64,000 nt of DNA from Peribacillus asahii (GTDB lineage Bacteria > Bacillota > Bacilli > Bacillales > DSM-1321): the NCBI RefSeq assembly GCF_004006295.1, contig NZ_CP026095.1:4762183-4826182 (forward strand). The letters run 5' to 3'. Position 1 is the stretch's first letter. The number at the start of each line of letters is the position of its first letter. The notes below the pieces were generated by a model that did not search any database, had not been told where the DNA came from, and was given only the letters and a program-made list of their open reading frames with translations. This document shows positions 1 to 64,000 of this stretch, one piece after another. Position numbers and translations under genes: made by a program.

Positions 1-850
1 ATAAAATCGCATTATATCTTACCGTACCATCAACTTTTACATGAATGTGCTTAATTGGTTTATCAAAGCCGTACCGTTTTTCTTGATAAAAGTTTTCGTA
101 ATCCTCAGCAGTCAGTTCATTTTTATTCTTTCGCCAAATAGGAACCATACTATTAATTATTTGTTCTTCTTGATAGTCCTCGTATTCATCTTCGCTGCCT
201 TCTTTTAATCTTCGGCCAGTAACATCCATTTTAATTGGGTAGCGGATAAAATCAGAGTATTTTTTAATAATTCCCTTCAGACGATACTCTTCTAAATACT
301 CCTCATACTTCTCATCTTCGGTATTCTCTTTAATGGTTAAAATAATCTCTGTGCCGACTGTTTCTTTCTCGCATGGCTCAATTTTATAGCCATCAGCCCC
401 TTCGGACTCCCACTTATATGCTTCATCGCTGCCTAAAGCTTTACTGATGACCGTTACAACATCTGCAACCATAAAAGCGGAATAAAATCCTACACCAAAT
501 TGACCGATAATATCGTGGCCATCTTTTAATTCATTTTCACTTTTAAAAGCTAGAGATCCACTCTTTGCAATGGTTCCAAGATGCTGCTCAAGTTCCTCTT
601 TGGTCATCCCGATTCCAGTATCTGTAATTGTCAATGTCCGGCCTTCTTTATCCGCTGAGACCTTTATGTAGTAACTATCTTTATCAAACGTTAATGTATC
701 ATCTGTTAATGCTTTGTAATAAATTTTATCGATTGCATCACTAGCATTCGAAATCAACTCTCGTAAGAAGATCTCTTTTTGAGAATAAATGGAGTGAATC
801 ATCATATCTAATAATCTTTTAGATTCTGCTTTAAACTGCTTTTTTGCCAT
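1..850 (-). CDS. htpG: Molecular chaperone HtpG (Hsp90), 3' part cut by window edge
   Basis: The minus-strand frame starts at the ATG at 848-850 and reads [20 protein letters not shown], then [20 protein letters not shown], the N-terminal ATP-binding (GHKL) signature of bacterial Hsp90. The frame stays open to base 1, so about 283 residues (N-terminal domain and much of the middle domain) are visible and the C-terminal dimerisation domain lies outside the window. HtpG is a cytosolic ATP-dependent chaperone. A good ribosome-binding site (AAAGGAGA) precedes the start. A CIRCE operator lies 61 nt upstream, so HrcA control is likely, unlike B. subtilis, whose htpG is a CIRCE-independent heat-shock gene. 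Confidence 0.95.
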
Positions 851-910
851 ATTAAAGGGTCTCCTTTCATAATCAAAGTAACTTAACATCCATACTTATA
901 TTAGCTGCCA

Positions 911-937
911 TTAGCACTCTTTATACTAGAGTGCTAA
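911..937 (-). promoter_or_regulatory. CIRCE operator (HrcA) of htpG
   Basis: TTAGCACTC at 911-919 and GAGTGCTAA at 929-937 are separated by exactly 9 nt, which is the full CIRCE consensus without mismatch. On the minus strand a TTGACA -35 box lies at 970-975 with a poorer -10 around 946-951, so the operator overlaps the transcription start region of htpG. HrcA, the repressor of groES-groEL and dnaK operons, is the expected ligand. Confidence 0.9.
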
Positions 938-1036
938 CCATTATTTAAATAACATATAATAAAGGAAAATGTCAATATATAGGTTGCATGAAATTAAATT
1001 TCTTGCATAACAAAACGATTATCCTATATTTTGAGC

Positions 1037-1067
1037 AATAACAAATTTTGTGTAAAAATTTGTTATT
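1037..1067. repeat. AT-rich perfect inverted repeat
   Basis: Two 13-bp arms (1037-1049 and 1055-1067) are perfectly complementary with a 5-nt loop. It lies between the divergent htpG and marR-type genes. It lacks a T-run on either side, so it is not a convincing terminator; it may be a protein-binding palindrome. Confidence 0.5.
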
Positions 1068-1106
1068 CCATAGACACACACCTTGAATTCTGTTATATCA
1101 AATTAG

Positions 1107-1135
1107 TTACCTTGAGTAATAATTACCTTAACTAA
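1107..1135 (+). promoter_or_regulatory. Candidate operator of the MarR-type regulator
   Basis: Two related 13-mers, TTACCTTGAGTAA (1107-1119) and TTACCTTAACTAA (1123-1135), sit 16 bp apart just before the regulator gene. The first is a TTAC-N5-GTAA palindrome. MarR proteins usually bind such short palindromes over their own promoters, so autoregulation is the natural reading; it is inferred from position only. Confidence 0.4.
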
Positions 1136-1148
1136 CTATATACAGGAG

Positions 1149-1592
1149 GTGTTTCCCATAAAGGCATTTCAAAAATTCTTCCATCAATTCACGCTTTTAT
1201 ACCGCCCTTTTGAAAACAAATTAAATATACTGCTTAACCAGCATCAGATCCAAAGAGCGCAATGGACGATTTTATACTATTTATCCCTTAACGGTTCAAT
1301 AACACTTGTAGAGCTTTCTAACTATTTAAGCGTAGAAAAGCCTACCGTTACTAGAACCATAAACCGCCTAGAGGAATTAGGATATGTCGAGCAAATTCCA
1401 AGCAAGGACAAAAGGGAGAAAAGAATACAGCTTACAGAGCTAGGCAAAGAAGTATACAAGCATGTCCGTATAACAATTGATCAATTTGAGAAGGACATTT
1501 TAAAAGGAATCTCGGAACAAGAGCAGCTCAATGCTATCCATATCATGAAGGAAATACACAATAACCTTATAGAATGGGAGGATAAAAATTGA
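1149..1592 (+). CDS. MarR-family transcriptional regulator
   Basis: A protein of about 147 residues with a MarR winged helix: residues about 30-100 include the recognition region VEKPTVTRTINRLEELGYVE and the wing SKDKREKRIQLTE. It very probably represses itself and the following MFS exporter gene, whose start overlaps its stop by 4 nt. The start is odd: the Shine-Dalgarno sequence AGGAGG (1144-1149) overlaps the GTG at 1149, while an ATA codon at 1158, in frame and 8 nt downstream, sits at the ideal distance. Either an unusual ATA start or the GTG is used; no in-frame ATG is nearby. The ligand is unknown. Confidence 0.88.
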   Translation: MFPIKAFQKFFHQFTLLYRPFENKLNILLNQHQIQRAQWTILYYLSLNGSITLVELSNYLSVEKPTVTRTINRLEELGYVEQIPSKDKREKRIQLTELGKEVYKHVRITIDQFEKDILKGISEQEQLNAIHIMKEIHNNLIEWEDKN

Positions 1593-2797
1593 CTTCATCA
1601 AGACCTAAACTTTGGACAAAAGATTTCATTATTGTTTCCTCTGTTAATTTTCTCTTAACGTTAATCTTTTATTTATTAATGGTTACCATTGCCGTGTATG
1701 CCGTGAATGAATACGACGCTTCGACAAGCCAAGCAGGACTCGTAACAGGAATTTTCATTATAGGAACATTAATTGGACGATTATTTATCGGTCGTGCTAT
1801 TGATTCGATTGGCCGTAAAAAAACATTAATTATCGGCTTAATTTTCTTCATTTTGACGACATTTTTATATTTTTTAAATTACGGTATCACCTTCTTGCTG
1901 TTTAATCGTTTTATACATGGTGTAACGTTAGGAATGGCAAGTACAGCGGCTGGTACAATTGTAGCCCAAATCATTCCGCAGACAAGAAAGGGAGAAGGGA
2001 TTGGCTACTTTAGTATGAGTGCGACACTCGCTACCGCAATCGGTCCTTTTATTGGGCTATATATGAGCCAACATACAAGCTTTCATATGATTTTTAGCTT
2101 CTGCCTTGCCTTAGGAATAATTAGTTTAATTACCGCCTTCTTTGTATATGTACCGATCTTAGAGAAATCAGCAAAAAAATCAGAGGTAAAAGGATTCAAA
2201 CTTTCGGACTTTATTGAGCCTAAGGCACTGCCCATTGCATTTGTTACGCTAGCAGTAGCCTTCTGTTATTCCAGTGTCCTTTCCTTTATCAACTTCTATG
2301 CAATTGAAATTAACTTGGTCAATGCGGCTAGCTTTTTCTTCATTGTATATGCTGTTGCAGTATTAGTGTCACGTCCTTTCACAGGTCGCTTAATGGACGT
2401 GAAGGGAGCAAATATTGTGATGTACCCTGCCTTTGTTTTCCTTGGAGCTGGGTTGCTGCTCCTTAGTACAGCAAATAACAGCATCACTTTATTATTATCC
2501 GGTGCCCTTATCGGTCTTGGGTTTGGTAATATGCAATCCTGCACTCAGGCTATTGCCGTAAAATTGACTGAATCTCATCGTATGGGGTTAGCTACATCGA
2601 CTTTCTTTATCTTTCTAGATGCAGGACTCGGTTTCGGTCCTTATGTACTTGGGTTTATTATCCCAATGACTGGCTATAGAAATTTATATATCATTTTAGG
2701 TATCTTCAGCTTAGTCGCATCTATTCTTTATTTCCTTCTACATGGTAAGAAAGAAAAAATGATAAGATCTGAATCTGAACATCAAATTTCAGCCTAA
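1589..2797 (+). CDS. MFS transporter (12-TM, drug-efflux type)
   Basis: 402 residues starting at a TTG that overlaps the end of the MarR gene, with GGGAGG upstream. It is a strongly hydrophobic protein with about 12 membrane segments. The loop between TM2 and TM3 carries the MFS motif A-like GRLFIGRAIDSIGRKK, and RFIHGVTLGMASTAAGTIVA fits TM4-5. Coupling to a MarR repressor suggests an inducible efflux pump for small toxic compounds. The substrate cannot be read from the sequence. A strong terminator follows, so the operon is bicistronic. Confidence 0.88.
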   Translation: MTSSRPKLWTKDFIIVSSVNFLLTLIFYLLMVTIAVYAVNEYDASTSQAGLVTGIFIIGTLIGRLFIGRAIDSIGRKKTLIIGLIFFILTTFLYFLNYGITFLLFNRFIHGVTLGMASTAAGTIVAQIIPQTRKGEGIGYFSMSATLATAIGPFIGLYMSQHTSFHMIFSFCLALGIISLITAFFVYVPILEKSAKKSEVKGFKLSDFIEPKALPIAFVTLAVAFCYSSVLSFINFYAIEINLVNAASFFFIVYAVAVLVSRPFTGRLMDVKGANIVMYPAFVFLGAGLLLLSTANNSITLLLSGALIGLGFGNMQSCTQAIAVKLTESHRMGLATSTFFIFLDAGLGFGPYVLGFIIPMTGYRNLYIILGIFSLVASILYFLLHGKKEKMIRSESEHQISA

Positions 2798-2806
2798 GAA
2801 AGACAG

Positions 2807-2840
2807 AAAAAGGGATACCCTAGATAGGGTATCCCTTTTT
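2807..2840 (+). terminator. Rho-independent terminator
   Basis: AAAAAGGGATACCC and GGGTATCCCTTTTT form a 14-bp stem around a 6-nt loop, followed by TCTTTT. It ends the MarR-MFS operon and, being A-rich on the left, could also work for the converging permease gene. Confidence 0.9.
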
Positions 2841-2925
2841 CTTTTCACTTTCCATCATTTAATATAATACGATTCACTATATCGGTGTTATTCATAAAGC
2901 ATGTATTATGAGAATATCTCATGAC

Positions 2926-4215
2926 TTAATGCCCTGGAAAAAAGGCCATCTGAATGACAAAAATAATTCCGAAAAGATAAATGATTGGATGTACATCTTT
3001 CCCTTTACCACTTACAAGCTTAATAATTGGATATGTAATAAATCCAATTGCAATTCCAGTTGCAATACTCCCCGTTAAAGGCATAGTCAAAATAACCGCA
3101 AAAGCCGGGAATGCTTCATCAAATTCCTTCCAATCAATTTTAGCTAACCCTTCCATCATATAACAGCCAACAATAATTAAAGCTGGAGCTGTAATAGCTG
3201 AAAGTGATGAAATAGCTGCTACTAATGGTGAGAAAAATAGAGCAATTAAGAAAAGAATCGCAACTACGAAAGCAGTCAGTCCAGAACGACCTCCAGCTGC
3301 CACCCCTGACGATGATTCAACATAAGCACTAGATGGACTCGTACCTAGCGTCGCACCAACGGTTGTCGCAACAGCATCTGCAGCAAGAGCTGATTTAGCT
3401 CTTGGCAGCTTTCCATCTTTCATTAGACCCGCTTGCTCCGCTACTCCAACCATTGTTCCCGTTGTATCAAAAATAGTAACAAGCAAAAAGGCAAACACTA
3501 CTGTATATAACGAATTCGAAAAAACACCTGTAATATCTAAATCAAAAAATACAATTGCCGGTGGTGTGGATACAACGCCTTCCATTTGTAACATCCCCAT
3601 AAAATAACCGATAATTGCCGTAATAAGCATACCAATAAACAAAGCACCCTTTATTTTACGAGCAATTAAAATGAATGTGATAAACAGGCCAACAATCGAT
3701 AAGATTGTAACAGGCTTATGTAAATCACCCAAAACTACAACCGAATTAGGGTCCGCTACAACAATCCCCGACATTTTCAATCCAATAAATGCAATAAATA
3801 AACCAATCCCTGCTGTAATTCCATATTTTAAGGAAGTAGGCATTGATTCAATAAGCAATTGACGAAATTTAGTCAACGACAAGATGATGAATAAAATCCC
3901 TGCTAAAAAAACCGTACCAAAAACAACTTGGTAACTTACTCCTTGGGTAGCAACAACGCTTGTAAAATAAGCATTCATCCCCATACCAGGAGCAATAGCA
4001 ATCGGATAATTTGCTAAGAGAGCCATGATTAATGTTCCAATAGCTGCAGCCAAAATGGTCGCAATGAATACTTGATTAAATGGCACACCCGCAGCGGACA
4101 AGATGGCAGGATTCACAACAATAATGTAAGCCATCGTTAAAAAGGTTGTAAAACCAGCTAATATTTCCGTCCTTACATTTGTTCCTAATTCGCGCAATCT
4201 AAATAAACGTTCCAT
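2926..4215 (-). CDS. NCS2-family purine permease (PbuG/PbuO/AzgA type)
   Basis: 429 residues starting MERLFRLRELGTNVRTEILA, followed by GFTTFLTMAYIIVVNPAILS, the hallmark N-terminus of AzgA-like adenine/guanine/hypoxanthine permeases. The motif FDTTGTMVGVAEQAGL and the conserved GTSPSSAYVESSSGVAAGGR stretch are present. About 12-14 membrane segments are expected. It imports nucleobases by proton symport. The purine riboswitch directly upstream confirms the substrate class. It is monocistronic, with ribosome-binding site AGGGAGG at 4220-4226. Confidence 0.93.
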   Translation of the reverse strand: MERLFRLRELGTNVRTEILAGFTTFLTMAYIIVVNPAILSAAGVPFNQVFIATILAAAIGTLIMALLANYPIAIAPGMGMNAYFTSVVATQGVSYQVVFGTVFLAGILFIILSLTKFRQLLIESMPTSLKYGITAGIGLFIAFIGLKMSGIVVADPNSVVVLGDLHKPVTILSIVGLFITFILIARKIKGALFIGMLITAIIGYFMGMLQMEGVVSTPPAIVFFDLDITGVFSNSLYTVVFAFLLVTIFDTTGTMVGVAEQAGLMKDGKLPRAKSALAADAVATTVGATLGTSPSSAYVESSSGVAAGGRSGLTAFVVAILFLIALFFSPLVAAISSLSAITAPALIIVGCYMMEGLAKIDWKEFDEAFPAFAVILTMPLTGSIATGIAIGFITYPIIKLVSGKGKDVHPIIYLFGIIFVIQMAFFPGH

Positions 4216-4234
4216 ATATCCTCCCTAATAAAAG

Positions 4235-4338
4235 AAATTCCTAACTATAAATGGGCAGGTTGAACTACCCATTCGTAGTTAGGAATTTTCGGCTCCTAGT
4301 AGAAACTCTCAGACCGTATCACTGAGAATATACGAATG
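4235..4338 (-). promoter_or_regulatory. Purine riboswitch, guanine class, with overlapping terminator
   Basis: On the minus strand the aptamer (4338 to 4270) has P1 CATTCGTA/TACGAATG, P2 TCTCAG/CTGAGA, junction J2/3 GTTTCTAC, P3 TAGGA/TCCTA and J3/1 ACTA. The specificity base in J3/1 is C (4278), as in guanine/hypoxanthine aptamers; adenine aptamers have U. A long hairpin has its 5' arm at 4288-4276 and 3' arm at 4247-4235, followed by CTTTTATT. It reuses the 3' strands of P3 and P1, so hairpin and aptamer exclude each other. That layout resembles ON switches such as pbuE rather than the usual OFF guanine switches. Confidence 0.92.
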
Positions 4339-4377
4339 AACATGATTTTTCTTTTTTATTTTTTAACTCCGCAAATT

Positions 4378-4406
4378 ATATTAAACGAATATTAAAATTA
4401 CGTCAA
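4378..4406 (-). promoter_or_regulatory. Probable sigma-A promoter of the riboswitch transcript
   Basis: On the minus strand TTGACG (4401-4406) and TAATAT (4378-4383) are 17 nt apart. The start would lie about 30 nt before the aptamer. Confidence 0.55.
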
Positions 4407-4409
4407 TAC

Positions 4410-4972
4410 ACATCGTTCGTTTTATTATGTTTATTTTCACCATTGACGAGTTTAATTTTAGATAACCGTATAAAAAACACGAATAAAATTACTTAAACTA
4501 TAGGGTTCGCTTCATTAGGTATCGATATACCTTTTTTATCAAAGATTAAAGCATTTGCCACAAAAATTACCTATCCAACAATTATCACGTCATATTTTAT
4601 AACATAAAATATTGTTTTTGATCATTTTACAATTTTCTTTAACCTCTACTTTATCTGTTATGACAAAAAAATTATAAATCTAGTATATTTGCACAATAAA
4701 AAAAGGAAATTTTAGATGAAATTACAATGAAATATGAAAATAAACATGATACTATAAGAACACAAACAAAACTATGTTATAAAAAATAACATTGCTTAGT
4801 ATATTAATTAACAGAACATTTTGTTTCCTATTCTTCTCAATAATGAATTCTAATTTAGAGAAAAACACTTTTTATACAGTTAAAAAAGCCATTATTACAG
4901 ATTAAAACGAATGAAAGAAAGAAAAGAATTAGAGTATCGATTAAACATACAATTGAAAGGAATGAACAAACT
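4410..4972. other. AT-rich intergenic region without recognisable gene
   Basis: About 560 bp of very AT-rich DNA lies between the riboswitch promoter and the flavoprotein gene. I see no coding frame with a ribosome-binding site and no strong hairpin. It must hold the promoter of the flavoprotein gene, but no clear -35/-10 pair stands out. Confidence 0.5.
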
Positions 4973-6424
4973 ATGGAATTAGAGGCTTTAAACGAACAAG
5001 TAAAAAGAGACCTTTCCTATCTTGCCTTTGGAGGTGAAGATTGGGTTCGCCCACTCAATCATTCTGAAGGACATGTTTATGATGTAGTCATTGTCGGCGG
5101 CGGTCAAAGTGGCTTAGGTGCTGCTTTTGGTTTTATGCGTGAGCGAATATCTAATATCCTTGTAATCGATGAAAACCAGGAAGGTCTAGAAGGGCCTTGG
5201 GAAACCTACGCTCGTATGATGACATTGCGAACACCCAAACATCTAACCTCCATTGACCTCGGAATCCCTTCACTTACTTTCCGTTCATGGTGGGAAGCAC
5301 AATTTGGATCAGAGGGCTGGGAACAAATCGTGAAAATCCCCCGCAGTGACTGGATGAAGTATTTACGCTGGTATCGAAAGGTTCTCAATCTCCCCGTCAT
5401 GAATGAAGTAACGCTTAAGCTCATTGAACCTACAGACGAAGGCATTCACCGATTGCATATCGAAGGGCCAGGAACTCCATCTAATCTATTACTTGCACGT
5501 AAAGTCGTTCTAGCTACTGGTATTCAAGGTGGCGGTGAATGGCATGTACCACCTATGATTTCCGAGAAGTTACCACGTCAGCTTTATACTCATACCTCTG
5601 AATTTATTGATTTTGAAACACTTAAAGATAAAAAAATTGGAATCTTGGGAGGGGGTGCCTCGGCTTTTGATAATGCCAATTTTGCACTATCCCAAGGTGT
5701 AGCCGAAGCGCATGTCTTTGTTCGTCGCAAGGAGCTTCCACGTATCAACCCAATTCGCCAGATGGAAGTCTCAGGGATGATTGAACGTTTCCATAGTCTA
5801 TCGGACACCGATAAATACGCTGCTATGGTTCACTTCTTTAAACATAATCAACCACCGACTAATGATACTTTTGAACGTGCATCCTCGTGGTCCGGTTTTC
5901 AGCTGCATATAGGAGCACCTTGGGTTAATGTAGAAGCAGCAGACGAAGGTGCGGTAGTCGCTACGCCTCAAGGAACGTTCACCTTTGATTTCCTCCTCAT
6001 CAGCACTGGTCTTCTAACTAACCCTGCTTTACGTCCAGAATTGAGACTAATTGAAAACTATATCGCTCGCTGGGAGGATCGATATAAAGCACCAGAAGAG
6101 ATAAGCAATCCTTTGCTCAATGCTCATCCTTATCTCAGTCCTGGCTTTGCTTTCCTAAGCCGTGATGAAAGGAATAAAAAGTTCCTTCATGGAATTTTTG
6201 CTTTTAACTATTCAGCATTAATCAGTTGCGGCATTTCAGCCTCTGCGCTTTCGGGTATGAAGTTTGGTATCCCTAAGCTCGTATCAGCCGTAGCAGATCA
6301 GCTTTTCTTAGATAATCGCGAGGAAATTCTTCATAACTACTTTACTTATAATGAACTTGAGTTTATCGGTGACTGGCCAAAAAAAGGGCAGGCACTTAAT
6401 GCCACTCTAGCTTCCCAGAAATAA
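4973..6424 (+). CDS. FAD/NAD(P)-dependent oxidoreductase, flavin monooxygenase-like
   Basis: 483 residues. A first Rossmann motif VIVGGGQSGLG (about residues 39-49) binds FAD, and a second KIGILGGGASAFDNA (about 222-234) would bind NAD(P)H, the two-dinucleotide layout of flavin-containing and Baeyer-Villiger-type monooxygenases. The segment ENQEGLEGPWETYARMMTLR resembles the substrate/FAD loop of CzcO-like enzymes. The start ATG follows GAAAGGAATG. It is a single gene closed by a terminator, with no pathway partner beside it, so the substrate is unknown. A true hydroxylase and a simple dehydrogenase cannot be separated here. Confidence 0.8.
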   Translation: MELEALNEQVKRDLSYLAFGGEDWVRPLNHSEGHVYDVVIVGGGQSGLGAAFGFMRERISNILVIDENQEGLEGPWETYARMMTLRTPKHLTSIDLGIPSLTFRSWWEAQFGSEGWEQIVKIPRSDWMKYLRWYRKVLNLPVMNEVTLKLIEPTDEGIHRLHIEGPGTPSNLLLARKVVLATGIQGGGEWHVPPMISEKLPRQLYTHTSEFIDFETLKDKKIGILGGGASAFDNANFALSQGVAEAHVFVRRKELPRINPIRQMEVSGMIERFHSLSDTDKYAAMVHFFKHNQPPTNDTFERASSWSGFQLHIGAPWVNVEAADEGAVVATPQGTFTFDFLLISTGLLTNPALRPELRLIENYIARWEDRYKAPEEISNPLLNAHPYLSPGFAFLSRDERNKKFLHGIFAFNYSALISCGISASALSGMKFGIPKLVSAVADQLFLDNREEILHNYFTYNELEFIGDWPKKGQALNATLASQK

Positions 6425-6504
6425 AAGATTCCGTCTTAAAAACTTAAACAGTACCTGACCTATGACAAGTGGAACATTTAAATGAATATCCTTGTACAAT
6501 ATCA

Positions 6505-6550
6505 CTAAAAAAAGGCTTACTGTTGTGTATATTCAGCAGTAGGCCTTTCA
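6505..6550 (+). terminator. Terminator after flavoprotein gene
   Basis: AAAGGCTTACTG (6511-6522) pairs with CAGTAGGCCTTT (6537-6548), with an A-run before and a short T-run after the stem. It can serve the flavoprotein gene and the converging HxlR gene. Confidence 0.75.
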
Positions 6551-6592
6551 ATCATTTACAGCCAAGGATTTTATGATAAAGCTAAGATCTCC

Positions 6593-6964
6593 TTACTTCA
6601 AATGTTCATTTAAAACATTCTCTTCTAACACAGCAAATTTATCACCGTATACTTTCATAATATGCTTTTCTCCCCACGCACAAAGAGAATTTAAAATACT
6701 TTGTAAACTCCACCCATATTCACTTAACTCATATTCCACTTTCGGAGGAATCTGATTATACACAATTCTATTAATCACTCCATCCGCTTCTAATTCACGT
6801 AATTGCTGGGTTAACATCTTCTGAGTAATATCTGGCATAAGACGCTTCAATTCACTAGTTCGTTTCTTTCCGTGGGTTAGATGGCATAGAATCACACATT
6901 TCCACTTCCCGCCTATCACTTCTAATGTCGCTTCTACTGATATATTGTATTTCTTTTTCTTCAT
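6593..6964 (-). CDS. HxlR-family transcriptional regulator
   Basis: 123 residues with the HxlR winged helix: VIGGKWKCVILCHLTHG, then RTSELKRLMPDITQKMLTQQ and LRELEADGVINRIVY. Cysteines at about 23, 27 and 93 could allow thiol-based sensing as in HypR and YodB, the HxlR regulators of B. subtilis that respond to electrophiles. It is divergent from the MFS gene at 7171, and the space between holds two palindromes. The following genes (MFS, aldo-keto reductase, old yellow enzyme) fit an aldehyde/quinone stress regulon. The inducer is not visible. Confidence 0.9.
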   Translation of the reverse strand: MKKKKYNISVEATLEVIGGKWKCVILCHLTHGKKRTSELKRLMPDITQKMLTQQLRELEADGVINRIVYNQIPPKVEYELSEYGWSLQSILNSLCAWGEKHIMKVYGDKFAVLEENVLNEHLK

Positions 6965-6983
6965 AATTTCTCCTCCAAATTAA

Positions 6984-7045
6984 TAGGTACTTAAAAGTAC
7001 CTATAGAACCTTTAGGTATCTATATTACTTTAAAGTACGTACTTT
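6984..7045. promoter_or_regulatory. Two palindromic operators between HxlR gene and MFS gene
   Basis: TAGGTACTTAAAAGTACCTA (6984-7003) is a perfect 20-bp palindrome 20 bp upstream of the HxlR start, and AAAGTACGTACTTT (7032-7045) is a second one with the same GTAC core. Their location between divergent genes indicates binding sites of the HxlR protein. Confidence 0.65.
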
Positions 7046-7170
7046 TCTTTAACTTATATATATCCCATAATAACATTTGCCAGTTAAAAGTTATCGTATT
7101 CATTAATTTATATAGTTTACTTTAACTGACTTCATTAATACAGTGTCACAATCACTTTGGAGGGAAAAAA

Positions 7171-8346
7171 ATGTCTATAGATAAAAAAAGAAGTACATTC
7201 GCACTGCTTGCATTAGCAGTCAGTGCATTTGCAATTGGAACGACAGAATTTATCAGTGTTGGTCTACTGCCTCTCATCGCGAAGGATTTACAAATACCTG
7301 TTACAACAGCTGGTTTAACTGTTTCTTTATATGCTTTAGGAGTAACATTTGGAGCACCCATTCTCACCTCTCTTACTTCGAGGATGTCACGTAAAGCTTT
7401 ATTGCTTTGGATTATGGTTATTTTTATTATAGGAAACAGTATCGCTGCTGGAGCTTCCAGTATTGGGGTTTTACTTGCAGCCCGTGTGATTTCTGCCTTT
7501 TCACATGGTATTTTCATGTCAATTGGCTCCACGATTGCCGCTGATTTAGTACCAGAAAATCGGCGGGCTAGTGCAATATCCATTATGTTCACTGGGCTGA
7601 CAGTAGCTACCGTTACAGGAGTCCCATTCGGAACATTCATCGGTCAGCAATTCGACTGGAGAATGGCCTTTATCGTCATAGTAGCGGTGGGTGTTCTTGC
7701 ACTAATCGCAAATAGTATCCTGGTTCCATCTGATCTGCGAAAGGGCAAGCGTACAACACTGCAGGATCAGTTCAAGTTGGTAACAAACGGTCGCTTACTG
7801 CTTATGTTTATCATTACCGCTTTAGGCTATGGAGGAACATTCGTTGTCTTTACTTATTTATCACCATTACTGCAGACTATCACAGGATTTAAGGAAGGAA
7901 CCGTTGCAGTGATTCTGTTTATTTACGGTATTGCGATTGCAATTGGTAACATGGTAGGCGGAAAGCTATCTAATCAAAATCCGATTAAAGCATTATTTTA
8001 TATGTTTATTGTACAAGCTGTTATACTATTTATCTTAATGTTCACGGCACCATTTAAAATAGCAGGATTAATGACCATTTTCTTAATGGGACTTATGGCT
8101 TTTATGAATGTGCCAGGCTTACAAGTCTATGTAGTCATGTTAGCAGAGCGTTTCGTACCAACAGCAGTCGATGTGGCATCAGCTATTAACATCGCTGCAT
8201 TTAATGCTGGAATTGCGCTTGGATCGTATTTAGGTGGGGTTATCACAAACTCTATCGGACTAATTCATACTTCTTGGATAGGAGCACTAATGGTACTAAT
8301 GGCCGCAATACTTACAGGTTGGAGTAGAATTCTTGAAAAAAGATAA
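7171..8346 (+). CDS. MFS transporter, DHA1 family (YdhP/AraJ-like)
   Basis: 391 residues with 12 predicted membrane segments. The N-terminus LLALAVSAFAIGTTEFISVG is typical of YdhP/YceJ/AraJ-type sugar or drug exporters, and TSRMSRKALLLW corresponds to motif A. The start ATG follows GGAGGG. It is the first gene of a plus-strand cluster with an aldo-keto reductase and an old yellow enzyme, under the divergent HxlR regulator. Export of a toxic electrophile or its product is a reasonable guess; the substrate is unknown. Confidence 0.88.
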   Translation: MSIDKKRSTFALLALAVSAFAIGTTEFISVGLLPLIAKDLQIPVTTAGLTVSLYALGVTFGAPILTSLTSRMSRKALLLWIMVIFIIGNSIAAGASSIGVLLAARVISAFSHGIFMSIGSTIAADLVPENRRASAISIMFTGLTVATVTGVPFGTFIGQQFDWRMAFIVIVAVGVLALIANSILVPSDLRKGKRTTLQDQFKLVTNGRLLLMFIITALGYGGTFVVFTYLSPLLQTITGFKEGTVAVILFIYGIAIAIGNMVGGKLSNQNPIKALFYMFIVQAVILFILMFTAPFKIAGLMTIFLMGLMAFMNVPGLQVYVVMLAERFVPTAVDVASAINIAAFNAGIALGSYLGGVITNSIGLIHTSWIGALMVLMAAILTGWSRILEKR

Positions 8347-8429
8347 ATTAAAGGAGGTGGTTGACCAAATATTAAACAAGTATAGAACAACTCTATTTTC
8401 TTATAACAACAATGGGAGGTTTATTGATA

Positions 8430-9272
8430 ATGACTAGAAACTTACAAGATACAACAACTTTATATAACGGTGTTAAAATGCCTTGGCTTGGTATTGGAGT
8501 ATTTAAAGTAGAAGAAGGCCCTGAATTAGTGAATGCTGTTAAATTCGCCATTAAACATGGATATCGTAGTATTGATACAGCTGCCATTTATGAAAATGAA
8601 GAAGGAGTTGGCCAAGCTATCCGCGAAGGGCTAGATGAAACGGGCATTTCTAGAGAAGAATTATTTGTTACGTCGAAAGTGTGGAATTCTGATTTGGGTT
8701 ACGAATCAACGATTGCCGCTTATGAAACGAGCCTAAAGAAACTTGGTCTAGATTATTTAGATTTATATCTTATTCACTGGCCTGTAGAAGGGAAATACAA
8801 AGAAGCATGGCGAGCATTAGAAACTCTTTATAAGGAAGGGAAAGTAAAAGCAATCGGCGTAAGTAACTTCCAAATCCATCATCTTGAAGACTTAATGAAA
8901 GATGCAGAAATTAAACCGATGGTTAACCAAGTAGAATATCACCCACGTTTAACGCAAAAAGAAGTTCAAGCCTTTTGTCAAGAACACGGAATTCGGTTAG
9001 AAGCTTGGTCACCTTTAATGCAAGGTCAATTACTGGATAACCCGGTTCTACAAGAAATTGCTCATACACATAATAAAACCATCGCTCAAGTTATTATACG
9101 TTGGGATTTACAAAACGGTGTTGTAACCATTCCGAAATCTACGAAAGAACATCGAATTGTTGAAAACTCGACTGTATTTGACTTTGAGTTAACGAAAGAA
9201 GAAATGCAGAGAATTGATGAACTAAATCAAAATCATCGAGTAGGACCAGACCCTGACAACTTTGATTTTTAA
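8430..9272 (+). CDS. Aldo/keto reductase (glyoxal/methylglyoxal reductase-like)
   Basis: 280 residues. The AKR tetrad is visible: D and Y in RSIDTAAIYENEEGVG, K in TSKVWN and H in YLIHWPVEG. IPKSTKEHRIVEN is the C-terminal NADPH 2'-phosphate site. It resembles B. subtilis YvgN, an NADPH-dependent reductase of methylglyoxal and other aldehydes. I chose the ATG at 8430, because GGGAGG at 8413-8418 precedes it at a sensible distance; the in-frame ATG at 8412 sits inside that site. It lies 83 bp after the MFS gene and probably shares its HxlR control. Confidence 0.92.
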   Translation: MTRNLQDTTTLYNGVKMPWLGIGVFKVEEGPELVNAVKFAIKHGYRSIDTAAIYENEEGVGQAIREGLDETGISREELFVTSKVWNSDLGYESTIAAYETSLKKLGLDYLDLYLIHWPVEGKYKEAWRALETLYKEGKVKAIGVSNFQIHHLEDLMKDAEIKPMVNQVEYHPRLTQKEVQAFCQEHGIRLEAWSPLMQGQLLDNPVLQEIAHTHNKTIAQVIIRWDLQNGVVTIPKSTKEHRIVENSTVFDFELTKEEMQRIDELNQNHRVGPDPDNFDF

Positions 9273-9286
9273 AATATAGAACATCC

Positions 9287-9327
9287 CAAAATAGGCGCTC
9301 CCCTTTCATAAGGCAGCGTCTATTTTT
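9287..9327 (+). terminator. Terminator after aldo/keto reductase
   Basis: AAAATAGGCGCT pairs with AGCGTCTATTTTT around a loop of about 14 nt and ends in a T-run. Confidence 0.75.
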
Positions 9328-9420
9328 AATAAGATTCAGATTATTAGCTAAGCATAACATTGTAAAATATTTATTTTATTTAGTATGTTAACTATATCTT
9401 AATGAAGGGGGAAAGTAAGC

Positions 9421-10563
9421 ATGAATAAAAATGACCAACATTTATTATCTCCATATACATTTACAAATGGAGTTGAGTTAAAAAATCGAATTGTTATGGC
9501 ACCTATGACAAACTTCTCGTCTAATCCGGATGGAACAGTAACAGAGGCAGAAGTAAATTATTACGCTCGCCGCTCTAAAGGAGTCAGCATGGTGATTACT
9601 GCTTGTACATATGTTACGCCAAATGGAAAAGGGTTTCATGGTGAATTTGGTGGTGACAGTGATGAAATGATACCAAGCTTAAAGCAGTTAGCAAAAGGAA
9701 TTAAAGATCAAGGTGCTAAAGCTGTCTTACAAATGTTCCATGGTGGAAGAATGTGTCCTCCAGAGCTAGTCCCTAATGGTGAAATTGTAAGTGCAAGTGA
9801 TATACCTGCAGAAAAAGGCGGCGCTTCAACAGAAGAACCAGCTGTAAAGCCAAGAGCTTTGACAGAATCAGAAGTTGAGGAGATTATTCATGCTTTTGGA
9901 GAAACGACTCGACGTGCGATTGAAGCAGGATTCGATGGAGTTGAAATTCATGGAGCAAACGGATATTTAATTCAACAATTCTTCTCCCCACATTCTAATC
10001 GTCGTGAAGATCGATTTGGGGGTAGTCTCGAAAAGCGTATGACCTTCCCTTTAGCTGTAGTAGATAAGGTAAAGAATGTAGTTAAGGAGCATGCTCAATC
10101 TCCATTTATTGTTGGATATCGTTTTTCACCGGAAGAACCAGAAACACCGGGAATTACGATGGCGGATACACTAGCCTTAGTAGACGCTTTAGCCGATAAA
10201 GACTTAGATTATCTACATGTTTCATTAACTGAATTCTTTTCTACAGCTAGAAGAGGCGTAGATGATGTCAATAAAATACGCATTGAATACCTGCTAGAAA
10301 CGATTAATAATCGGGTTCCTCTTATCGGTGTAGGTTCTATTTATTCTGCTGATGACGCTCGGAAAGCATTTGAGACAGGAGTCCCTTTACTAGCACTTGG
10401 TAGAGAGTTAATTATTGACCCTGATTGGGTGCAAAAAGTAGCAGAAGGAAGAGAAGATGAAATCGTAACACAGATTGACAAAAGTAAACAGGAACAATTA
10501 GTTATACCTGATCCATTATGGAATGCCATTATTCATACACCAGGCTGGTTCCCAGGTGTTTAA
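9421..10563 (+). CDS. NADH-dependent flavin oxidoreductase, old yellow enzyme family
   Basis: 380 residues forming an FMN TIM barrel: NRIVMAPMTNFSSNPDG near the N-terminus, FHGGRM, then VEIHGANGYLIQQFFSPHSN and RREDRFGGSLEKRM, the family signature, and a C-terminal LIGVGSIYSADDA phosphate-binding part. Such enzymes reduce activated C=C bonds of enals, quinones or nitro compounds. The ATG follows AAGGGGGAAAG. It has its own upstream space but lies beside the HxlR/MFS/AKR genes, which supports a role in electrophile detoxification. Confidence 0.92.
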   Translation: MNKNDQHLLSPYTFTNGVELKNRIVMAPMTNFSSNPDGTVTEAEVNYYARRSKGVSMVITACTYVTPNGKGFHGEFGGDSDEMIPSLKQLAKGIKDQGAKAVLQMFHGGRMCPPELVPNGEIVSASDIPAEKGGASTEEPAVKPRALTESEVEEIIHAFGETTRRAIEAGFDGVEIHGANGYLIQQFFSPHSNRREDRFGGSLEKRMTFPLAVVDKVKNVVKEHAQSPFIVGYRFSPEEPETPGITMADTLALVDALADKDLDYLHVSLTEFFSTARRGVDDVNKIRIEYLLETINNRVPLIGVGSIYSADDARKAFETGVPLLALGRELIIDPDWVQKVAEGREDEIVTQIDKSKQEQLVIPDPLWNAIIHTPGWFPGV

Positions 10564-10571
10564 TTAAAATA

Positions 10572-10624
10572 GGTCAGCCCTCAAACAATCATGATATCCA
10601 GGTTTAGGGGCTGACCATTTTTTA
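10572..10624 (+). terminator. Terminator after old yellow enzyme gene
   Basis: GGTCAGCCC (10572-10580) pairs with GGGCTGACC (10608-10616), followed by ATTTTTTAT. Confidence 0.85.
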
Positions 10625-10638
10625 TATTAAAATCACAT

Positions 10639-10980
10639 TTATATCTTTTTAACAAATTCGGATTTTAATTTCATCGCTCCAAAACCATCAATTTTACAAT
10701 CAATATTATGGTCCCCATCGACTAAACGAATACTTTTCACTTTTGTACCTTGTTTTAAAACCGATGAACTTCCTTTTACTTTTAAATCTTTGATAACCGT
10801 TACTGCGTCTCCATCGTTTAAAACATTTCCATTTGAATCTTTGACAACCTTTTGCTCTTCGCTATTTTCATTTTCTAAGCCTGGCGTCCACTCATGAGCA
10901 CATTCTGGACAAACTAAAAGGCTGCCGTCTTCATATGTGTATTCTGAATTACACTTTGGACAATTTGGCAAATTTGACAT
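10639..10980 (-). CDS. yjdM: YjdM/PhnA-family zinc-ribbon protein
   Basis: 113 residues. An N-terminal zinc ribbon ([25 protein letters not shown]) is followed by the PhnA beta domain ([20 protein letters not shown], then LKVKGSS). The family was once linked to phosphonoacetate use, but its members are usually outside phosphonate operons and the cellular role is not settled. GGAGG precedes the start. A 40-codon frame lies 27 nt upstream on the same strand. Confidence 0.9.
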
Positions 10981-11007
10981 AACTCTATTTCCTCCATTCG
11001 TAATCGG

Positions 11008-11130
11008 TTACTCTCCTAATGTATAAGTTAGTTTCAATTCCCTTTTTGCTGCTTCATAGGAAGAGCTGCTACGAACTTGAAATTCACAGAAAACAGATAG
11101 AGAGTTCGTTATATGCTTATATACTGTCAT
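11008..11130 (-). CDS. Possible 40-residue protein upstream of yjdM
   Basis: The frame begins MTVYKHITNSLSVFCEFQVR and ends before yjdM. I do not recognise it. Directly upstream, AAGGGGAGG precedes an ATG that opens a 4-codon frame (MGRL, stop), whose stop overlaps the ATG of this frame, a layout that suggests translational coupling. The composition is protein-like (no low complexity, soluble). It may be a real small gene co-transcribed with yjdM or a chance frame. Confidence 0.35.
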   Translation of the reverse strand: MTVYKHITNSLSVFCEFQVRSSSSYEAAKRELKLTYTLGE

Positions 11131-11353
11131 AGTCTTCCCATATTGACAAGCCTCCCCTTCTACATTTATTTCTTTATATCAAAAGCAATTTTATCCCCTG
11201 CCTCATATGAATTAGGAAATCTTTATATTGTTGTTTCCTTTTACTAGGTCAGCTTACATATCGTATAGATTTATCCATACTAAAGAATACTAAGCATGCA
11301 GATTTTTCTACACTTTAACCTCAAATAATCATAATTAAAAAAGGGTGTTAAAA

Positions 11354-12745
11354 ATGAAAAGTGAAGTATTTCGAAAAAAGCCTATCGGAGATTTATTGAA
11401 AAAAAGCGGGGAGTCACAGCTGAAGAAAACATTAGGATCATTTGATTTAATCTTACTCGGTGTTGGTGCTATTGTCGGAACAGGCATATTCATTCTTCCT
11501 GGCACAGTAGCAGCAAATCATGCTGGACCAGCTATCATATTATCGTTTATAATCGCCGCTATCGTCTGCGCATTAGCAGCCATGTGTTTTTCGGAATTTG
11601 CTTCATCTGTACCAGTAACGGGTAGTGCATATACATACGGCTATATTGTATTTGGTGAATTAATCGCTTGGTTAATTGGTTGGGCCTTACTATTAGAATA
11701 CGGTTTAGCGGTGGCTGCGGTTGCAACTGGTTGGTCTTCCTATCTGCATTCTTTATTAGCAGGCTTTAATATCATGATTCCAAATGCAATTTCTGAAGCT
11801 TTTAATCCAGCAAACGGAACATATTTAAATGTACCCGCAATAGCCATTGTATTAGCCATTGCGGGTTTATTAACAATCGGGGTACAAGAATCTGCGAAAT
11901 TTAATAAAATCATGGTTTTTATTAAAATAAGTGTTATTCTCTTATTTATTGTAGTAGGTATTTTTTATGTCAAACCTATTAATTGGCAGCCATTTATGCC
12001 ATTTGGGATAGGTGGAGTTACGAGTGGAGCAGCCCTTGTTTTCTTTGCTTATTTAGGATTTGATGCTGTTTCATCAGCAGCTGAGGAAGTAAAGAATCCT
12101 CAACGCAGTATGCCAATTGGAATTATTGGTTCATTATTAATTTGTACATTGCTTTACGTAGCGGTTGCTCTTGTGTTAACTGGAATTGCTCCATATACAA
12201 GCCTTAATGTAAGTGACCCAGTTAGTTATGCTATGCAACTTATTCAGCAGGAATGGGTAGCTGGAGTTATTTCCCTTGGGGCGATTACTGGGATGACGAC
12301 CGTTATACTTGTAATGTCCTATGGCGGGACAAGACTTCTTTATGCACTTAGTCGTGATGGATTGCTTCCGAAAAGTATGTATGAGTTGCATAAAAAATAC
12401 AAAACGCCTATAAAAAACACATGGGTCTTTGCAGTGATTGTAGCTTTTTTTGCTGGTTTTATTCCATTATCTAAACTGGCAGAGCTGGTGAATATGGGAA
12501 CATTACTTGCATTTACAGTAGTATCAATCGGAATTATTTACTTACGAAAAGATAAAAGTATACCATCTGGCAGTTTTAAGGTACCATTCTTTCCAGTCTT
12601 ACCGATTGTATCATTCCTATTATGTTTATTTTTACTTTCTCAGCTCTCCATTGATACATGGATTGCATGCGGGATTTGGTTTGTCATTGGACTGTTCGTC
12701 TATTTTAGCTATGGTAAAAAACATAGCTTAATGAATAAAAATTAA
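11354..12745 (+). CDS. Amino acid permease, APC superfamily (YfnA-like)
   Basis: About 463 residues with 12 membrane segments. The N-terminal FDLILLGVGAIVGTGIFILP is the substrate-binding TM1 break of cationic amino acid transporters, and FFAYLGFDAVSSAAEEVKNP (TM6 to loop 6-7) is characteristic of the YfnA/CAT group. The ATG at 11354 has AAAGGG at proper distance; a GTG at 11345 overlaps that site and is unlikely. Which amino acid it imports cannot be told. It is monocistronic with its own terminator. Confidence 0.92.
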   Translation: MKSEVFRKKPIGDLLKKSGESQLKKTLGSFDLILLGVGAIVGTGIFILPGTVAANHAGPAIILSFIIAAIVCALAAMCFSEFASSVPVTGSAYTYGYIVFGELIAWLIGWALLLEYGLAVAAVATGWSSYLHSLLAGFNIMIPNAISEAFNPANGTYLNVPAIAIVLAIAGLLTIGVQESAKFNKIMVFIKISVILLFIVVGIFYVKPINWQPFMPFGIGGVTSGAALVFFAYLGFDAVSSAAEEVKNPQRSMPIGIIGSLLICTLLYVAVALVLTGIAPYTSLNVSDPVSYAMQLIQQEWVAGVISLGAITGMTTVILVMSYGGTRLLYALSRDGLLPKSMYELHKKYKTPIKNTWVFAVIVAFFAGFIPLSKLAELVNMGTLLAFTVVSIGIIYLRKDKSIPSGSFKVPFFPVLPIVSFLLCLFLLSQLSIDTWIACGIWFVIGLFVYFSYGKKHSLMNKN

Positions 12746-12750
12746 AAATA

Positions 12751-12800
12751 GTGAGCTTACATTGTAATGCAGAGACAATGTAACTCACCTTTATTTTTTT
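12751..12800 (+). terminator. Terminator after amino acid permease
   Basis: GTGAGCTTACATTGT pairs with ACAATGTAACTCAC and is followed by CTTTATTTTTTT. Confidence 0.88.
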
Positions 12801-12807
12801 GCTCATT

Positions 12808-12831
12808 CGTGTGAAACTGCGGTTTCACACG
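12808..12831. repeat. Perfect palindrome, 10-bp arms
   Basis: CGTGTGAAAC, a 4-nt loop, then GTTTCACACG. It lies between converging genes, with no T-run, just past the end of the histidine kinase gene. It may be the stem of a weak terminator or a binding site. Confidence 0.5.
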
Positions 12832-12876
12832 TGACAATACAGCAGATTTATCGTTCAAATGATGATGACACTTAGC

Positions 12877-14193
12877 TCATGAAGTGAATTTTTTTATTGG
12901 AATATTCACAGTTGCTGTAGTCTCTGTTTCCGTTGACTCCATTACTATATGCCCATCATATTTATGAACTATTTCCTTAACAATAAATAAACCTTGTCCT
13001 CTAATTTTTCCCGATTCTTTCTTTTTAGTTGAATACCCACTTTTAAAAATCAATTCCTTATCAATAATCTTTGGACCTGTATTCGTAATTTCAAATAAAT
13101 AATGGGTTGAATTAGCTTTACATACAATATTTATTTTCCGCTCACCCTCAGGCAGTACTATTGCCGCATCAATTGCATTATCAATTAAATTCGATAATAT
13201 TTTGATTAAATCTATGGTTTTAATTGTATCGAATGCAACATTAGAAACTGTAAAATTAATATCGATATTATGGTTTTCAGCAGAAAGTTTCTTTGTTTGA
13301 AATAATACAGAAAGCCCAGGGTTATCTATATTTATTTTTACAGATTCAATAGAACGAACCTCTTTAAATAGAGACGATAAATACTCTAACGCTTTCTCTG
13401 CTTTTCCTAATTTGAGAAGACCATGTAAAACCTGAATATGATTTGTAAAATCATGTCTTAAAGATTGAACAGAAGATATTAACGTTCTAATTTCTGTTTG
13501 ATATGTATCCTCGGTATCTTCAATTTCCTTTGTTGTTTCTCTTTGATACCATCTCTGCATGACAAAAAAGGATCCTAATACGATTAATACAAATACAGCG
13601 TTAAAAGCAAGATTAGAAATACTATTTTTCAGCACTTTATTTTCTATACTATTGAGTGTATCCGCGCTTATATCAATTCCTAAATATCCAATAATCTTAC
13701 CTTCATGATCCTTAATCGGGGCTCCAACCGACAAATAGTCTTCATATTTAGAGTCCTTAAGCACTCCTGTAACATATGTCTTTCCCTCATACGCTCGTTT
13801 CACTTGTTCTTCTGGTACGGTACAAGCCTCTCCTATCGGATAAGACTCTGCAGCTTCTTTAGGCATTCCCATAATCATAGCTGTCGACACTTTAGGATTA
13901 TCAACAACAAGAGTGTATACATATAAAGCCCCTATTTTTTCTCTTGCATCATTCAAGTATTTTCTCGTTTTCCAATATTCTTTGTTTTTTGTAGGATTAA
14001 GAAGGAACTGCTTATACGCTTCTACATCCATCGAAGCAGCGATTGACTTTGCTGCCTCCAGACTTTGGTTTGCGATTGATTCCTCAACCGTTTTTTTTAT
14101 TTTTACATAAGAAGTAAAGATATTTACACTTATAAAAAAGAATAATAGAAAAACAGATAAGACCCAAATTAATTTTATTTTATTTACTTTCAT
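12877..14193 (-). CDS. Orphan sensor histidine kinase with Spo0B-like H-box
   Basis: 438 residues: a membrane segment at about 8-28, an extracytoplasmic sensor of about 165 residues (single Cache-like, with APIKDHEGKIIGYLGIDIS), a second membrane segment at about 195-212, then SLRHDFTNHIQVLHGLLKLG (phospho-acceptor His, as in the DcuS/CitA/AgrC group), an N-box NLIDNAIDAA and a G-box RGQGLFIVKEI. No response regulator gene is adjacent, so its partner is encoded elsewhere. The signal is unknown; Cache domains bind small extracellular ligands. Confidence 0.85.
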   Translation of the reverse strand: MKVNKIKLIWVLSVFLLFFFISVNIFTSYVKIKKTVEESIANQSLEAAKSIAASMDVEAYKQFLLNPTKNKEYWKTRKYLNDAREKIGALYVYTLVVDNPKVSTAMIMGMPKEAAESYPIGEACTVPEEQVKRAYEGKTYVTGVLKDSKYEDYLSVGAPIKDHEGKIIGYLGIDISADTLNSIENKVLKNSISNLAFNAVFVLIVLGSFFVMQRWYQRETTKEIEDTEDTYQTEIRTLISSVQSLRHDFTNHIQVLHGLLKLGKAEKALEYLSSLFKEVRSIESVKINIDNPGLSVLFQTKKLSAENHNIDINFTVSNVAFDTIKTIDLIKILSNLIDNAIDAAIVLPEGERKINIVCKANSTHYLFEITNTGPKIIDKELIFKSGYSTKKKESGKIRGQGLFIVKEIVHKYDGHIVMESTETETTATVNIPIKKFTS

Positions 14194-14637
14194 ACTAAAT
14201 TGTACTTCCCCATCTTTTTATAGAATTGAACAGATCGATCATTTAATTATGCTGCCTCCGCCAATACATCGGCCGAGTCCCAATAAAATGCTATATGATT
14301 TGCATGGCATATCAAAGTCCCTATTGAGCAAAAGCAAGTCTATTTTACCATATTCACTATGACCTTTTTGTCACATTCGATCCATAAGCCATAATTATAA
14401 AGGATGTATTAACCAAATAGGGGAAACATCAGAAGAAGAAAACAACTTTTCCTTGTTAAAAGAAAGATTGTTTTCTTTTTTGAGGTTACATCGATTGAAG
14501 ATTCTACAGGTGATTACTCGAGTTGGCGGGGACATGCGTACACGTTTGGCGCCTTTCCTACAATTATCAAAAAGTAAAAATCATTTAAGATTCTTATTTT
14601 CAACTGAATCTACGTATTCTATCTTTCTTCACGCATT
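14194..14637. other. Intergenic region with possible coding remnant
   Basis: About 440 bp between the kinase and the SET gene. A plus-strand frame from about 14413 to 14577, lacking ATG, GTG or TTG at a plausible place, encodes a protein-like stretch (EVTSIEDSTGDYSSWRGHAY, then TFGAFPTIIKK). It may be the tail of a decayed gene. The overlapping frame at 14453-14692 runs into the SET gene and looks spurious. Confidence 0.3.
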
Positions 14638-15009
14638 TTACTCTATAACTTCAAACCATAATGGAGACTGGTCCTCTGGGTCTCCATTGTAATTGACCAG
14701 TATCTCTTCTCCCTCATGAATATCTTTCATGGCATAAAAGTCTATCGAGTGGTTTTCAATATTAGTAATATACCTCGCATTAGGAATGTAGGAGTGATTG
14801 TATAAAGAACCGTATCCTAAAGCAAGAGCTTTATCCTCTCCCCAACGGAAGATATAGTTTGAAAGAATACACTCCCTCATTAGCTTCCATTCAATTTTAG
14901 GAATAACAATTACTGGCGCTTCCTCAAGGAACTCGCCATTCTTAATATTACGTTCTGCAAATATCCCTCTGCCATATTTCTTTGTATTTCTCACACTAAT
15001 GGGTTCCAA
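14638..15009 (-). CDS. SET-domain protein (putative protein-lysine methyltransferase)
   Basis: 123 residues forming a minimal SET domain: KKYGRGIFAERNIKNGEFLE (SAM-binding GxG at about 13-15), SLYNHSYIPNARY (the knot motif NHSxxPN) and GEEILVNYNG, equivalent to the EExxxxY catalytic motif. It follows cotH by 13 bp on the same strand with GGGGAATC between, so the two form an operon. SET enzymes methylate lysine side chains. The divergent neighbour of cotH encodes a lysine-rich repeat protein, an attractive substrate. There is no post-SET cysteine cluster. Function as a methyltransferase is inferred from the motifs. Confidence 0.85.
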   Translation of the reverse strand: MEPISVRNTKKYGRGIFAERNIKNGEFLEEAPVIVIPKIEWKLMRECILSNYIFRWGEDKALALGYGSLYNHSYIPNARYITNIENHSIDFYAMKDIHEGEEILVNYNGDPEDQSPLWFEVIE

Positions 15010-15022
15010 AGGATTCCCCTCC

Positions 15023-16105
15023 TTATGTTAAGTCTTTTAGATGCTCGCGAAGATACTTATTACGTTTGGCTATAAACTCCAGAATAAGTTCCGGCTCATT
15101 AACAAATATATCGATGGACTTCTTTTTATAAGAGTCTAAAGTTATATAAGGGTGTATTTGTCTATGAAGGGTTGTAATTTTCGGTTCTAATGCCTCAGGT
15201 GTAAATGAGGTTTCTAATATTTCCTCAAGGAGAAGACGGTACTGATCCCGGAATACCTTTACATCAAGTAAACGTGCAGTTAGTGTATTATAGCCTTCAA
15301 TGGGAACATCATCGCATTCCATTATCTCCCCATCCCAATCCCTGCCCCACGTTGCATCATAATCCCAGGGGATTATTTGGAATAATCCACTTCCCCCATT
15401 TCGATATAGTGCATAATTGTGAATGAAACCATCAAAGTTCTGCGTACACACAATTCCACATAGCCACAACAAATATTTTTCAACATCTAAGTATTTTGTA
15501 ATTTCTTTACCAAAATCATTTCGCGAAATCGTATTAATTTTATATATGAGCATTTCTAAATCGAGGTCATCCTCAACCTTACCTAATTTCCGTACATATC
15601 CGGATAGAAGAGAAGGTTTCGGATTCTCTTCCGGAGTTAATAAAGAAAAATTAGCATGGTATTCCGTCGCATAAAAAATTGAACCATATGGAAGCTGCCT
15701 TTTTTGTAAAAACCATTCATCGACCGATTCAATCTGTAAGTAGATCCCCATAGGCTTTCCATTAAGTTCAACGAAAACATGCTTACAATCAGGAGAAACA
15801 CTCCCAATGTCTTGAAAAAAATCAAAGGATAGCTTGTTTCGAATGAATGAGGGATCACTATATTCAGCATTAAGGTGAATTTCACGCCCCGTAAATCTCT
15901 CGTTATATGTTCCAAAGTCGACTCTAAACGATTTTTGGGGAAAATTGCGTATGTGATCTCCACGATAAGTAATACCGATTTCGTACGGAATGTTGTTTAC
16001 TAATAGCTTGGAAGGAAGAAGCTCCTCGTTCCAGATGTCGCTTTCCAGTACTTCAAGGTGCTTGGGCTCTAAAAAAATACTCATTGTAGGAATATTATGC
16101 TGCAT
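15023..16105 (-). CDS. cotH: CotH-family spore coat protein kinase
   Basis: 360 residues. The CotH kinase core is visible: RGDHIRNFPQKSFRVDF (N-lobe), QNFDGFIHNYALYRN (catalytic Asp loop) and IIPWDYDATWGRDWDG (metal-binding DxD-like motif). CotH proteins are atypical secreted-type kinases that, in B. subtilis, phosphorylate the coat proteins CotB and CotG during sporulation. As in many Bacillus, the gene is divergent from a small modular repeat gene (16269), its likely substrate. On the minus strand CATAAGAT upstream resembles a sporulation sigma -10 box. Start ATG follows AGAGGG. Confidence 0.92.
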   Translation of the reverse strand: MQHNIPTMSIFLEPKHLEVLESDIWNEELLPSKLLVNNIPYEIGITYRGDHIRNFPQKSFRVDFGTYNERFTGREIHLNAEYSDPSFIRNKLSFDFFQDIGSVSPDCKHVFVELNGKPMGIYLQIESVDEWFLQKRQLPYGSIFYATEYHANFSLLTPEENPKPSLLSGYVRKLGKVEDDLDLEMLIYKINTISRNDFGKEITKYLDVEKYLLWLCGIVCTQNFDGFIHNYALYRNGGSGLFQIIPWDYDATWGRDWDGEIMECDDVPIEGYNTLTARLLDVKVFRDQYRLLLEEILETSFTPEALEPKITTLHRQIHPYITLDSYKKKSIDIFVNEPELILEFIAKRNKYLREHLKDLT

Positions 16106-16194
16106 AACATCATTCCCTCTTTTTTTTTACATTGTCATCTTATGAGAGAAGAATGGATTTGATAATAAAATAAATAAAATAAATAAAACCTAGA

Positions 16195-16221
16195 ACAAAT
16201 AAAAAAAGAATTCATAAACTA
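16195..16221 (+). promoter_or_regulatory. Candidate sigma-K-type promoter of the repeat protein gene
   Basis: AC at 16195-16196 and CATAAACTA at 16213-16221 are 16 nt apart and match the sigma-K pattern AC-N16/17-CATANNNTA. This would give late mother-cell expression, as expected for a coat protein. Confidence 0.45.
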
Positions 16222-16268
16222 CATAACCTTACACTTTAAGGGAATTTTACGGAAAGGGGGTTCTAACG

Positions 16269-16487
16269 ATGAGTGGAGCTCAAATTTTAGAGTTAATTGA
16301 AACAGCAAAAAAAGCAGGTCTTGGTGAGTATTTAACTCAAAACCCAGTAGCACAAGGTAAAGGAACTGGTAAAGGACCTGGTAAAGGAACAGGCAAAAAG
16401 CCTGGTAAAGGAACAGGCAAAGGGCCTGGTAAAGGAACAGGTAAAAAGCCTGGTAAAGGAACAGGCAAAAAGCCTGGTAAAAGATAA
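16269..16487 (+). CDS. CotG-like Lys/Gly/Thr/Pro repeat protein
   Basis: 72 residues. A 29-residue head (MSGAQILELIETAKKAGLGE, then YLTQNPVAQ) is followed by GK and five 8-residue units GTGK(G/K)PGK, ending in R. The tail is extremely basic and contains no acidic residue. AAAGGGGG sits 8 nt before the ATG. Its divergent position from cotH matches the modular CotG-like proteins found beside cotH across spore formers. Unlike B. subtilis CotG, the repeat has threonine, not serine, as possible phospho-acceptor. It is probably a coat or exosporium structural protein modified by CotH and possibly by the SET protein. Confidence 0.75.
   Translation: MSGAQILELIETAKKAGLGEYLTQNPVAQGKGTGKGPGKGTGKKPGKGTGKGPGKGTGKKPGKGTGKKPGKR
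16362..16481 (+). repeat. Five 24-bp tandem coding repeats
   Basis: Five in-frame units of 24 bp encode GTGK(G/K)PGK. The units differ mainly at the fifth codon (GGA/GGG or AAG) and at synonymous positions. Such arrays expand and contract by slippage, so copy number may vary between strains. Confidence 0.95.
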
Positions 16488-16502
16488 TTTTAGCCTTATC
16501 CT

Positions 16503-16542
16503 GGCTGTCGGGAAATTCCTCCCGGCAGCTGTTTTGTGTTTA
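16503..16542 (+). terminator. Terminator after repeat protein gene
   Basis: GCTGTCGGG (16504-16512) pairs with CCCGGCAGC (16521-16529), followed by TGTTTTGTGTTT. Confidence 0.88.
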
Positions 16543-16566
16543 TTTAGAATCTACATTACCGTAAAA

Positions 16567-16625
16567 TAATAATCCCCCTTATTAGACAAGTTCTAAAACC
16601 ATTTCTAATAGGGGGGATTTATTGT
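16567..16625 (-). terminator. Terminator after sigma-54 activator gene
   Basis: A long stem joins AATCCCCCTTATTAGA and TCTAATAGGGGGGATT. On the minus strand it is followed by ATTATTATTTT, which suits the activator gene ending at 16740. Confidence 0.75.
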
Positions 16626-16739
16626 TTCCACTGTACCACAGCTATTTTCGATTTTCAGATGATCAAACGGCCCTATGTCACGCCAATTTCCAACTGCGAT
16701 TTCTCTAGACTAAAAGTAAACTTTACGACTAGCATCTCT

Positions 16740-18167
16740 TTATTTTATATTATATAACTTACATTTATCGTAAAAACTCGTTTTACCGATTTCCAGCAGC
16801 AGAGCCGCTTCTAGCTTATTGCCTTTCGTAACCGCTAAAGCATGTTCAATCGCTTGTTTTTCCACTTGCGCCAGCGTCTCCTTCAATGGCTGAACGAACA
16901 ATGGTTCCGATGCTGACACAAGGCTTGGAGAAACCTCTTGATTAGAATGAATGGCGCTACCGTCCTCCGGCTCAAAATCGCGCAAATACAAGGGCAAATC
17001 AGATACCTTAATCGTTTTACCGTCCAGCACATTAATCGAACGCTCTAAAACATTTTCCAATTCGCGAATGTTTCCGGGCCATGAGTGCTGCATCAGCCTT
17101 TCTTTTACTTCAGCAGACAGCTCAATACTATTGCGATAAAATCTCGCCTCCAGTTTTTTTAATAACCGTTTCGCAATCGGGGGGATATCTGCCTTTCGTT
17201 CCCTTAGCGGAGGAATATCAATTTTAATGACATTTAAGCGATAATATAAATCTTGGCGGAACTCCCCTTTTTCAACCATCTCTTCTAAATCACGATGGGT
17301 AGCAGCGATAATTCGCACATCAATAGAGATTGACTTATAGCCGCCTACACGTACAACCTCTTTTTCCTGCAATACCCTTAATAGTTTGCTTTGCATCGAG
17401 AGCGGCATGTCCCCAATTTCATCCAAGAAAAGCGTTCCTCCACCGGCCAGTTCGAACTGTCCCTTCTTACCGCCTTTTTTCGCACCTGTAAAAGCACCAT
17501 CCTCATAGCCAAACAATTCCGATTCTAATAAGTGCTCAGGGATGGAGGAACAGTTAATCGCCACAAAAGGAGCAGACGCACGGGTGCTTTTATGGTGAAT
17601 CGCATGAGCAAATAATTCCTTCCCGGTGCCCGATTCCCCGATTAATAACACCGATGAATTGCTCCCAGATACTCTTTGGGCGAGTGTCTTTGCCCCAAGA
17701 AAGATAGGGCTGCTGCCAATTAAGTCCTCAAAGCTGTATTTACTCCGCAAATCTCTTTGAGCTTTTGCTTGATAATAGTTTAATTCTTCGACGAGGTTTT
17801 GAATTTTTGTTCTATACATCCGCCATTCCTCAGGATTGCGAAACATCACATTTCCCACAGCGCCAACAACTTTCCCATCCTCAAAAATAGGAAAACGGTT
17901 GGCAATCATTTCACTGCCATTGATTTTTTGAACAGCAGCCAGTTCCGCCTTTCCTGTTTTGACCATCCTGTGCATTCGCGAGTTTTCAATCACATCCTGT
18001 ACAGGCTGACCAATTGCCTTTTCCATAGTTGTCCCAATAAATTGGCAATATCCCTCATTGATATATAAAATCATTCCGTTATCATCGATAATGACCACAC
18101 GTTCTGCTAACAGATTGATAATTTGCTCATGCCAACTGATTGGTACTCCGTCAAATGCCCGACTCAC
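16740..18167 (-). CDS. Sigma-54-dependent transcriptional activator (PAS-AAA+-Fis HTH)
   Basis: 475 residues: an N-terminal PAS domain (about 10-120), a central AAA+ domain with Walker [16 protein letters not shown], the sigma-54 contact loop GAFTGA, Walker [13 protein letters not shown] and the R-finger region [25 protein letters not shown] (two halves of one stretch), and a C-terminal Fis-type helix-turn-helix ([20 protein letters not shown]). It activates RNA polymerase-sigma-54. The neighbouring bdh-gntP operon has a sigma-54 promoter with upstream palindromes, so it is the probable target. The PAS ligand may be a 3-hydroxybutyrate-related metabolite. Confidence 0.93.
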
Positions 18168-18661
18168 TTTTGCTTCCCCCTTGTTGCACTCGTTCTATTT
18201 ATTATAACAAAAGCAGTCTAAAATTACGTATGGGTACGTATCCAAAATAATCCGCCCATTACCTAATCAATCATATTGTTTAACGGAGGCATTCACACTA
18301 ACGAATTCCACAACGCGAGGCATGGAAATAAGCTGCGTTATTCATACTATAGAATTTTCATCTTAGTCCCCTGCTTATTTTCAGGGCAGCTTTCTTTTTA
18401 TCCCACATTTAAAGGGCAGTAAGTCCCCCACCTTAAGCTTATGAGGAGCCCAAGAAGATAGGTGAGGGACAACTGCCCGTTAAGGTCCGATTGATAAAAT
18501 ACAGTGAAAGCTTGCCTTTGTGGTTTTCAAAGGCAAGCTTTCACCAATCAGGTTCATACGGTTACTTGATTGAAAGCAAAGCTTGAAGTCTTAGTGACCG
18601 TAGAACGGGATTAACCACCAATGGGGGATGAAGGAAAACCCTCACTGGTAGAAGTTTCACT
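18168..18661. other. Intergenic region with large inverted repeats
   Basis: About 490 bp. GGGCAGT...CCACC (18414-18432) pairs imperfectly with GGTGAGGGACAACTGCCC ending at 18478. A second perfect hairpin has 17-bp arms at 18504-18520 and 18528-18544 and may terminate the bdh transcript. No coding frame is supported. The first structure looks like a dispersed intergenic repeat element. Confidence 0.6.
18504..18544 (-). terminator. Perfect 17-bp hairpin downstream of bdh
   Basis: GTGAAAGCTTGCCTTTG and its exact complement flank a 7-nt loop. On the minus strand a modest TATTTTAT follows, so it may end the gntP-bdh transcript, about 120 nt after the bdh stop. Confidence 0.5.
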
Positions 18662-19453
18662 TTATTGTGCTGTATACCCGCCATCTAGTACGACAGCCTG
18701 TCCTGTTACTCCTCTGCCTTTATCACTTGCTAAAAAGACAGCATAATCAGCAATTTCCGATACAGATAACAACCTTTTTTGTGGAACAAGCGGTAGCAGG
18801 ACTTCCTCCACAGCTCGATCCAGGCTAACCTTCCTTGTCTTGGCTAAATCAGCTAATTGTCCTCTTACAAGCGGAGTATCCACATAGCCAGGACATAAGG
18901 CATTTACTGTAATTCCGTGCGGAGCTCCTTCCAATGCTGCTACTTTCGTCAAACCAATGACCCCATGTTTAGCACTATTGTAGGCCGCTTTGCCGGCAAA
19001 GCCAACAAGACCATTGATCGAAGCCATGTTGATAACCCGGCCAAAGCCTTGCTCCTTCATAAATGGGAAGACATGCTTAATCCCAATAAAAGGAGCAGTT
19101 AACATAACCTTTAGAAGCAGTTCGAATTTTTCTGTTGGGAACTCCTCAATCGGAGAGACATACTGCAGTCCAGCATTATTAACTAAAATATCAATTTTTC
19201 CAAAGGTGCTGTGCGCCAATTGAAGACTATTCTTAAACGCTTCCTCATTGGTAACATCACAAGGAGCAGCAATCGCTTCAAATCCTTGTTCTTTTAGCTC
19301 CAGCACCACTTGTTCGCTTTTTTCAGCATTTAAATCAGAAATAACGATATTTGCCCCTTCTTGAGCAAATGTCTTAGCGATTTCTAAGCCGATTCCGCTT
19401 GCCGACCCTGTAATAAATGCTGTTTTTCCTGCTAATGTTTTCCCCACGTTCAT
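18662..19453 (-). CDS. 3-hydroxybutyrate dehydrogenase (short-chain dehydrogenase)
   Basis: 263 residues of classical SDR: TGSASGIG NAD-binding motif (about 15-22), NNAG at about 91, catalytic Ser in NMASINGLVG and YNSAKHG (Tyr-x-x-x-Lys). The C-terminal PLVPQKRLLSVSEIADYAVF, then LASDKGRGVTGQ is typical of D-3-hydroxybutyrate dehydrogenases, which interconvert 3-hydroxybutyrate and acetoacetate with NAD. It is co-transcribed with the GntP permease 49 bp upstream, an arrangement also seen around B. subtilis yxjC/yxjF. Here no CoA-transferase genes are present. Confidence 0.93.
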   Translation of the reverse strand: MNVGKTLAGKTAFITGSASGIGLEIAKTFAQEGANIVISDLNAEKSEQVVLELKEQGFEAIAAPCDVTNEEAFKNSLQLAHSTFGKIDILVNNAGLQYVSPIEEFPTEKFELLLKVMLTAPFIGIKHVFPFMKEQGFGRVINMASINGLVGFAGKAAYNSAKHGVIGLTKVAALEGAPHGITVNALCPGYVDTPLVRGQLADLAKTRKVSLDRAVEEVLLPLVPQKRLLSVSEIADYAVFLASDKGRGVTGQAVVLDGGYTAQ

Positions 19454-19502
19454 ACCTCCTAAAATATTAAACGATCTAGTTGTCTAGTAAATTTTTATTC
19501 TA

Positions 19503-20942
19503 TTAAACAATTCCGAAGAATGTATAAAGAGCAATAATCACGAATACAGTTAATGTTTTAATAACGGTGATGGCAAAAATATCTCTATACGATTGCTTAT
19601 GCGTTAATCCTGTTACCGCAAGCAAGGTTATCACGGCACCGTTATGAGGGAGAGTATCCATACCGCCTGATGCCATCGCCACTACACGGTGCATAACTTC
19701 TGGAGGAATATTAGCAGCAGCAATCGCTTGATTATACTTATCAGCCATTGCCCCTAGCGCAATACCCATACCACCGGATGCCGATCCTGTCATCCCGGCA
19801 AGTGCAGTTGTCGTAACCGCACCGTTAACAAGCGGATTTGTAAATGCAGTAGATATCCCGTCACTGATTTTCGAAAATCCCGGAAGTGCGGCGATAATAC
19901 CGCCAAATCCATACTCAGCACCAGTGTTCATAGTGGCCAGCAGGGAACCTCCGATGGCCACATTCACACCATCCTTAAATTTTGCCGTTACCCGTCTCCA
20001 ATCATAAGCAATAGACGTCACAATCCCTACGAGCAGTGCCATAATAATCGCCCAGATCGGGGCAGATACAGCTACATCAACCTTATAAGCATCTAAACCA
20101 AGTGCTGTAAAATCAAAGCCATTCGGATACCATGTCGGAATATACGTTACAAACAGTTTATTCGTTACCCCAACCAAAATAAGTGGAACAAAGGCAAGGA
20201 TCTGTTTAGCTAACGATTGCTTGGTCGTTAAATTGAGAAGAGCAGGTTCTTTCGATTCTGTCTTCTCCTTTTCCAACGCAGCGGCTGTTTCCGCTTCAAA
20301 ACCATAATAGCCTTCACCGGCTCTTTCAGCTTTTTTCCTTCTCGACTCTAGGTACAATAAGCCTACAGATAAAACAATGATGGCGCCTATGATTCCAAGG
20401 ATTGGTGCAGCATAGATATCTGTTTTAAAGAAGGCAATCGGAATAACGTTTTGAATTTGCGGTGTACCTGGCAATGCATCCATTGTAAAAGTAAAAGCAC
20501 CAAGAGCAATCGTACCCGGAATCAATCTTTTCGGAATATTTGCTTGTCTGAACATTTGCGCAGCAAATGGATAAATCGCAAACACAGCTACGAATAAACT
20601 GACACCGCTGTAAGTTAAAATTGCACCAAGCAACACAATCGTCAGCATCGCCCGTTTTGCGCCAAGCCAGCTGACAATAGTCTTAGCAATGGACTCAGCA
20701 ATCCCTGACATTTCTACGACCTTACCAAAAATAGCTCCTAATAAGAAAACGGCAAAATACGATTTAATAAAGCCGACCATCTTTTCCATGAACACGCCTG
20801 AAAAGAAGGGCAAAACATGGAGCGGTGCGATTAACAAAACAGCCAGAAGCGCACAGATAGGAGCAAATAAAATAACTGAATAACCGCGGTAAGCAGCAAA
20901 CATTAATAATCCGAGCGCTAATAAAATAATTAATAAATCCAT
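19503..20942 (-). CDS. GntP-family permease (3-hydroxybutyrate/organic acid uptake)
   Basis: 479 residues with about 12-14 membrane segments. LFVAVFAIYPFAAQMFRQAN, the GTIALGAFTFTMDALPGTPQ region and GSASGGMGIALGAMADKY are features of the GntP/YxjC group. A cytoplasmic loop around 200-240 is rich in Glu and Lys. First gene of the operon with 3-hydroxybutyrate dehydrogenase, so the likely substrate is 3-hydroxybutyrate. AGGGGG precedes the ATG. A sigma-54 promoter lies about 320 bp upstream, implying control by the activator encoded at 16740-18167. Confidence 0.9.
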   Translation of the reverse strand: MDLLIILLALGLLMFAAYRGYSVILFAPICALLAVLLIAPLHVLPFFSGVFMEKMVGFIKSYFAVFLLGAIFGKVVEMSGIAESIAKTIVSWLGAKRAMLTIVLLGAILTYSGVSLFVAVFAIYPFAAQMFRQANIPKRLIPGTIALGAFTFTMDALPGTPQIQNVIPIAFFKTDIYAAPILGIIGAIIVLSVGLLYLESRRKKAERAGEGYYGFEAETAAALEKEKTESKEPALLNLTTKQSLAKQILAFVPLILVGVTNKLFVTYIPTWYPNGFDFTALGLDAYKVDVAVSAPIWAIIMALLVGIVTSIAYDWRRVTAKFKDGVNVAIGGSLLATMNTGAEYGFGGIIAALPGFSKISDGISTAFTNPLVNGAVTTTALAGMTGSASGGMGIALGAMADKYNQAIAAANIPPEVMHRVVAMASGGMDTLPHNGAVITLLAVTGLTHKQSYRDIFAITVIKTLTVFVIIALYTFFGIV

Positions 20943-21261
20943 ATAAATCCCCCTAAATTTAATTCCATAAAGGGCATTTTCTAAATAAACGTTTCTATAA
21001 TCATTTGTAAATGATCTTCACATTTATACCCTTTTCACGTTTTATGCTAGTATTTGTAGAAATTAATAACTCCTTGTTACTAGCACAATGAATATTCTAA
21101 TTTTGTTAATAATGGAAAATACCAATGTTAATTTCCGGAATCTTAGAAGATTTTCATGTAGTCTAGTAAAAATTAGTCTTCCATAGAAACAAGTTCATTC
21201 ACTTTTCCAGCACCCCCTGAGATGATCGATAAGACTTCATTTATTCTCTCAATCTATTATC

Positions 21262-21278
21262 TGCAAGTATCGTGCCAA
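21262..21278 (-). promoter_or_regulatory. Sigma-54 (-24/-12) promoter of gntP-bdh
   Basis: On the minus strand the sequence is TTGGCACGATACTTGCA, i.e. TTGGCAC-N5-TTGCA, a full match to the -24/-12 consensus. Transcription would start near 21250, giving a leader of about 310 nt before the permease ATG. The activator encoded two genes downstream completes the circuit. Confidence 0.88.
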
Positions 21279-21321
21279 CTTGGAATTACTAGGTAATATA
21301 ACTATAAATAGTAAAATAATA

Positions 21322-21386
21322 TTCCGTAAAAGCGGAAAATTCCTGTTTTGCGGAATAAACTAATATAAAAGTCCGAAAAAACGGAA
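21322..21386 (-). promoter_or_regulatory. Three upstream activator palindromes (UAS)
   Basis: TTCCG-N6-CGGAA occurs at 21322-21337 (perfect), 21340-21355 (TTCCT left arm) and 21371-21386 (GTCCG left arm). They lie 45-125 bp upstream of the sigma-54 promoter, the usual position of enhancer sites, and are probably bound by the Fis-type HTH of the neighbouring activator. Confidence 0.7.
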
Positions 21387-21581
21387 ACGGAAGATGTCGC
21401 TCTGGTAGGGGGGAAATTCAGCAGCAAGTCAAATAGTTCCTTTAACTTACCTTTAGTCTTGTATCTAGGAAGTGTGTATAAAAAAGGATTATCCGCACCT
21501 TCACATACCCTATTCTTACACTTCAATTGAACAATTAGAAAAAGGGCTGATTTATTTGGCACAACTTATTAAAGGCTATGC

Positions 21582-21613
21582 AAAAAAATAGGATACCGCT
21601 TTGATATCCTATT
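21582..21613 (-). terminator. Terminator after sensor kinase gene
   Basis: AATAGGATA (21588-21596) pairs with TATCCTATT (21605-21613); on the minus strand the stem is followed by TTTTTTTGC. Confidence 0.85.
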
Positions 21614-21649
21614 CCTAATAATCATTTAATTTTAAAAAACCAATACGAG

Positions 21650-23734
21650 TCAGTCATTGTTATGATGTTTAGGTATACAGATCATCGACTTGAACAAATC
21701 TCCATCAACTTGAATAGAAAATGTCCCATCTTGTAGCTCAATAAGGCTTCTTGCAATTGATAGTCCTAATCCACTTCCCTCACTAAATCTGGATTCATCG
21801 CCCCTTTTAAAACGCTCCATTAATTCGTCTGCTGAAATATTTAATTCATAAGCTGAAATATTTTTGAAGGTGAGAAGGACTTCGCTGCCCGTATCTTCAA
21901 TATCAATATAGACCCTTGACCCCTTTAAAGCATATTTAAATATATTGGATAATAAGTTTTCTATCGATCTCCACAGTAATCTTCCATCTGCTTTCATATA
22001 TACTTTATCCTCGGGATGATTCATCTTAAATTCTAAATCTGAGGCTTCAATTTTGTCATTTACCTCTCCCAGCCCCTGGGTGATTAAAGATACGATATCA
22101 ATTTTATCTAATTGAACCGGAATATCTCCACTTGAGGCCTTAGCCGCTTCAAATAAATCGTCTGTTAGCACTTTGAGCCTTTTCGATTTTTGATCCAGTA
22201 CCTCGATATATTCTTCTACCTTGGAAGAATCCTTTTCTTTTTTCAATAAGTCGACATAAGTAATAATCGAAGTCAAAGGTGTTCGGATATCATGTGATAC
22301 ATTAGTAATGAGCTCTGTTTTTAACCGTTCACTTTTTAGCTCACTATCAACGGCTTTTTTCAAACCATCTGTAATGCTGTTTATATTATCAGCAAGCCTT
22401 TCAAACTCTCCCTCTCCCTCCACATCGATTCGATGACGAAGGTCCCCGTCCTTTATTCTCTCAACCCCTTCTTGTATAGCATGGAAAGATTTCACCTTTT
22501 TAAAAGCAAACCAGGCAGCTACACCTATGGTTACCGGGAACATGAAAAACGTTATTACAACCAATATAGGATAACCGATGACTAGTAATACAGTCTTTAC
22601 GCCAACACTTCCACTATCATATACATTCCGTACAAATACAAACAGCTTATAGAAAATCCTATAGAGCAAGGTATGCTTGATGAGAGTTCGATTCTTGAAC
22701 TGCTTCACAAGTGATAAAACGAGTATGAGGCCTGCTGTGGCAATTGGGGCTGTAATTGGAATAGACATTTGATGGGCGTTTTCAAAACCTACCCTATCCA
22801 ACAATGTAACCCAAAGCATTATCATCCCTAGACACAACACTAGGTTAAGATCATTATATAATCTATCTATTGCATGGAAGTGTACTTCTTTATCGTCAAA
22901 AGATTTTCTCCCAATTATGAGTAATAAATATAGAAAGGATAAAATAAGCCCTACTAAAAATCCTACTACTTTATATAAGTTATTGGTCGCTGCTACCTTG
23001 TCTTCCTTCCATTCTTTTATTTTGAGATTTAAAAATTCTTCCGTAAAAGCCACATAAATCACAGTAGTTTCTGGATCCAATCCATCTATTTGTCCTGTAA
23101 TCCCATACAAATGTTCATTATCTTCTACTTCATTCGGATAAATCTCTCTTTTATAATTCTCAAAAATCATATAAGAAGGATAGGTTTTAAATTGAGCTTG
23201 TTCTTTTTTTGTACTGTTCGTAAATACATTGGTACCATTGCTTGCATAATAAACTAGACCTTCATAACCTTCTAGATTTTGCTTCATTAAATGAAATGCT
23301 CTTAAATCATTCTTAATCAGCCTATCCTTTGCTTGAGAAATCTTATCTTTATATACTTTTTTGAACTTCTTATAGTTTTCCTCTTCACTCAAGTTAGGAT
23401 TATAGCTCTTAGATTGGAATTGAAAGTCTGAGTATAAGTTTCCCTCTTCGCTTCTTAATTCTTCCTCACTGATACTCCTGCCTTTTAAAATATGCTCTTC
23501 ATTCTTATATTCTCCTATTAGTTGGGTTAGGTTGCTTACAAGATTTTTACTTTCCTGTACATAGGCTTTGCTTTGAAAGTAGTTGTCTTCAGAAATGATT
23601 CCAAAATCACCATCACTTAAAATTACTGTATGTACAAATGATGTTAGAGCACCCGTAAAACATGTGATCACCATAACAAAAACGATAATTTTCGTTATGA
23701 TTGAGTGGCTATAATTTTTCAACTTTGTATCCAA
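21650..23734 (-). CDS. Large sensor histidine kinase
   Basis: 694 residues. An N-terminal membrane segment (about 14-34) and a long extracytoplasmic part of about 220 residues precede a block of five or so membrane segments (about 255-410). Then come a HAMP-like segment (ERIKDGDLRHRIDVEGEGEF), a HisKA domain with NVSHDIRTPLTSIITYVDLL and an ATPase domain with SIENLLSNIFKYA and SEGSGLGLSIARSLIE. It starts at a TTG inside the response regulator gene (26-nt overlap), so the two are translationally coupled. The extra membrane block is unusual for an OmpR-partner kinase. The signal is unknown. Confidence 0.9.
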   Translation of the reverse strand: MDTKLKNYSHSIITKIIVFVMVITCFTGALTSFVHTVILSDGDFGIISEDNYFQSKAYVQESKNLVSNLTQLIGEYKNEEHILKGRSISEEELRSEEGNLYSDFQFQSKSYNPNLSEEENYKKFKKVYKDKISQAKDRLIKNDLRAFHLMKQNLEGYEGLVYYASNGTNVFTNSTKKEQAQFKTYPSYMIFENYKREIYPNEVEDNEHLYGITGQIDGLDPETTVIYVAFTEEFLNLKIKEWKEDKVAATNNLYKVVGFLVGLILSFLYLLLIIGRKSFDDKEVHFHAIDRLYNDLNLVLCLGMIMLWVTLLDRVGFENAHQMSIPITAPIATAGLILVLSLVKQFKNRTLIKHTLLYRIFYKLFVFVRNVYDSGSVGVKTVLLVIGYPILVVITFFMFPVTIGVAAWFAFKKVKSFHAIQEGVERIKDGDLRHRIDVEGEGEFERLADNINSITDGLKKAVDSELKSERLKTELITNVSHDIRTPLTSIITYVDLLKKEKDSSKVEEYIEVLDQKSKRLKVLTDDLFEAAKASSGDIPVQLDKIDIVSLITQGLGEVNDKIEASDLEFKMNHPEDKVYMKADGRLLWRSIENLLSNIFKYALKGSRVYIDIEDTGSEVLLTFKNISAYELNISADELMERFKRGDESRFSEGSGLGLSIARSLIELQDGTFSIQVDGDLFKSMICIPKHHNND

Positions 23735-24395
23735 TTCCCCACACCACCTTTAAATATTTTGGTTCTTTCGGGTTGATTTCTATTTTTTCTCTGATTTTTC
23801 TTATATGAACGGCTACCGTATTCTCCGGATTAACAGGTGTTTCATTCCATACCTTCTGATAGATCTCCTCTATAGAAAAAACTCTCCCAGCATTGACAGT
23901 CAAAAGCTTTAATATTTTATATTGTACCGGTGTAAGATGAACTGCCTCTCCATCAACAGTGATTACTTTACTTTCATCATCAATGATAAGTCCCCCAGTT
24001 TGATAGACATGGTTCTTGGCTTCAAGGCTTCCCAATGTGGTATACCTTCTTAGCTGTGACTTCACTCTTGCTATGAGCTCTAAAGGATTAAATGGTTTGG
24101 TGATATAATCATCTGCTCCTAAATTTAATCCTAATATCTTATCATAATCCTCAGACTTGGCAGAAAGCATAATCAACGGTATTTTATTGTCTTCTCTGAT
24201 TTTCATAGTAGCTGTTATGCCGTCCATCTTAGGCATCATAATATCCATAATAATCAGATGGATCTCATGATCTTCGATTATTTCGATAGCCTCTATTCCG
24301 TTAGACGCTTTGAGAACTTTATAACCTTCATTTTCTAAGTAAATTCCTATAGCATCTACAATGGCCTTATCATCATCACAAACTAATATATTCAT
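23709..24395 (-). CDS. OmpR/PhoB-family response regulator
   Basis: 228 residues. Receiver domain with acidic pocket CDDD (6-9), phospho-acceptor Asp51 in LIIMDIMMPKMDG, Ser/Thr in IMLSAKSED and Lys in DYITKPFNP, followed by a winged-helix DNA-binding domain (HLTPVQYKILKLLTVNAGRV, WNETPVNPENTVAVHIRKIR). It resembles VanR-type regulators. It forms an operon with the downstream kinase. The target genes are not evident; nearby candidates would be its own operon. Confidence 0.93.
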   Translation of the reverse strand: MNILVCDDDKAIVDAIGIYLENEGYKVLKASNGIEAIEIIEDHEIHLIIMDIMMPKMDGITATMKIREDNKIPLIMLSAKSEDYDKILGLNLGADDYITKPFNPLELIARVKSQLRRYTTLGSLEAKNHVYQTGGLIIDDESKVITVDGEAVHLTPVQYKILKLLTVNAGRVFSIEEIYQKVWNETPVNPENTVAVHIRKIREKIEINPKEPKYLKVVWGIGYKVEKL

Positions 24396-24528
24396 AAAAA
24401 TTCACTCCTGTATATGAATCGGAACATATGATATCACTCCTATTATTTATTCGTTTAAGGTAATGATACCAATTAAATCTTAATAAACTCCGGGTATAAA
24501 TCTTAAGATTTTCTTAGTATTAAAAAAA

Positions 24529-24547
24529 GCCCGCGTTAAGCGGGCTA
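24529..24547 (-). terminator. Strong minus-strand terminator, probably the original rlmH terminator
   Basis: AGCCCGC and GCGGGCT form a G+C-rich stem; on the minus strand it is followed by TTTTTTTAATAC. No minus-strand gene lies between it and rlmH 8 kb away. It lies 66 bp outside the outermost copy of the rlmH 3'-end repeat, exactly where an rlmH terminator would be before insertion. Confidence 0.8.
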
Positions 24548-24612
24548 ATGAAAGTTAATCCTATTATAATAATTTGTTCCCCAGAATCCTTATAAAGGCG
24601 GTAAAACTGCCG

Positions 24613-24633
24613 CTATTTATGATACGGTTCACC
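24613..24633 (+). repeat. att-like direct repeat, outer (distal) copy of rlmH 3' end
   Basis: Twenty-one bases identical to the last 21 bases of rlmH (32150-32170), in the same orientation, with core TTATGATACGGTTCACC. On the minus strand it reads as the rlmH codons for GEPYHK plus stop, but no rlmH gene is here. It is the presumed left end (attL) of inserted DNA. Confidence 0.85.
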
Positions 24634-24654
24634 TTGTTATATCTAAATATTTCA

Positions 24655-24683
24655 TTGACAACCTATTAAAGGAGATTTACATT
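24655..24683 (+). promoter_or_regulatory. Sigma-A promoter of the siderophore operon
   Basis: TTGACA (24655-24660) and TACATT (24678-24683) are 17 nt apart. The start would fall inside the Fur box. Confidence 0.7.
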
Positions 24684-24686
24684 AAT

Positions 24687-24705
24687 GATAGTGATAATTA
24701 TTATC
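24687..24705 (+). promoter_or_regulatory. Fur box
   Basis: GATAGTGATAATTATTATC matches the 19-bp Fur consensus GATAATGATAATCATTATC at 17 positions and overlaps the transcription start. Iron-replete repression by Fur is expected. Confidence 0.88.
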
Positions 24706-24737
24706 AACTATTCTTATATTAAGAAAGGATATACAAA

Positions 24738-25811
24738 ATGATTACAAAACAAAAAATATCATTATTCTTAACATTACTAATTGTGATGCTTATGATTGCA
24801 TTAGCCGGTTGTTCAAGTGAGCAAACAGATAAAAAATCTGAAGCAACTTCAACTGAAGAATCTAATAAGAAAACAGCGGAATCCGAGGAAACAACAACTG
24901 AATATCCAATTGTGATTAAACATGCACTTGGAGAAACGACAATTGAAGAAAAACCTGAACGCGTTGTTACTATTCAATGGTCAAACCATGACGTTGCTCT
25001 TGCTCTTGGTGTTGTGCCTGTAGGTTTTTCAGCTGCAAACTATGGTGTTCAAGATGATAGCGGAATGTTACCTTGGACTGCAGATAAATTAGAAGAACTT
25101 GGTGCAGAAACGCCAACTATTTTCCAAGATACTGACGGTTTAGATTTTGAAGCAATTGCTGACGCTAATCCAGATGTTATTCTTGCAGCATACTCAGGTA
25201 TTACTCAAGAAGAATATGATACATTAAGTGAAATTGCTCCAGTTGTTGCCTATCAAACTAGCCCTTGGGTAGCTTCATGGCGTGAACAAGTTACGTACAA
25301 TGCAATGGGTATAGGGATGGAAAAAGAAGGTAAACAACTTATTGCCGATACAGAGAAACTAATTGAAGAAAAAGTAAATGAACACTCTGAAATTAAAGGT
25401 AAAAAGGCTGCATTCGTAAGTATTAGTGCCGATGATTTATCTAAGTTCTACATCTACACACCAGAAGATCCACGTGGTGCATTCCTTTCTGAGTTAGGGA
25501 TGGAATACCCTGAAAGTATTACAAGTCAAATCACTGATCCAAATAGTTTCTATATGGAAGTAAGTGCTGAAAATGCAGATATGCTTAACGATGCTGAGAT
25601 TTTGGTATCATATGGTAACAAAAATACACTTGCAGCTCTACAAGCTGATCCAATCCTTGGAAAAATCCCAGCGGTAGAGAGAGGTTCTGTCGTAATTATT
25701 GGAGATAATACTCCACTTGCAGCAGCAGGAACTCCAAGCCCACTTTCAATTGAATACTCAATTGACGAGTACTTAACTTTAATCTCAGAAGCCGTTAGCA
25801 AAGTTCAATAA
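24738..25811 (+). CDS. Ferric-siderophore ABC transporter, substrate-binding lipoprotein
   Basis: 357 residues. A lipoprotein signal peptide ends in the lipobox IALAGC (Cys25), followed by a Ser/Glu/Thr/Lys linker and a class III (FecB/TroA-like) binding fold with VIKHALGETTIEEKPERVVT, then DFEAIADANPDVILAAYSGI, the usual hinge-proximal motifs. It binds an iron-siderophore outside the membrane and hands it to the FecCD-type permeases encoded next. It resembles B. subtilis YfiY/FeuA-class proteins; the siderophore is not identifiable. AGAAAGGATAT precedes the ATG. Confidence 0.93.
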   Translation: MITKQKISLFLTLLIVMLMIALAGCSSEQTDKKSEATSTEESNKKTAESEETTTEYPIVIKHALGETTIEEKPERVVTIQWSNHDVALALGVVPVGFSAANYGVQDDSGMLPWTADKLEELGAETPTIFQDTDGLDFEAIADANPDVILAAYSGITQEEYDTLSEIAPVVAYQTSPWVASWREQVTYNAMGIGMEKEGKQLIADTEKLIEEKVNEHSEIKGKKAAFVSISADDLSKFYIYTPEDPRGAFLSELGMEYPESITSQITDPNSFYMEVSAENADMLNDAEILVSYGNKNTLAALQADPILGKIPAVERGSVVIIGDNTPLAAAGTPSPLSIEYSIDEYLTLISEAVSKVQ

Positions 25812-25812
25812 G

Positions 25813-26847
25813 ATGAATCATACATCCGTTTCAGAAAATAAGCAGTTACTTTTACCGAAAAACTTCATAAAAGTTCTTATACTTTCTATTGTCTTACTCG
25901 GTATATGTGTATTGGCTTCTCTTGCTTTTGGATCCCGTACAGTTGGATGGAATGAACTAATGGATGGCCTATTCCATCCTGAAGTACAGTCCCACGGAGC
26001 AAATGTGGTTCGCCAAAGAATTGCTAGAACTGTCTTTAGTTTGATGTGTGGTGCTGCATTAGGAGTTTCTGGGGCTCTAATGCAATCAGTTACTCGTAAT
26101 CCTATCGCAGACCCTAGCATTTTAGGAGTTAATACAGGGGCAGCACTATTCGTCGTTTGCGGAATTTCCTTTTTTAATATGGGTACTGCTAGTCAATACG
26201 TTTGGCTTGCATTAGCAGGAGCAATCGTAACTGCCATTGTTGTATTCGGAATTGGTTCAATGGGGAGTGGCGGTGCCACGCCCCTTAAACTTGTTTTAGC
26301 AGGTGCTGCTACGAGTGCTGCATTATCATCTCTCGTAATGGCCATTATGATTCCTCGCTCTAACGTTATGGATCAATTTAGATTTTGGCAGGTAGGTAGT
26401 GTTGGAGCAGGGGATTGGAGCTCTATCTCTCTTTTTATTCCCTTTCTTATTGTTGGAATATTAATAGCCCTATTCACTGCCCCAGCACTCAATGCATTAG
26501 CATTAGGTGATGAAGCAGCTACAGGATTAGGTGTACGTACAGGAACACTTAGGCTTGTTTCTGCCTTTGGAGGAGTGCTGTTGTGCGGTACAGCAACAGC
26601 ACTCGCAGGTCCTATTGGCTTTATAGGTTTATTAGCAACACATGTGATTCGACTCGTTATTGGTCCTGATTTACGATACATTATCCCAATGTCAGCGTTA
26701 TCAGGTGCCATTATATTAACCATATCAGATGTATGCGGTCGGATTTTAGGAAGTCCTGGTGAGCTTGAGGTTGGTGTAGTTACAGCATTTATTGGGGCTC
26801 CTATTTTAATCTTAATAACTATGAAAGCGAAAATGCGTGCGTTATGA
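25813..26847 (+). CDS. FecCD-family siderophore permease, first subunit
   Basis: 344 residues with about nine to ten membrane segments. RQRIARTVFSLMCGAALGVS and ALMQSVTRNPIADPSILGVN are the FecCD signature; the loop DEAATGLGVRTGTLRL contacts the ATPase. It begins one base after the stop of the binding protein and overlaps the next permease gene by 4 nt, so the two permeases are made together and form a heterodimer. Confidence 0.93.
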   Translation: MNHTSVSENKQLLLPKNFIKVLILSIVLLGICVLASLAFGSRTVGWNELMDGLFHPEVQSHGANVVRQRIARTVFSLMCGAALGVSGALMQSVTRNPIADPSILGVNTGAALFVVCGISFFNMGTASQYVWLALAGAIVTAIVVFGIGSMGSGGATPLKLVLAGAATSAALSSLVMAIMIPRSNVMDQFRFWQVGSVGAGDWSSISLFIPFLIVGILIALFTAPALNALALGDEAATGLGVRTGTLRLVSAFGGVLLCGTATALAGPIGFIGLLATHVIRLVIGPDLRYIIPMSALSGAIILTISDVCGRILGSPGELEVGVVTAFIGAPILILITMKAKMRAL

Positions 26848-27875
26848 TAAATGAATCTATGAATCTTATAATGATAGGTAGAATGAAAAGACGTCGCCGT
26901 TTTATCCTCGTGACTTCTTTGCTTGCAATCATTGCCTTTGCACTTTGCTCTACGATGCTTATGCTAGGAAACACGATTTATCCTGTTTCAGATGTCATAA
27001 GGGTTCTACTAGGTGAGAAAGTGAAAGGTGCATCTTTTGCAGTGGGAACGATACGTTTTCCTAGAATGGTGGCAGGTGTTTTGGCTGGATTTGCTTTTGG
27101 TGTTGCTGGACATGTATTTCAAACGATGCTTCGTAACCCCCTAGCAAATCCAAATGTTATCGGAATAACAGCTGGTTCAAGTGCTGCTGCTGTTTTTTGT
27201 ATCATCGTTCTTCATGCAAGTAATGCCTTTGTTTCTATTGCTTCTATTATTGGTGGACTTGCTACAGTAATCGTTATTTTTCTATTATCAAGAAGTACTT
27301 CCTTTTCAATTGGTCGATTAATATTAATAGGAATTGGCATTCAAGCCATGCTAAATGCTGCCATATCTTATTTATTACTTATCGGTCAGCAACATGATAT
27401 TCCTACTGCCATGAGATGGCTCAGTGGCAGTCTAAACGGTGCTAAAATGGAAAATCTTTATCCTCTTATGGTTACAGTACTTATTTTCGCACCCATTATC
27501 ATTGTTCTCGGAAAACGATTGGATATGTTAGAACTTGGGGAGCAAACAGCAACTTCACTTGGAGTTGATACTGATAAAACACGACTTGTACTTATTATTA
27601 GTTCGGTACTTATCATTGCTTTAGCTACCGCTGCAACAGGACCTATCGCATTTGTTGCGTTTCTTTCTGGACCTATCGCAAAAAGACTAGTTGGTGTCGG
27701 GTTTTCAAGCATTATCCCAGCAGGTCTTGTTGGCATCATTTTAGTTTTAGCATCAGATCTTGTAGGACAATTTGCATTCGTTGCTAGATACCCTGTAGGT
27801 GTTATTACAGGCATTCTTGGAGCACCATACTTGATCTACTTGCTAATCCGAATGAATCGAAAGGGGGATTTATAA
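26844..27875 (+). CDS. FecCD-family siderophore permease, second subunit
   Basis: 343 residues. TIRFPRMVAGVLAGFAFGVA and TMLRNPLANPNVIGITAGSS are the family motifs, with EQTATSLGVDTDKTR as the coupling helix. It partners the preceding permease. Its start codon overlaps the previous stop (ATGA). A second in-frame ATG lies 5 codons on and further ones follow, so the exact start is uncertain by a few residues. Confidence 0.92.
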   Translation: MINESMNLIMIGRMKRRRRFILVTSLLAIIAFALCSTMLMLGNTIYPVSDVIRVLLGEKVKGASFAVGTIRFPRMVAGVLAGFAFGVAGHVFQTMLRNPLANPNVIGITAGSSAAAVFCIIVLHASNAFVSIASIIGGLATVIVIFLLSRSTSFSIGRLILIGIGIQAMLNAAISYLLLIGQQHDIPTAMRWLSGSLNGAKMENLYPLMVTVLIFAPIIIVLGKRLDMLELGEQTATSLGVDTDKTRLVLIISSVLIIALATAATGPIAFVAFLSGPIAKRLVGVGFSSIIPAGLVGIILVLASDLVGQFAFVARYPVGVITGILGAPYLIYLLIRMNRKGDL

Positions 27876-28690
27876 TGAAACCAACACATGCTTTTCAAAC
27901 TAAAGGAATCACTGCTGGATACGATAATAAAACGATTTTACATGATGTAAGTCTTTCAATTCCAAGTAATAAAATAAGCATTATTATTGGTTCAAACGGT
28001 TGCGGTAAATCTACATTACTTAAAACGATGGCTAGGCTTATTAAACCTACTTCCGGGCAAGTGACCTTGGGAGGGAAACCCATTTATAAAATACCACCAA
28101 AGCAGTTGGCTCGTGTATTAGGTCTTTTGCCTCAATCCCCTATTGTCCCTGAGGGAATAACTGTTGCGGATTTAGTTGGACGAGGAAGGTATCCACATCA
28201 AACATTTCTAAAAGGTTGGACAAAAAAGGATTATGAAGCCGTTGCAGAGGCAATGGAAATCATGAACATCACGGAATTTGCCGATCGACATATTGACGAG
28301 CTTTCAGGCGGTCAAAGACAGCGTGTATGGATTGCTATGGCTCTGGCACAACAAACAGACATACTATTTCTCGATGAACCAACAACTTATTTAGATATTA
28401 CCTATCAAGTCGAAATTCTCGACCTGCTAACAGACCTTAACCGAAAATACGGAACAACCATTGTCATGGTTCTTCATGATATCAACCTGTCAGCACGTTA
28501 TGCAGACCATATTTTTGCTTTGCATAACGGAAAGCTTGTCGCTGAGGGAGAGCCCTCAGAGGTTATTACAAGTACATTGATTGAAGATATTTTTGGACTC
28601 CATTGTAACGTAATAAAGGACCCTGTTTCGGACTCTCCTTTTATGGTACCAATCGGGCGACATCATAATAAATTAAGAATGTATTCTTAA
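27875..28690 (+). CDS. Siderophore ABC transporter ATP-binding protein
   Basis: 271 residues with Walker A GSNGCGKSTLL, Q-loop LLPQSP, signature LSGGQRQRVWIAMALAQQ, Walker B ILFLDEPTTYLD and switch His in MVLHDINLSARYADH, all as in FepC/FhuC-type ATPases. It overlaps the permease stop by one base and is the last gene of the operon. No clear intrinsic terminator follows; a weak stem without a T-run lies at 28728-28761. Confidence 0.94.
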   Translation: MKPTHAFQTKGITAGYDNKTILHDVSLSIPSNKISIIIGSNGCGKSTLLKTMARLIKPTSGQVTLGGKPIYKIPPKQLARVLGLLPQSPIVPEGITVADLVGRGRYPHQTFLKGWTKKDYEAVAEAMEIMNITEFADRHIDELSGGQRQRVWIAMALAQQTDILFLDEPTTYLDITYQVEILDLLTDLNRKYGTTIVMVLHDINLSARYADHIFALHNGKLVAEGEPSEVITSTLIEDIFGLHCNVIKDPVSDSPFMVPIGRHHNKLRMYS

Positions 28691-28790
28691 TAAAGACTAG
28701 TATTTTTCTGCACAGCAATTTTCCGTATAGGTCGTGGAAAGGATTTACTTCTCATGACCTATGACGGACTTACGGGCCTATGCTTCTCAT

Positions 28791-28811
28791 TTACTTATGA
28801 TACGGTTCACC
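28791..28811 (+). repeat. att-like direct repeat, middle copy
   Basis: The 17-bp core TTATGATACGGTTCACC (28795-28811) is identical to the other two copies; the four bases before it differ at two positions. It separates the siderophore insert from the heme insert, as expected for two cassettes inserted in tandem at one site. Confidence 0.85.
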
Positions 28812-29129
28812 GCATCGACTTAACTAGCGGTTTTTTACAACCCCTTATAAAAAAGAAGCTTTAATTTAAAAACATACTTTGGAGATGTTACACCCGCCTA
28901 TTCCGCCAATCCCATCAACACTAATGGTTGCTGCACATCTGGAGCTAAGAAAACAACTCATGAATTGATTTTTTGAGAGGGTTCAAAAAGACGGCTTCAC
29001 TCGTCGTTTACTTAAGATAGGGAGATTAAAACTTTCCCTCTATAGTTGTTGGTAAGCCCTCAATTGACTACAAATAAAATATACGAGAAAATATAAGACA
29101 AGAGATAATAGCAGAAAGGGCGGATCTCA
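28812..29129. other. Intergenic region inside insert 2
   Basis: About 320 bp before the PadR gene. A 27-codon frame at 28884-28967 (MLHPPIPPIPSTLMVAAHLE...) follows GGAG at only 2 nt and is probably not a gene. A short stem around 29020-29050 is weak. The PadR promoter should be here, but I see no good -35/-10 pair. Confidence 0.4.
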
Positions 29130-29651
29130 ATGGAACAACGCTCGCTTATTTTACTTGGATTACTCATGAGTCAAAGTCAACATGGATACCAAATCAATGA
29201 ATTTATAGAGAGAAATTTAAGTGCAGTTACCGATATGAAAAAACCTACCGCTTATGCAACTTTAGATAAACTCAGTCAAAACGGATATATTGACATTCAG
29301 TTGGAGCAAGAAGGAAACAGACCGACCCGAAAAGTGTACTCCATAAATGATAGTGGCAAGCAATATTTTTACCAATTATTATTGAATAATTTATCTTCAG
29401 CTGAAAGGGTGAATTATCAAGGAGATATTGGATTAATGTTTATTGATTTTCTCCCTTTAGAAAAAACAATACCTGCATTGGAAGAACGTTTAAACAATAG
29501 TAAGAAATTATTAGAAGTCATGAAACAAACCCCATCCCACGGAGTAAGATCTGGAGTCAATCTTGCAGTAGAACACAAAATTACCATGTTAGAAGCAGAG
29601 GTTGCATTTCTTGAAAAGTCCATAAGAAATCTTTCTCTTTATTCGGAATAA
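29130..29651 (+). CDS. PadR-family transcriptional regulator
   Basis: 173 residues: an N-terminal winged helix (LILLGLLMSQSQHGYQINEF, MKKPTAYATLDKLSQNGYID) and a C-terminal dimerisation part rich in helices (residues 95-173). AGAAAGGGCGG precedes the ATG. Two TTAGTCA palindromes flank the promoter of the following exporter, so it probably represses that operon. In other bacteria HrtBA exporters are controlled by HssRS or a TetR-type regulator; a PadR regulator beside such genes would be a different sensor, possibly of heme. Confidence 0.88.
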   Translation: MEQRSLILLGLLMSQSQHGYQINEFIERNLSAVTDMKKPTAYATLDKLSQNGYIDIQLEQEGNRPTRKVYSINDSGKQYFYQLLLNNLSSAERVNYQGDIGLMFIDFLPLEKTIPALEERLNNSKKLLEVMKQTPSHGVRSGVNLAVEHKITMLEAEVAFLEKSIRNLSLYSE

Positions 29652-29675
29652 TTCTTCTACAGTAGTGTTAAATTC

Positions 29676-29706
29676 AAGGAAACCTTGTTAATAGGTTTCC
29701 TTTTCC
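29676..29706 (+). terminator. Terminator after PadR gene
   Basis: AAGGAAACC (29676-29684) pairs with GGTTTCCTT (29694-29702), followed by TTCC and a T-rich tract. Confidence 0.8.
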
Positions 29707-29743
29707 TATTTATACATTATAAAATCCGCCACCCTGCCCTTAA

Positions 29744-29809
29744 TTAGTCACGATTGACTAATCATAAATATAATAATATAATCATATTAAATTAGTCATC
29801 ATTGACTAA
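29744..29809 (+). promoter_or_regulatory. Exporter promoter flanked by two PadR-type operators
   Basis: TTGACT (29754-29759) and TATAAT (29777-29782) are 17 nt apart, a strong promoter. The palindrome TTAGTCA-N4-TGACTAA occurs at 29744-29761, covering the -35 box, and at 29792-29809, at the start region. The centres are 48 bp apart, so two dimers could clamp the promoter. Confidence 0.8.
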
Positions 29810-29836
29810 TCATATTAATTTAAGGGAGGATTTCCA

Positions 29837-30958
29837 TTGTTTCTGGCTTTAAAAGAATTAAAACATGGCAAATTTCGTTTTCTTATGATTGGAATCATAA
29901 CCGTCCTTATTGCTTGGCTAGTCTTTATCCTATCAGGTTTAGGAAATGGGCTTTCCACACTAAGCGCCGCAACATTTAAAAATATGAAAGCAGATTACGT
30001 TACTTTTGAGGAAGGATTTAGAGCCTCGATGAGCCGTTCACTATTAACTGAATCATTCGTGGATGAACTAGAAAAGCAAGATAATGTTTCCTCAGCAGCA
30101 CCGATGGGAGCCACAATGGCTACGGTTTTAAAATCAACTCCTTCCAAAGATAGTGAAAAAGTAGATATTGCTATTTTAGGTATCACTGCGGGAAGTTTTT
30201 TAGAACCAAGCATCATTGAAGGAAACCCTCTCAATAATGATAAATCACTAGAAGTTATCGCTAATGACACCTTAAAAGATAAAGGATTTAAAATTGGAGA
30301 CACACTCTCAATAGAAGGGTCTCTAGAGAAAATGAAAATTATTGGATTTGTAGAAAATGAAACATACAATCATTTACCCGCTATTTTTACTACACTAGAT
30401 AAATGGCGCTCAATTCAGTTTGCAGCACCTGGTTCTGATAATAGTATTAAAAATCCAGTGAATGGTATTATGCTTCAAGGAGAAGATATTGATCCGCAGA
30501 AATTAAATGATCTTTTCCATAACACAGAAACAGTAACAAAGGCTGCGGCGATACAAGGAATGCCTGGATATAAAGAGGAAAATGGCACGATTATGATGAT
30601 GTTGGCCTTCCTTTTAGCAATCTCAGCCTTTGTACTAGCTGTCTTCTTTTATGTACTTACCTTGCAAAAATCCAATCAATTTGGCATTTTAAAAGCGATT
30701 GGTGCAAGTAATGCTTTTTTAGGCAAAACAATTATGTCACAAGTATTTCTACTTTCATTCATTAGTATTGTTGTTGGAATACTCTTAACATATGGAACAG
30801 CTTTAATTCTTCCAGATGGAATGCCATTTTCACTAGATATTAAACTTGTCGTCATTTATGCTATTTTATTGCTAGTTATATCAATATTAAGCTCGCTGAT
30901 TTCCATTCGTAAAATTACAAAAATAGACCCACTTCAGGCAATTGGGAGGATAGAGTAA
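29837..30958 (+). CDS. ABC transporter permease, HrtB-like (FtsX/MacB fold)
   Basis: 373 residues starting at a TTG, 6 nt after AGGGAGGA. FLALKELKHGKFRFLMIGII is a TM1 with the same pattern as HrtB of S. aureus. A large extracytoplasmic domain (about 40-245) is followed by three membrane segments with FFYVLTLQKSNQFGILKAIG and a C-terminal KIDPLQAIGRIE, both matching HrtB-type permeases. HrtBA extrudes heme from the membrane. The next gene encodes the ATPase and the third an IsdG-type heme oxygenase, which supports a heme role. The assignment is by pattern, not by alignment. Confidence 0.82.
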   Translation: MFLALKELKHGKFRFLMIGIITVLIAWLVFILSGLGNGLSTLSAATFKNMKADYVTFEEGFRASMSRSLLTESFVDELEKQDNVSSAAPMGATMATVLKSTPSKDSEKVDIAILGITAGSFLEPSIIEGNPLNNDKSLEVIANDTLKDKGFKIGDTLSIEGSLEKMKIIGFVENETYNHLPAIFTTLDKWRSIQFAAPGSDNSIKNPVNGIMLQGEDIDPQKLNDLFHNTETVTKAAAIQGMPGYKEENGTIMMMLAFLLAISAFVLAVFFYVLTLQKSNQFGILKAIGASNAFLGKTIMSQVFLLSFISIVVGILLTYGTALILPDGMPFSLDIKLVVIYAILLLVISILSSLISIRKITKIDPLQAIGRIE

Positions 30959-31656
30959 TGTCAGGAATAAAGTTCAATCATGTATCTAAATACTATCAAC
31001 AAGGGGCAAATCAAGTTGTTGCTCTTAATGATGTTTCTCTTTCCGTCGAACAAGGAGAATTTATTGCCGTCATCGGTCCCTCAGGTTCAGGTAAAAGTAC
31101 TTTTCTTTCCATCGCAGGGGCCTTACTACAAGCCTCAGAAGGGGAAGTAAACCTGAATGGAAAAGTAATAGGGGATTTAAAAGAGAAAGATTTATCAAAA
31201 GTACGCCTTGAGGAAATAGGGTTTATATTACAAACAAGCAATCTAATTCCTTACTTAAATGTTCTCGACCAATTACTGGTTGTAAAAAAAATGGCTGGTA
31301 AAGTGACAAAAAGAGATAAAGAAACTGCTAAAGAATTACTTCAAAATCTCGGATTGGAAACAAAAATGAAAAAACTCCCGGAACATTTATCTGGAGGAGA
31401 ACGTCAACGTACAGCTATCGCTCGTGCCTTTATGAATAATCCTTCGATTATTTTGGCTGATGAACCAACGGCAAGCCTCGATACTCAAAGAGCCCATGAG
31501 GTCGTCCAACTTATTGCGAGGGAGGTGAAATCTAGAAATAAGGCAGCCATTATGGTGACCCATGACGAACGAATGCTAAAATACTGTGACAAAGTATATC
31601 GAATGGAAGACGGTAAACTTAAGCCGACTAGTTTTCATTTAGAAAATCTAAAATGA
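30958..31656 (+). CDS. ABC transporter ATP-binding protein, HrtA-like
   Basis: 232 residues with Walker A GPSGSGKSTFLS, Q-loop FILQTSNLIPYLNV, signature LSGGERQRTAIARAF, Walker B IILADEPTASLD and switch His VTHDERM. This is the LolD/MacB/HrtA class that pairs with FtsX-fold permeases. The ATG overlaps the permease stop by one base. It energises the exporter and lies 19 bp before the heme monooxygenase gene. Confidence 0.92.
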   Translation: MSGIKFNHVSKYYQQGANQVVALNDVSLSVEQGEFIAVIGPSGSGKSTFLSIAGALLQASEGEVNLNGKVIGDLKEKDLSKVRLEEIGFILQTSNLIPYLNVLDQLLVVKKMAGKVTKRDKETAKELLQNLGLETKMKKLPEHLSGGERQRTAIARAFMNNPSIILADEPTASLDTQRAHEVVQLIAREVKSRNKAAIMVTHDERMLKYCDKVYRMEDGKLKPTSFHLENLK

Positions 31657-31675
31657 CAAGCAGGGGGAATAATCA

Positions 31676-31996
31676 ATGATTATTGTAACAAACAGAATTA
31701 AAACGAAATTAGGTTTTGCTGAAAAAATGGCTCCAATGTTCACAAGACCAGGTGCCTTACAGAAAATGGATGGTTTTGTAAAAGTTGAAGTATTAATTAC
31801 TAAAAACCTTTCAGAATATGATGAGCTCAATGTAAATATGTATTGGAACACTATGGAAGACTTTGCCCAATGGCAAAACAGCGATGCTTTCAAAGAAGCC
31901 CATAAAGGCCCAACTAATGGTGGACAAGATTCACCTATCTTGGGAAGTGAAATCATTATTTCTGAGGTTGCTTCGACTTTAGAATCAAATACATGA
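31676..31996 (+). CDS. Heme-degrading monooxygenase (IsdG/HmoB type)
   Basis: 106 residues, an antibiotic-biosynthesis-monooxygenase (ABM) ferredoxin-like fold. The IsdG catalytic triad is present at matching spacing: Asn6 (VTNRIK), Trp66 (FAQWQNS) and His76 (FKEAHKGP), compared with N7, W67 and H77 in IsdG. These enzymes open the porphyrin ring of heme, releasing iron. It is the third gene of the exporter operon, so the island could both pump out and break down heme. CAGGGGGAA precedes the ATG. Confidence 0.85.
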   Translation: MIIVTNRIKTKLGFAEKMAPMFTRPGALQKMDGFVKVEVLITKNLSEYDELNVNMYWNTMEDFAQWQNSDAFKEAHKGPTNGGQDSPILGSEIIISEVASTLESNT

Positions 31997-32050
31997 TGAC
32001 CTTTTTTGGTAACTTATAGTCAGTTCCTCTGGCACACTAGACAAAATAGG

Positions 32051-32095
32051 TAGGCTAAACAAGTATGTCATAAATAATAAATCTTGTTTAGCCTA
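32051..32095 (+). terminator. Terminator after heme monooxygenase
   Basis: TAGGCTAAACAAG (32051-32063) pairs with CTTGTTTAGCCTA (32083-32095), followed by a weak T-tract. Confidence 0.7.
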
Positions 32096-32149
32096 TACCT
32101 TTCTACAAATCTTCCGATCCATCAATGGAATTCATGTAAAAGACCGCCT

Positions 32150-32170
32150 CTATTTATGATACGGTTCACC
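32150..32170 (+). repeat. att-like repeat at the rlmH 3' end (attR)
   Basis: The last seven codons of rlmH (encoding GEPYHK and stop) form this copy. On the minus strand GAACCGTATCATAAAT parallels the staphylococcal SCC attachment core GAAGCATATCATAAAT. Part of the similarity comes from the conserved RlmH C-terminus; the repetition at 24613 and 28791 does not. Confidence 0.88.
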
Positions 32171-32629
32171 CCTCATAATCCGAAACGCTCGGTATACTTG
32201 TTCTACCAAAATTAATCTCATGAGCTGATGCGGGAATGTCATTTTGGAGAAAGAGAGTGCTTCATCCGCTCGCTTCATAACCGCTGCACTTAATCCGAGT
32301 GATCCGCCAATAATAAAGGCCACTTTGCTTTTACCATAGGTACCAAGCTTTTCAATTGTATCTGCTAATTCTTCTGATGTTTTCATTTTTCCTTCAATTG
32401 CTAGTGCAATAACATGTGCATCTGGGTTAATCTTAGATAGGATCCGTTCCCCTTCTTTCTCTTTAATTTGAAGCATTTCTACATCGCTTAATGTTTCTGG
32501 AGCTTTCTCGTCCGGTAATTCAATAATATCGACTTTGGCATAGGCCGTTAATCGTTTTAAATATTCATCAATCCCCTGTTTTAAATATTTTTCTTTCAAT
32601 TTCCCAACTGTAACAATCGTTATATTCAT
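32150..32629 (-). CDS. rlmH: 23S rRNA (pseudouridine-1915-N3)-methyltransferase RlmH
   Basis: 159 residues, the family length, from the ATG at 32627-32629 with GTGAGGATAAAA upstream; the longer frame beginning at a GTG overlaps that site. Motifs: [44 protein letters not shown] (SAM-binding trefoil knot) and the C-terminal [20 protein letters not shown], then GEPYHK. It methylates Psi1915 in helix 69 of 23S rRNA. Its 3' end is the integration site of SCC elements in staphylococci and appears occupied here as well. Confidence 0.97.
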
Positions 32630-32722
32630 TTTTATCCTCACTTTACAAACAGGTTAAGAACAGGTTATCCACATAACTTATCCACATATCCACATTATTC
32701 ATCCACATCTTGTATAAGAATA

Positions 32723-32884
32723 TTAGTTCGCCACCATATATATTGCGCTATTTCGACAATATTCACAGGTTGTTGATAATTGTTTTTCCTCTGCTACACT
32801 CGTTAAATTAGGGTATGTTTCACACTCATATACAATTTCATCTAGTGCCATTTCAACATGTTCTTGACAACAATACAGTACCAT
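32723..32884 (-). CDS. CxxH/CxxC small protein upstream of rlmH
   Basis: 53 residues with CQEH near the N-terminus and CEYC near the C-terminus, a zinc-binding pattern of the small CxxH/CxxC family encoded upstream of rlmH in many Bacillales (yyzF-like). AAAGGAGAG precedes the ATG at 9 nt. Its function is unknown. It probably shares a transcript with rlmH. Confidence 0.82.
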   Translation of the reverse strand: MVLYCCQEHVEMALDEIVYECETYPNLTSVAEEKQLSTTCEYCRNSAIYMVAN

Positions 32885-33025
32885 TCGTTTCGACTCTCCT
32901 TTTTGTGCATAAGTTGCTCATACTATTTATCCACAAACTATATCCTTTCATTTCAACCTCTTTTTTATCCACAGTTATCGTAACAGATTCCTAAAAAAGC
33001 GCAAGTAATCACAATAGCTTTTATG

Positions 33026-33060
33026 CAAAAAAAAGCAGGGAGAACTGTCCTCCCTGCTTC
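33026..33060 (-). terminator. Terminator after HtrA-like protease gene
   Basis: AAGCAGGGAGGAC pairs with its complement around a short loop; on the minus strand TTTTTTTTGC follows. Confidence 0.88.
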
Positions 33061-33067
33061 TCTTTTA

Positions 33068-34300
33068 TTATTCTTGTTGGTCCGCTGTTGATAATGTGAC
33101 TGTTGCCGTTTGTTTTTTACCGTCACGATAAATGCCCAATTTCACTTTTTCACCAATGCGCTTTTCATTATATAAATATTTTCGTAATGCTACAACATCT
33201 TGAATAGATTCTCCATCCATTTCAACAATTACATCAAATTCTCTTACCCCTGCTTTATCAGCAGGTGATCCTGCTTCTACACCAGTAATGGCAACTCCTG
33301 ATTTGACATCAGACGGCAGCTTCAACGTATTCTCTTGATGATATTGAGAAATCTCTTCAACTGATGCTAAGTTGATACCTAAGTATGGTCGTTTTACCTC
33401 ACCATATTCTTCAATGTCTGTAATAATTGGAATGACAGAATCAATTGGAATAGAAAGCCCTATACCTTCAACTGCATTTTCAGCAATTTTCATCGAGTTA
33501 ATTCCGATTACTTGTCCTGCCATATTTATTAATGCCCCTCCGCTGTTACCAGGGTTAATTGCCGCATCTGTTTGAATAACTTCTGCATTCCAGTCAACTT
33601 GACCATCTTCATTAATATCCACTTCAATTGTCCGTTCTAAACCTGAAATAATCCCTTGAGTAATCGAACCAGAAAATTGTAAACCGAGCGGATTTCCTAT
33701 TGCTATGACCGGCTCCCCTGGCTTTAATAATTCTGATTTCCCAAATTCAGCAATTGTTTTTACTTTACTACCTTTAACAACAATAACAGCTAAATCCGTC
33801 CAAGGATCGCTCCCAATTAATGTAGCCGGTAATTTCGTCCCATCGCTCAACGTCACTTCAAGCTCTGAAGCATTTTCGATTACGTGGTTATTTGTCACGA
33901 TAAATGCCTTATCTCCGCTTTTTTTATATACAACACCTGACCCAGTCCCTGCCTCAGCTGATTGACCATCATTATTTGGATCGCCCATTCCCCAAAAATC
34001 TGTTTTTTGAATATTAGTGATTCCAACAACAGCATCTCCGGCTTTATCAACAGCATCCGTTACAGCCGTTGTTACATCCAGGGCCACCTTTTGCTTCGTT
34101 ACTGCACTTTGATTATTGTCTGCTATGGACTGCTCAGTATTATTTGATTCATTCCCCTCAAGAATTCCTACTTCCGGAAATACGAATAAAATGACTAGAG
34201 CACCCACAATTGCTCCAATTAACCCAGAGAAAAAGTAGCTAAAGCGACTACGCTTTTTCTGTTGAGTTCGTTCCCCATAATTTGGTTCATTTGATTCCAA
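33068..34300 (-). CDS. htrC: HtrA-type serine protease with PDZ domain (HtrC/YyxA)
   Basis: About 410 residues. One membrane segment (FFSGLIGAIVGALVILFVFP) anchors an extracytoplasmic trypsin-like domain with the triad His in VTNNHVIENA, Asp in PWTDLAVIVV and Ser in NPGNSGGALIN, then a PDZ domain (LGINLASVEEIS to the end). It degrades misfolded secreted proteins. I chose the TTG at 34300, which has AAAGGAGAGGATGGAGAGG upstream; a TTG at 34339 lacks a ribosome-binding site. It closes the walRKHIJ cluster, its normal place in Bacillus, after a terminator. Confidence 0.92.
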   Translation of the reverse strand: MESNEPNYGERTQQKKRSRFSYFFSGLIGAIVGALVILFVFPEVGILEGNESNNTEQSIADNNQSAVTKQKVALDVTTAVTDAVDKAGDAVVGITNIQKTDFWGMGDPNNDGQSAEAGTGSGVVYKKSGDKAFIVTNNHVIENASELEVTLSDGTKLPATLIGSDPWTDLAVIVVKGSKVKTIAEFGKSELLKPGEPVIAIGNPLGLQFSGSITQGIISGLERTIEVDINEDGQVDWNAEVIQTDAAINPGNSGGALINMAGQVIGINSMKIAENAVEGIGLSIPIDSVIPIITDIEEYGEVKRPYLGINLASVEEISQYHQENTLKLPSDVKSGVAITGVEAGSPADKAGVREFDVIVEMDGESIQDVVALRKYLYNEKRIGEKVKLGIYRDGKKQTATVTLSTADQQE

Positions 34301-34421
34301 AACCTCTCCATCCTCTCCTTTTAGAATGAATAATTGCAATTACTAGTGTTTGGTTAATATATCCTTAATTATACGCTTTCGGCAGAAAATATCTAAAAAA
34401 AAGTACCTATACAACCAATAC

Positions 34422-34458
34422 AAATAGGCAGCAACTAATATGTAGTTGCTGCCTATTT
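34422..34458 (-). terminator. Terminator after walJ
   Basis: AAATAGGCAGCAACTA (34422-34437) and its complement (34443-34458) form a perfect 16-bp stem with a 5-nt loop. Confidence 0.85.
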
Positions 34459-34463
34459 ATTCT

Positions 34464-35258
34464 TTATAGCGTAACAAGCTCAGTCGGTTTTTTTGGATCT
34501 GTATCAAATAATGAAAATTGTTCTCCAACAACAACGCCTTTTGATTTCAACGTTTGTTCAACCGACATTCGTGCTAAATCTTTCATATTATTATCTAAAC
34601 TTAAATGTGCTAAGTAAATCCTTTTTGTATTATCACCAACTACATCATACATCGCAAGGGCTGCATCCTCATTCGATACATGCCCAACATCGCTTAAAAT
34701 ACGCCGTTTTATGCTCCATGGATATTTCCCCATTCGAAGCATAGATACATCATGATTACTTTCAAATACATACGCATCGGCATTTGAAATAATACCTTTC
34801 ATGCGGTCGCTCACATAACCTGTATCTGTGATAATTACCACTTTCTTTCCTTCATGATGAAACGCATAAAACATAGGTTCCGCTGCATCATGAGATACAC
34901 CAAATGATTCAATATCTAAATCCCCGAATGTTTTTACTTGTTCCATTTCAAACAGGAATTTTTGCTCCGTTGAAATTTCACCAATAGAACGTTCCATCGC
35001 CTGCCACGTTTTTGCATTCGCATAAATCGGCAGCTTATATTTTCTAGCAACTACCCCTAACCCTTTAATGTGATCACTATGTTCATGGGTAACAAGAATG
35101 CCTGTCAGCTTAGACATATCTCGTCCAATTTCACTAAATAACCCTTCCATTGCTTTACCGCTCAATCCCGCATCAACTAGGAAGGCATGCTTGTCTGTCT
35201 CAATAAAAAAAGCATTTCCTGTACTTCCGCTTGCGAGTACACTAAAATGCATCGCCAT
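34464..35258 (-). CDS. walJ: Metallo-beta-lactamase-fold protein WalJ (YycJ)
   Basis: About 264 residues: [20 protein letters not shown], the metal-binding [12 protein letters not shown] and [14 protein letters not shown], and a late AHLSLDNN histidine. YycJ-type enzymes are exonuclease-like MBL proteins linked to DNA end processing and to the wal operon. I chose the ATG at 35258 because GGAGTGAG lies at good distance; the GTG at 35270 abuts that site. The gene overlaps or abuts walI, consistent with one transcript. Confidence 0.94.
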
Positions 35259-35266
35259 ATGAACAC

Positions 35267-36061
35267 TCACTCCAATATTTTTTCTTCCGTATTTAACTCA
35301 ATCACACTCTTATCAAAAGCATTAACAAATAAGTCTAACTTATCATTCACAACCACTCTCCATGTTGGAGCAAGCAAGTGCGTAGCAGACGTTGTTTGTA
35401 AAGAATTATAATAGCCCAGCTCTACTTTCGTAATATGGCTCTTTGGCTGGATATCACCATTAATATATAGAGTTTCAATCGCTTTAATAGCTGATACTAA
35501 CTCTTTCGGCTTCTTAAACTTTTCAATTTTCTCTAAGTAAGTTTGTTCATAAGAAATCACTTGCTGATTCTTATTTAAATATAAAGTAACTTTCCCCTTA
35601 CTATTATTAAAAAACATTTTCTTGTCCCAGTGCTGGTAAAAGACAATGGTGCTATTTTGTTCATCATAGCTCCAGTATTGATAGTCACTGCCATTCCAAA
35701 TATAATCCTTTAACAACTGCTCTAATTCTGCTGATTGAACGCTCTGACTAATAGACAATGGTTTATCAAAAATACCAACGAGCTTCGTTGGATCATTCAT
35801 TTTTATCTGCTGATTCGATAATTTTTTAGTATCATCCTTCGTAAAAACTTTACTCTGGGCGATTAAAAATTGCTCTTTCATCGTTGACTTCGGAAGCGGA
35901 TCATATGTGACTTCGTCTCCTTTTAACATTTCATCAATAGATGCTTCCGTAATCAATTCATATTGATTATTATCTCTCTTCTCTAAATATTGATAGAGTA
36001 GAAAAATGTTCAATATAAAAAACACCATGATAAAGATGGATTTTGTCTTACTCCAATCCAT
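35267..36061 (-). CDS. walI: Two-component system regulatory protein WalI (YycI)
   Basis: 264 residues with a single N-terminal membrane helix ([20 protein letters not shown]) and an extracytoplasmic domain of the YycI type. With WalH it binds the transmembrane part of WalK and restrains kinase activity. It overlaps walH by 14 nt, as expected in this operon. Confidence 0.94.
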
Positions 36062-37376
36062 TCATTTCTCCTCCTGCCTCATCGAATGGAACTGCTAACC
36101 AATCCCCTCCAGAACGATAATACCAGGTAGGCTCTAGAAACATAAGATTGTCATCTAAAGGCGCCATCGATAGTTTGTATCCAATCGTAATATCTTCTAA
36201 ATTAAAGTAATCAAAGTTACGCATCGTCTTCAATTGGTCCAATACTTCTTCTCCAGATGGCAGGGACACGAAAGATTGTTCAAAAGGATCGGCAGTTTGA
36301 AAGGTGAAATACGGACGTTGATAACTATACATTTCATCCTTCCCCCAAATTTCCTCAATTTCAGACATCCCTAAATGATTAAATACAGGATAACCATCAT
36401 GATATAAACGGAAGATTACACGTTGATCCTTCTCGTCCATATAAGCAAAACGATAATTACTTTCTTTCCATCCTGCATGATTATTAACAAACTCAATACT
36501 TTTTTTAAGTAAATCACTTGAACTGCTTAACATCTTACTTTTTTGAGACGTATTAATATAAGAAAGCATATGGGTCGTTTTATCGACCGAGAGCAGCCTC
36601 GTACTATCCGTATACTCATCACCGCTCACGACTGTTTCATGGCGAACATTTACTGGATCAGCAAATAACGCATTCTTGAAATTTTTAATATTTAAATAAT
36701 CAATTAAATATTTATAGCGAGGCAGCGATATTTCATCTTTAGAAACAAACACCTCATGCTGATTATTAACAGCATGTGGAACATATTCTGGATAGGTATT
36801 CGCTTTTTGAAAAAAGGTGGTATGGAAGGCACTCAACCTTTTCGTCTGAATTGAAGCTTCTAAAATACTTAATTCTTGAGAAGAAACAAAGTATAAGACA
36901 CTTTCCTTACTCTGTATATCTTTTTGCTTATATAAAATTCGATCAAAAGAAAAAGTAGGCACTTCTCTATTCACCATACCAACAACATTTTTATACAATT
37001 GGAATGGCACATCATCGGGAAATATAATTTCCACTGTTCCATCCTCATGCATAAAGTCATTCATTTCTTTCTTTGTCATATGAGTAGAAAGCTTTTTAGC
37101 ATTATACAAATTCCACTTATTCATTTGCACCGATGCCTTTTCTAAATCAACAGGACTAGAGGTTTGGTAATGTTGCCTATTCCGATGAATAAGAATGTTG
37201 CTTGGTTCAATGACATCACCCGCTGTTTTTTCTTCTCGGTCAATCACTAAGAATGGACCTTGATCAATCTTTTCAAGTTCAGGTTTGTACGTCCAAATGC
37301 TCCATGTTAAATAGGTGCTGATTGCAATCAATAGGAATAGCACAATACTTTTTGCACGCTCTAAATTCATGACCAT
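36048..37376 (-). CDS. walH: Two-component system regulatory protein WalH (YycH)
   Basis: 442 residues (440 from the second ATG, at 37370, which is probably the true start: MNLERAKSIVLFLLIAISTY). One N-terminal membrane helix and a large extracytoplasmic domain. It acts with WalI as a membrane modulator of WalK. Its start overlaps the walK stop by 4 to 10 nt. Confidence 0.94.
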   Translation of the reverse strand: MVMNLERAKSIVLFLLIAISTYLTWSIWTYKPELEKIDQGPFLVIDREEKTAGDVIEPSNILIHRNRQHYQTSSPVDLEKASVQMNKWNLYNAKKLSTHMTKKEMNDFMHEDGTVEIIFPDDVPFQLYKNVVGMVNREVPTFSFDRILYKQKDIQSKESVLYFVSSQELSILEASIQTKRLSAFHTTFFQKANTYPEYVPHAVNNQHEVFVSKDEISLPRYKYLIDYLNIKNFKNALFADPVNVRHETVVSGDEYTDSTRLLSVDKTTHMLSYINTSQKSKMLSSSSDLLKKSIEFVNNHAGWKESNYRFAYMDEKDQRVIFRLYHDGYPVFNHLGMSEIEEIWGKDEMYSYQRPYFTFQTADPFEQSFVSLPSGEEVLDQLKTMRNFDYFNLEDITIGYKLSMAPLDDNLMFLEPTWYYRSGGDWLAVPFDEAGGEMNGLE

Positions 37377-39199
37377 TCATCCTCTTCATCTTGCTCATAT
37401 GGAAGAGTAAAAAATACAGTTGTCCCTTTGCCTTCCATACTTTCTGCCCAAATTCTACCACCATGGGCTACTACCATTTCTTTTGCAATAGCCAAACCGA
37501 GACCTGTACCACCAAGGTTTCGTGACCTTGCCTTATCCACTCGATAAAAGCGATCAAAAATTTTATCAATTACATTTTTCGGAATCCCTACACCTTGGTC
37601 ACTAATGCTAACGACAATAAAGCTCTCTACAGTCCCTATACGGAAGGTGACTTGCCCGCCTTCAGGTGAATACTTTAACGAATTGGAAATAATATTATAG
37701 AGTACTTGTGTAATTTTATCTTCATCAATATCAACATAATAATTTTCGTTTGGAATATCACGGACAAACGTAATATCATCATTCTTGGTCATTTCAAAGC
37801 GATCAATGATGTGATCATAAAACTTATTAAAATTAACCCAGCCTTTGGATAATCGATAATCTTTACTATCCATCTTCGAAAGCTGAAGTAAGTCATTAAC
37901 AAGTCGAATCATTCGTTCTGTTTCATTTTGTGTAACATTCAAAAATGAAGGAGCAAGTTCTTTATCCTCCCAGGCTCCATCAGCAAGTGCTTCTAAATAA
38001 CTCCGCATCGTCGTCAATGGAGTACGCAGCTCGTGAGATACGTTCGCCACAAATTCACGGCGTTCTTCTTCGATTTTTTCCTGCTCCGTAATATCATGTA
38101 AAACTGTAATTAAACCATTAACAAACCCTGTTTCCTTTTGGATAACAGAAAGGTTTGCCCGTAAAATATAAGCCTCTTTTTTCGTACTATAGTCAAGAAT
38201 GATGGATTCCCTTTGTTCAAGTAAATCATCAAATGTATATTCCTCTTCCAAGCCGAGTAATTCGATAATTGGTTGATTTAATACAGTTTCACGTGTAACG
38301 TTTAGCAACTTTGCAGCTGGTTCATTGATTAAATTGACGCGGCCACGTCGATCCGTAGAAATAACTCCATCTGTCATATTTGCCAAAACAGACGATAACT
38401 TGCGCCGTTCACCTTCTGTACTCGACTGCGACTCTTGTAACTTTTTCGTTAAATTATTAAATGTCACTGCTAGTTGACCAATTTCGTCATCACCATATAT
38501 TTTAACTTTTCGAGAAAAGTTTCCTTTAGACATTGCTAAAGCCTGCTTTTGCATATCTGCCATCGGCCTTGTAATCGTTCGTGCAAGTAAGATTCCTAAG
38601 AGAGCAGTAATACCTAAGGCTATAGCGGTTCCTTTAATGAATATATTATTAATTTCAGACATTTGTTCAAAAACATTTTCCATATCTGCAATTAAGTAAA
38701 TAGCACCAATAACTTCGCTGTTTGCCTCAATTGGTGTCGAAAGCACCCACACGCGTCTTCCTGTTTCCGGGTCACGATATATCCCTTCATCATCTTCCCC
38801 TATACCTAGCGTTTGCTTCACTGTAATCTCTGTTGTTTTCCTTCCGATAATTTCCTGGTTTCCAGAATCGGAGGTCCCAATCACACGACTACTGCGAATA
38901 TCTATGACTCGTACTTCAGAGATATCCTTTGATGTGTTATCTTTATCTTTCAAAATGGTATTAATCGCTTCTTCCAAAGTAGGATCATCTTCATCTCGCT
39001 CTTTTATCATTTCCTCACCAATACTGTAAGTAAGCAAGTTAATATGACCTTTAATGGAATCTTTAAAATTACTAACAAGATTATCTTCTAATTTCCCAAC
39101 AAAATACACGCCAATAATCTGCATGGCTACAAAAATGAGCAATACATAAATTAGAACCAATTTAACATGTATCGAGCGGAAAAAACCAACCTTTTTCAT
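37367..39199 (-). CDS. walK: Cell-wall sensor histidine kinase WalK (YycG)
   Basis: 610 residues: TM1 (about 10-30), an extracytoplasmic Cache-like PAS (about 35-180), TM2 (about 183-203), HAMP, cytoplasmic PAS (SVLANMTDGVISTDRRGRVN), HisKA with FVANVSHELRTPLTTMRSYL and ATPase domain with NIISNSLKYSPEGG and RNLGGTGLGLAIAKEMV. It senses cell-wall hydrolysis products and lipid II status and phosphorylates WalR. The pair is normally essential. The gene contains a degenerate parS-like sequence at 38285-38300, near where B. subtilis yycG is reported to have one. Confidence 0.97.
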   Translation of the reverse strand: MKKVGFFRSIHVKLVLIYVLLIFVAMQIIGVYFVGKLEDNLVSNFKDSIKGHINLLTYSIGEEMIKERDEDDPTLEEAINTILKDKDNTSKDISEVRVIDIRSSRVIGTSDSGNQEIIGRKTTEITVKQTLGIGEDDEGIYRDPETGRRVWVLSTPIEANSEVIGAIYLIADMENVFEQMSEINNIFIKGTAIALGITALLGILLARTITRPMADMQKQALAMSKGNFSRKVKIYGDDEIGQLAVTFNNLTKKLQESQSSTEGERRKLSSVLANMTDGVISTDRRGRVNLINEPAAKLLNVTRETVLNQPIIELLGLEEEYTFDDLLEQRESIILDYSTKKEAYILRANLSVIQKETGFVNGLITVLHDITEQEKIEEERREFVANVSHELRTPLTTMRSYLEALADGAWEDKELAPSFLNVTQNETERMIRLVNDLLQLSKMDSKDYRLSKGWVNFNKFYDHIIDRFEMTKNDDITFVRDIPNENYYVDIDEDKITQVLYNIISNSLKYSPEGGQVTFRIGTVESFIVVSISDQGVGIPKNVIDKIFDRFYRVDKARSRNLGGTGLGLAIAKEMVVAHGGRIWAESMEGKGTTVFFTLPYEQDEEDEWS

Positions 39200-39205
39200 A
39201 AATGA

Positions 39206-39913
39206 TTACTCCTGTTCAGGGTTGCGCAAGTAATAACCTACTCCTCTTCTCGTTACAATCCAACTTGGATGACTTGGATTGTCTTCAATCTTCTCACGGA
39301 GACGTCGGACTGTTACATCTACTGTACGGACATCACCAAAATAGTCGTATCCCCAAACCGTTTGCAATAAATGCTCACGTGTCATCACTTGTCCAATATG
39401 CTTCGCTAAATAATGAAGAAGCTCAAATTCACGATGTGTTAATTCAATCATCTCACCACGTTTTGATACAACATAAGCATCCGGATGGATCACTAATGTA
39501 CCAACTGTAATTTCTTTTGTCTCCTCTTCAGGATCTGGCGTTGCCACGACTTGCTGACGTCTTAAGTTCGCTTTTACACGCGCAATTATTTCCCGGGTAC
39601 TAAATGGCTTTGTTACATAATCATCTGCACCAAGTTCAAGTCCAAGCACTTTATCAATTTCAGAATCCTTAGCCGTTAGCATAATAATCGGAACCTCCGA
39701 TGTTTTTCTAACTTCACGACAAACCTCCATACCGTCACGTTGTGGAAGCATAATATCAAGCAGGATTAAATCGGGCTGTAGCTCCTCTACCATCTTTAGA
39801 GCCTCATTGCCATCATACGCACAATGAACATCATAGCCTTCTTTCTTTAAATTAAATTGTAATATATCTGCAATTGGTTTTTCATCATCCACGACCAAAA
39901 TTCTCTTATCCAT
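39206..39913 (-). CDS. walR: Essential response regulator WalR (YycF)
   Basis: 235 residues: a receiver with DD9-10, Asp53 in [13 protein letters not shown], Lys in [11 protein letters not shown], and an OmpR winged helix ending [20 protein letters not shown], then [12 protein letters not shown]. WalR activates autolysin genes and controls wall turnover. It is the first gene of the wal operon. GGGAGGGTG precedes the ATG. A TATAAT box lies about 50 nt upstream. Confidence 0.97.
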
Positions 39914-39960
39914 TTTTTAAATCACCCTCCCAAAAGGACCTATTAAGCATAGATATCTTT

Positions 39961-39989
39961 ATTATACTGTATCATTTAAAACGCTTTAA
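39961..39989 (-). promoter_or_regulatory. Promoter of the wal operon
   Basis: On the minus strand TATAAT (39961-39966) is perfect and TTAAAG (39984-39989), 17 nt upstream, is a weak -35. Confidence 0.6.
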
Positions 39990-40298
39990 ATCATCTTTTT
40001 CCTATTATTACAAGCCTAATAAGTCTTTCACTCATTGTACGTAAAAGGCCTTCGAATTTATTCCGAAGGCTTCCTCAATAGCTACTTAAAGCACTAGTAT
40101 TATCCATTAGAAAGGGAACATTCCTCCCCTTCACTACTCTATCATATAATACTATTTTTTCAGAATTAAACTTTATACTGTAATAAAATTGTATCAATTA
40201 TTACAAGTAAGTAATAACGATTTAACTTGATTGCTAATATCATGTAACTACATTCTCTATCAAAACAAAAAAACGCCATTATGGCGTTTTTTTGAAGA
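39990..40298. other. Intergenic region between walR and tRNA cluster
   Basis: It holds a stem GCCTTCG/CGAAGGC at 40048-40070 and the strong tRNA terminator at 40267-40293. Otherwise it is AT-rich with no coding frame. Confidence 0.6.
40267..40293 (-). terminator. Terminator of the tRNA cluster
   Basis: AAAAAAACGCCAT and ATGGCGTTTTTTT form a symmetrical stem, active in both directions, directly after the last tRNA gene. Confidence 0.92.
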
Positions 40299-40371
40299 TG
40301 GCTCAGGACGGAATCGAACCGCCGACACAAGGATTTTCAGTCCTTTGCTCTACCGACTGAGCTACTGAGCC
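40299..40371 (-). tRNA. tRNA-Phe (GAA)
   Basis: 73-nt cloverleaf: acceptor GGCTCAG/CTGAGCC with discriminator A, D-arm AGCTCAGTCGGTAGAGC, anticodon loop CTGAAAA giving GAA, T-arm with GGTTCGATTCC. CCA is not encoded. Confidence 0.96.
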
Positions 40372-40505
40372 GTATATAGTTACTCTCTCTAACATAAAAA
40401 CTACTTATCTTTTTCCCAACTCTAAAGCCTTTTCAAGATACAGCTCATTGAGTATAAAAAATCTAACATCTATATAAACTTGCACCTAGGTACAAGGATG
40501 AAAAA

Positions 40506-40582
40506 TGGCGGTCCGGACGGGACTCGAACCCGCGACCTCCTGCGTGACAGGCAGGCATTCTAACCAACTGAACTACCGGACC
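40506..40582 (-). tRNA. tRNA-Asp (GTC)
   Basis: Acceptor GGTCCGG/CCGGACC with discriminator G, anticodon loop CTGTCAC giving GTC, T-loop GGTTCGAGTCC, CCA encoded. Confidence 0.97.
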
Positions 40583-40602
40583 AAATAGATTAATCTAAAA
40601 AA

Positions 40603-40677
40603 TGGTGACCCCTACGGGATTCGAACCCGTGTTACCGCCGTGAAAGGGCGGTGTCTTAACCGCTTGACCAAGGGGCC
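40603..40677 (-). tRNA. tRNA-Glu (TTC)
   Basis: Acceptor GGCCCCT/AGGGGTC (one G-T pair) with discriminator A, anticodon loop CTTTCAC giving TTC, T-loop GGTTCGAATCC, CCA encoded. Confidence 0.97.
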
Positions 40678-40690
40678 CTAATTTAAAAAA

Positions 40691-40766
40691 TGGTGAGTCA
40701 TGCAGGATTCGAACCTGCGACCCTCTGATTAAAAGTCAGATGCTCTACCAACTGAGCTAATGACTC
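40691..40766 (-). tRNA. tRNA-Lys (TTT)
   Basis: Acceptor GAGTCAT/ATGACTC with discriminator A, anticodon loop CTTTTAA giving TTT, T-loop GGTTCGAATCC, CCA encoded. First gene of the four-tRNA transcript. Confidence 0.97.
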
Positions 40767-40908
40767 ATTTTCTAAGTTGTTTTCTTTTCTGACGACGCTT
40801 ATTATAGTATCATGATATTATATAAAAAAGCAATACTATTTCTATATAAATTTTCATAAAAATATTTTTTTATTTATTAAGCAGCATAAACCTCTATTTA
40901 CTAGATGA

Positions 40909-40934
40909 CAAAAGGCTGGATATCCAGCCTTTTG
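40909..40934 (-). terminator. Terminator after purA
   Basis: CAAAAGGCTGGA and TCCAGCCTTTTG form a perfect stem-loop 15 nt after the purA stop. Confidence 0.88.
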
Positions 40935-40949
40935 CAATCTATGCAATGA

Positions 40950-42266
<1,317 letters not shown>

Positions 42267-42321
42267 CTATTCCTTATCAAACAAACCTATTTTACCAAGA
42301 AGAGAAATGGAAAGTCAACAA

Positions 42322-42365
42322 ACTTCCGAACATTATAAAATCCTATAAAATATTTGTTCGTATAT
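42322..42365 (-). promoter_or_regulatory. Inverted PurBox pair (PurR) upstream of purA
   Basis: ACTTCCGAACATT (42322-42334, plus strand) and ATATACGAACAAA (42365-42353, minus strand) both fit AWWWCCGAACWWT closely, in opposite orientation with 18 nt between. This is the arrangement bound by the PurR repressor of Bacillus pur genes. They lie about 90-130 bp upstream of the start codon. Confidence 0.65.
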
Positions 42366-42442
42366 TTCTATATTAATAGAGGGTAATGCCTCTATCATTG
42401 CCCGTCTTTTTCGATTCCTTTGAACTTTTACTCACTATATAA

Positions 42443-42480
42443 AATAACCCCCGCCCACTAAACGTGAGGCGAGGATTATT
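42443..42480 (-). terminator. Terminator after dnaC
   Basis: On the minus strand AATAATCCTCGCC pairs with GGCGGGGGTTATT and is followed by TTATATAG. It abuts the dnaC stop codon. Confidence 0.75.
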
Positions 42481-43845
42481 CTACGCTCCTGGCGGCATAT
42501 TAGAGTCATCAAAACGACGTTCTAGATTAACGAACTTATTATATTCCTTAACAAAAGCAAGCGAGACAGTACCTACTGGACCATTCCTTTGTTTAGCAAT
42601 AATAATTTCAATAATATTCTTATTCTCGGATTCTTTATCATAGTAGTCGTCTCGATATAAGAACGCAACGATATCAGCATCTTGCTCAATACTTCCTGAT
42701 TCACGAATATCCGACATCATTGGGCGCTTATCTTGACGTTGCTCTACACCACGTGAAAGCTGTGATAAGGCAATTACAGGCACTTCTAGCTCTCGAGCTA
42801 ACGCTTTAAGCGACCGTGAAATTTCTGATACTTCTTGCTGACGATTTTCACCTGAGCGGCCATTCCCTTGAATTAACTGCAAGTAATCAATCAAAATCAT
42901 TCCAAGGCCATTCTCCTGCTTCAAGCGGCGACATTTGGAACGAATTTCACCAATTCGAACACCTGGTGTATCATCAATATAAATACCTGCATTAGATAAG
43001 CTTCCCATTGCCATCGTGAGCTTCCGCCAGTCCTCATCCGTTAAAGCACCCGTTCTTAAGTTCTGCGCATTAATGTTTCCTTCCGCACAAAGCATACGCA
43101 TAACAAGCTGCTCTGCTCCCATCTCCAAGCTAAAGATTGCAACATTTTCATCTGTTTTCGTTGCAACGTTTTGAGCAATATTTAGTGCAAATGCAGTTTT
43201 ACCAACAGATGGACGAGCCGCAACAATAATTAAATCATTACGCTGGAACCCAGCTGTCATTCGATCTAATTCAGCAAATCCGGTAGGAATCCCTGTGACA
43301 TCACCTTTACGGTTTGTTAGTTCTTCAATATTATCGTAGGTACGCACAAGCACATCTTTAATATTTTGGAATGAACCACTATTTTTACGCTGGGCGACTT
43401 CCATAATATTCTTTTCAGCTTCACCAAGTAAATCCTCTACCTCATCCTCACGACTATATCCTTCTTGAGCAATATTCGTTGCTGTTCGAATTAAGCGACG
43501 CAGCAATGACTTTTCTTCAACGATACGTGCATAATACTCGACATTAGCCGCAGTCGGCACAGAACCAGCTAGTTCACTTAAATACGTAACTCCGCCGATT
43601 TCTTCTAAACTTTTAGTGGCTGCCAATTCTTCTGTTACAGTAATTAAGTCAACAGCCATTCCTTCATCATTCAACTTAAGCATTACATTAAAGATTTTCT
43701 GATGTGCGCTACGATAGAAATCTTCCGGAATTAATACCTCAGACGTAACTGTCAACGACGAAGGTTCTAGAAAAATCGCACCTAACACTGCCTGCTCTGC
43801 TTCTATATTTTGCGGCGGGATACGATCTTGAAATTGTTCATTCAT
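42481..43845 (-). CDS. dnaC: Replicative DNA helicase DnaC (DnaB-type)
   Basis: 454 residues, identical in length to B. subtilis DnaC, from the ATG at 43845 (MNEQFQDRIPPQNIEAEQAV) with GGAGGCT upstream; the longer frame lacks support. The N-terminal domain has the PSSLTVTSEVLIPEDFYRSA region; the RecA-like motor has Walker A ARPSVGKTAFALNIA, Walker B MILIDYLQLI and SQLSRGVEQRQDKRPMMSDI, then RESGSIEQDAD. It unwinds DNA at the fork. Confidence 0.97.
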   Translation of the reverse strand: MNEQFQDRIPPQNIEAEQAVLGAIFLEPSSLTVTSEVLIPEDFYRSAHQKIFNVMLKLNDEGMAVDLITVTEELAATKSLEEIGGVTYLSELAGSVPTAANVEYYARIVEEKSLLRRLIRTATNIAQEGYSREDEVEDLLGEAEKNIMEVAQRKNSGSFQNIKDVLVRTYDNIEELTNRKGDVTGIPTGFAELDRMTAGFQRNDLIIVAARPSVGKTAFALNIAQNVATKTDENVAIFSLEMGAEQLVMRMLCAEGNINAQNLRTGALTDEDWRKLTMAMGSLSNAGIYIDDTPGVRIGEIRSKCRRLKQENGLGMILIDYLQLIQGNGRSGENRQQEVSEISRSLKALARELEVPVIALSQLSRGVEQRQDKRPMMSDIRESGSIEQDADIVAFLYRDDYYDKESENKNIIEIIIAKQRNGPVGTVSLAFVKEYNKFVNLERRFDDSNMPPGA

Positions 43846-44205
43846 ATTTAAGAGCCTCCTATTCTCAGAGGTTATTAAGAAAAGCCCAAGGCGCCCGTTC
43901 GTTATCGGCAATAAGCATAATGACAAGCGCTAAGGGCGTTCTTTGCCTTCTGAAGTGCTCGTCTAGACCATAGAACCGATAGCACCCGGAGCTAGACACC
44001 AAAACATATCGAAAATTTTATACTCTCTTACCTTATTAACAATAAGCGTAAGGCACGATAACAATTTTATCTACTATTCATAGAAAAAGAAAAAAAGTGA
44101 AAGGACGTATTGCCCAATCACATTTTTTTCGTCTATCTCTATTTTATCAATTTTCTACAGATAAGATAGGAGTAAAATTTTCTACTACTTAAAATTACAC
44201 TAGAT
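43846..44205. other. Intergenic region between dnaC and rplI
   Basis: About 360 bp without gene. The dnaC-proximal part (about 43885-43945) is G+C-rich with GGCGCCC and GGGCG segments that can pair, resembling a dispersed repeat. A-rich and T-rich arms around 44090-44130 may terminate the rplI transcript. Confidence 0.5.
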
Positions 44206-44655
44206 TTACTTAATTTCTTTTACATGAACAGTTAGTGTAGCTGTTACTTCATGATGAAGTTTTACTGGGAATTTCGTATGTCCTAAAGAACGAATGCCAT
44301 CTGCTAAATCCATTTTACGTTTGTCGATTTTAATACCATGTTTCTTTTGAAGTTCATCAGCAATTTGTTTCGTTGTAATCGATCCAAATAATCGACCGCC
44401 TTCTCCTGCCTTTGCAGAAAGCTCAACTGTTAATTTCTCTAACGTTTCTTTTAACTCTTTTGCTTGTTGTAACTCTTCTGCAGCCAGCACTTGCTCTTTA
44501 TTTTGTTGTGCCTCTAATGTTTTGATATTTGCATTATTCGCTTCTACTGCTAATCCTTGCTTTAATAAGAAGTTATGTGCATAGCCGTCCGCTACGTTTT
44601 TCACTTCTCCTTTTTTCCCTTTACCTTTTACATCTTTTAGAAAAATAACTTTCAT
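44206..44655 (-). CDS. rplI: 50S ribosomal protein L9
   Basis: 149 residues, the usual Bacillus length: N-terminal [20 protein letters not shown] and [19 protein letters not shown] (rRNA-binding), a long connecting helix and a C-terminal domain with [20 protein letters not shown]. Its ATG overlaps the gdpP stop by 4 nt, so translation is coupled. Confidence 0.98.
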
Positions 44656-46622
44656 TCTTTTTGTCCTCCTTCTAAGTATTCATCAATGGCTTCAAGCAAT
44701 CTTTTTTCTACTTCTTCAACAGAGCCAATTTGCTGAGCTGCTGCATTCGTAAGATGGCCGCCTCCATTCAACATTTCCATAATCACTTGAACGTTAATAT
44801 CACCAAGTGAGCGGGCGCTGATCCCAACTGTGTCTTCAGAACGTTTTGCTATCACAAATGATGCTAATACTCCATCCATTGAGAGAAGTGTATCGGCTGC
44901 TTGCGCAATTAATACTTGATTATGAATGGCATTGTCTTTAGAGGTGGCAATCGCAATCCCTTGCTTATAAAAGGAAACCTCCTTAATCAACTTTGCTCGT
45001 TCAATATACGTATCAACATCTTCCTTTAAAAACTTTTGCACAAGAACAGTATCCGCTCCACGTGCCCGCAAATAAGACGCAGCATCAAACGTACGTGAGC
45101 CTGTGCGAAGTGTAAAGCTTTTCGTATCCACAATGATTCCAGCAAGCAGCGCTGTTGACTCCAGCATATCAATTTTACTTCGTTTTGGTTGATATTCAAG
45201 TAATTCGGTCACAAGCTCGGCTGTAGAAGATGCATAAGGCTCCATATAAACAAGTAAAGAATGATTAATGAACTCTTCGCCACGACGATGATGATCAATC
45301 ACAACTACTTTATCGATGCGGTTTAACACGCGCTCATCCATCACCATCGATGGCTTATGTGTATCCACTACAACAAGCAATGTTTCATCCGTAACCATCT
45401 CTAATACTTCATCTGGTGAAATAAAGCGTGTATATAATTCCGGCTTATTTTCAATTTCAGCCATTAAACGACGAACACTATTATCGAGCTGTTGTCGATC
45501 AATGACAATATATCCATCGCGCTCATTCATTTGAGCTACTTTTAAAATCCCAATCGCTGATCCAATTGCATCCATATCGGGATTTTTATGGCCCATAACA
45601 ATCACTTTATCACTTTCAAGTACCATGTCCTTTAAAGCGTGAGAAATAACGCGAGCCCGCACTCTTGTGCGCTTCTCCATCGGGTTTGTTTTACCGCCAA
45701 AGAATTTTACTTTTCCATTTGACTGCTTAATTGCAACTTGGTCTCCACCACGGCTTAATGCCAAATCTAAGCTTGATTGAGCAAGGGCCCCTAGCTCAGG
45801 TAAAGATGAAACTCCAGAACCAACACCAATACTTAAAGTTAGCGGAACATTTTGCTTCGCTGTCGTTTCGCGAATCTCATCTAATATTGTAAACTTTCCT
45901 TTTTCTAACTGATGAAGAATATTTTCATTAAAGACCGTTATAAAACGCTCAGATGATGTTCGTTTCAAAAACACGCCATTTTCTTTTGCCCACTTATCAA
46001 GCAAAGAAGTAACTAAACTATTCAAGCTGCTTTTACGTTGGTCGTCCATGCCCTGTGTTAACTCATCATAGTTATCTAAATAAATCGTTGCAATAACCGT
46101 TCTTTCATCTTCATACGTTTTTTCTATTTCTACTTGCTCTGTCACATCGAAGAAATACAGTAATCGTTCATCTCGTTTATGAATGACTTTAAATTTACGC
46201 TCGTTTAATGTCACTATGTCCATCTCAATTTCTTGCTTTACAAGCGGGACAAGAGACTCTGCGACATCATACAGCGACCTTCCTGCGAGCGAATCCTCGG
46301 CAAAGCAAGACGCTAAAAATGGATTTGTCCATTCGATATAATAATCTTCATTAATTAACATAATCCCAATCGGCATTTCTAATAAGGCTTCCTCACCGAC
46401 TTTCTTTAATCGGTAAGATAAGGTTGTAATATACTCTTCTGTTCGACGTTGATGCAGAATCATTTTTTTTATCGTCAAATAAAATAAGCCTGATACGACA
46501 ACTACTCCAATAGCTGCGATTATCCAATTATAATACGCAAACATACCTATACATAAAACAGCGACAATAAACAGCCCATACAATGGAGATCGTATCGAAC
46601 GCTCCTTAAAAAAAGATGGCAT
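44652..46622 (-). CDS. gdpP: Cyclic-di-AMP phosphodiesterase GdpP
   Basis: 656 residues from the ATG at 46622 (AGGAGCTG upstream). Two N-terminal membrane helices, a degenerate heme-binding PAS domain (about 75-150), a degenerate GGDEF domain ([23 protein letters not shown]) and a DHH-DHHA1 phosphodiesterase ([44 protein letters not shown]). It hydrolyses c-di-AMP and so affects potassium, wall and beta-lactam responses. It lies in the conserved yybS-gdpP-rplI order. Confidence 0.97.
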
Positions 46623-46657
46623 AATTTCAGCTCCTAAAAGCATCTGGTTTACTAAGG

Positions 46658-47599
46658 CTACTTCGACTTCGTAATTGCCTCACGAAATGGAAATCCTAAA
46701 TCTATTATACCTAATATCCGGACGATAGTAAGGAAAATCGGATTTAGTAACGATACAACGGTAATTAAAATAGGTACAAATTTTCCCCAACCTTTCACGT
46801 AACTTATATAAAAAATAAGTGAAAAGCCTTGTAAAAGGATAAATAATTGCAAAATAAACATCAAATTTAATATCGCCATATTCACATAGCTATGATCATC
46901 CGTATTCATGAAAAAAGTAGCTACAAGTATAATTAAATAATACCATAAAATACTTTTGGGCAGACGAAGTTCACGAAAAAGCGGCCATTTCACCACTTTG
47001 TCACTAAATCGCTTGATAAACGGTTGAGAAGCTAGAATGAATATATACGCCATTACCATGGCAGAAATAACTAGCATACTTGGAATCATCATTGGAATCA
47101 TCTCAATCGAATCACGCATTTGCTGCTTCATATCATCTGTTACATTTTGCCCAAGCATATCCATCATATCAAAGGATGTTTCCATCGATTCCTCAACCAT
47201 CGTTAACGTTTCATCTACTACATTCATGTCTAATATGATATTCGTGGCAATAAGGATGAGTAAACTCCCGGCTGTAAAAGCAAGAACTGAACTAATAAAC
47301 ATCTGAATCGTTGATTTATTATGTTTTACATGATATCCGATAACGATTCCCATTACTCCCGTTAACAAAACGGTAGGCAAGGATAAAATAGTTCCAATAA
47401 TGATCCCCAGTACAGAGGCCACAGCTAAAAATCCGATTGACCAAGAAATGCTTTCTTTAATCATTACTAATACAAAAGGGATGGGTAACAAGAAAAAAGT
47501 AATCATTCCTAGGAACGGGATATGTATCGTTATAAATAATAAAATACTGTACAGAGCTAAAAGCATACCGCCTTCAGCAATTTTCTTTCCTTTATTCAA
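46658..47599 (-). CDS. yybS: YybS-family membrane protein (DUF2232)
   Basis: 313 residues with about eight membrane segments, starting MNKGKKIAEGGMLLALYSIL. The DUF2232 family is invariably near gdpP-rplI in Bacillales; the S-component-like fold hints at transport, but the role is not known. AGGATGTGAAGG precedes the start. Confidence 0.9.
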   Translation of the reverse strand: MNKGKKIAEGGMLLALYSILLFITIHIPFLGMITFFLLPIPFVLVMIKESISWSIGFLAVASVLGIIIGTILSLPTVLLTGVMGIVIGYHVKHNKSTIQMFISSVLAFTAGSLLILIATNIILDMNVVDETLTMVEESMETSFDMMDMLGQNVTDDMKQQMRDSIEMIPMMIPSMLVISAMVMAYIFILASQPFIKRFSDKVVKWPLFRELRLPKSILWYYLIILVATFFMNTDDHSYVNMAILNLMFILQLFILLQGFSLIFYISYVKGWGKFVPILITVVSLLNPIFLTIVRILGIIDLGFPFREAITKSK

Positions 47600-47826
47600 T
47601 CCTTCACATCCTCTCCATCAAACATATTTTCTTATGTACCGCTTTTATTGTAGCTGTTTCTACTATAGAATTTCAAACATCGCTTATATTCCCCTTTTTT
47701 AAACCATAACTTGATTCCATAATTTTATTGATAAGAGGGCTTAAGCGATAAAACATTCTAAAAAGAGAACCGCATAATTTGATTGTATTCAAATTGATGA
47801 TTTGATTAGGAAGCACCATATCCTCC

Positions 47827-47919
47827 TCAAAAATTAGCTCCAACGATGATTAGGAGGATAAATAAAACAGCTACACATGCAAAACCTCCGCCAACTCCAA
47901 AGCTATTACCATTTGGCAT
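47827..47919 (-). CDS. YjcZ-family small sporulation peptide
   Basis: 30 residues: a glycine-rich head (MPNGNSFGVGGGFA) and a hydrophobic helix CVAVLFILLIIVGANF. This composition and the VLFILLIIVG core are those of YjcZ/SscA-type peptides of spore formers, probably membrane or coat components of the spore. AAGGAG precedes the ATG at 10 nt. It sits alone between yybS and rpsR. Confidence 0.85.
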   Translation of the reverse strand: MPNGNSFGVGGGFACVAVLFILLIIVGANF

Positions 47920-48040
47920 AGTAAATCATCTCCTTGTTTTTAAGGAGGTATTTACTATAGGTTGTATCATGTTATGCTTTACCTAGATAAATATCACACC
48001 TGCATGTACACAATATGATTTAACAAATCTTAGCTTATAA

Positions 48041-48078
48041 AAAAAGGCACATTAGGAAAACTCCCAATGTGCCTTTTT
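48041..48078 (-). terminator. Terminator of rpsF-ssb-rpsR operon
   Basis: AAAAAGGCACATT (48041-48053) pairs with AATGTGCCTTTTT (48066-48078), right after the rpsR stop. Confidence 0.92.
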
Positions 48079-48085
48079 ATTTGAA

Positions 48086-48346
<261 letters not shown>

Positions 48347-48364
48347 TTAGTATCTTCAAATGTA

Positions 48365-48889
48365 TTAGAATGGAAGATCATCATCGGAAATATCGATTGT
48401 TTTACCGTCATTTGCGAATGGATCATCATCTACACGAGTGAAGTTATCATTGTTGCGTTGATTCTGATTTGGATTTGAATTTCCTCCAAACGGATTATCA
48501 TAGTTGTTATCGTTATAACTTCTTTGAGATCCGTAAGAACCGCCTTCATTTCTTCCACCCGCTGAACTGCTTCGTGGTTCAAGGAATTGAACGCTATCAG
48601 CTACAATCTCTGTTACATATACGCGTTTGCCGTCTTGTCCCTCATAATTACGTGTTTGGATACGTCCATCCACGCCAGCTAAACTACCTTTTTTCAAATA
48701 GTTTGCTACATTTTCTGCAGGTTTACGCCAAACTACACAATTAATGAAATCCGCATCACGATCACCTTGCTGGTTCGAAAACGTTCGATTAACAGCTAAA
48801 GTAAAGGTAGCTACAGGTACTCCATTTGGTGTATATCGCAAATCAGGATCTTTCGTTAAGCGACCTACTAAAACTACGCGATTCATCAT
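48365..48889 (-). CDS. ssb: Single-stranded DNA-binding protein
   Basis: 174 residues from the ATG at 48889 (AGGGG upstream; another ATG follows at 48886). OB fold: [40 protein letters not shown] and [17 protein letters not shown]. The tail is Gly/Asn/Asp-rich and ends in the partner-binding tip DISDDDLPF. It coats single-stranded DNA at forks. It lies between rpsF and rpsR as in other Bacillus. Confidence 0.97.
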
Positions 48890-48917
48890 CAGAATCAACC
48901 CCTACATTACCGAATAT

Positions 48918-48933
48918 GCCTCACGTGAAACAT
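48918..48933. promoter_or_regulatory. parS-like site between rpsF and ssb
   Basis: TGCCTCACGTGAAACA matches the parS consensus TGTTTCACGTGAAACA at 14 of 16 positions, in a non-coding gap about 15 kb from oriC. It may be a secondary Spo0J loading site. Confidence 0.45.
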
Positions 48934-48960
48934 ATTGTGGAATTTATATTAAATGTTAAA

Positions 48961-49248
48961 TTAAGCTTCAACTTTTGTTGCCATGTGGCGAATGATGTCT
49001 TCGCTGATTTTTGCAAGACGATCAAATTCTTGAATCGCAGCTGCATTAGAATCAGTTTTAACAAGTACGTAGTAACCGTCACGGAAATCATTGATTTCGT
49101 AAGCAAGACGACGTTTACCCCATTCTTTAGCTTCTACTGTTTCCGCTCCATTGTCAGTAAGGATTGTGTTGAAACGTTCAACTAAAGCTTTTTTAGCCTC
49201 TTCCTCAATGTTTGGACGGATGATGTACATAATTTCGTATTTTCTCAT
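48961..49248 (-). CDS. rpsF: 30S ribosomal protein S6
   Basis: 95 residues from [20 protein letters not shown], with AAAGGAGGTGACAG upstream. [20 protein letters not shown] is typical. First gene of the rpsF-ssb-rpsR operon. A structured leader upstream suggests feedback by the S6:S18 complex. Confidence 0.98.
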
Positions 49249-49254
49249 CACTGT

Positions 49255-49300
49255 CACCTCCTTTTGGTCTAAGCGGCCCAATTGGGCAAGGAGCAATTAT
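49255..49300 (-). promoter_or_regulatory. Candidate S6:S18 autoregulatory leader of rpsF
   Basis: On the minus strand the leader contains GCTCCTTGCCCAATTGGGCC followed by GCTTAGACC. GCCCAATTGGGC is a tight hairpin next to CCG, the features of the S6:S18-binding leader element found before rpsF in many bacteria. It was recognised by eye, not by covariance search. Confidence 0.5.
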
Positions 49301-49430
49301 TTATAATTACTCACAAGATAAGATTATAGCATGTTTTTTCAGGCTTTGCAACGAACAAAAGTGAAAGTGCTCAAACTAGACGAATCGATACTATGTTTTT
49401 ACCTCTACATTCATATTAATACAAGAATCA

Positions 49431-49463
49431 AAAATGGATTCCCCAAAAAGGAAATCCATTTTT
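49431..49463 (-). terminator. Terminator after ychF
   Basis: AAAATGGATT pairs with AATCCATTTT around a loop of about 13 nt; T-rich on the minus-strand side. Confidence 0.8.
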
Positions 49464-49472
49464 ATCTAGTTA

Positions 49473-50573
49473 TTAAACGTTAAAACGGAAATGGATGACA
49501 TCGCCGTCTTGAACAACATAATCTTTACCCTCTAAGCGAACTTTTCCTGCTTCTTTTGCCGCATTGTGACTGCCCGCTGCTAACAAGTCTTCGTAAGCAA
49601 CCGTTTCTGCACGGATAAATCCACGTTCAAAATCTGTATGAATAATACCAGCACATTGTGGAGCCTTCATGCCTTTACGGAATGTCCATGCACGAACCTC
49701 TTGTACACCAGCTGTGAAGTATGTTGCAAGACCAAGCAAATGGTAGGAAGCACGAATTAATTGATCTAAACCAGACTCTTCAATGCCTAGCTCAGATAAG
49801 AACATCGCTTTCTCTTCCCCATCAAGCTCTGAAATCTCTTCTTCAATTTTTGCACAAACTACAATTACTTCTGCACCTTCATTAGCTGCATATTCGCGAA
49901 CTTGCTGTACATATTCGTTTTCAGACGGATCAGCAATTTCATCTTCACTTACGTTTGCCACATATAGCATTGGTTTGATTGTTAATAAGTGCATTCCTTT
50001 AACCACTTTTGATTGCTCTTCTGTAAACTCGACCGTACGAGCTGGCTTTTCTGCCTCTAGCGCTTCTTTTAGAGCAACAAGAATTTCATGCTCGAACATA
50101 GCATCTTTATCTTTTTGCTTTGCCATTTTTGCTACTCGCTCAATTCGTTTATCAACAGATTCCAAGTCAGCAAGAATTAACTCAAGATTAATAACTTGAA
50201 TATCATCAATTGGATCAACCTTACCTGATACGTGTGTAATATTTTCGTCTGCAAAACAACGAACAACCTGACAAATCGCATCCACTTGACGAATATGCGA
50301 AAGGAATTTATTTCCTAGTCCTTCCCCTTTACTTGCTCCTTTTACAATCCCAGCAATATCCGTGAATTCAAAAGCAGTTGGTACAACTTTCTTTGGTTGT
50401 ACAAGTTCCGTTAGTTTTTGTAAACGATGATCAGGTACTTCTACAATACCGACATTTGGGTCGATTGTACAAAAAGGATAGTTAGCAGATTCTGCACCTG
50501 CTTGTGTAATTGCATTAAACAATGTCGATTTACCTACGTTCGGCAAACCAACGATACCAGCTGTTAAAGCCAT
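49473..50573 (-). CDS. ychF: Redox-regulated ATPase YchF (OLA1 family)
   Basis: 366 residues: P-loop GIVGLPNVGKSTLFNAITQA, DIAGIVKGASKGEGLGNKFL and SHIRQVDAICQVVRCF, then a C-terminal TGS domain (TFRKGMKAPQCAGIIHTDFE). The family prefers ATP and binds ribosomes; its exact role is unsettled. AGGAGTG precedes the ATG. Confidence 0.97.
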   Translation of the reverse strand: MALTAGIVGLPNVGKSTLFNAITQAGAESANYPFCTIDPNVGIVEVPDHRLQKLTELVQPKKVVPTAFEFTDIAGIVKGASKGEGLGNKFLSHIRQVDAICQVVRCFADENITHVSGKVDPIDDIQVINLELILADLESVDKRIERVAKMAKQKDKDAMFEHEILVALKEALEAEKPARTVEFTEEQSKVVKGMHLLTIKPMLYVANVSEDEIADPSENEYVQQVREYAANEGAEVIVVCAKIEEEISELDGEEKAMFLSELGIEESGLDQLIRASYHLLGLATYFTAGVQEVRAWTFRKGMKAPQCAGIIHTDFERGFIRAETVAYEDLLAAGSHNAAKEAGKVRLEGKDYVVQDGDVIHFRFNV

Positions 50574-50681
50574 TTATCTTCACTCCTCTAAATTACGAAC
50601 TTAAACCTTTCCCAATTATAGATTTCACATTATAAAAAGACAACCCTATTCCTAGGGTAGACTACACTATCTCCATAAAAA

Positions 50682-50704
50682 AAGCATGATTATTCCTCAT
50701 GCTT
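50682..50704 (-). terminator. Terminator overlapping the end of the DUF951 gene
   Basis: AAGCATGA (50682-50689) pairs with TCATGCTT (50697-50704); on the minus strand TTTTTTTAT follows. The stem includes the last codons of the gene. Confidence 0.8.
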
Positions 50705-50893
50705 CAATAAAACTTTTTTCATTTTTTTAACAAACTCTCGTCTTGGCAGCATTACACTATGGCCGCATCCCTCACACTTTATACGAATGTCCATTCCTAA
50801 ACGGATAATCTTCCACTTATTCACACCGCAAGGGTGTGGCTTTTTCATTTCTACAACATCATATAGTGCAAATTCTTTCTCTTCCATGCTCAC
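50690..50893 (-). CDS. DUF951 family protein
   Basis: 67 residues: YDVVEMKKPHPCGVNKWKII, then MDIRIKCEGCGHSVMLPRRE and FVKKMKKVL. The single Cys before Gly and the CEGCG pair could bind zinc. The family is widespread in Firmicutes next to ychF, with no known function. It overlaps the MscS gene by 4 nt (ATGA). Confidence 0.92.
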   Translation of the reverse strand: MSMEEKEFALYDVVEMKKPHPCGVNKWKIIRLGMDIRIKCEGCGHSVMLPRREFVKKMKKVLLKHEE

Positions 50894-51744
50894 ACCGATC
50901 CTTCCTCGCCACTATTTAACGTCGATTTTATGCCAAACTCATCTAAAACAGGCCTTAATTCTTTCCTAATCAAACGACTTACTTCATCTTGCTTGGTTGG
51001 TTTCGTTTCCGTAGTAATTCTAAGAACAATTTCACCCGATTCAAGTATTTCACTTTCTTCAAGCTCCAGTACTTTCACAATTTCATCTGCTTTTCTTTCT
51101 AACTGACTTAATTTCTCATATATAAGCTTCTCAGCTAATTCAAGCCGATCATCATTCACGATAGTCATATCTACAATAGACACGCTATTTAAAATCGAGT
51201 AGTTCGTCACTTGAAGGATACTTCCATTCGGAATAAGATGTAACTCTCCTGTCTTACTTTTCAACTTTGTCGTTCGCAGTCCGATTTCAAGGACTTCACC
51301 TTCAAACGTATTAATTTTAATATAATCTCCTACGGAAAATTGATCTTCAAAAATAACAAAAAAACCGGAAATTACATCTTTGACCAAGCTTTGCGCCCCA
51401 AAACCAACAGCAAGTCCAACAATCCCCGCTCCGGCAAGCAATCCTTTTACAGCAAATCCACAGTACTCTAGAATCATAATGGCAGATATAAAATAAATTA
51501 TGTATGTAATAATATTTTCTAGTAATTTTAATAACGTCGTTTCTCTTCGTTCATTTGTCCGAAGTGGACTTTTTGCTCGAACAAGAAAAATATTACGAAG
51601 TGTCTTTTTTGCCACTGTAATTATGACCTTTGATAACACCAATACAAGGATAATTTTAATAATCGTGTCTGTTAGGGCTATCCATGTCGCCTCGTTTGAA
51701 ATTTTATCCATAAATTGATTATACATACGCACTGAATAATCCAT
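50890..51744 (-). CDS. Small-conductance mechanosensitive channel (MscS family)
   Basis: 284 residues. Membrane helices at about 24-45 and 72-92 and a pore helix (GLLAGAGIVGLAVGFGAQSL) precede the beta domain FVIFEDQFSVGDYIKINTFE and a cytoplasmic alpha/beta domain. It releases solutes on osmotic downshock. It is coupled to the DUF951 gene downstream, an arrangement common in Bacillus near ychF. Confidence 0.94.
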   Translation of the reverse strand: MDYSVRMYNQFMDKISNEATWIALTDTIIKIILVLVLSKVIITVAKKTLRNIFLVRAKSPLRTNERRETTLLKLLENIITYIIYFISAIMILEYCGFAVKGLLAGAGIVGLAVGFGAQSLVKDVISGFFVIFEDQFSVGDYIKINTFEGEVLEIGLRTTKLKSKTGELHLIPNGSILQVTNYSILNSVSIVDMTIVNDDRLELAEKLIYEKLSQLERKADEIVKVLELEESEILESGEIVLRITTETKPTKQDEVSRLIRKELRPVLDEFGIKSTLNSGEEGSV

Positions 51745-52022
51745 ACATTCCCACCTATCTCTTTCAATAAAACGATCTATATTATTTTATCATCAATAAA
51801 CTCTTTTTCTACAAAAAGCTATACACAATAACATAGTAAAACGATATTTTTTTATAAGCACGCAGGAATATATCAGGATTTTCTTTAATATATATTATAG
51901 GATATTCTTAATAAAGAACATACACTTCTACTTAACATCCCTCATTTTAACTACTTGTACGTATAATTTTCCATTTTCTACCGTATACTGATTACTAATC
52001 ATTTTAGAAAGGAGTGGGGCCT

Positions 52023-52652
52023 ATGACGATAAATTCTAGTATATTTAATCATGACAATAGACTGAGCCGCATTCTACACGAGGACTCAGATGCATCATAC
52101 AAAATATCAAAAGAATTACTAAATCTTCTTCCTAAAGAAAAACTCCAACCCATTGTCTTTGTATGCATCGGTACAGATCGTTCAACAGGTGATTCTCTTG
52201 GCCCACTAGTTGGCACACTTTTAAAAGAAAAAAAGACGTCTACCTCTTCCTTCTATGTATACGGTACGTTAGCAGAACCCATTCATGCCATGAATTTAGA
52301 GGAAAAGTTAGCGGAAATTGAGAAGTTGCATACTAATCCATTTATTATTGGAATTGACGCTTGTCTCGGTAAAGTAAGAAGTGTTGGCATCGTCCAAATT
52401 GGAGAGGGGCCTGTTAAACCAGGGGCTGGAGTTAATAAGGAGCTACCATCTGTCGGTCATGCCCATATTACAGGAATCGTAAATGTTAGTGGGTTTATGG
52501 AGTTCATGGTTTTACAAAATACCCGCTTAAACCTTGTACTAAATATGGCTAAAACAATTGCAGATGGCATTCACTCCACCCATCTTCAATTCAACCTCAA
52601 ACATAATTTTCAACCACTTCCTTGGTCCATCAATCAAGAAAAAACGTTATAA
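52023..52652 (+). CDS. yyaC: Spore protease YyaC
   Basis: 209 residues from the ATG at 52023, with AAAGGAG 9 nt upstream; a GTG at 52014 is too close to that site. IVFVCIGTDRSTGDSLGPLV and IIGIDACLGKVRSVGIVQIG, then PGAGVNKELPSVGHAHITGI form the YyaC hydrogenase-maturation-protease-like fold (relative of GPR). It is expressed in sporulating cells in B. subtilis. It is one of the few plus-strand genes in this conserved block. Confidence 0.95.
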   Translation: MTINSSIFNHDNRLSRILHEDSDASYKISKELLNLLPKEKLQPIVFVCIGTDRSTGDSLGPLVGTLLKEKKTSTSSFYVYGTLAEPIHAMNLEEKLAEIEKLHTNPFIIGIDACLGKVRSVGIVQIGEGPVKPGAGVNKELPSVGHAHITGIVNVSGFMEFMVLQNTRLNLVLNMAKTIADGIHSTHLQFNLKHNFQPLPWSINQEKTL

Positions 52653-52703
52653 ACGAAAAACGTGAGCAGTTTTACCCACTCACGTAACACATTCAATGAT
52701 TCC

Positions 52704-52745
52704 AAAAAGGGAAGGCGTGGGAAGTCCCCGTCTTTCCTTTTTTTC
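52704..52745 (+). terminator. Terminator after yyaC
   Basis: AAAAAGGGAAGGCG pairs, with small mismatches, with CGTCTTTCCTTTTTTT. A smaller stem CGTGAG/CTCACG lies just before at 52659-52686. Confidence 0.8.
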
Positions 52746-52804
52746 ATGGCTATCATTAATGAATATTGTTGATTGATACATTTTTTTACAGAACCTTTTT
52801 CATA

Positions 52805-53509
52805 TTATAAAAATAAATAAACAAACGATACAAATATACCAACGACTAGCATTCCAGGTAACAGGTTAGCGGCTCTAATTTTGGTTAATCCCATAATATT
52901 CAGTCCAATAACAGCAATCATTAATCCGCCTGTAGCTGTCATTTCAGCAATAAACATGTCCATCAACCCAGATGGAATCCACCGATCAATTTGTGTTGCT
53001 AAAAGGGCAATAACCCCCTCATACAAAATAATAGGGATGACTGAAAACAAAACGCCGATCCCTAATGTACTCGAAAGAATAATCGCTGTAAAGCCATCAA
53101 TAATGGCCTTTGTAATTAACACTGTATGATCATTCCGAATTCCACTATCTAAGGCGCCTAAAATAGACATGGCTCCAATACAAAAGATGAGCGTTGCTGT
53201 CACAAACCCTTGTGAAATAGACGTTCCCTCTGTTTGTTTCATTTTACTTTCAATCCATTTTCCTAACGCATTTAAATGCTTCTCTATATCAATCCATTCT
53301 CCAATGACCGCTCCGATTACAATACTTAAAATAACAATTAAATATTGTTCACTTTTAAAGGTCATTTGTAATCCCATAACAGCGACCGCTAAACCAATCC
53401 CACTCATCACGGTTTCTTTCACTTTTTCAGGGATATTTTGTAGAAACCTACCAACAATTGCTCCAATAGCAATACATGCTGCATTCACTAATGTTCCTAA
53501 TAAGACCAT
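52805..53509 (-). CDS. DUF554 family membrane protein (YqgA-like)
   Basis: 234 residues with about seven membrane segments: GTLVNAACIAIGAIVGRFLQ at the N-terminus and GALDSGIRNDHTVLITKAII typical of the family. Function is unknown. It follows spo0J by 20 bp on the same strand, so it may be co-transcribed with soj-spo0J. Confidence 0.92.
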   Translation of the reverse strand: MVLLGTLVNAACIAIGAIVGRFLQNIPEKVKETVMSGIGLAVAVMGLQMTFKSEQYLIVILSIVIGAVIGEWIDIEKHLNALGKWIESKMKQTEGTSISQGFVTATLIFCIGAMSILGALDSGIRNDHTVLITKAIIDGFTAIILSSTLGIGVLFSVIPIILYEGVIALLATQIDRWIPSGLMDMFIAEMTATGGLMIAVIGLNIMGLTKIRAANLLPGMLVVGIFVSFVYLFL

Positions 53510-53529
53510 AATCTCTCCGCCAGTTGTTA

Positions 53530-54385
53530 TTATCCATTCTCTTGATTAATTAATTCTAATATACGAGTTAAATCTTCTTGAGAGAAAAACTCAATTTCAA
53601 TTTTTCCTTTTTTCTTACTTTGCTTAATTGTCACGGTTGTCCCTAATTTCTCACGAAGATTCGTTTCATACTCTTTGATAAAAATATCCTTTTTCGTTTG
53701 CTCTTTCTTCTTTGTTTCACGTGAAACGCCCTCATTTAATTGCTGAATGTATCGTTCTAGTTGACGAACATTCATCTTTTCTTGCATCACCTTTGAAACA
53801 ACTATATTTAATTTCTCTTTTTTCTTTAAAGAAAGCAAGGCTCGTCCATGTCCCATTGAAATCTTGCCTTCTGAAATATAATTTCGAATTTCTTCCGGCA
53901 ATGTTAGTAGTCGAACATGATTGGTAATATGGGGACGACTTTTCCCAAGACGCTTTGCCAGTTCATCTTGAGTGATATTTAATCGCTCTAGTAATAGTTG
54001 ATAAGCAAATGCTTCTTCAATTGGATTTAAATCTTCTCTTTGCAAATTTTCTAAAATAGCAAGCTCCATCATTTGCTGCTCGCTAAATTCCCTCACCACA
54101 ACAGGTACAGTTTTTAAACCGGCCTCCGTTGCTGCACGGTATCGCCTTTCACCGACAACAATCTCATAGCCTTTAATACTTTTTCGGGCAATGATGGGCT
54201 GCAAAATACCATGTACAAGAATAGATTGCTTTAGTTCTTCAATTGCCTCTCCATCGAATATTTTTCTTGGCTGGTAAGGGTTCGGTCTTAATTCTTGTAA
54301 CTTCACTTCTTTAATGATTTCATCTTTTTCGACTTCAACCTTTTCAACATTATTAAACAATGCATTAATCCCTTTGCCAAGTCCT

Positions 54386-54393
<8 letters not shown>
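53530..54393 (-). CDS. spo0J: Chromosome-partitioning protein ParB (Spo0J)
   Basis: 287 residues: ARGLGKGINALFNN start, CTPase/ParB-N motif LRPNPYQPRKIFDGEAIEEL and GERRYRAATEAG, ENLQREDLNPIEEA, helix-turn-helix ITQDELAKRLGKSRPHITNH and a C-terminal dimer domain. It binds parS, spreads as a CTP-dependent clamp and loads SMC near oriC. Its own gene holds a parS site. It overlaps soj by 8 nt. Confidence 0.97.
53713..53728. promoter_or_regulatory. parS centromere site inside spo0J
   Basis: TGTTTCACGTGAAACG matches the 16-bp parS consensus at 15 positions. A parS within spo0J is the conserved, strongest site in Bacillus. Confidence 0.92.
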
Positions 54394-55147
<754 letters not shown>

Positions 55148-55331
55148 AAAGTCACCTACTTTCGACACAAATCTATCTATCTCTCTATCTATTATCTATT
55201 TTATCATGAATAATTTACTAAAATCTTATAAATATTGGTTATTTGTTAGATTACCTTTTCAGGTAGATTTGTTTTAATGACCCTTTCCTCGCTATACTAA
55301 AAAACGACATTATGCTACAGTGCGTGGTTAA

Positions 55332-55368
55332 TGAAAAAGAAGCTTGGCAATCCAAGATTACCAAGCCA
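55332..55368 (-). terminator. Terminator after noc
   Basis: On the minus strand GGCTTGGTAATC pairs with GATTGCCAAGC and TTCTTTTTC follows. Confidence 0.85.
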
Positions 55369-55376
55369 CTCGCTAT

Positions 55377-56237
55377 TTAAGGTCTTTTCTTCGGTATTTT
55401 AATCGTAAATTGATAATACTCATCGAAATCTTCTTCTTCTGTATCTACATTAATGCCATTATCTGTGACCATATTTAAAGATTGGCGAATCGTGTTGACC
55501 GCAATTCGCATATCTTTACTAAAAGCTTTACGCTTTGGCTTTGGCTTTGGTTTTTGATCAGAATTGGAGAGTAGTTTAACTACACATTCTTCTGTTTGCT
55601 TGACATTTAAACCCTTTTCGATAATTTCCTCTAAAAGCTTTACCTGCATCATCGGATTTTTCAAAGGGATTAACGAGCGGGCATGCCGTTCAGTAATTTG
55701 TTTTTGAAGAAGAGCATCTTGAACTTCTTGTGGAAGCTTAAGTAGTCGGAGCTTATTCGCAACTGTAGATTGCCCGATACCAAGTCTTTGAGCTAATGCT
55801 TCCTGGGTTAAACTATGTAATTCAATTAGCTTACCATAGGCAATAGCTTCTTCGATTGGTGTTAATTCTTCACGTTGTAAATTTTCAATTAAAGCAACGG
55901 AGGCTGTTTCAGCATCATTAAATTCTTTCACAATAACAGGGGCTTTTTCCCAGCCTAACTTCTTCATTGCACGGTAACGACGCTCACCAGCAATAATTTC
56001 AAACTTCCCTTGCTCATATTCTCTAACAACAATCGGTTGAATAATCCCATGTGTATGAATGGTTTGAGCTAGTTCAGCAATTTTCTCTTCATTAAAAACA
56101 GTTCTTGGTTGATAACGGTTAGGCACAATCTCAGAAATGGAAATTTCCCTGATGCCTTCTTGACTGCTAGGTGTCTCTATCTCTAGTTGTTCTTCCTTTT
56201 CACCAAATCCAAAGAACCGCGAAAAAGGATGCTTCAT
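55377..56237 (-). CDS. noc: Nucleoid occlusion protein Noc
   Basis: About 286 residues from [17 protein letters not shown], whose amphipathic N-terminus targets the membrane as in B. subtilis Noc. ParB-N motifs [20 protein letters not shown] and [12 protein letters not shown], then [23 protein letters not shown]. It binds NBS sites and blocks division over the nucleoid. I chose the ATG at 56237; an ATG two codons earlier is too close to AAAGGTGG. Separate from the parAB pair, it is a ParB paralogue. Confidence 0.95.
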
Positions 56238-56384
56238 CTCCATACACCACCTTTTAAAACTCCCAATTAACATATTCTCTATTAACTTGACAAGTCCTGC
56301 ATAAATTTGTCATTTCCCATTGACCTGTCTTAATAGCTAACAAAAATCGGGGCTTGTATTCGTTGAAATTTGCTAGTAATCCGC

Positions 56385-57101
56385 TTATTCAATCGGTTGT
56401 TTATTTGGTGTACCAGGCTTTCGAGGATATTTTTTTGGTGTATTTTTGACCTTTTTAACGATCACAATATTCCGATCACTATGTTCTTCTGGTAAAGAGA
56501 AGGAGTGAACTTCCTCGACTTTTCCACCAAGTGTAACAATCGCTTTCTTTCCAACCTCTATTTCTTCATTGGCACTTGCTGCTTTCATCGCAATGAAGGT
56601 TCCGTCCACTTTTGCAAGCGGTAAACAAAGTTCGCTTAAAACGGACATTCGAGCAACAGCGCGCGCCATCACGATATCGTACGTTTCCCTTTGCTCTGCT
56701 TTTTGGGCAAACGTTTCTGCACGATCATGATAGAATTTCACACCTGTTAGCTTTAAAGAACTGGCCAAATGGTCTAAAAAAGAAATACGTTTATTCAGTG
56801 AATCGACAATTGATACCTGAATATTAGGGAAACAAATCTTAAGTGGAATGCTCGGAAACCCTGCTCCAGCTCCTACGTCACAAAGATGATAAGGCTTGTT
56901 AAAATCAAAGTAAAAAGAAGCACTAATTGAATCATAAAAATGCTTTAAGTAGACTTCCTCTTTATCTGTGATAGCCGTTAAATTCATCTTTTCGTTCCAT
57001 TCCACGAGCAATTTGTAATATGTTTCAAATTGCTCAAGCTGTTGTGTCGAAAGGGTAATCCCCTTCCCCTCTAATGCTTGCTGAAATTGTTCAATATTCA
57101 T
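56385..57101 (-). CDS. rsmG: 16S rRNA (guanine-527-N7)-methyltransferase RsmG
   Basis: 238 residues: [23 protein letters not shown] site [29 protein letters not shown] and [19 protein letters not shown]. It methylates G527 of 16S rRNA; loss gives low-level streptomycin resistance. It follows mnmG as usual; the gap of 150 bp is larger than typical and has a small GC-rich stem near 57132-57142. Confidence 0.97.
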
Positions 57102-57251
57102 CTATTTATTCCATCCTTTATAGGAAAAGGGGCGGAACTCCGCACACTTTTTTGATTAACCTTGAGTTTGAGAACTACTTTATCAAACTTAAGGCTTTTA
57201 TTCGTGCACGCTCCGTTCACGCCGCCTTTAATAATATTACTTTTGTTTCGA

Positions 57252-59138
57252 CTATTGTGAAATACGGGCAATTTTACCTTGCTCTAAATACACAAGCAGA
57301 ATAGAAACATCGGCTGGGTTTACTCCTGAGATACGAGAGGCCTGTGCGACAGAAAGCGGGCGAACTTGCTTCAATTTTTGACGAGCTTCTGTAGCTAAAC
57401 TACCGATTGCATCATAATCAATATCTTCTGGAATTCTTTTGTTCTCCATTTTCTTCAGACGATCGACTTGTTGCAGGGATTTTGCAATATAGCCCTCATA
57501 CTTAATTTGGATTTCCACCTGTTCCATTACTTCATCGTCTAGCTCGATTTCGCTCGGTGCTAATTGTTGAATATGCACATAACTCATCTCAGGACGCTTT
57601 AATAAATCAGCAACGCGAATTCCGTCTTTTAACTCTGTCCCGCCATTCTCTCTAATCACTGATTGAACTTCTTCAGATGGCTTTAAAATAATGGATTGTA
57701 ATCGTTCTTTTTCCGCTTCAACGGCCGCTTTCTTAGCTAAGAAACGCTCATAACGTTCATTGCTAATCATGCCAATCTTATGGCCAATTTCCGTTAAACG
57801 CATATCAGCATTATCATGACGAAGCAGCAAACGATATTCTGCACGAGACGTTAATAAGCGATATGGTTCATTCGTCCCCTTTGTAACAAGGTCATCAATA
57901 AGAACACCAATATAAGCATCAGAGCGGCTTAAAATAACTTCTTCTTTACCGATGGCTCTTAATCCGGCATTCATACCAGCCATAAGACCTTGACCTGCAG
58001 CTTCCTCATATCCGCTCGTACCATTAATCTGACCAGCTGTGTATAAGTTCTTCACCTTTTTCGTTTCTAATGTTGGCCAAAGTTGAGTTGGAACAATCGC
58101 ATCATACTCAATGGCATAACCGGCACGCATCATTTCAACGTTTTCTAAACCAGGAATGGAAGCAAGCATTTTACGTTGAACATCTTCTGGTAAACTCGTT
58201 GATAAACCCTGTACATAAACTTCCTGTGTATTACGGCCTTCTGGTTCAAGGAAGATTTGGTGACGCGGTTTATCATTAAAACGAACAACTTTATCTTCAA
58301 TGGATGGGCAGTAACGCGGACCTGTTCCTTTAATCATCCCTGAATACATCGGTGAGCGGTGCAAGTTAGCATCAATAATTTGATGCGTTTCTAGACTCGT
58401 ATACGTTAACCAGCATGGTAGTTGATCGGTAATATATTTCGTCGTTTCATAAGAAAATGCACGTGGTACATCGTCCCCAGGTTGAATTTCGGTTTTACTA
58501 TAATCAATCGAAGAACTATTAACCCTTGGCGGTGTACCTGTTTTAAAACGAACTAAGTCGAAGCCCAATTCCTCTAAGTGCTCAGATAATTTAATCGAAG
58601 GCTGTTGATTGTTCGGACCGCTCGAGTATTTTAATTCTCCGAGAATAATTTCTCCTCGTAAAAACGTCCCTGTCGTAATCACGACCGTGTTTGCACGATA
58701 AATAGCGCCCGTTTGTGTAATAACACCCTTTACGATATCGTCTTCAACAATAAGCTGCTCAACCATACCTTGTCTTAGTGTCAAATTAGGTTGATTTTCA
58801 ATCGTTCTTTTCATCTCATGCTGGTATAGAAATTTATCAGCCTGAGCACGCAAAGCACGTACAGCTGGACCTTTCCCCGTATTCAACATTCTCATTTGAA
58901 TATGCGTCTTATCGATATTGCGTCCCATTTCTCCGCCTAATGCATCGATTTCTCGCACAACAATCCCTTTTGCAGGACCGCCAACGGAAGGATTACAAGG
59001 CATAAACGCCACCATATCCAAGTTGATTGTTAGCATTAAAGTTTTCGCACCGACCCGAGCGGCTGCAAGACCGGCTTCGCTGCCCGCATGCCCTGCTCCA
59101 ACGACAATTACGTCATAACTACCTGCTTCATATTGCAT
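57252..59138 (-). CDS. mnmG: tRNA uridine-5-carboxymethylaminomethyl modification enzyme MnmG (GidA)
   Basis: 628 residues: FAD motif [60 protein letters not shown] and the [20 protein letters not shown] region, then a helical C-terminal domain binding MnmE. With MnmE it makes cmnm5U34 in tRNAs reading NNA/NNG codons. It starts 23 bp after mnmE. Confidence 0.98.
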
Positions 59139-59161
59139 TTAAAAACGTCTCCTCTTAACTT

Positions 59162-60547
59162 TTATTTTCCTAAACAAAATTGTGAGAACAACTGATTAAT
59201 TAAATTATCTTGAACACTTTCTCCAATAACTTCACCTAGCAATTCCCATGCTTTTGTAAAATCAATTTGGACTAAATCAATCGGTGTATCCATTTCAATC
59301 GCATCAATTGCATCCGTAATAGCCTGTAAAGCTTGCCCTAACAAGGCAATATGACGAGTATTGGATACATACGTTAAATCGCTTGCTTCTAGTGAGCCTT
59401 CAAAGAATAAATCAGCAATCGCTTCTTCCAATTCATCAATACCTTGTTCCTCCAATAAGGAAGTTGTGACAACTTTATGCGATCTGGCTAATTCATAAAC
59501 ACGTTCCAAATCAATTTTTTGCGGTAAATCAGTTTTATTCACAATCACGATAACATCCATACCACTAACCGCTTCAAACAGACTTTCATCCTCTGCTGTT
59601 AATTCATCTGAATAATTCAACACAAGTAAAATTAAATCTGCTTCTTTTAGAACAGCACGTGACCGTTCGACACCAATACGCTCGACGATATCCTCTGTTT
59701 CACGAATGCCAGCTGTATCAACAAGCTTTAAAGGAACACCACGAACATTGACATACTCTTCAATGACATCACGGGTTGTACCAGGTATATCGGTAACAAT
59801 CGCTTTATTTTCCTGAACTAAACTATTCAATAGTGAAGACTTTCCAACATTCGGACGGCCAATGATAACCGTTGCTAATCCATCGCGTAAGATTTTTCCT
59901 TGCTGTGATGTTGTTAATAGCTTTTCAATTTCCTGCTTTACATAATTCCCTTTTTCCAAAAATAAACGATGCGTCATTTCCTCCACATCATCATACTCTG
60001 GATAATCTATATTAACCTCGACAACAGCGAGTGTTTCTAAAATTTCCTGTCGCAATTTTTGAATGAGTTTTGATAAACGTCCTTCCATCTGTCCTAAAGC
60101 AACATTCATCGCCTTATCTGTTTTGGCACGAATTAAGTCCATTACAGCTTCTGCCTGTGAAAGGTCAATACGCCCATTTAAAAAGGCACGCTTCGTAAAC
60201 TCGCCAGGTTCTGCAAGTCTAGCTCCTTGTGATAAAATGAGCTGTAATACCCGATTCACAGAAACAATGCCTCCATGACAATTGATTTCCACGACATCTT
60301 CTCTTGTAAATGTTTTTGGCCCCTTCATAACGGACACCATGACTTCTTCGACGATCTCCCCTGATTTCGGTTCTATTAAATGGCCGTAATGAATCGTATG
60401 AGAGTTCACTTGAAGAAGACTTTTTCCGCTTGGACCTCGAAAAATCCCATCAGCTATTTTAATTGCTTCATCCCCACTTATACGAACAATAGCAATTGCT
60501 CCTTCGCCAAGCGGCGTTGAAATAGCGGTGATTGTATCAAATTCCAT
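59162..60547 (-). CDS. mnmE: tRNA modification GTPase MnmE (TrmE)
   Basis: 461 residues: N-terminal folate-binding domain starting [20 protein letters not shown], helical domain, G domain ([35 protein letters not shown]) and the C-terminal FCLGK catalytic Cys motif. It forms the MnmEG complex. AAGAGGTGAAAG precedes the ATG. Confidence 0.98.
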
Positions 60548-61020
60548 GCTTTCACCTCTTACCTAGAAATCGTTCTATGTGTATTGTTCTATTCTAATAA
60601 AATGAAACTTTCATCAACGGATGGGCCGTTTCCCCCACTGATGGTTCGTTGAATGAATTAGGCCTTTACGGGCAGTTATTCCCCACTTATCTGTGATTGA
60701 TTCCTCTCCGTCCTAAAGTGAAAGGCTTATGGCCCGTTCATCTGCAATAAAGTCCCTAAATACCTACAATACCACAGGAAAGAGGTGAAAAAAAGTAGAG
60801 ACTATTCCCTGCCTTCCGTTATCCACAAGCTTTCAAAGCTATATTCTGTAACGTTTATTTTAACTTATCCACATGTGAATAACAATATAAGAAGAGAACA
60901 ACTAGATTATTGAAGCTATTATCCTTTTTAATCTTTGAAAAAAACACAAATCCTTTATCAGTCAGCGCTAGTTCTTTTTCTTCATCATTCCAAATCTCTT
61001 ATCGTTTCCTCCCGGCATAA
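60548..61020. other. Intergenic region between jag and mnmE
   Basis: About 470 bp. The part near 60620-60760 is a patchwork of short G+C-rich words (GATGGGCCGT, GGGCAGTTATTCCCCAC, ATGGCCCGTTCATC) resembling dispersed intergenic repeats also seen at 18400-18480. No coding frame is supported. The mnmE promoter is expected here. Confidence 0.5.
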
Positions 61021-61060
61021 GAAAAAACCCTTCGTCTCATTCATACGAAGGGTTTTTTCT
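61021..61060 (-). terminator. Terminator after jag
   Basis: GAAAAAACCCTTCGT and ACGAAGGGTTTTTTC form a long symmetrical stem with a 9-nt loop, directly after the jag stop. Confidence 0.94.
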
Positions 61061-61064
61061 ATCT

Positions 61065-61685
61065 TTATTGGATTGGTGTAATGACTAAATAGCGATAAGG
61101 CTCAGTACCATGAGATGTCGTTTTAATTTTTCGGTCATTCATAAGAGCAGTATGAATCACCTTTCGCTCATATGAAGGCATTGGCTCTAGTGACACGGCT
61201 TTCCCTGTTCTAACTGCTTTATCAGCCATTCTCGTTGCTAACAAAATGAGTGTTTCGTTTCGACGTTCTCGATAACCTTCTGCATCAACGACAACATTCA
61301 AATATTGTTTAGCATGTCGATTCACCACAAGTTGAGTCAAATATTGAAGAGCATTTAATGTTTGACCTCGTTTTCCAATTACTAAAGCAATTTTTTCTCC
61401 GGATAGAAGAAACGTAATTGTTTTTCCTTGTCGCTGAATCATTATATCAGCTTGTACTCCCATTTCTTCACTTACTTTTTTCAAAAAGTGAAGAGATTCC
61501 TCGATAGGATCCGCTAACAACGTTACATGGACGATAGCTTGTCTAGAACCAAATAAACCAAATAGCCCTCTCTTGCCTTCATCTGCAATTTCAATTTCAA
61601 CGCGATCTCTTGTGCTGTTAAGCTGAGCTAAAGCTGATTCAACTGCTGCTTCGACAGATTGTCCTGTAGCAGTTATCTTTTTCAC
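61065..61685 (-). CDS. jag: RNA-binding protein Jag/KhpB
   Basis: 206 residues: Jag-N domain ([20 protein letters not shown]), linker, KH domain ([20 protein letters not shown] equivalent, here [15 protein letters not shown]) and R3H domain ([20 protein letters not shown]). It binds RNA, partners KhpA and influences cell length and division. The overlap of 4 nt with spoIIIJ is conserved. Confidence 0.96.
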
Positions 61686-62470
61686 TTTTTCTTTGCTCCC
61701 CCTGCATTTTCTGCAGCTGCTTTTTTCAACTCTGGGCCTTTAATAAAATAAGTTTGAACAATACCATAGATGTTCCCTACTACCCAATATAACGAAAGAG
61801 CCGCTGGGAAATTAAAAGCAAAAATCATAATCATAATTGGCATAATATACAGCATCATTGTCATTTGCGCTTGCATTTGTGGATTTGTATTCATACCAAC
61901 CATTGACATTTTTTGCTGAATAAATGTCGTAATCCCTGCCACAATTGGCAAAATAAAAAATGGATCTGGTGAACCAAGGTCAAACCAAAGGAAATTGTCA
62001 TTTGCGATTTGCCCCGTACGACTAATCGCATGATAAACACCAATTAAAATTGGCATTTGCACTACTATTGGTAAACATCCAGCAAGCGGATTGACATTAT
62101 ACTTTTGAAATAACGCCATTGTTTCTTGCTGTAATTGTCGTTGCGTAGCCTGATCTTTCGAACTGTATTTCGCTTGAAGTTCTTTCATTTCGGGCTGAAT
62201 TGCTTGCATTGCTTTTGAGCTTTTTACTTGTTTAATCATAAGTGGAAGAATAGCTGTACGGATAATTAATGTAGCAGCAATTAAACCCCATCCATAACTA
62301 TGGCCTAAATGTTCAGCGAGCCAAATAATTAACAATGACAGCGGATAAACAATATAGGAATTCCAAAATCCTTCACTTTCTGCGGTAATCGGCTCATTAA
62401 TTTCTGTACAACCCGCTAGTAGCATCATAATCGAGGCCAATCCAATAATAGGTAATATTCGTTTCTTCAA
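61682..62470 (-). CDS. spoIIIJ: Membrane insertase SpoIIIJ (YidC1)
   Basis: About 262 residues from a TTG at 62470, placed 9 nt after AGGAGG; upstream in-frame starts overlap that site. Lipoprotein signal ending LLAGC, five membrane segments with [40 protein letters not shown] (hydrophilic groove) and the [20 protein letters not shown] end. It inserts membrane proteins with or without SecYEG and is needed for forespore sigma-G activity in sporulation. Confidence 0.96.
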
Positions 62471-62633
62471 CCGTAACTTCCTCCTGACTACAATCAATCT
62501 CTATGAAACAATTTTGAACTGTTTAGACGCAGACTTCAAGTAAAAATTATCCAATTCAGAAATTCATATCTTACCTTAAGAAAGCGCATTCTTCCTAGTG
62601 CATCCTTGTTTCATCTATCTATTCATATATACC

Positions 62634-62990
62634 CTAGTTGTTTTTCAGTTTAAAAGTTAGTGATTTGGAACGTTTGAGCACATGGATTAAACTGCTCTTT
62701 ACTTGAAAGAAGTCCATATCTGCGGCTGGTTTACGAGCAATAATGACATAATCCTTTCCGACATCAATTTCATTCTTTAATTCCAAAAACGTTTGTCGTA
62801 TGTATCTTTTCACTTGATTCCGGACGACTGCATTGCCTACTTTTTTGCTGACAGAAAGGCCAATTCGGAAACAATCTTGGTCAGGTTTTTCAAGGACATA
62901 AACTACAAATTGACGGTTTGCAAAAGATTCCCCTTTTTTAAACACAAGTTGAAATTCTTTATCCTTCTTTATCCTTAACTTTTTTTTCAT
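62634..62990 (-). CDS. rnpA: Ribonuclease P protein component
   Basis: 118 residues: [40 protein letters not shown], then [10 protein letters not shown] (the RNR signature RNxxKR) and [12 protein letters not shown]. It supports the RNase P RNA in 5' tRNA maturation. It follows rpmH, with a hairpin between them. Confidence 0.98.
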
Positions 62991-63042
62991 TTTCTACACC
63001 TTCAATAAACGAATTGGATCCCTAAGTGACGGTCTATTTGCG

Positions 63043-63073
63043 AAAAAAGACCACTGAGACTTTTCAGTGGTCT
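63043..63073 (-). terminator. Terminator/attenuator overlapping the rpmH stop
   Basis: On the minus strand AGACCACTGA pairs with TCAGTGGTCT and TTTTTTCGC follows. The stem includes the first bases of the rpmH stop codon region, so ribosomes finishing rpmH could influence it, setting rpmH above rnpA expression. Confidence 0.8.
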
Positions 63074-63206
63074 ATGCAGATAATACTTTTCTGCCCTTGC
63101 GGCGACGTGCAGCTAATACTTTACGTCCGTTTTTTGTGCTCATGCGGGCACGGAATCCGTGAACTTTACTATGCTTGCGCTTATTCGGTTGATAAGTACG
63201 TTTCAT
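63072..63206 (-). CDS. rpmH: 50S ribosomal protein L34
   Basis: 44 residues: [20 protein letters not shown], then [20 protein letters not shown] and VLSA. Too short for most gene finders but unmistakable. AGGGAGGTGTC precedes the ATG. First gene of the rpmH-rnpA-spoIIIJ-jag series, divergent from dnaA across oriC. Confidence 0.98.
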
Positions 63207-63518
63207 TCTCTATGACACCTCCCTGAGGAATAACAGTTAAAGACAGTCCTTATGATTATATAGATGAGGTATAGTAAATGTCAACCTCATCCTTTGAATT
63301 TTTCTTTTTACACCTATTTGTCCAGTGAGTCTTTTTAAACGTTCTTCTCCATTGTAAATCATTTTCCTCATAATCGACATAGAAAATTTTGCCCAAATCC
63401 TTAAAAAGTATTGTTCATGGAAATAAATGATTGAAATATAACAGATTAAGAAAAGACATTTGTCGAATACTAAGACAAAATGATGCGTCAATCTTTCAGT
63501 GCCTGTCCTAATAATGAT

Positions 63519-63790
63519 TGTGGATAGTTTTTTCGCGTTTCTAACAATATCCACAACTTTTTTCAACACTTTTACACATAATAATACCCTGTGGAAAAGT
63601 TTTTCCCACAGTCTGATATAGTTGTGGATAAAGTTTTGAAAACCATTGCACAAAGCCTAAAGTTTTGATATTATATATGTGTTTTCACTCTGAATAACTT
63701 TATCAACAGATTAGACTTATCCACAAAATGTGGATAAAGTGTGGATAGTTTATTCCAACTGTGTATATAATGTTATCCACAACGCGTGGA
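63519..63790. other. oriC: Replication origin oriC, DnaA-box cluster upstream of dnaA
   Basis: Perfect DnaA boxes TTATCCACA (or complement) lie at 63623-63631, 63717-63725, 63729-63737 and 63773-63781; one-mismatch boxes at 63519-63527, 63547-63555, 63590-63598, 63700-63708 and 63740-63748. They lie between rpmH and the expected dnaA, matching the incAB part of the bipartite Bacillus origin. The second part (dnaA-dnaN gap) is outside the window. No gene is credible inside. Confidence 0.93.
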
Positions 63791-64000
63791 TATTGTAGAA
63801 AATCTTCTTTTCTTCCTTATTAATATATATAGCTTAATGCCTGTTGATGAATAAATATACGTATAAATTCTCTCATTCTACATATAGGGTGGACAAAGGT
63901 TGTACAACACTATATGTAGCGTTTCGGAGATTAGTTATGATCGATTGCTATGTCGAAAATTATTTGAAGGACACGGCAATCGATACATTTATTTTGTCCT
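63791..64000 (+). other. AT-rich region between oriC boxes and dnaA
   Basis: AT-rich DNA (TATTAATATATATAGC near 63820) follows the last box, then more mixed sequence to the window end. It should hold the dnaA promoter and leader; dnaA coding sequence has not begun by base 64000. Confidence 0.6.

Follow-up and report, generated by a model that had tools for sequence, protein, structure and literature searches.

The locus analysed here, a window of 64,000 nucleotides from Peribacillus asahii, raises the question of why the end of rlmH recurs beyond two neighbouring groups of genes, and how these genes came to lie there. A first-pass annotation had read them as two stacked cassettes without a recombinase, inserted at rlmH through a site of the type used by the staphylococcal cassette chromosome (SCC).

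Repeats of the rlmH end and the DNA between them

The proposed docking gene rlmH (32150-32641, minus strand; NCBIfam RlmH model, above cut-off) encodes a protein ending in GEPYHK*. The exact 17-bp core TTATGATACGGTTCACC was found three times, all on the plus strand (24617-24633, 28795-28811 and 32154-32170), as had been claimed for direct repeats of the rlmH tail, and the identity of 24613-24633 to the end of rlmH itself (32150-32170) was reproduced at 21 of 21 bases. The middle copy has the four outer bases TTAC instead of the CTAT of the other two copies. Beyond these three cores, the 64-kb window contains no match to TTATGATACGGTTCACC with up to 3 mismatches. When the window was shuffled 100 times, the core matched 0.10 times on average and once at most, and a chance origin of the repeats was rejected on these counts. 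In SCC elements, too, the insertion point is the 3' end of rlmH, and the final codons of the gene are repeated in direct orientation.

Each core lies in a longer candidate attachment (att) site on the plus strand that was recognised by a profile of related sites (R1), whose training set contained neither the three window sites nor any site of P. asahii MA001 (genome G021). Site 1, at the distal end of cassette A (24601-24657; R1 E 5.9e-9), consists of a left half of type II ('aaactgccgctat') and a right half of type I ('ttgttatatctaaatattt'). Site 2, between cassettes A and B (28779-28835; E 3.6e-9), has a left half of type I ('ttctcatttac') and a right half of type II ('gcatcgacttaactagcggtttttt'), and site 3, inside the 3' end of rlmH (32138-32170; E 1.3e-5), has a left half of type II ('ccgcctctat'). 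The left half of site 1 would be the displaced downstream flank of rlmH, and the crossovers would fall on the TC at 24629-24630, 28807-28808 and 32166-32167, respectively. In sites 1 and 2, the two arms of each site are unlike, and neither site formed a hairpin on folding. A known structured RNA at the inserts was rejected, as Rfam returned no match between 24000 and 33000 at E 0.1.

The DNA between the sites agrees with the description of two inserts of 4.2 and 3.4 kb with genes on the strand opposite to rlmH. Cassette A (24634-28794, 4161 bp, bounded by sites 1 and 2) carries a siderophore-type Fe3+ ABC transporter on the plus strand, composed of a substrate-binding lipoprotein (24738-25811; NCBIfam NF008200, E 3.9e-27), two permeases (25813-26847, E 4.7e-80; 26844-27875, E 2.2e-66) and an ATPase (27875-28690, E 3.3e-94), all with scores below the curated cut-offs. 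Cassette B (28812-32149, about 3340 bp, bounded by sites 2 and 3), also with its genes on the plus strand, encodes a PadR-type regulator (29130-29651, E 1.3e-10), a MacB/FtsX-type ABC permease (29837-30958; ADOP-family permease, E 1.7e-7) and an ABC exporter ATPase of the LolD/MacB class (30958-31656, E 2.5e-62), these three below cut-off, followed by a haem oxygenase (31676-31996; NF009840, 160.5 bits against a cut-off of 119). No recombinase was seen among the listed open reading frames (ORFs) of the window when these were read by eye, in line with the earlier description of the inserts. Since an autonomous SCC element carries ccr inside the element, A and B are instead pseudo-SCC-like.

The site and its cassettes in related genomes

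Forty-eight sites from relatives aligned without gaps, with a mean column identity of 79% over 57 bp, and gave a consensus which is a 54-bp near-palindrome centred on TC/GA. Like SCC att sites, it is dyad-symmetric with a central GA, and CcrAB is reported in the available part of PMC10581047 to require the central GA. The rlmH codons spanning the site are GGT-GAA-CCG-TAT-CAT-AAA, which would place the crossover dinucleotide TC/GA within GAA, one of the C-terminal codons. The central TC is retained in 128 of 135 sites. The C described as essential in the TATCATAA motif of an att site (PMC6222049) is likewise retained in 128 of 135, including all three window copies. Full sites with matching arms formed strong hairpins in the six of six that were folded (z -3.6 to -6.8).

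The training set of profile R1, the 48 sites, came from 17 of the 43 family genomes. The profile matched in 42 of the 43, with up to 29 sites per genome, counts that are partly circular for those 17. In the order, 151 of 299 genomes contained sites. The genome of the window has 18 at E<=0.1 (16 of them below 0.001), three of which are inside the window. Adjacent sites within 10 kb of each other had the same orientation in 63 pairs and opposite orientations in none (family genomes), and a pattern search in 36 genomes of the genus gave 123 matches versus 4 for the reversed pattern. Eighteen of the 123 were of the TTCAGC form (TTATGATACGGTTCAGC, once in each of 18 genomes); in the six loci inspected they lie in a conserved coding frame, read by eye as purB, and this form was rejected as a site. 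The first-pass annotation had named wide occurrence of the repeat away from rlmH as an argument against its own reading. The repeat is indeed widespread. Its additional copies, however, are directional sites of the same type and flank cassettes like those at rlmH, and therefore they extend that reading instead of overturning it.

The sites away from rlmH still bear the signature of its coding sequence. In 112 such sites, 76 of 105 changes in the left half fell on rlmH wobble positions (p 3.6e-16 assuming independent sites, a value that is too small, as related genomes do not provide independent sites), and 69 of 102 changed codons were synonymous, versus 6 of 36 possible single changes.

Defining a cassette as 700-9000 bp between sites of the same direction, which leaves larger elements including Ccr-bearing ones outside the set, we obtained 55 site-bounded segments of 1.1-8.4 kb in the family genomes. 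They hold 1-6 ORFs on either strand. Their arrays, of at most six cassettes, lie at rlmH and at additional places on the chromosome. No serine recombinase was detected by phmmer with two queries among their 129 ORFs; this absence and the size range hold for the set of 55. The ORFs came from a simple script, 95 of the 106 de-duplicated ones were scanned with Pfam, and many gene names in the relatives' loci were assigned by eye.

Both window cassettes recur in the nearest relative, P. asahii MA001 (contig C35 of G021), where A has a 96% identical copy and B, with all four genes, a 97% identical copy elsewhere in the array. The order there is B-X-A, versus A-B in the window, and the cassette ends lie at most 32 bp from the cores. 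Most A/B junctions in G021 have no recognisable core, and the homology of the left flank stops 90 bp before site 1. A 2.52-kb cassette of G012, G422 and the Heyndrickxia genome G076 matched the copy in G002 over its full length at 95.6-97.7% identity, with no flank match (E 1e-3) in about 1 kb outside. The addresses in the four hosts are unrelated. Their rlmH genes were compared in five of the six possible host pairs and are 67.2-75.6% identical at the nucleotide level. A 1.11-kb cassette was shared end to end at 94% identity between a non-rlmH array (G010) and an rlmH array (G009). The permuted order, the site-exact ends and the transfer between genera show, at the level of DNA comparison, that the cassettes are mobile.

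The search for an empty site that the first-pass annotation had proposed gave a partial answer. No clean empty version of the window's exact junction was found among the relatives compared. The nearest, indirect counterpart is the arrangement in 21 of 43 family genomes, in which rlmH is directly followed by an rlmN-like gene and the site is altered as well, with an rlmH end of the NEPYHK type. In 19 of these 21 insert-free genomes, the second ORF beyond rlmH is haem-oxygenase-like (109-123 aa), and part of cassette B may therefore be an old neighbour of rlmH. At the non-rlmH address of the 2.52-kb cassette in G012, the relative G026 has no island and no empty core; it lacks about 9.4 kb, with the junction about 50 bp from the core. 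Another relative (G030) has the flank and the site in common with G012 and different DNA beyond.

Recombinases and competing explanations

The first-pass annotation had proposed a search for Ccr genes, which gave little in the genome of the window and more in its relatives. The best CcrB-model match in the former (115 bits) is an XisF-like enzyme 2.4 Mb from rlmH (C1:2417916), 7 kb from a weak site. In the order (genomes up to G326), 45 CcrB-like loci exceeded 300 bits, of which 37 were checked and 8 were not. A site was present within 30 kb in 35 of the 37, a raw count without a baseline from random stretches, and the site type is thus associated with Ccr recombinases as in SCC. Sixteen of the loci had a listed site, within 30 kb in 15; the sites near two of the 16 (G036) were in the R1 training set. 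The remaining 29 comprise 14 from genomes whose matches had no listed place and 15 in genomes not among the matches listed, and 21 of them were read, in 20 stretches. An R1 site was present in 19 of the 20 stretches and lay 52-211 bp from the CcrB-model match in 16 (distances by subtraction); rlmH was recognised in 13, and many of the sites are the rlmH end itself. The best sites were weak at L327 and L315 (E 0.0018-0.0072) and at L332 (0.0011). The two checked loci without a site in this range are in G171 (nearest at 41 kb) and G218 (none within 10 kb as read). The best of the CcrB-like enzymes reached 447 bits, far under the 900-bit cut-off for staphylococcal CcrB. In the array-rich genomes G010, G009, G029 and G021, no CcrB-model match was found at E<=1e-25, and other large serine recombinases are present in G009 and G021.

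The reading of stacked, recombinase-less cassettes is supported by the permuted order of A and B, the recurrence of modules across species and genera, and the Ccr-like genes near the sites. Most probably, as judged from sequence comparison, A and B are non-autonomous cassettes of the pseudo-SCC kind, drawn from a pool shared in Bacillales and moved in trans by a Ccr-like recombinase. In such a mechanism, each cassette would have half of a serine-recombinase attachment site at either end, and a Ccr-like large serine recombinase, supplied by autonomous SCC-like elements passing through the population, would catalyse its excision and insertion, presumably through circular intermediates and with rlmH as the regular docking point. 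Insertion would replace the last codons and the stop of rlmH by those on the cassette end, so the RlmH protein would stay intact and the next cassette could stack. Reshuffling of the pool in this way would give the arrays next to rlmH and those elsewhere in the chromosome.

We consider it improbable that A and B are decayed, no longer independently mobile remnants of one larger SCC-like element which lost ccr. The lack of a visible recombinase at the locus and the degenerate junctions around the A and B genes in G021 would fit such decay, and staphylococci are known to have composite as well as pseudo-SCC elements, with a tandem composite in another Bacillota in the available part of PMC10061031. 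However, A and B are bounded separately and stand in reversed order in G021 with other DNA between them, and other small cassettes are found one at a time in new places, with exact ends. That B is largely ancestral chromosome beside rlmH, leaving A as the sole insertion, is also unlikely: the haem-oxygenase-like neighbour in the rlmN-adjacent genomes speaks for it, but the whole of B lies elsewhere in the G021 array with its ends near site positions.

Two further explanations concern the site and the enzyme. Movement of the cassettes by some other enzyme, either a tyrosine recombinase or a serine recombinase of another kind (for instance the XisF-like one), would account for the genome of the window, which has that enzyme and no strong Ccr, and for the other large serine recombinases of some array-rich genomes. 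We regard it as quite unlikely, since the Ccr-like genes are linked to the sites, often directly adjacent, and the core matches SCC and Enterococcus cassette chromosome (ECC) sites down to the essential C. We consider it very unlikely that the 54-bp site belongs to a dispersed repeat resembling a terminator or a MITE, with the blocks between copies shuffled by homologous recombination. The strong hairpins of the full sites would suit such a repeat, but the orientation bias, the modest column identity, the wobble signature of a core made of rlmH codons, the linked Ccr-like genes and the Rfam result all argue against it.

Relation to known systems and meaning

The non-autonomous cassettes proposed here share with SCC and pseudo-SCC elements the target at the rlmH 3' end, the last-codon repeats, the central GA, tandem stacking and the existence of forms without a recombinase. 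They differ in that many of them are of operon size (1.1-8.4 kb, spacing below 9 kb) and as many as six can follow one another at rlmH, with further arrays at other addresses; a genome can contain up to 29 profile sites, and the array-rich genomes gave no CcrB-model match. ECC elements (PMC6222049) likewise use rlmH and att sites of about 50 bp with inverted repeats and the TATCATAA motif, but they are 21-78 kb long with ccrAB on board and have fewer than 5 reported att matches per genome, whereas the two inserts of the window measure about 3.3 and 4.2 kb and lack ccr. Tandem islands of the SCC-like type have already been published for rlmH in Bacillota. The PolA-SSB islands of PMC10061031, as far as the available part of that paper describes them, have ends matching the rlmH end, a large serine recombinase and a D5-type helicase, and include one named tandem composite; the Ccr-bearing element of G036 (L160), with PolA-type and P4/D5-type replication genes, resembles them. 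Those islands encode a polymerase and a recombinase, and neither recombinase-less arrays nor an rlmH-type site at other addresses is described in that part, and Peribacillus and Neobacillus are absent from the main text as available. The CcrDE islands in rimL, according to the available part of PMC10581047, are also Ccr-type islands outside rlmH, but with another target gene and another direct repeat.

Chromosomal integrons and superintegrons are arrays of recombinase-less cassettes with palindromic sites, one orientation and diverse cargo. The arrays described here appear to work by an analogous organisation, although their att site derives from rlmH and is of the serine-recombinase type, and their cassettes hold 1-6 ORFs on either strand. 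What appears novel is the scale, with cassettes lacking a recombinase assembled into integron-like arrays both at rlmH and at other places. No earlier description of such arrays in Bacillales was found in the titles and abstract openings of open-licence PMC papers, which is weak evidence.

We lean slightly towards a broader view, in which Bacillales possess a counterpart of the integron that is based on serine recombinases. Small operon cassettes with palindromic ends and no recombinase would form a common pool, would be arranged in arrays of a single direction at rlmH and elsewhere, and would be moved in trans by transient Ccr elements. The cassette next to rlmH provides the final codons of an rRNA methyltransferase, and for this reason the sites would be under RlmH coding constraint even when located elsewhere. 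Most work on SCC elements concerns their role in carrying resistance in staphylococci; the genes arranged here by an SCC-type site are ordinary ones of metabolism, transport and regulation, in environmental Bacillales. The finding raises the question of whether one Ccr enzyme can assemble and shuffle recombinase-less cassettes in the fashion of an integron. As one cassette is 96-98% identical in hosts whose rlmH genes are 67-76% identical, the results suggest that operons are exchanged by a general route, from which the staphylococcal composites may plausibly have arisen.

The rlmH locus and its two cassettes

In the window, the docking gene rlmH is located at 32150-32641 on the minus strand and carries a copy of the 17-bp core at its end. 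The first-pass annotation had proposed that this tail recurs at two further places, bounding two inserts on the opposite strand and lacking a recombinase. Core copies starting at 24617 and 28795 were found to match the last bases of rlmH exactly (17/17), and the three copies are the sole matches within the 64-kb window at up to three mismatches. The genes between them are all on the plus strand, with a siderophore-type ABC transporter in cassette A and a PadR regulator, an ABC exporter and a haem oxygenase in cassette B; across 24738-31996, each cassette includes at least one gene linked to iron or haem (siderophore uptake in A, a haem oxygenase in B). No recombinase was seen among the window ORFs when their listing was inspected by eye, and the earlier observation was confirmed. 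Ccr-type islands at rlmH have already been published for genera other than Staphylococcus, among them a tandem composite (PMC6222049, PMC10061031, PMC10581047), so the window locus, taken by itself, adds a further example to an established class.

Two sequence types, I and II, were distinguished for the site halves (arms) flanking the core. All 6 of the like-armed sites that were folded formed strong hairpins (z -3.6 to -6.8). No strong hairpin was obtained for the window's two tested sites, 1 and 2, in which one half is type I and the other type II. By eye, both ends of cassette A are type I halves and both ends of cassette B are type II halves, the arrangement that insertion of A beside B would be expected to produce.

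Sequence, direction and coding content of the sites

The 54-bp consensus AAAACCTCATTTACTTATGATACGGT-TC-ACCGTAACGNATCTAAATGAGGTTTT is self-reverse-complementary at most positions around a TC/GA centre, and 48 sites could be aligned gaplessly. Two reports state that CcrAB requires the central GA (PMC10581047) and that one C is essential in TATCATAA (PMC6222049); the TC was conserved in 128 of 135 sites, as was the base matching the essential C. Mirror-image sites, whose left half resembles a reverse-complemented right half so that the site is almost fully palindromic, were observed at L134:10368, L155:2969 and near 21750 in L261/L262.

At one mismatch, the core matched 123 times in the 36 genus genomes, whereas the reversed pattern matched 4 times; the TTCAGC form accounts for 18 of these 123 and, at the 6 loci that were inspected, was read as purB coding sequence. 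Away from rlmH, the core is often embedded in a larger frame. At E 0.01, 42 of the 43 family genomes contained profile sites, the five richest having 29, 21, 20, 17 and 12; across the order, 151 of 299 genomes did so at E 1e-6. The strict exact pattern was found in 55 stretches, 54 of them in records titled Bacillota and one in a Lutibacter-labelled MAG (L164), where the site is at the very end of a contig that is probably a contaminant. The window's own genome has 18 profile sites (E 0.1). Its chromosome contains a second array of seven profile sites in one direction (G000:C1:2183863-2209749; L059, L060), and the nearest relative, P. asahii MA001 (G021, L245), has similar flanking genes and one cassette in common there.

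Among neighboring sites no more than 10 kb apart in the stretches read, 63 pairs were in the same direction and none in opposite directions; beyond this range, contig C22 of G002 has one opposite-direction site 25 kb from two others. Such polarity fits directional site-specific recombination rather than scattered repeats.

At 112 non-rlmH sites, the left half of the core showed 105 differences from the consensus; the four bases that are wobble positions in the rlmH frame account for 76 of these differences (p 3.6e-16 under independence of the sites, which does not hold). The changed codons were synonymous in 69 of 102 cases, compared with 6 of 36 possible single changes, and E-P-Y-H was still encoded at 83 of the 112 sites. 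Most simply, these sequences suggest that the ends of cassettes routinely act as the terminus of rlmH, although a recombinase preference of the same spacing might also explain the wobble pattern.

Cassettes at rlmH and at other addresses

Cassettes were defined as segments between consecutive same-direction sites 700-9000 bp apart, which places larger elements outside the set by construction. The 55 segments obtained (1.1-8.4 kb) each carry 1-6 ORFs of at least 110 aa. None of the 129 ORFs was a serine recombinase in phmmer searches with two serine recombinase queries. The cargo is diverse: 152 Pfam families were found in the 95 ORFs scanned of 106 de-duplicated, 132 of them matched by a single protein. 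Multi-cassette rlmH arrays occur in G010 (up to six cassettes), G029, G009, G032, G115 and G221. A ~13-kb rlmH insert in G005 (L148:1061-14186) encodes very large proteins and by eye resembles a defence island.

RlmH ends in NEPYHK in 21 of 43 family genomes, a Peribacillus clade without an insert at rlmH (e.g., L161, L267-L275, L300-L310), and in each of them the first downstream ORF is rlmN-like. The two genes are 59-82 bp apart, except for 196 bp with a shorter ORF in G024. The remaining 22 genomes end in GEPYHK, and none has an rlmN-like gene among the first two downstream ORFs. In G019, ~10.3 kb separates rlmH from the rlmN-like gene. RlmH of the NEPYHK clade is 68-70% identical to that of the window. 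Because the 21 genomes look like one lineage, the pattern counts as one natural experiment, not 21.

Cassettes A and B are both present in G021 (96 and 97% identity; RlmH 99%), in the order B-X-A rather than A-B and downstream of the same two-component gene pair as in the window. Cassette homology stops within 32 bp of the cores, and flank homology stops 90 bp before site 1. A clear core is gone from most G021 junctions, and we therefore do not claim site-specificity for each event there.

Recurrences of small cassettes in other genomes are stronger cases for movement. A 2.52-kb LysR and transporter cassette of G002 was also found in G012, G422 and Heyndrickxia ginsengihumi (G076), these copies being 95.6-97.7% identical to that of G002 over their full length. 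Outside it, the ~1 kb flanks gave no blastn match between hosts at E 1e-3, and rlmH was 67.2-75.6% identical in 5 of 6 host pairs. The cassette lies in the rlmH region in G422 and G076 and elsewhere in G002 and G012. In G422 (L153 near 2745), one end is cut within the core, TTATGA being followed by unrelated DNA, as if a deletion had taken away half a site. A 1.11-kb cassette is shared, 94% identical end to end, between a non-rlmH array of G010 and the array at rlmH in G009; another, of 1.52 kb, is 99.6% identical in the two genomes. As far as our literature searches reached, we found no earlier account of small cassettes lacking a recombinase that form arrays at rlmH and elsewhere, of their exchange across genera, or of the wobble signature.

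CcrB-like recombinases near the sites

Only three of the 43 family genomes have CcrB-model matches of at least 290 bits (G036, with two, G015 and G421), and none of these reaches the cut-off of 900 bits set for staphylococcal CcrB. Across the order sample, 45 CcrB-like loci exceeded 300 bits in genomes numbered up to G326, and 37 were checked for nearby sites. For the 16 in genomes with a listed site, the site was within 30 kb in 15 and at 41 kb in the remaining one. Twenty further stretches, with 21 of the remaining 29 loci, contained a profile site in all but G218 (19/20); in 16 of them its distance to the end of the CcrB-model match was 52-211 bp, and rlmH was recognised in 13 of the 20. 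Overall, 35 of the 37 loci had a site within 30 kb. Often the enzyme gene immediately adjoins the rlmH junction, as would be expected if the element brought its own integrase.

In the G036 element whose end is at L160:12798, a Ccr-like enzyme is encoded together with a PolA-family polymerase and a P4/D5-type primase-helicase, as in the SCC-like islands described in PMC10061031. The 2.52-kb cassette of G076 is separated from rlmH by a Ccr-bearing element of 16.4 kb. The window's own genome encodes a 532-aa XisF-like large serine recombinase (L062:5914-7512), with a weak site (C1:2426616, E 2.1e-4) at a distance of ~7 kb.

The site-rich genomes G010, G009, G029 and G021 gave no CcrB-model match at E 1e-25; other large serine recombinases are present in G009 and G021. 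A Ccr-like recombinase is the probable enzyme; its catalysis and the circular intermediates are putative here. Given the lack of a CcrB-model match in these site-rich genomes, we infer that the cassettes were moved in trans by visiting Ccr elements.
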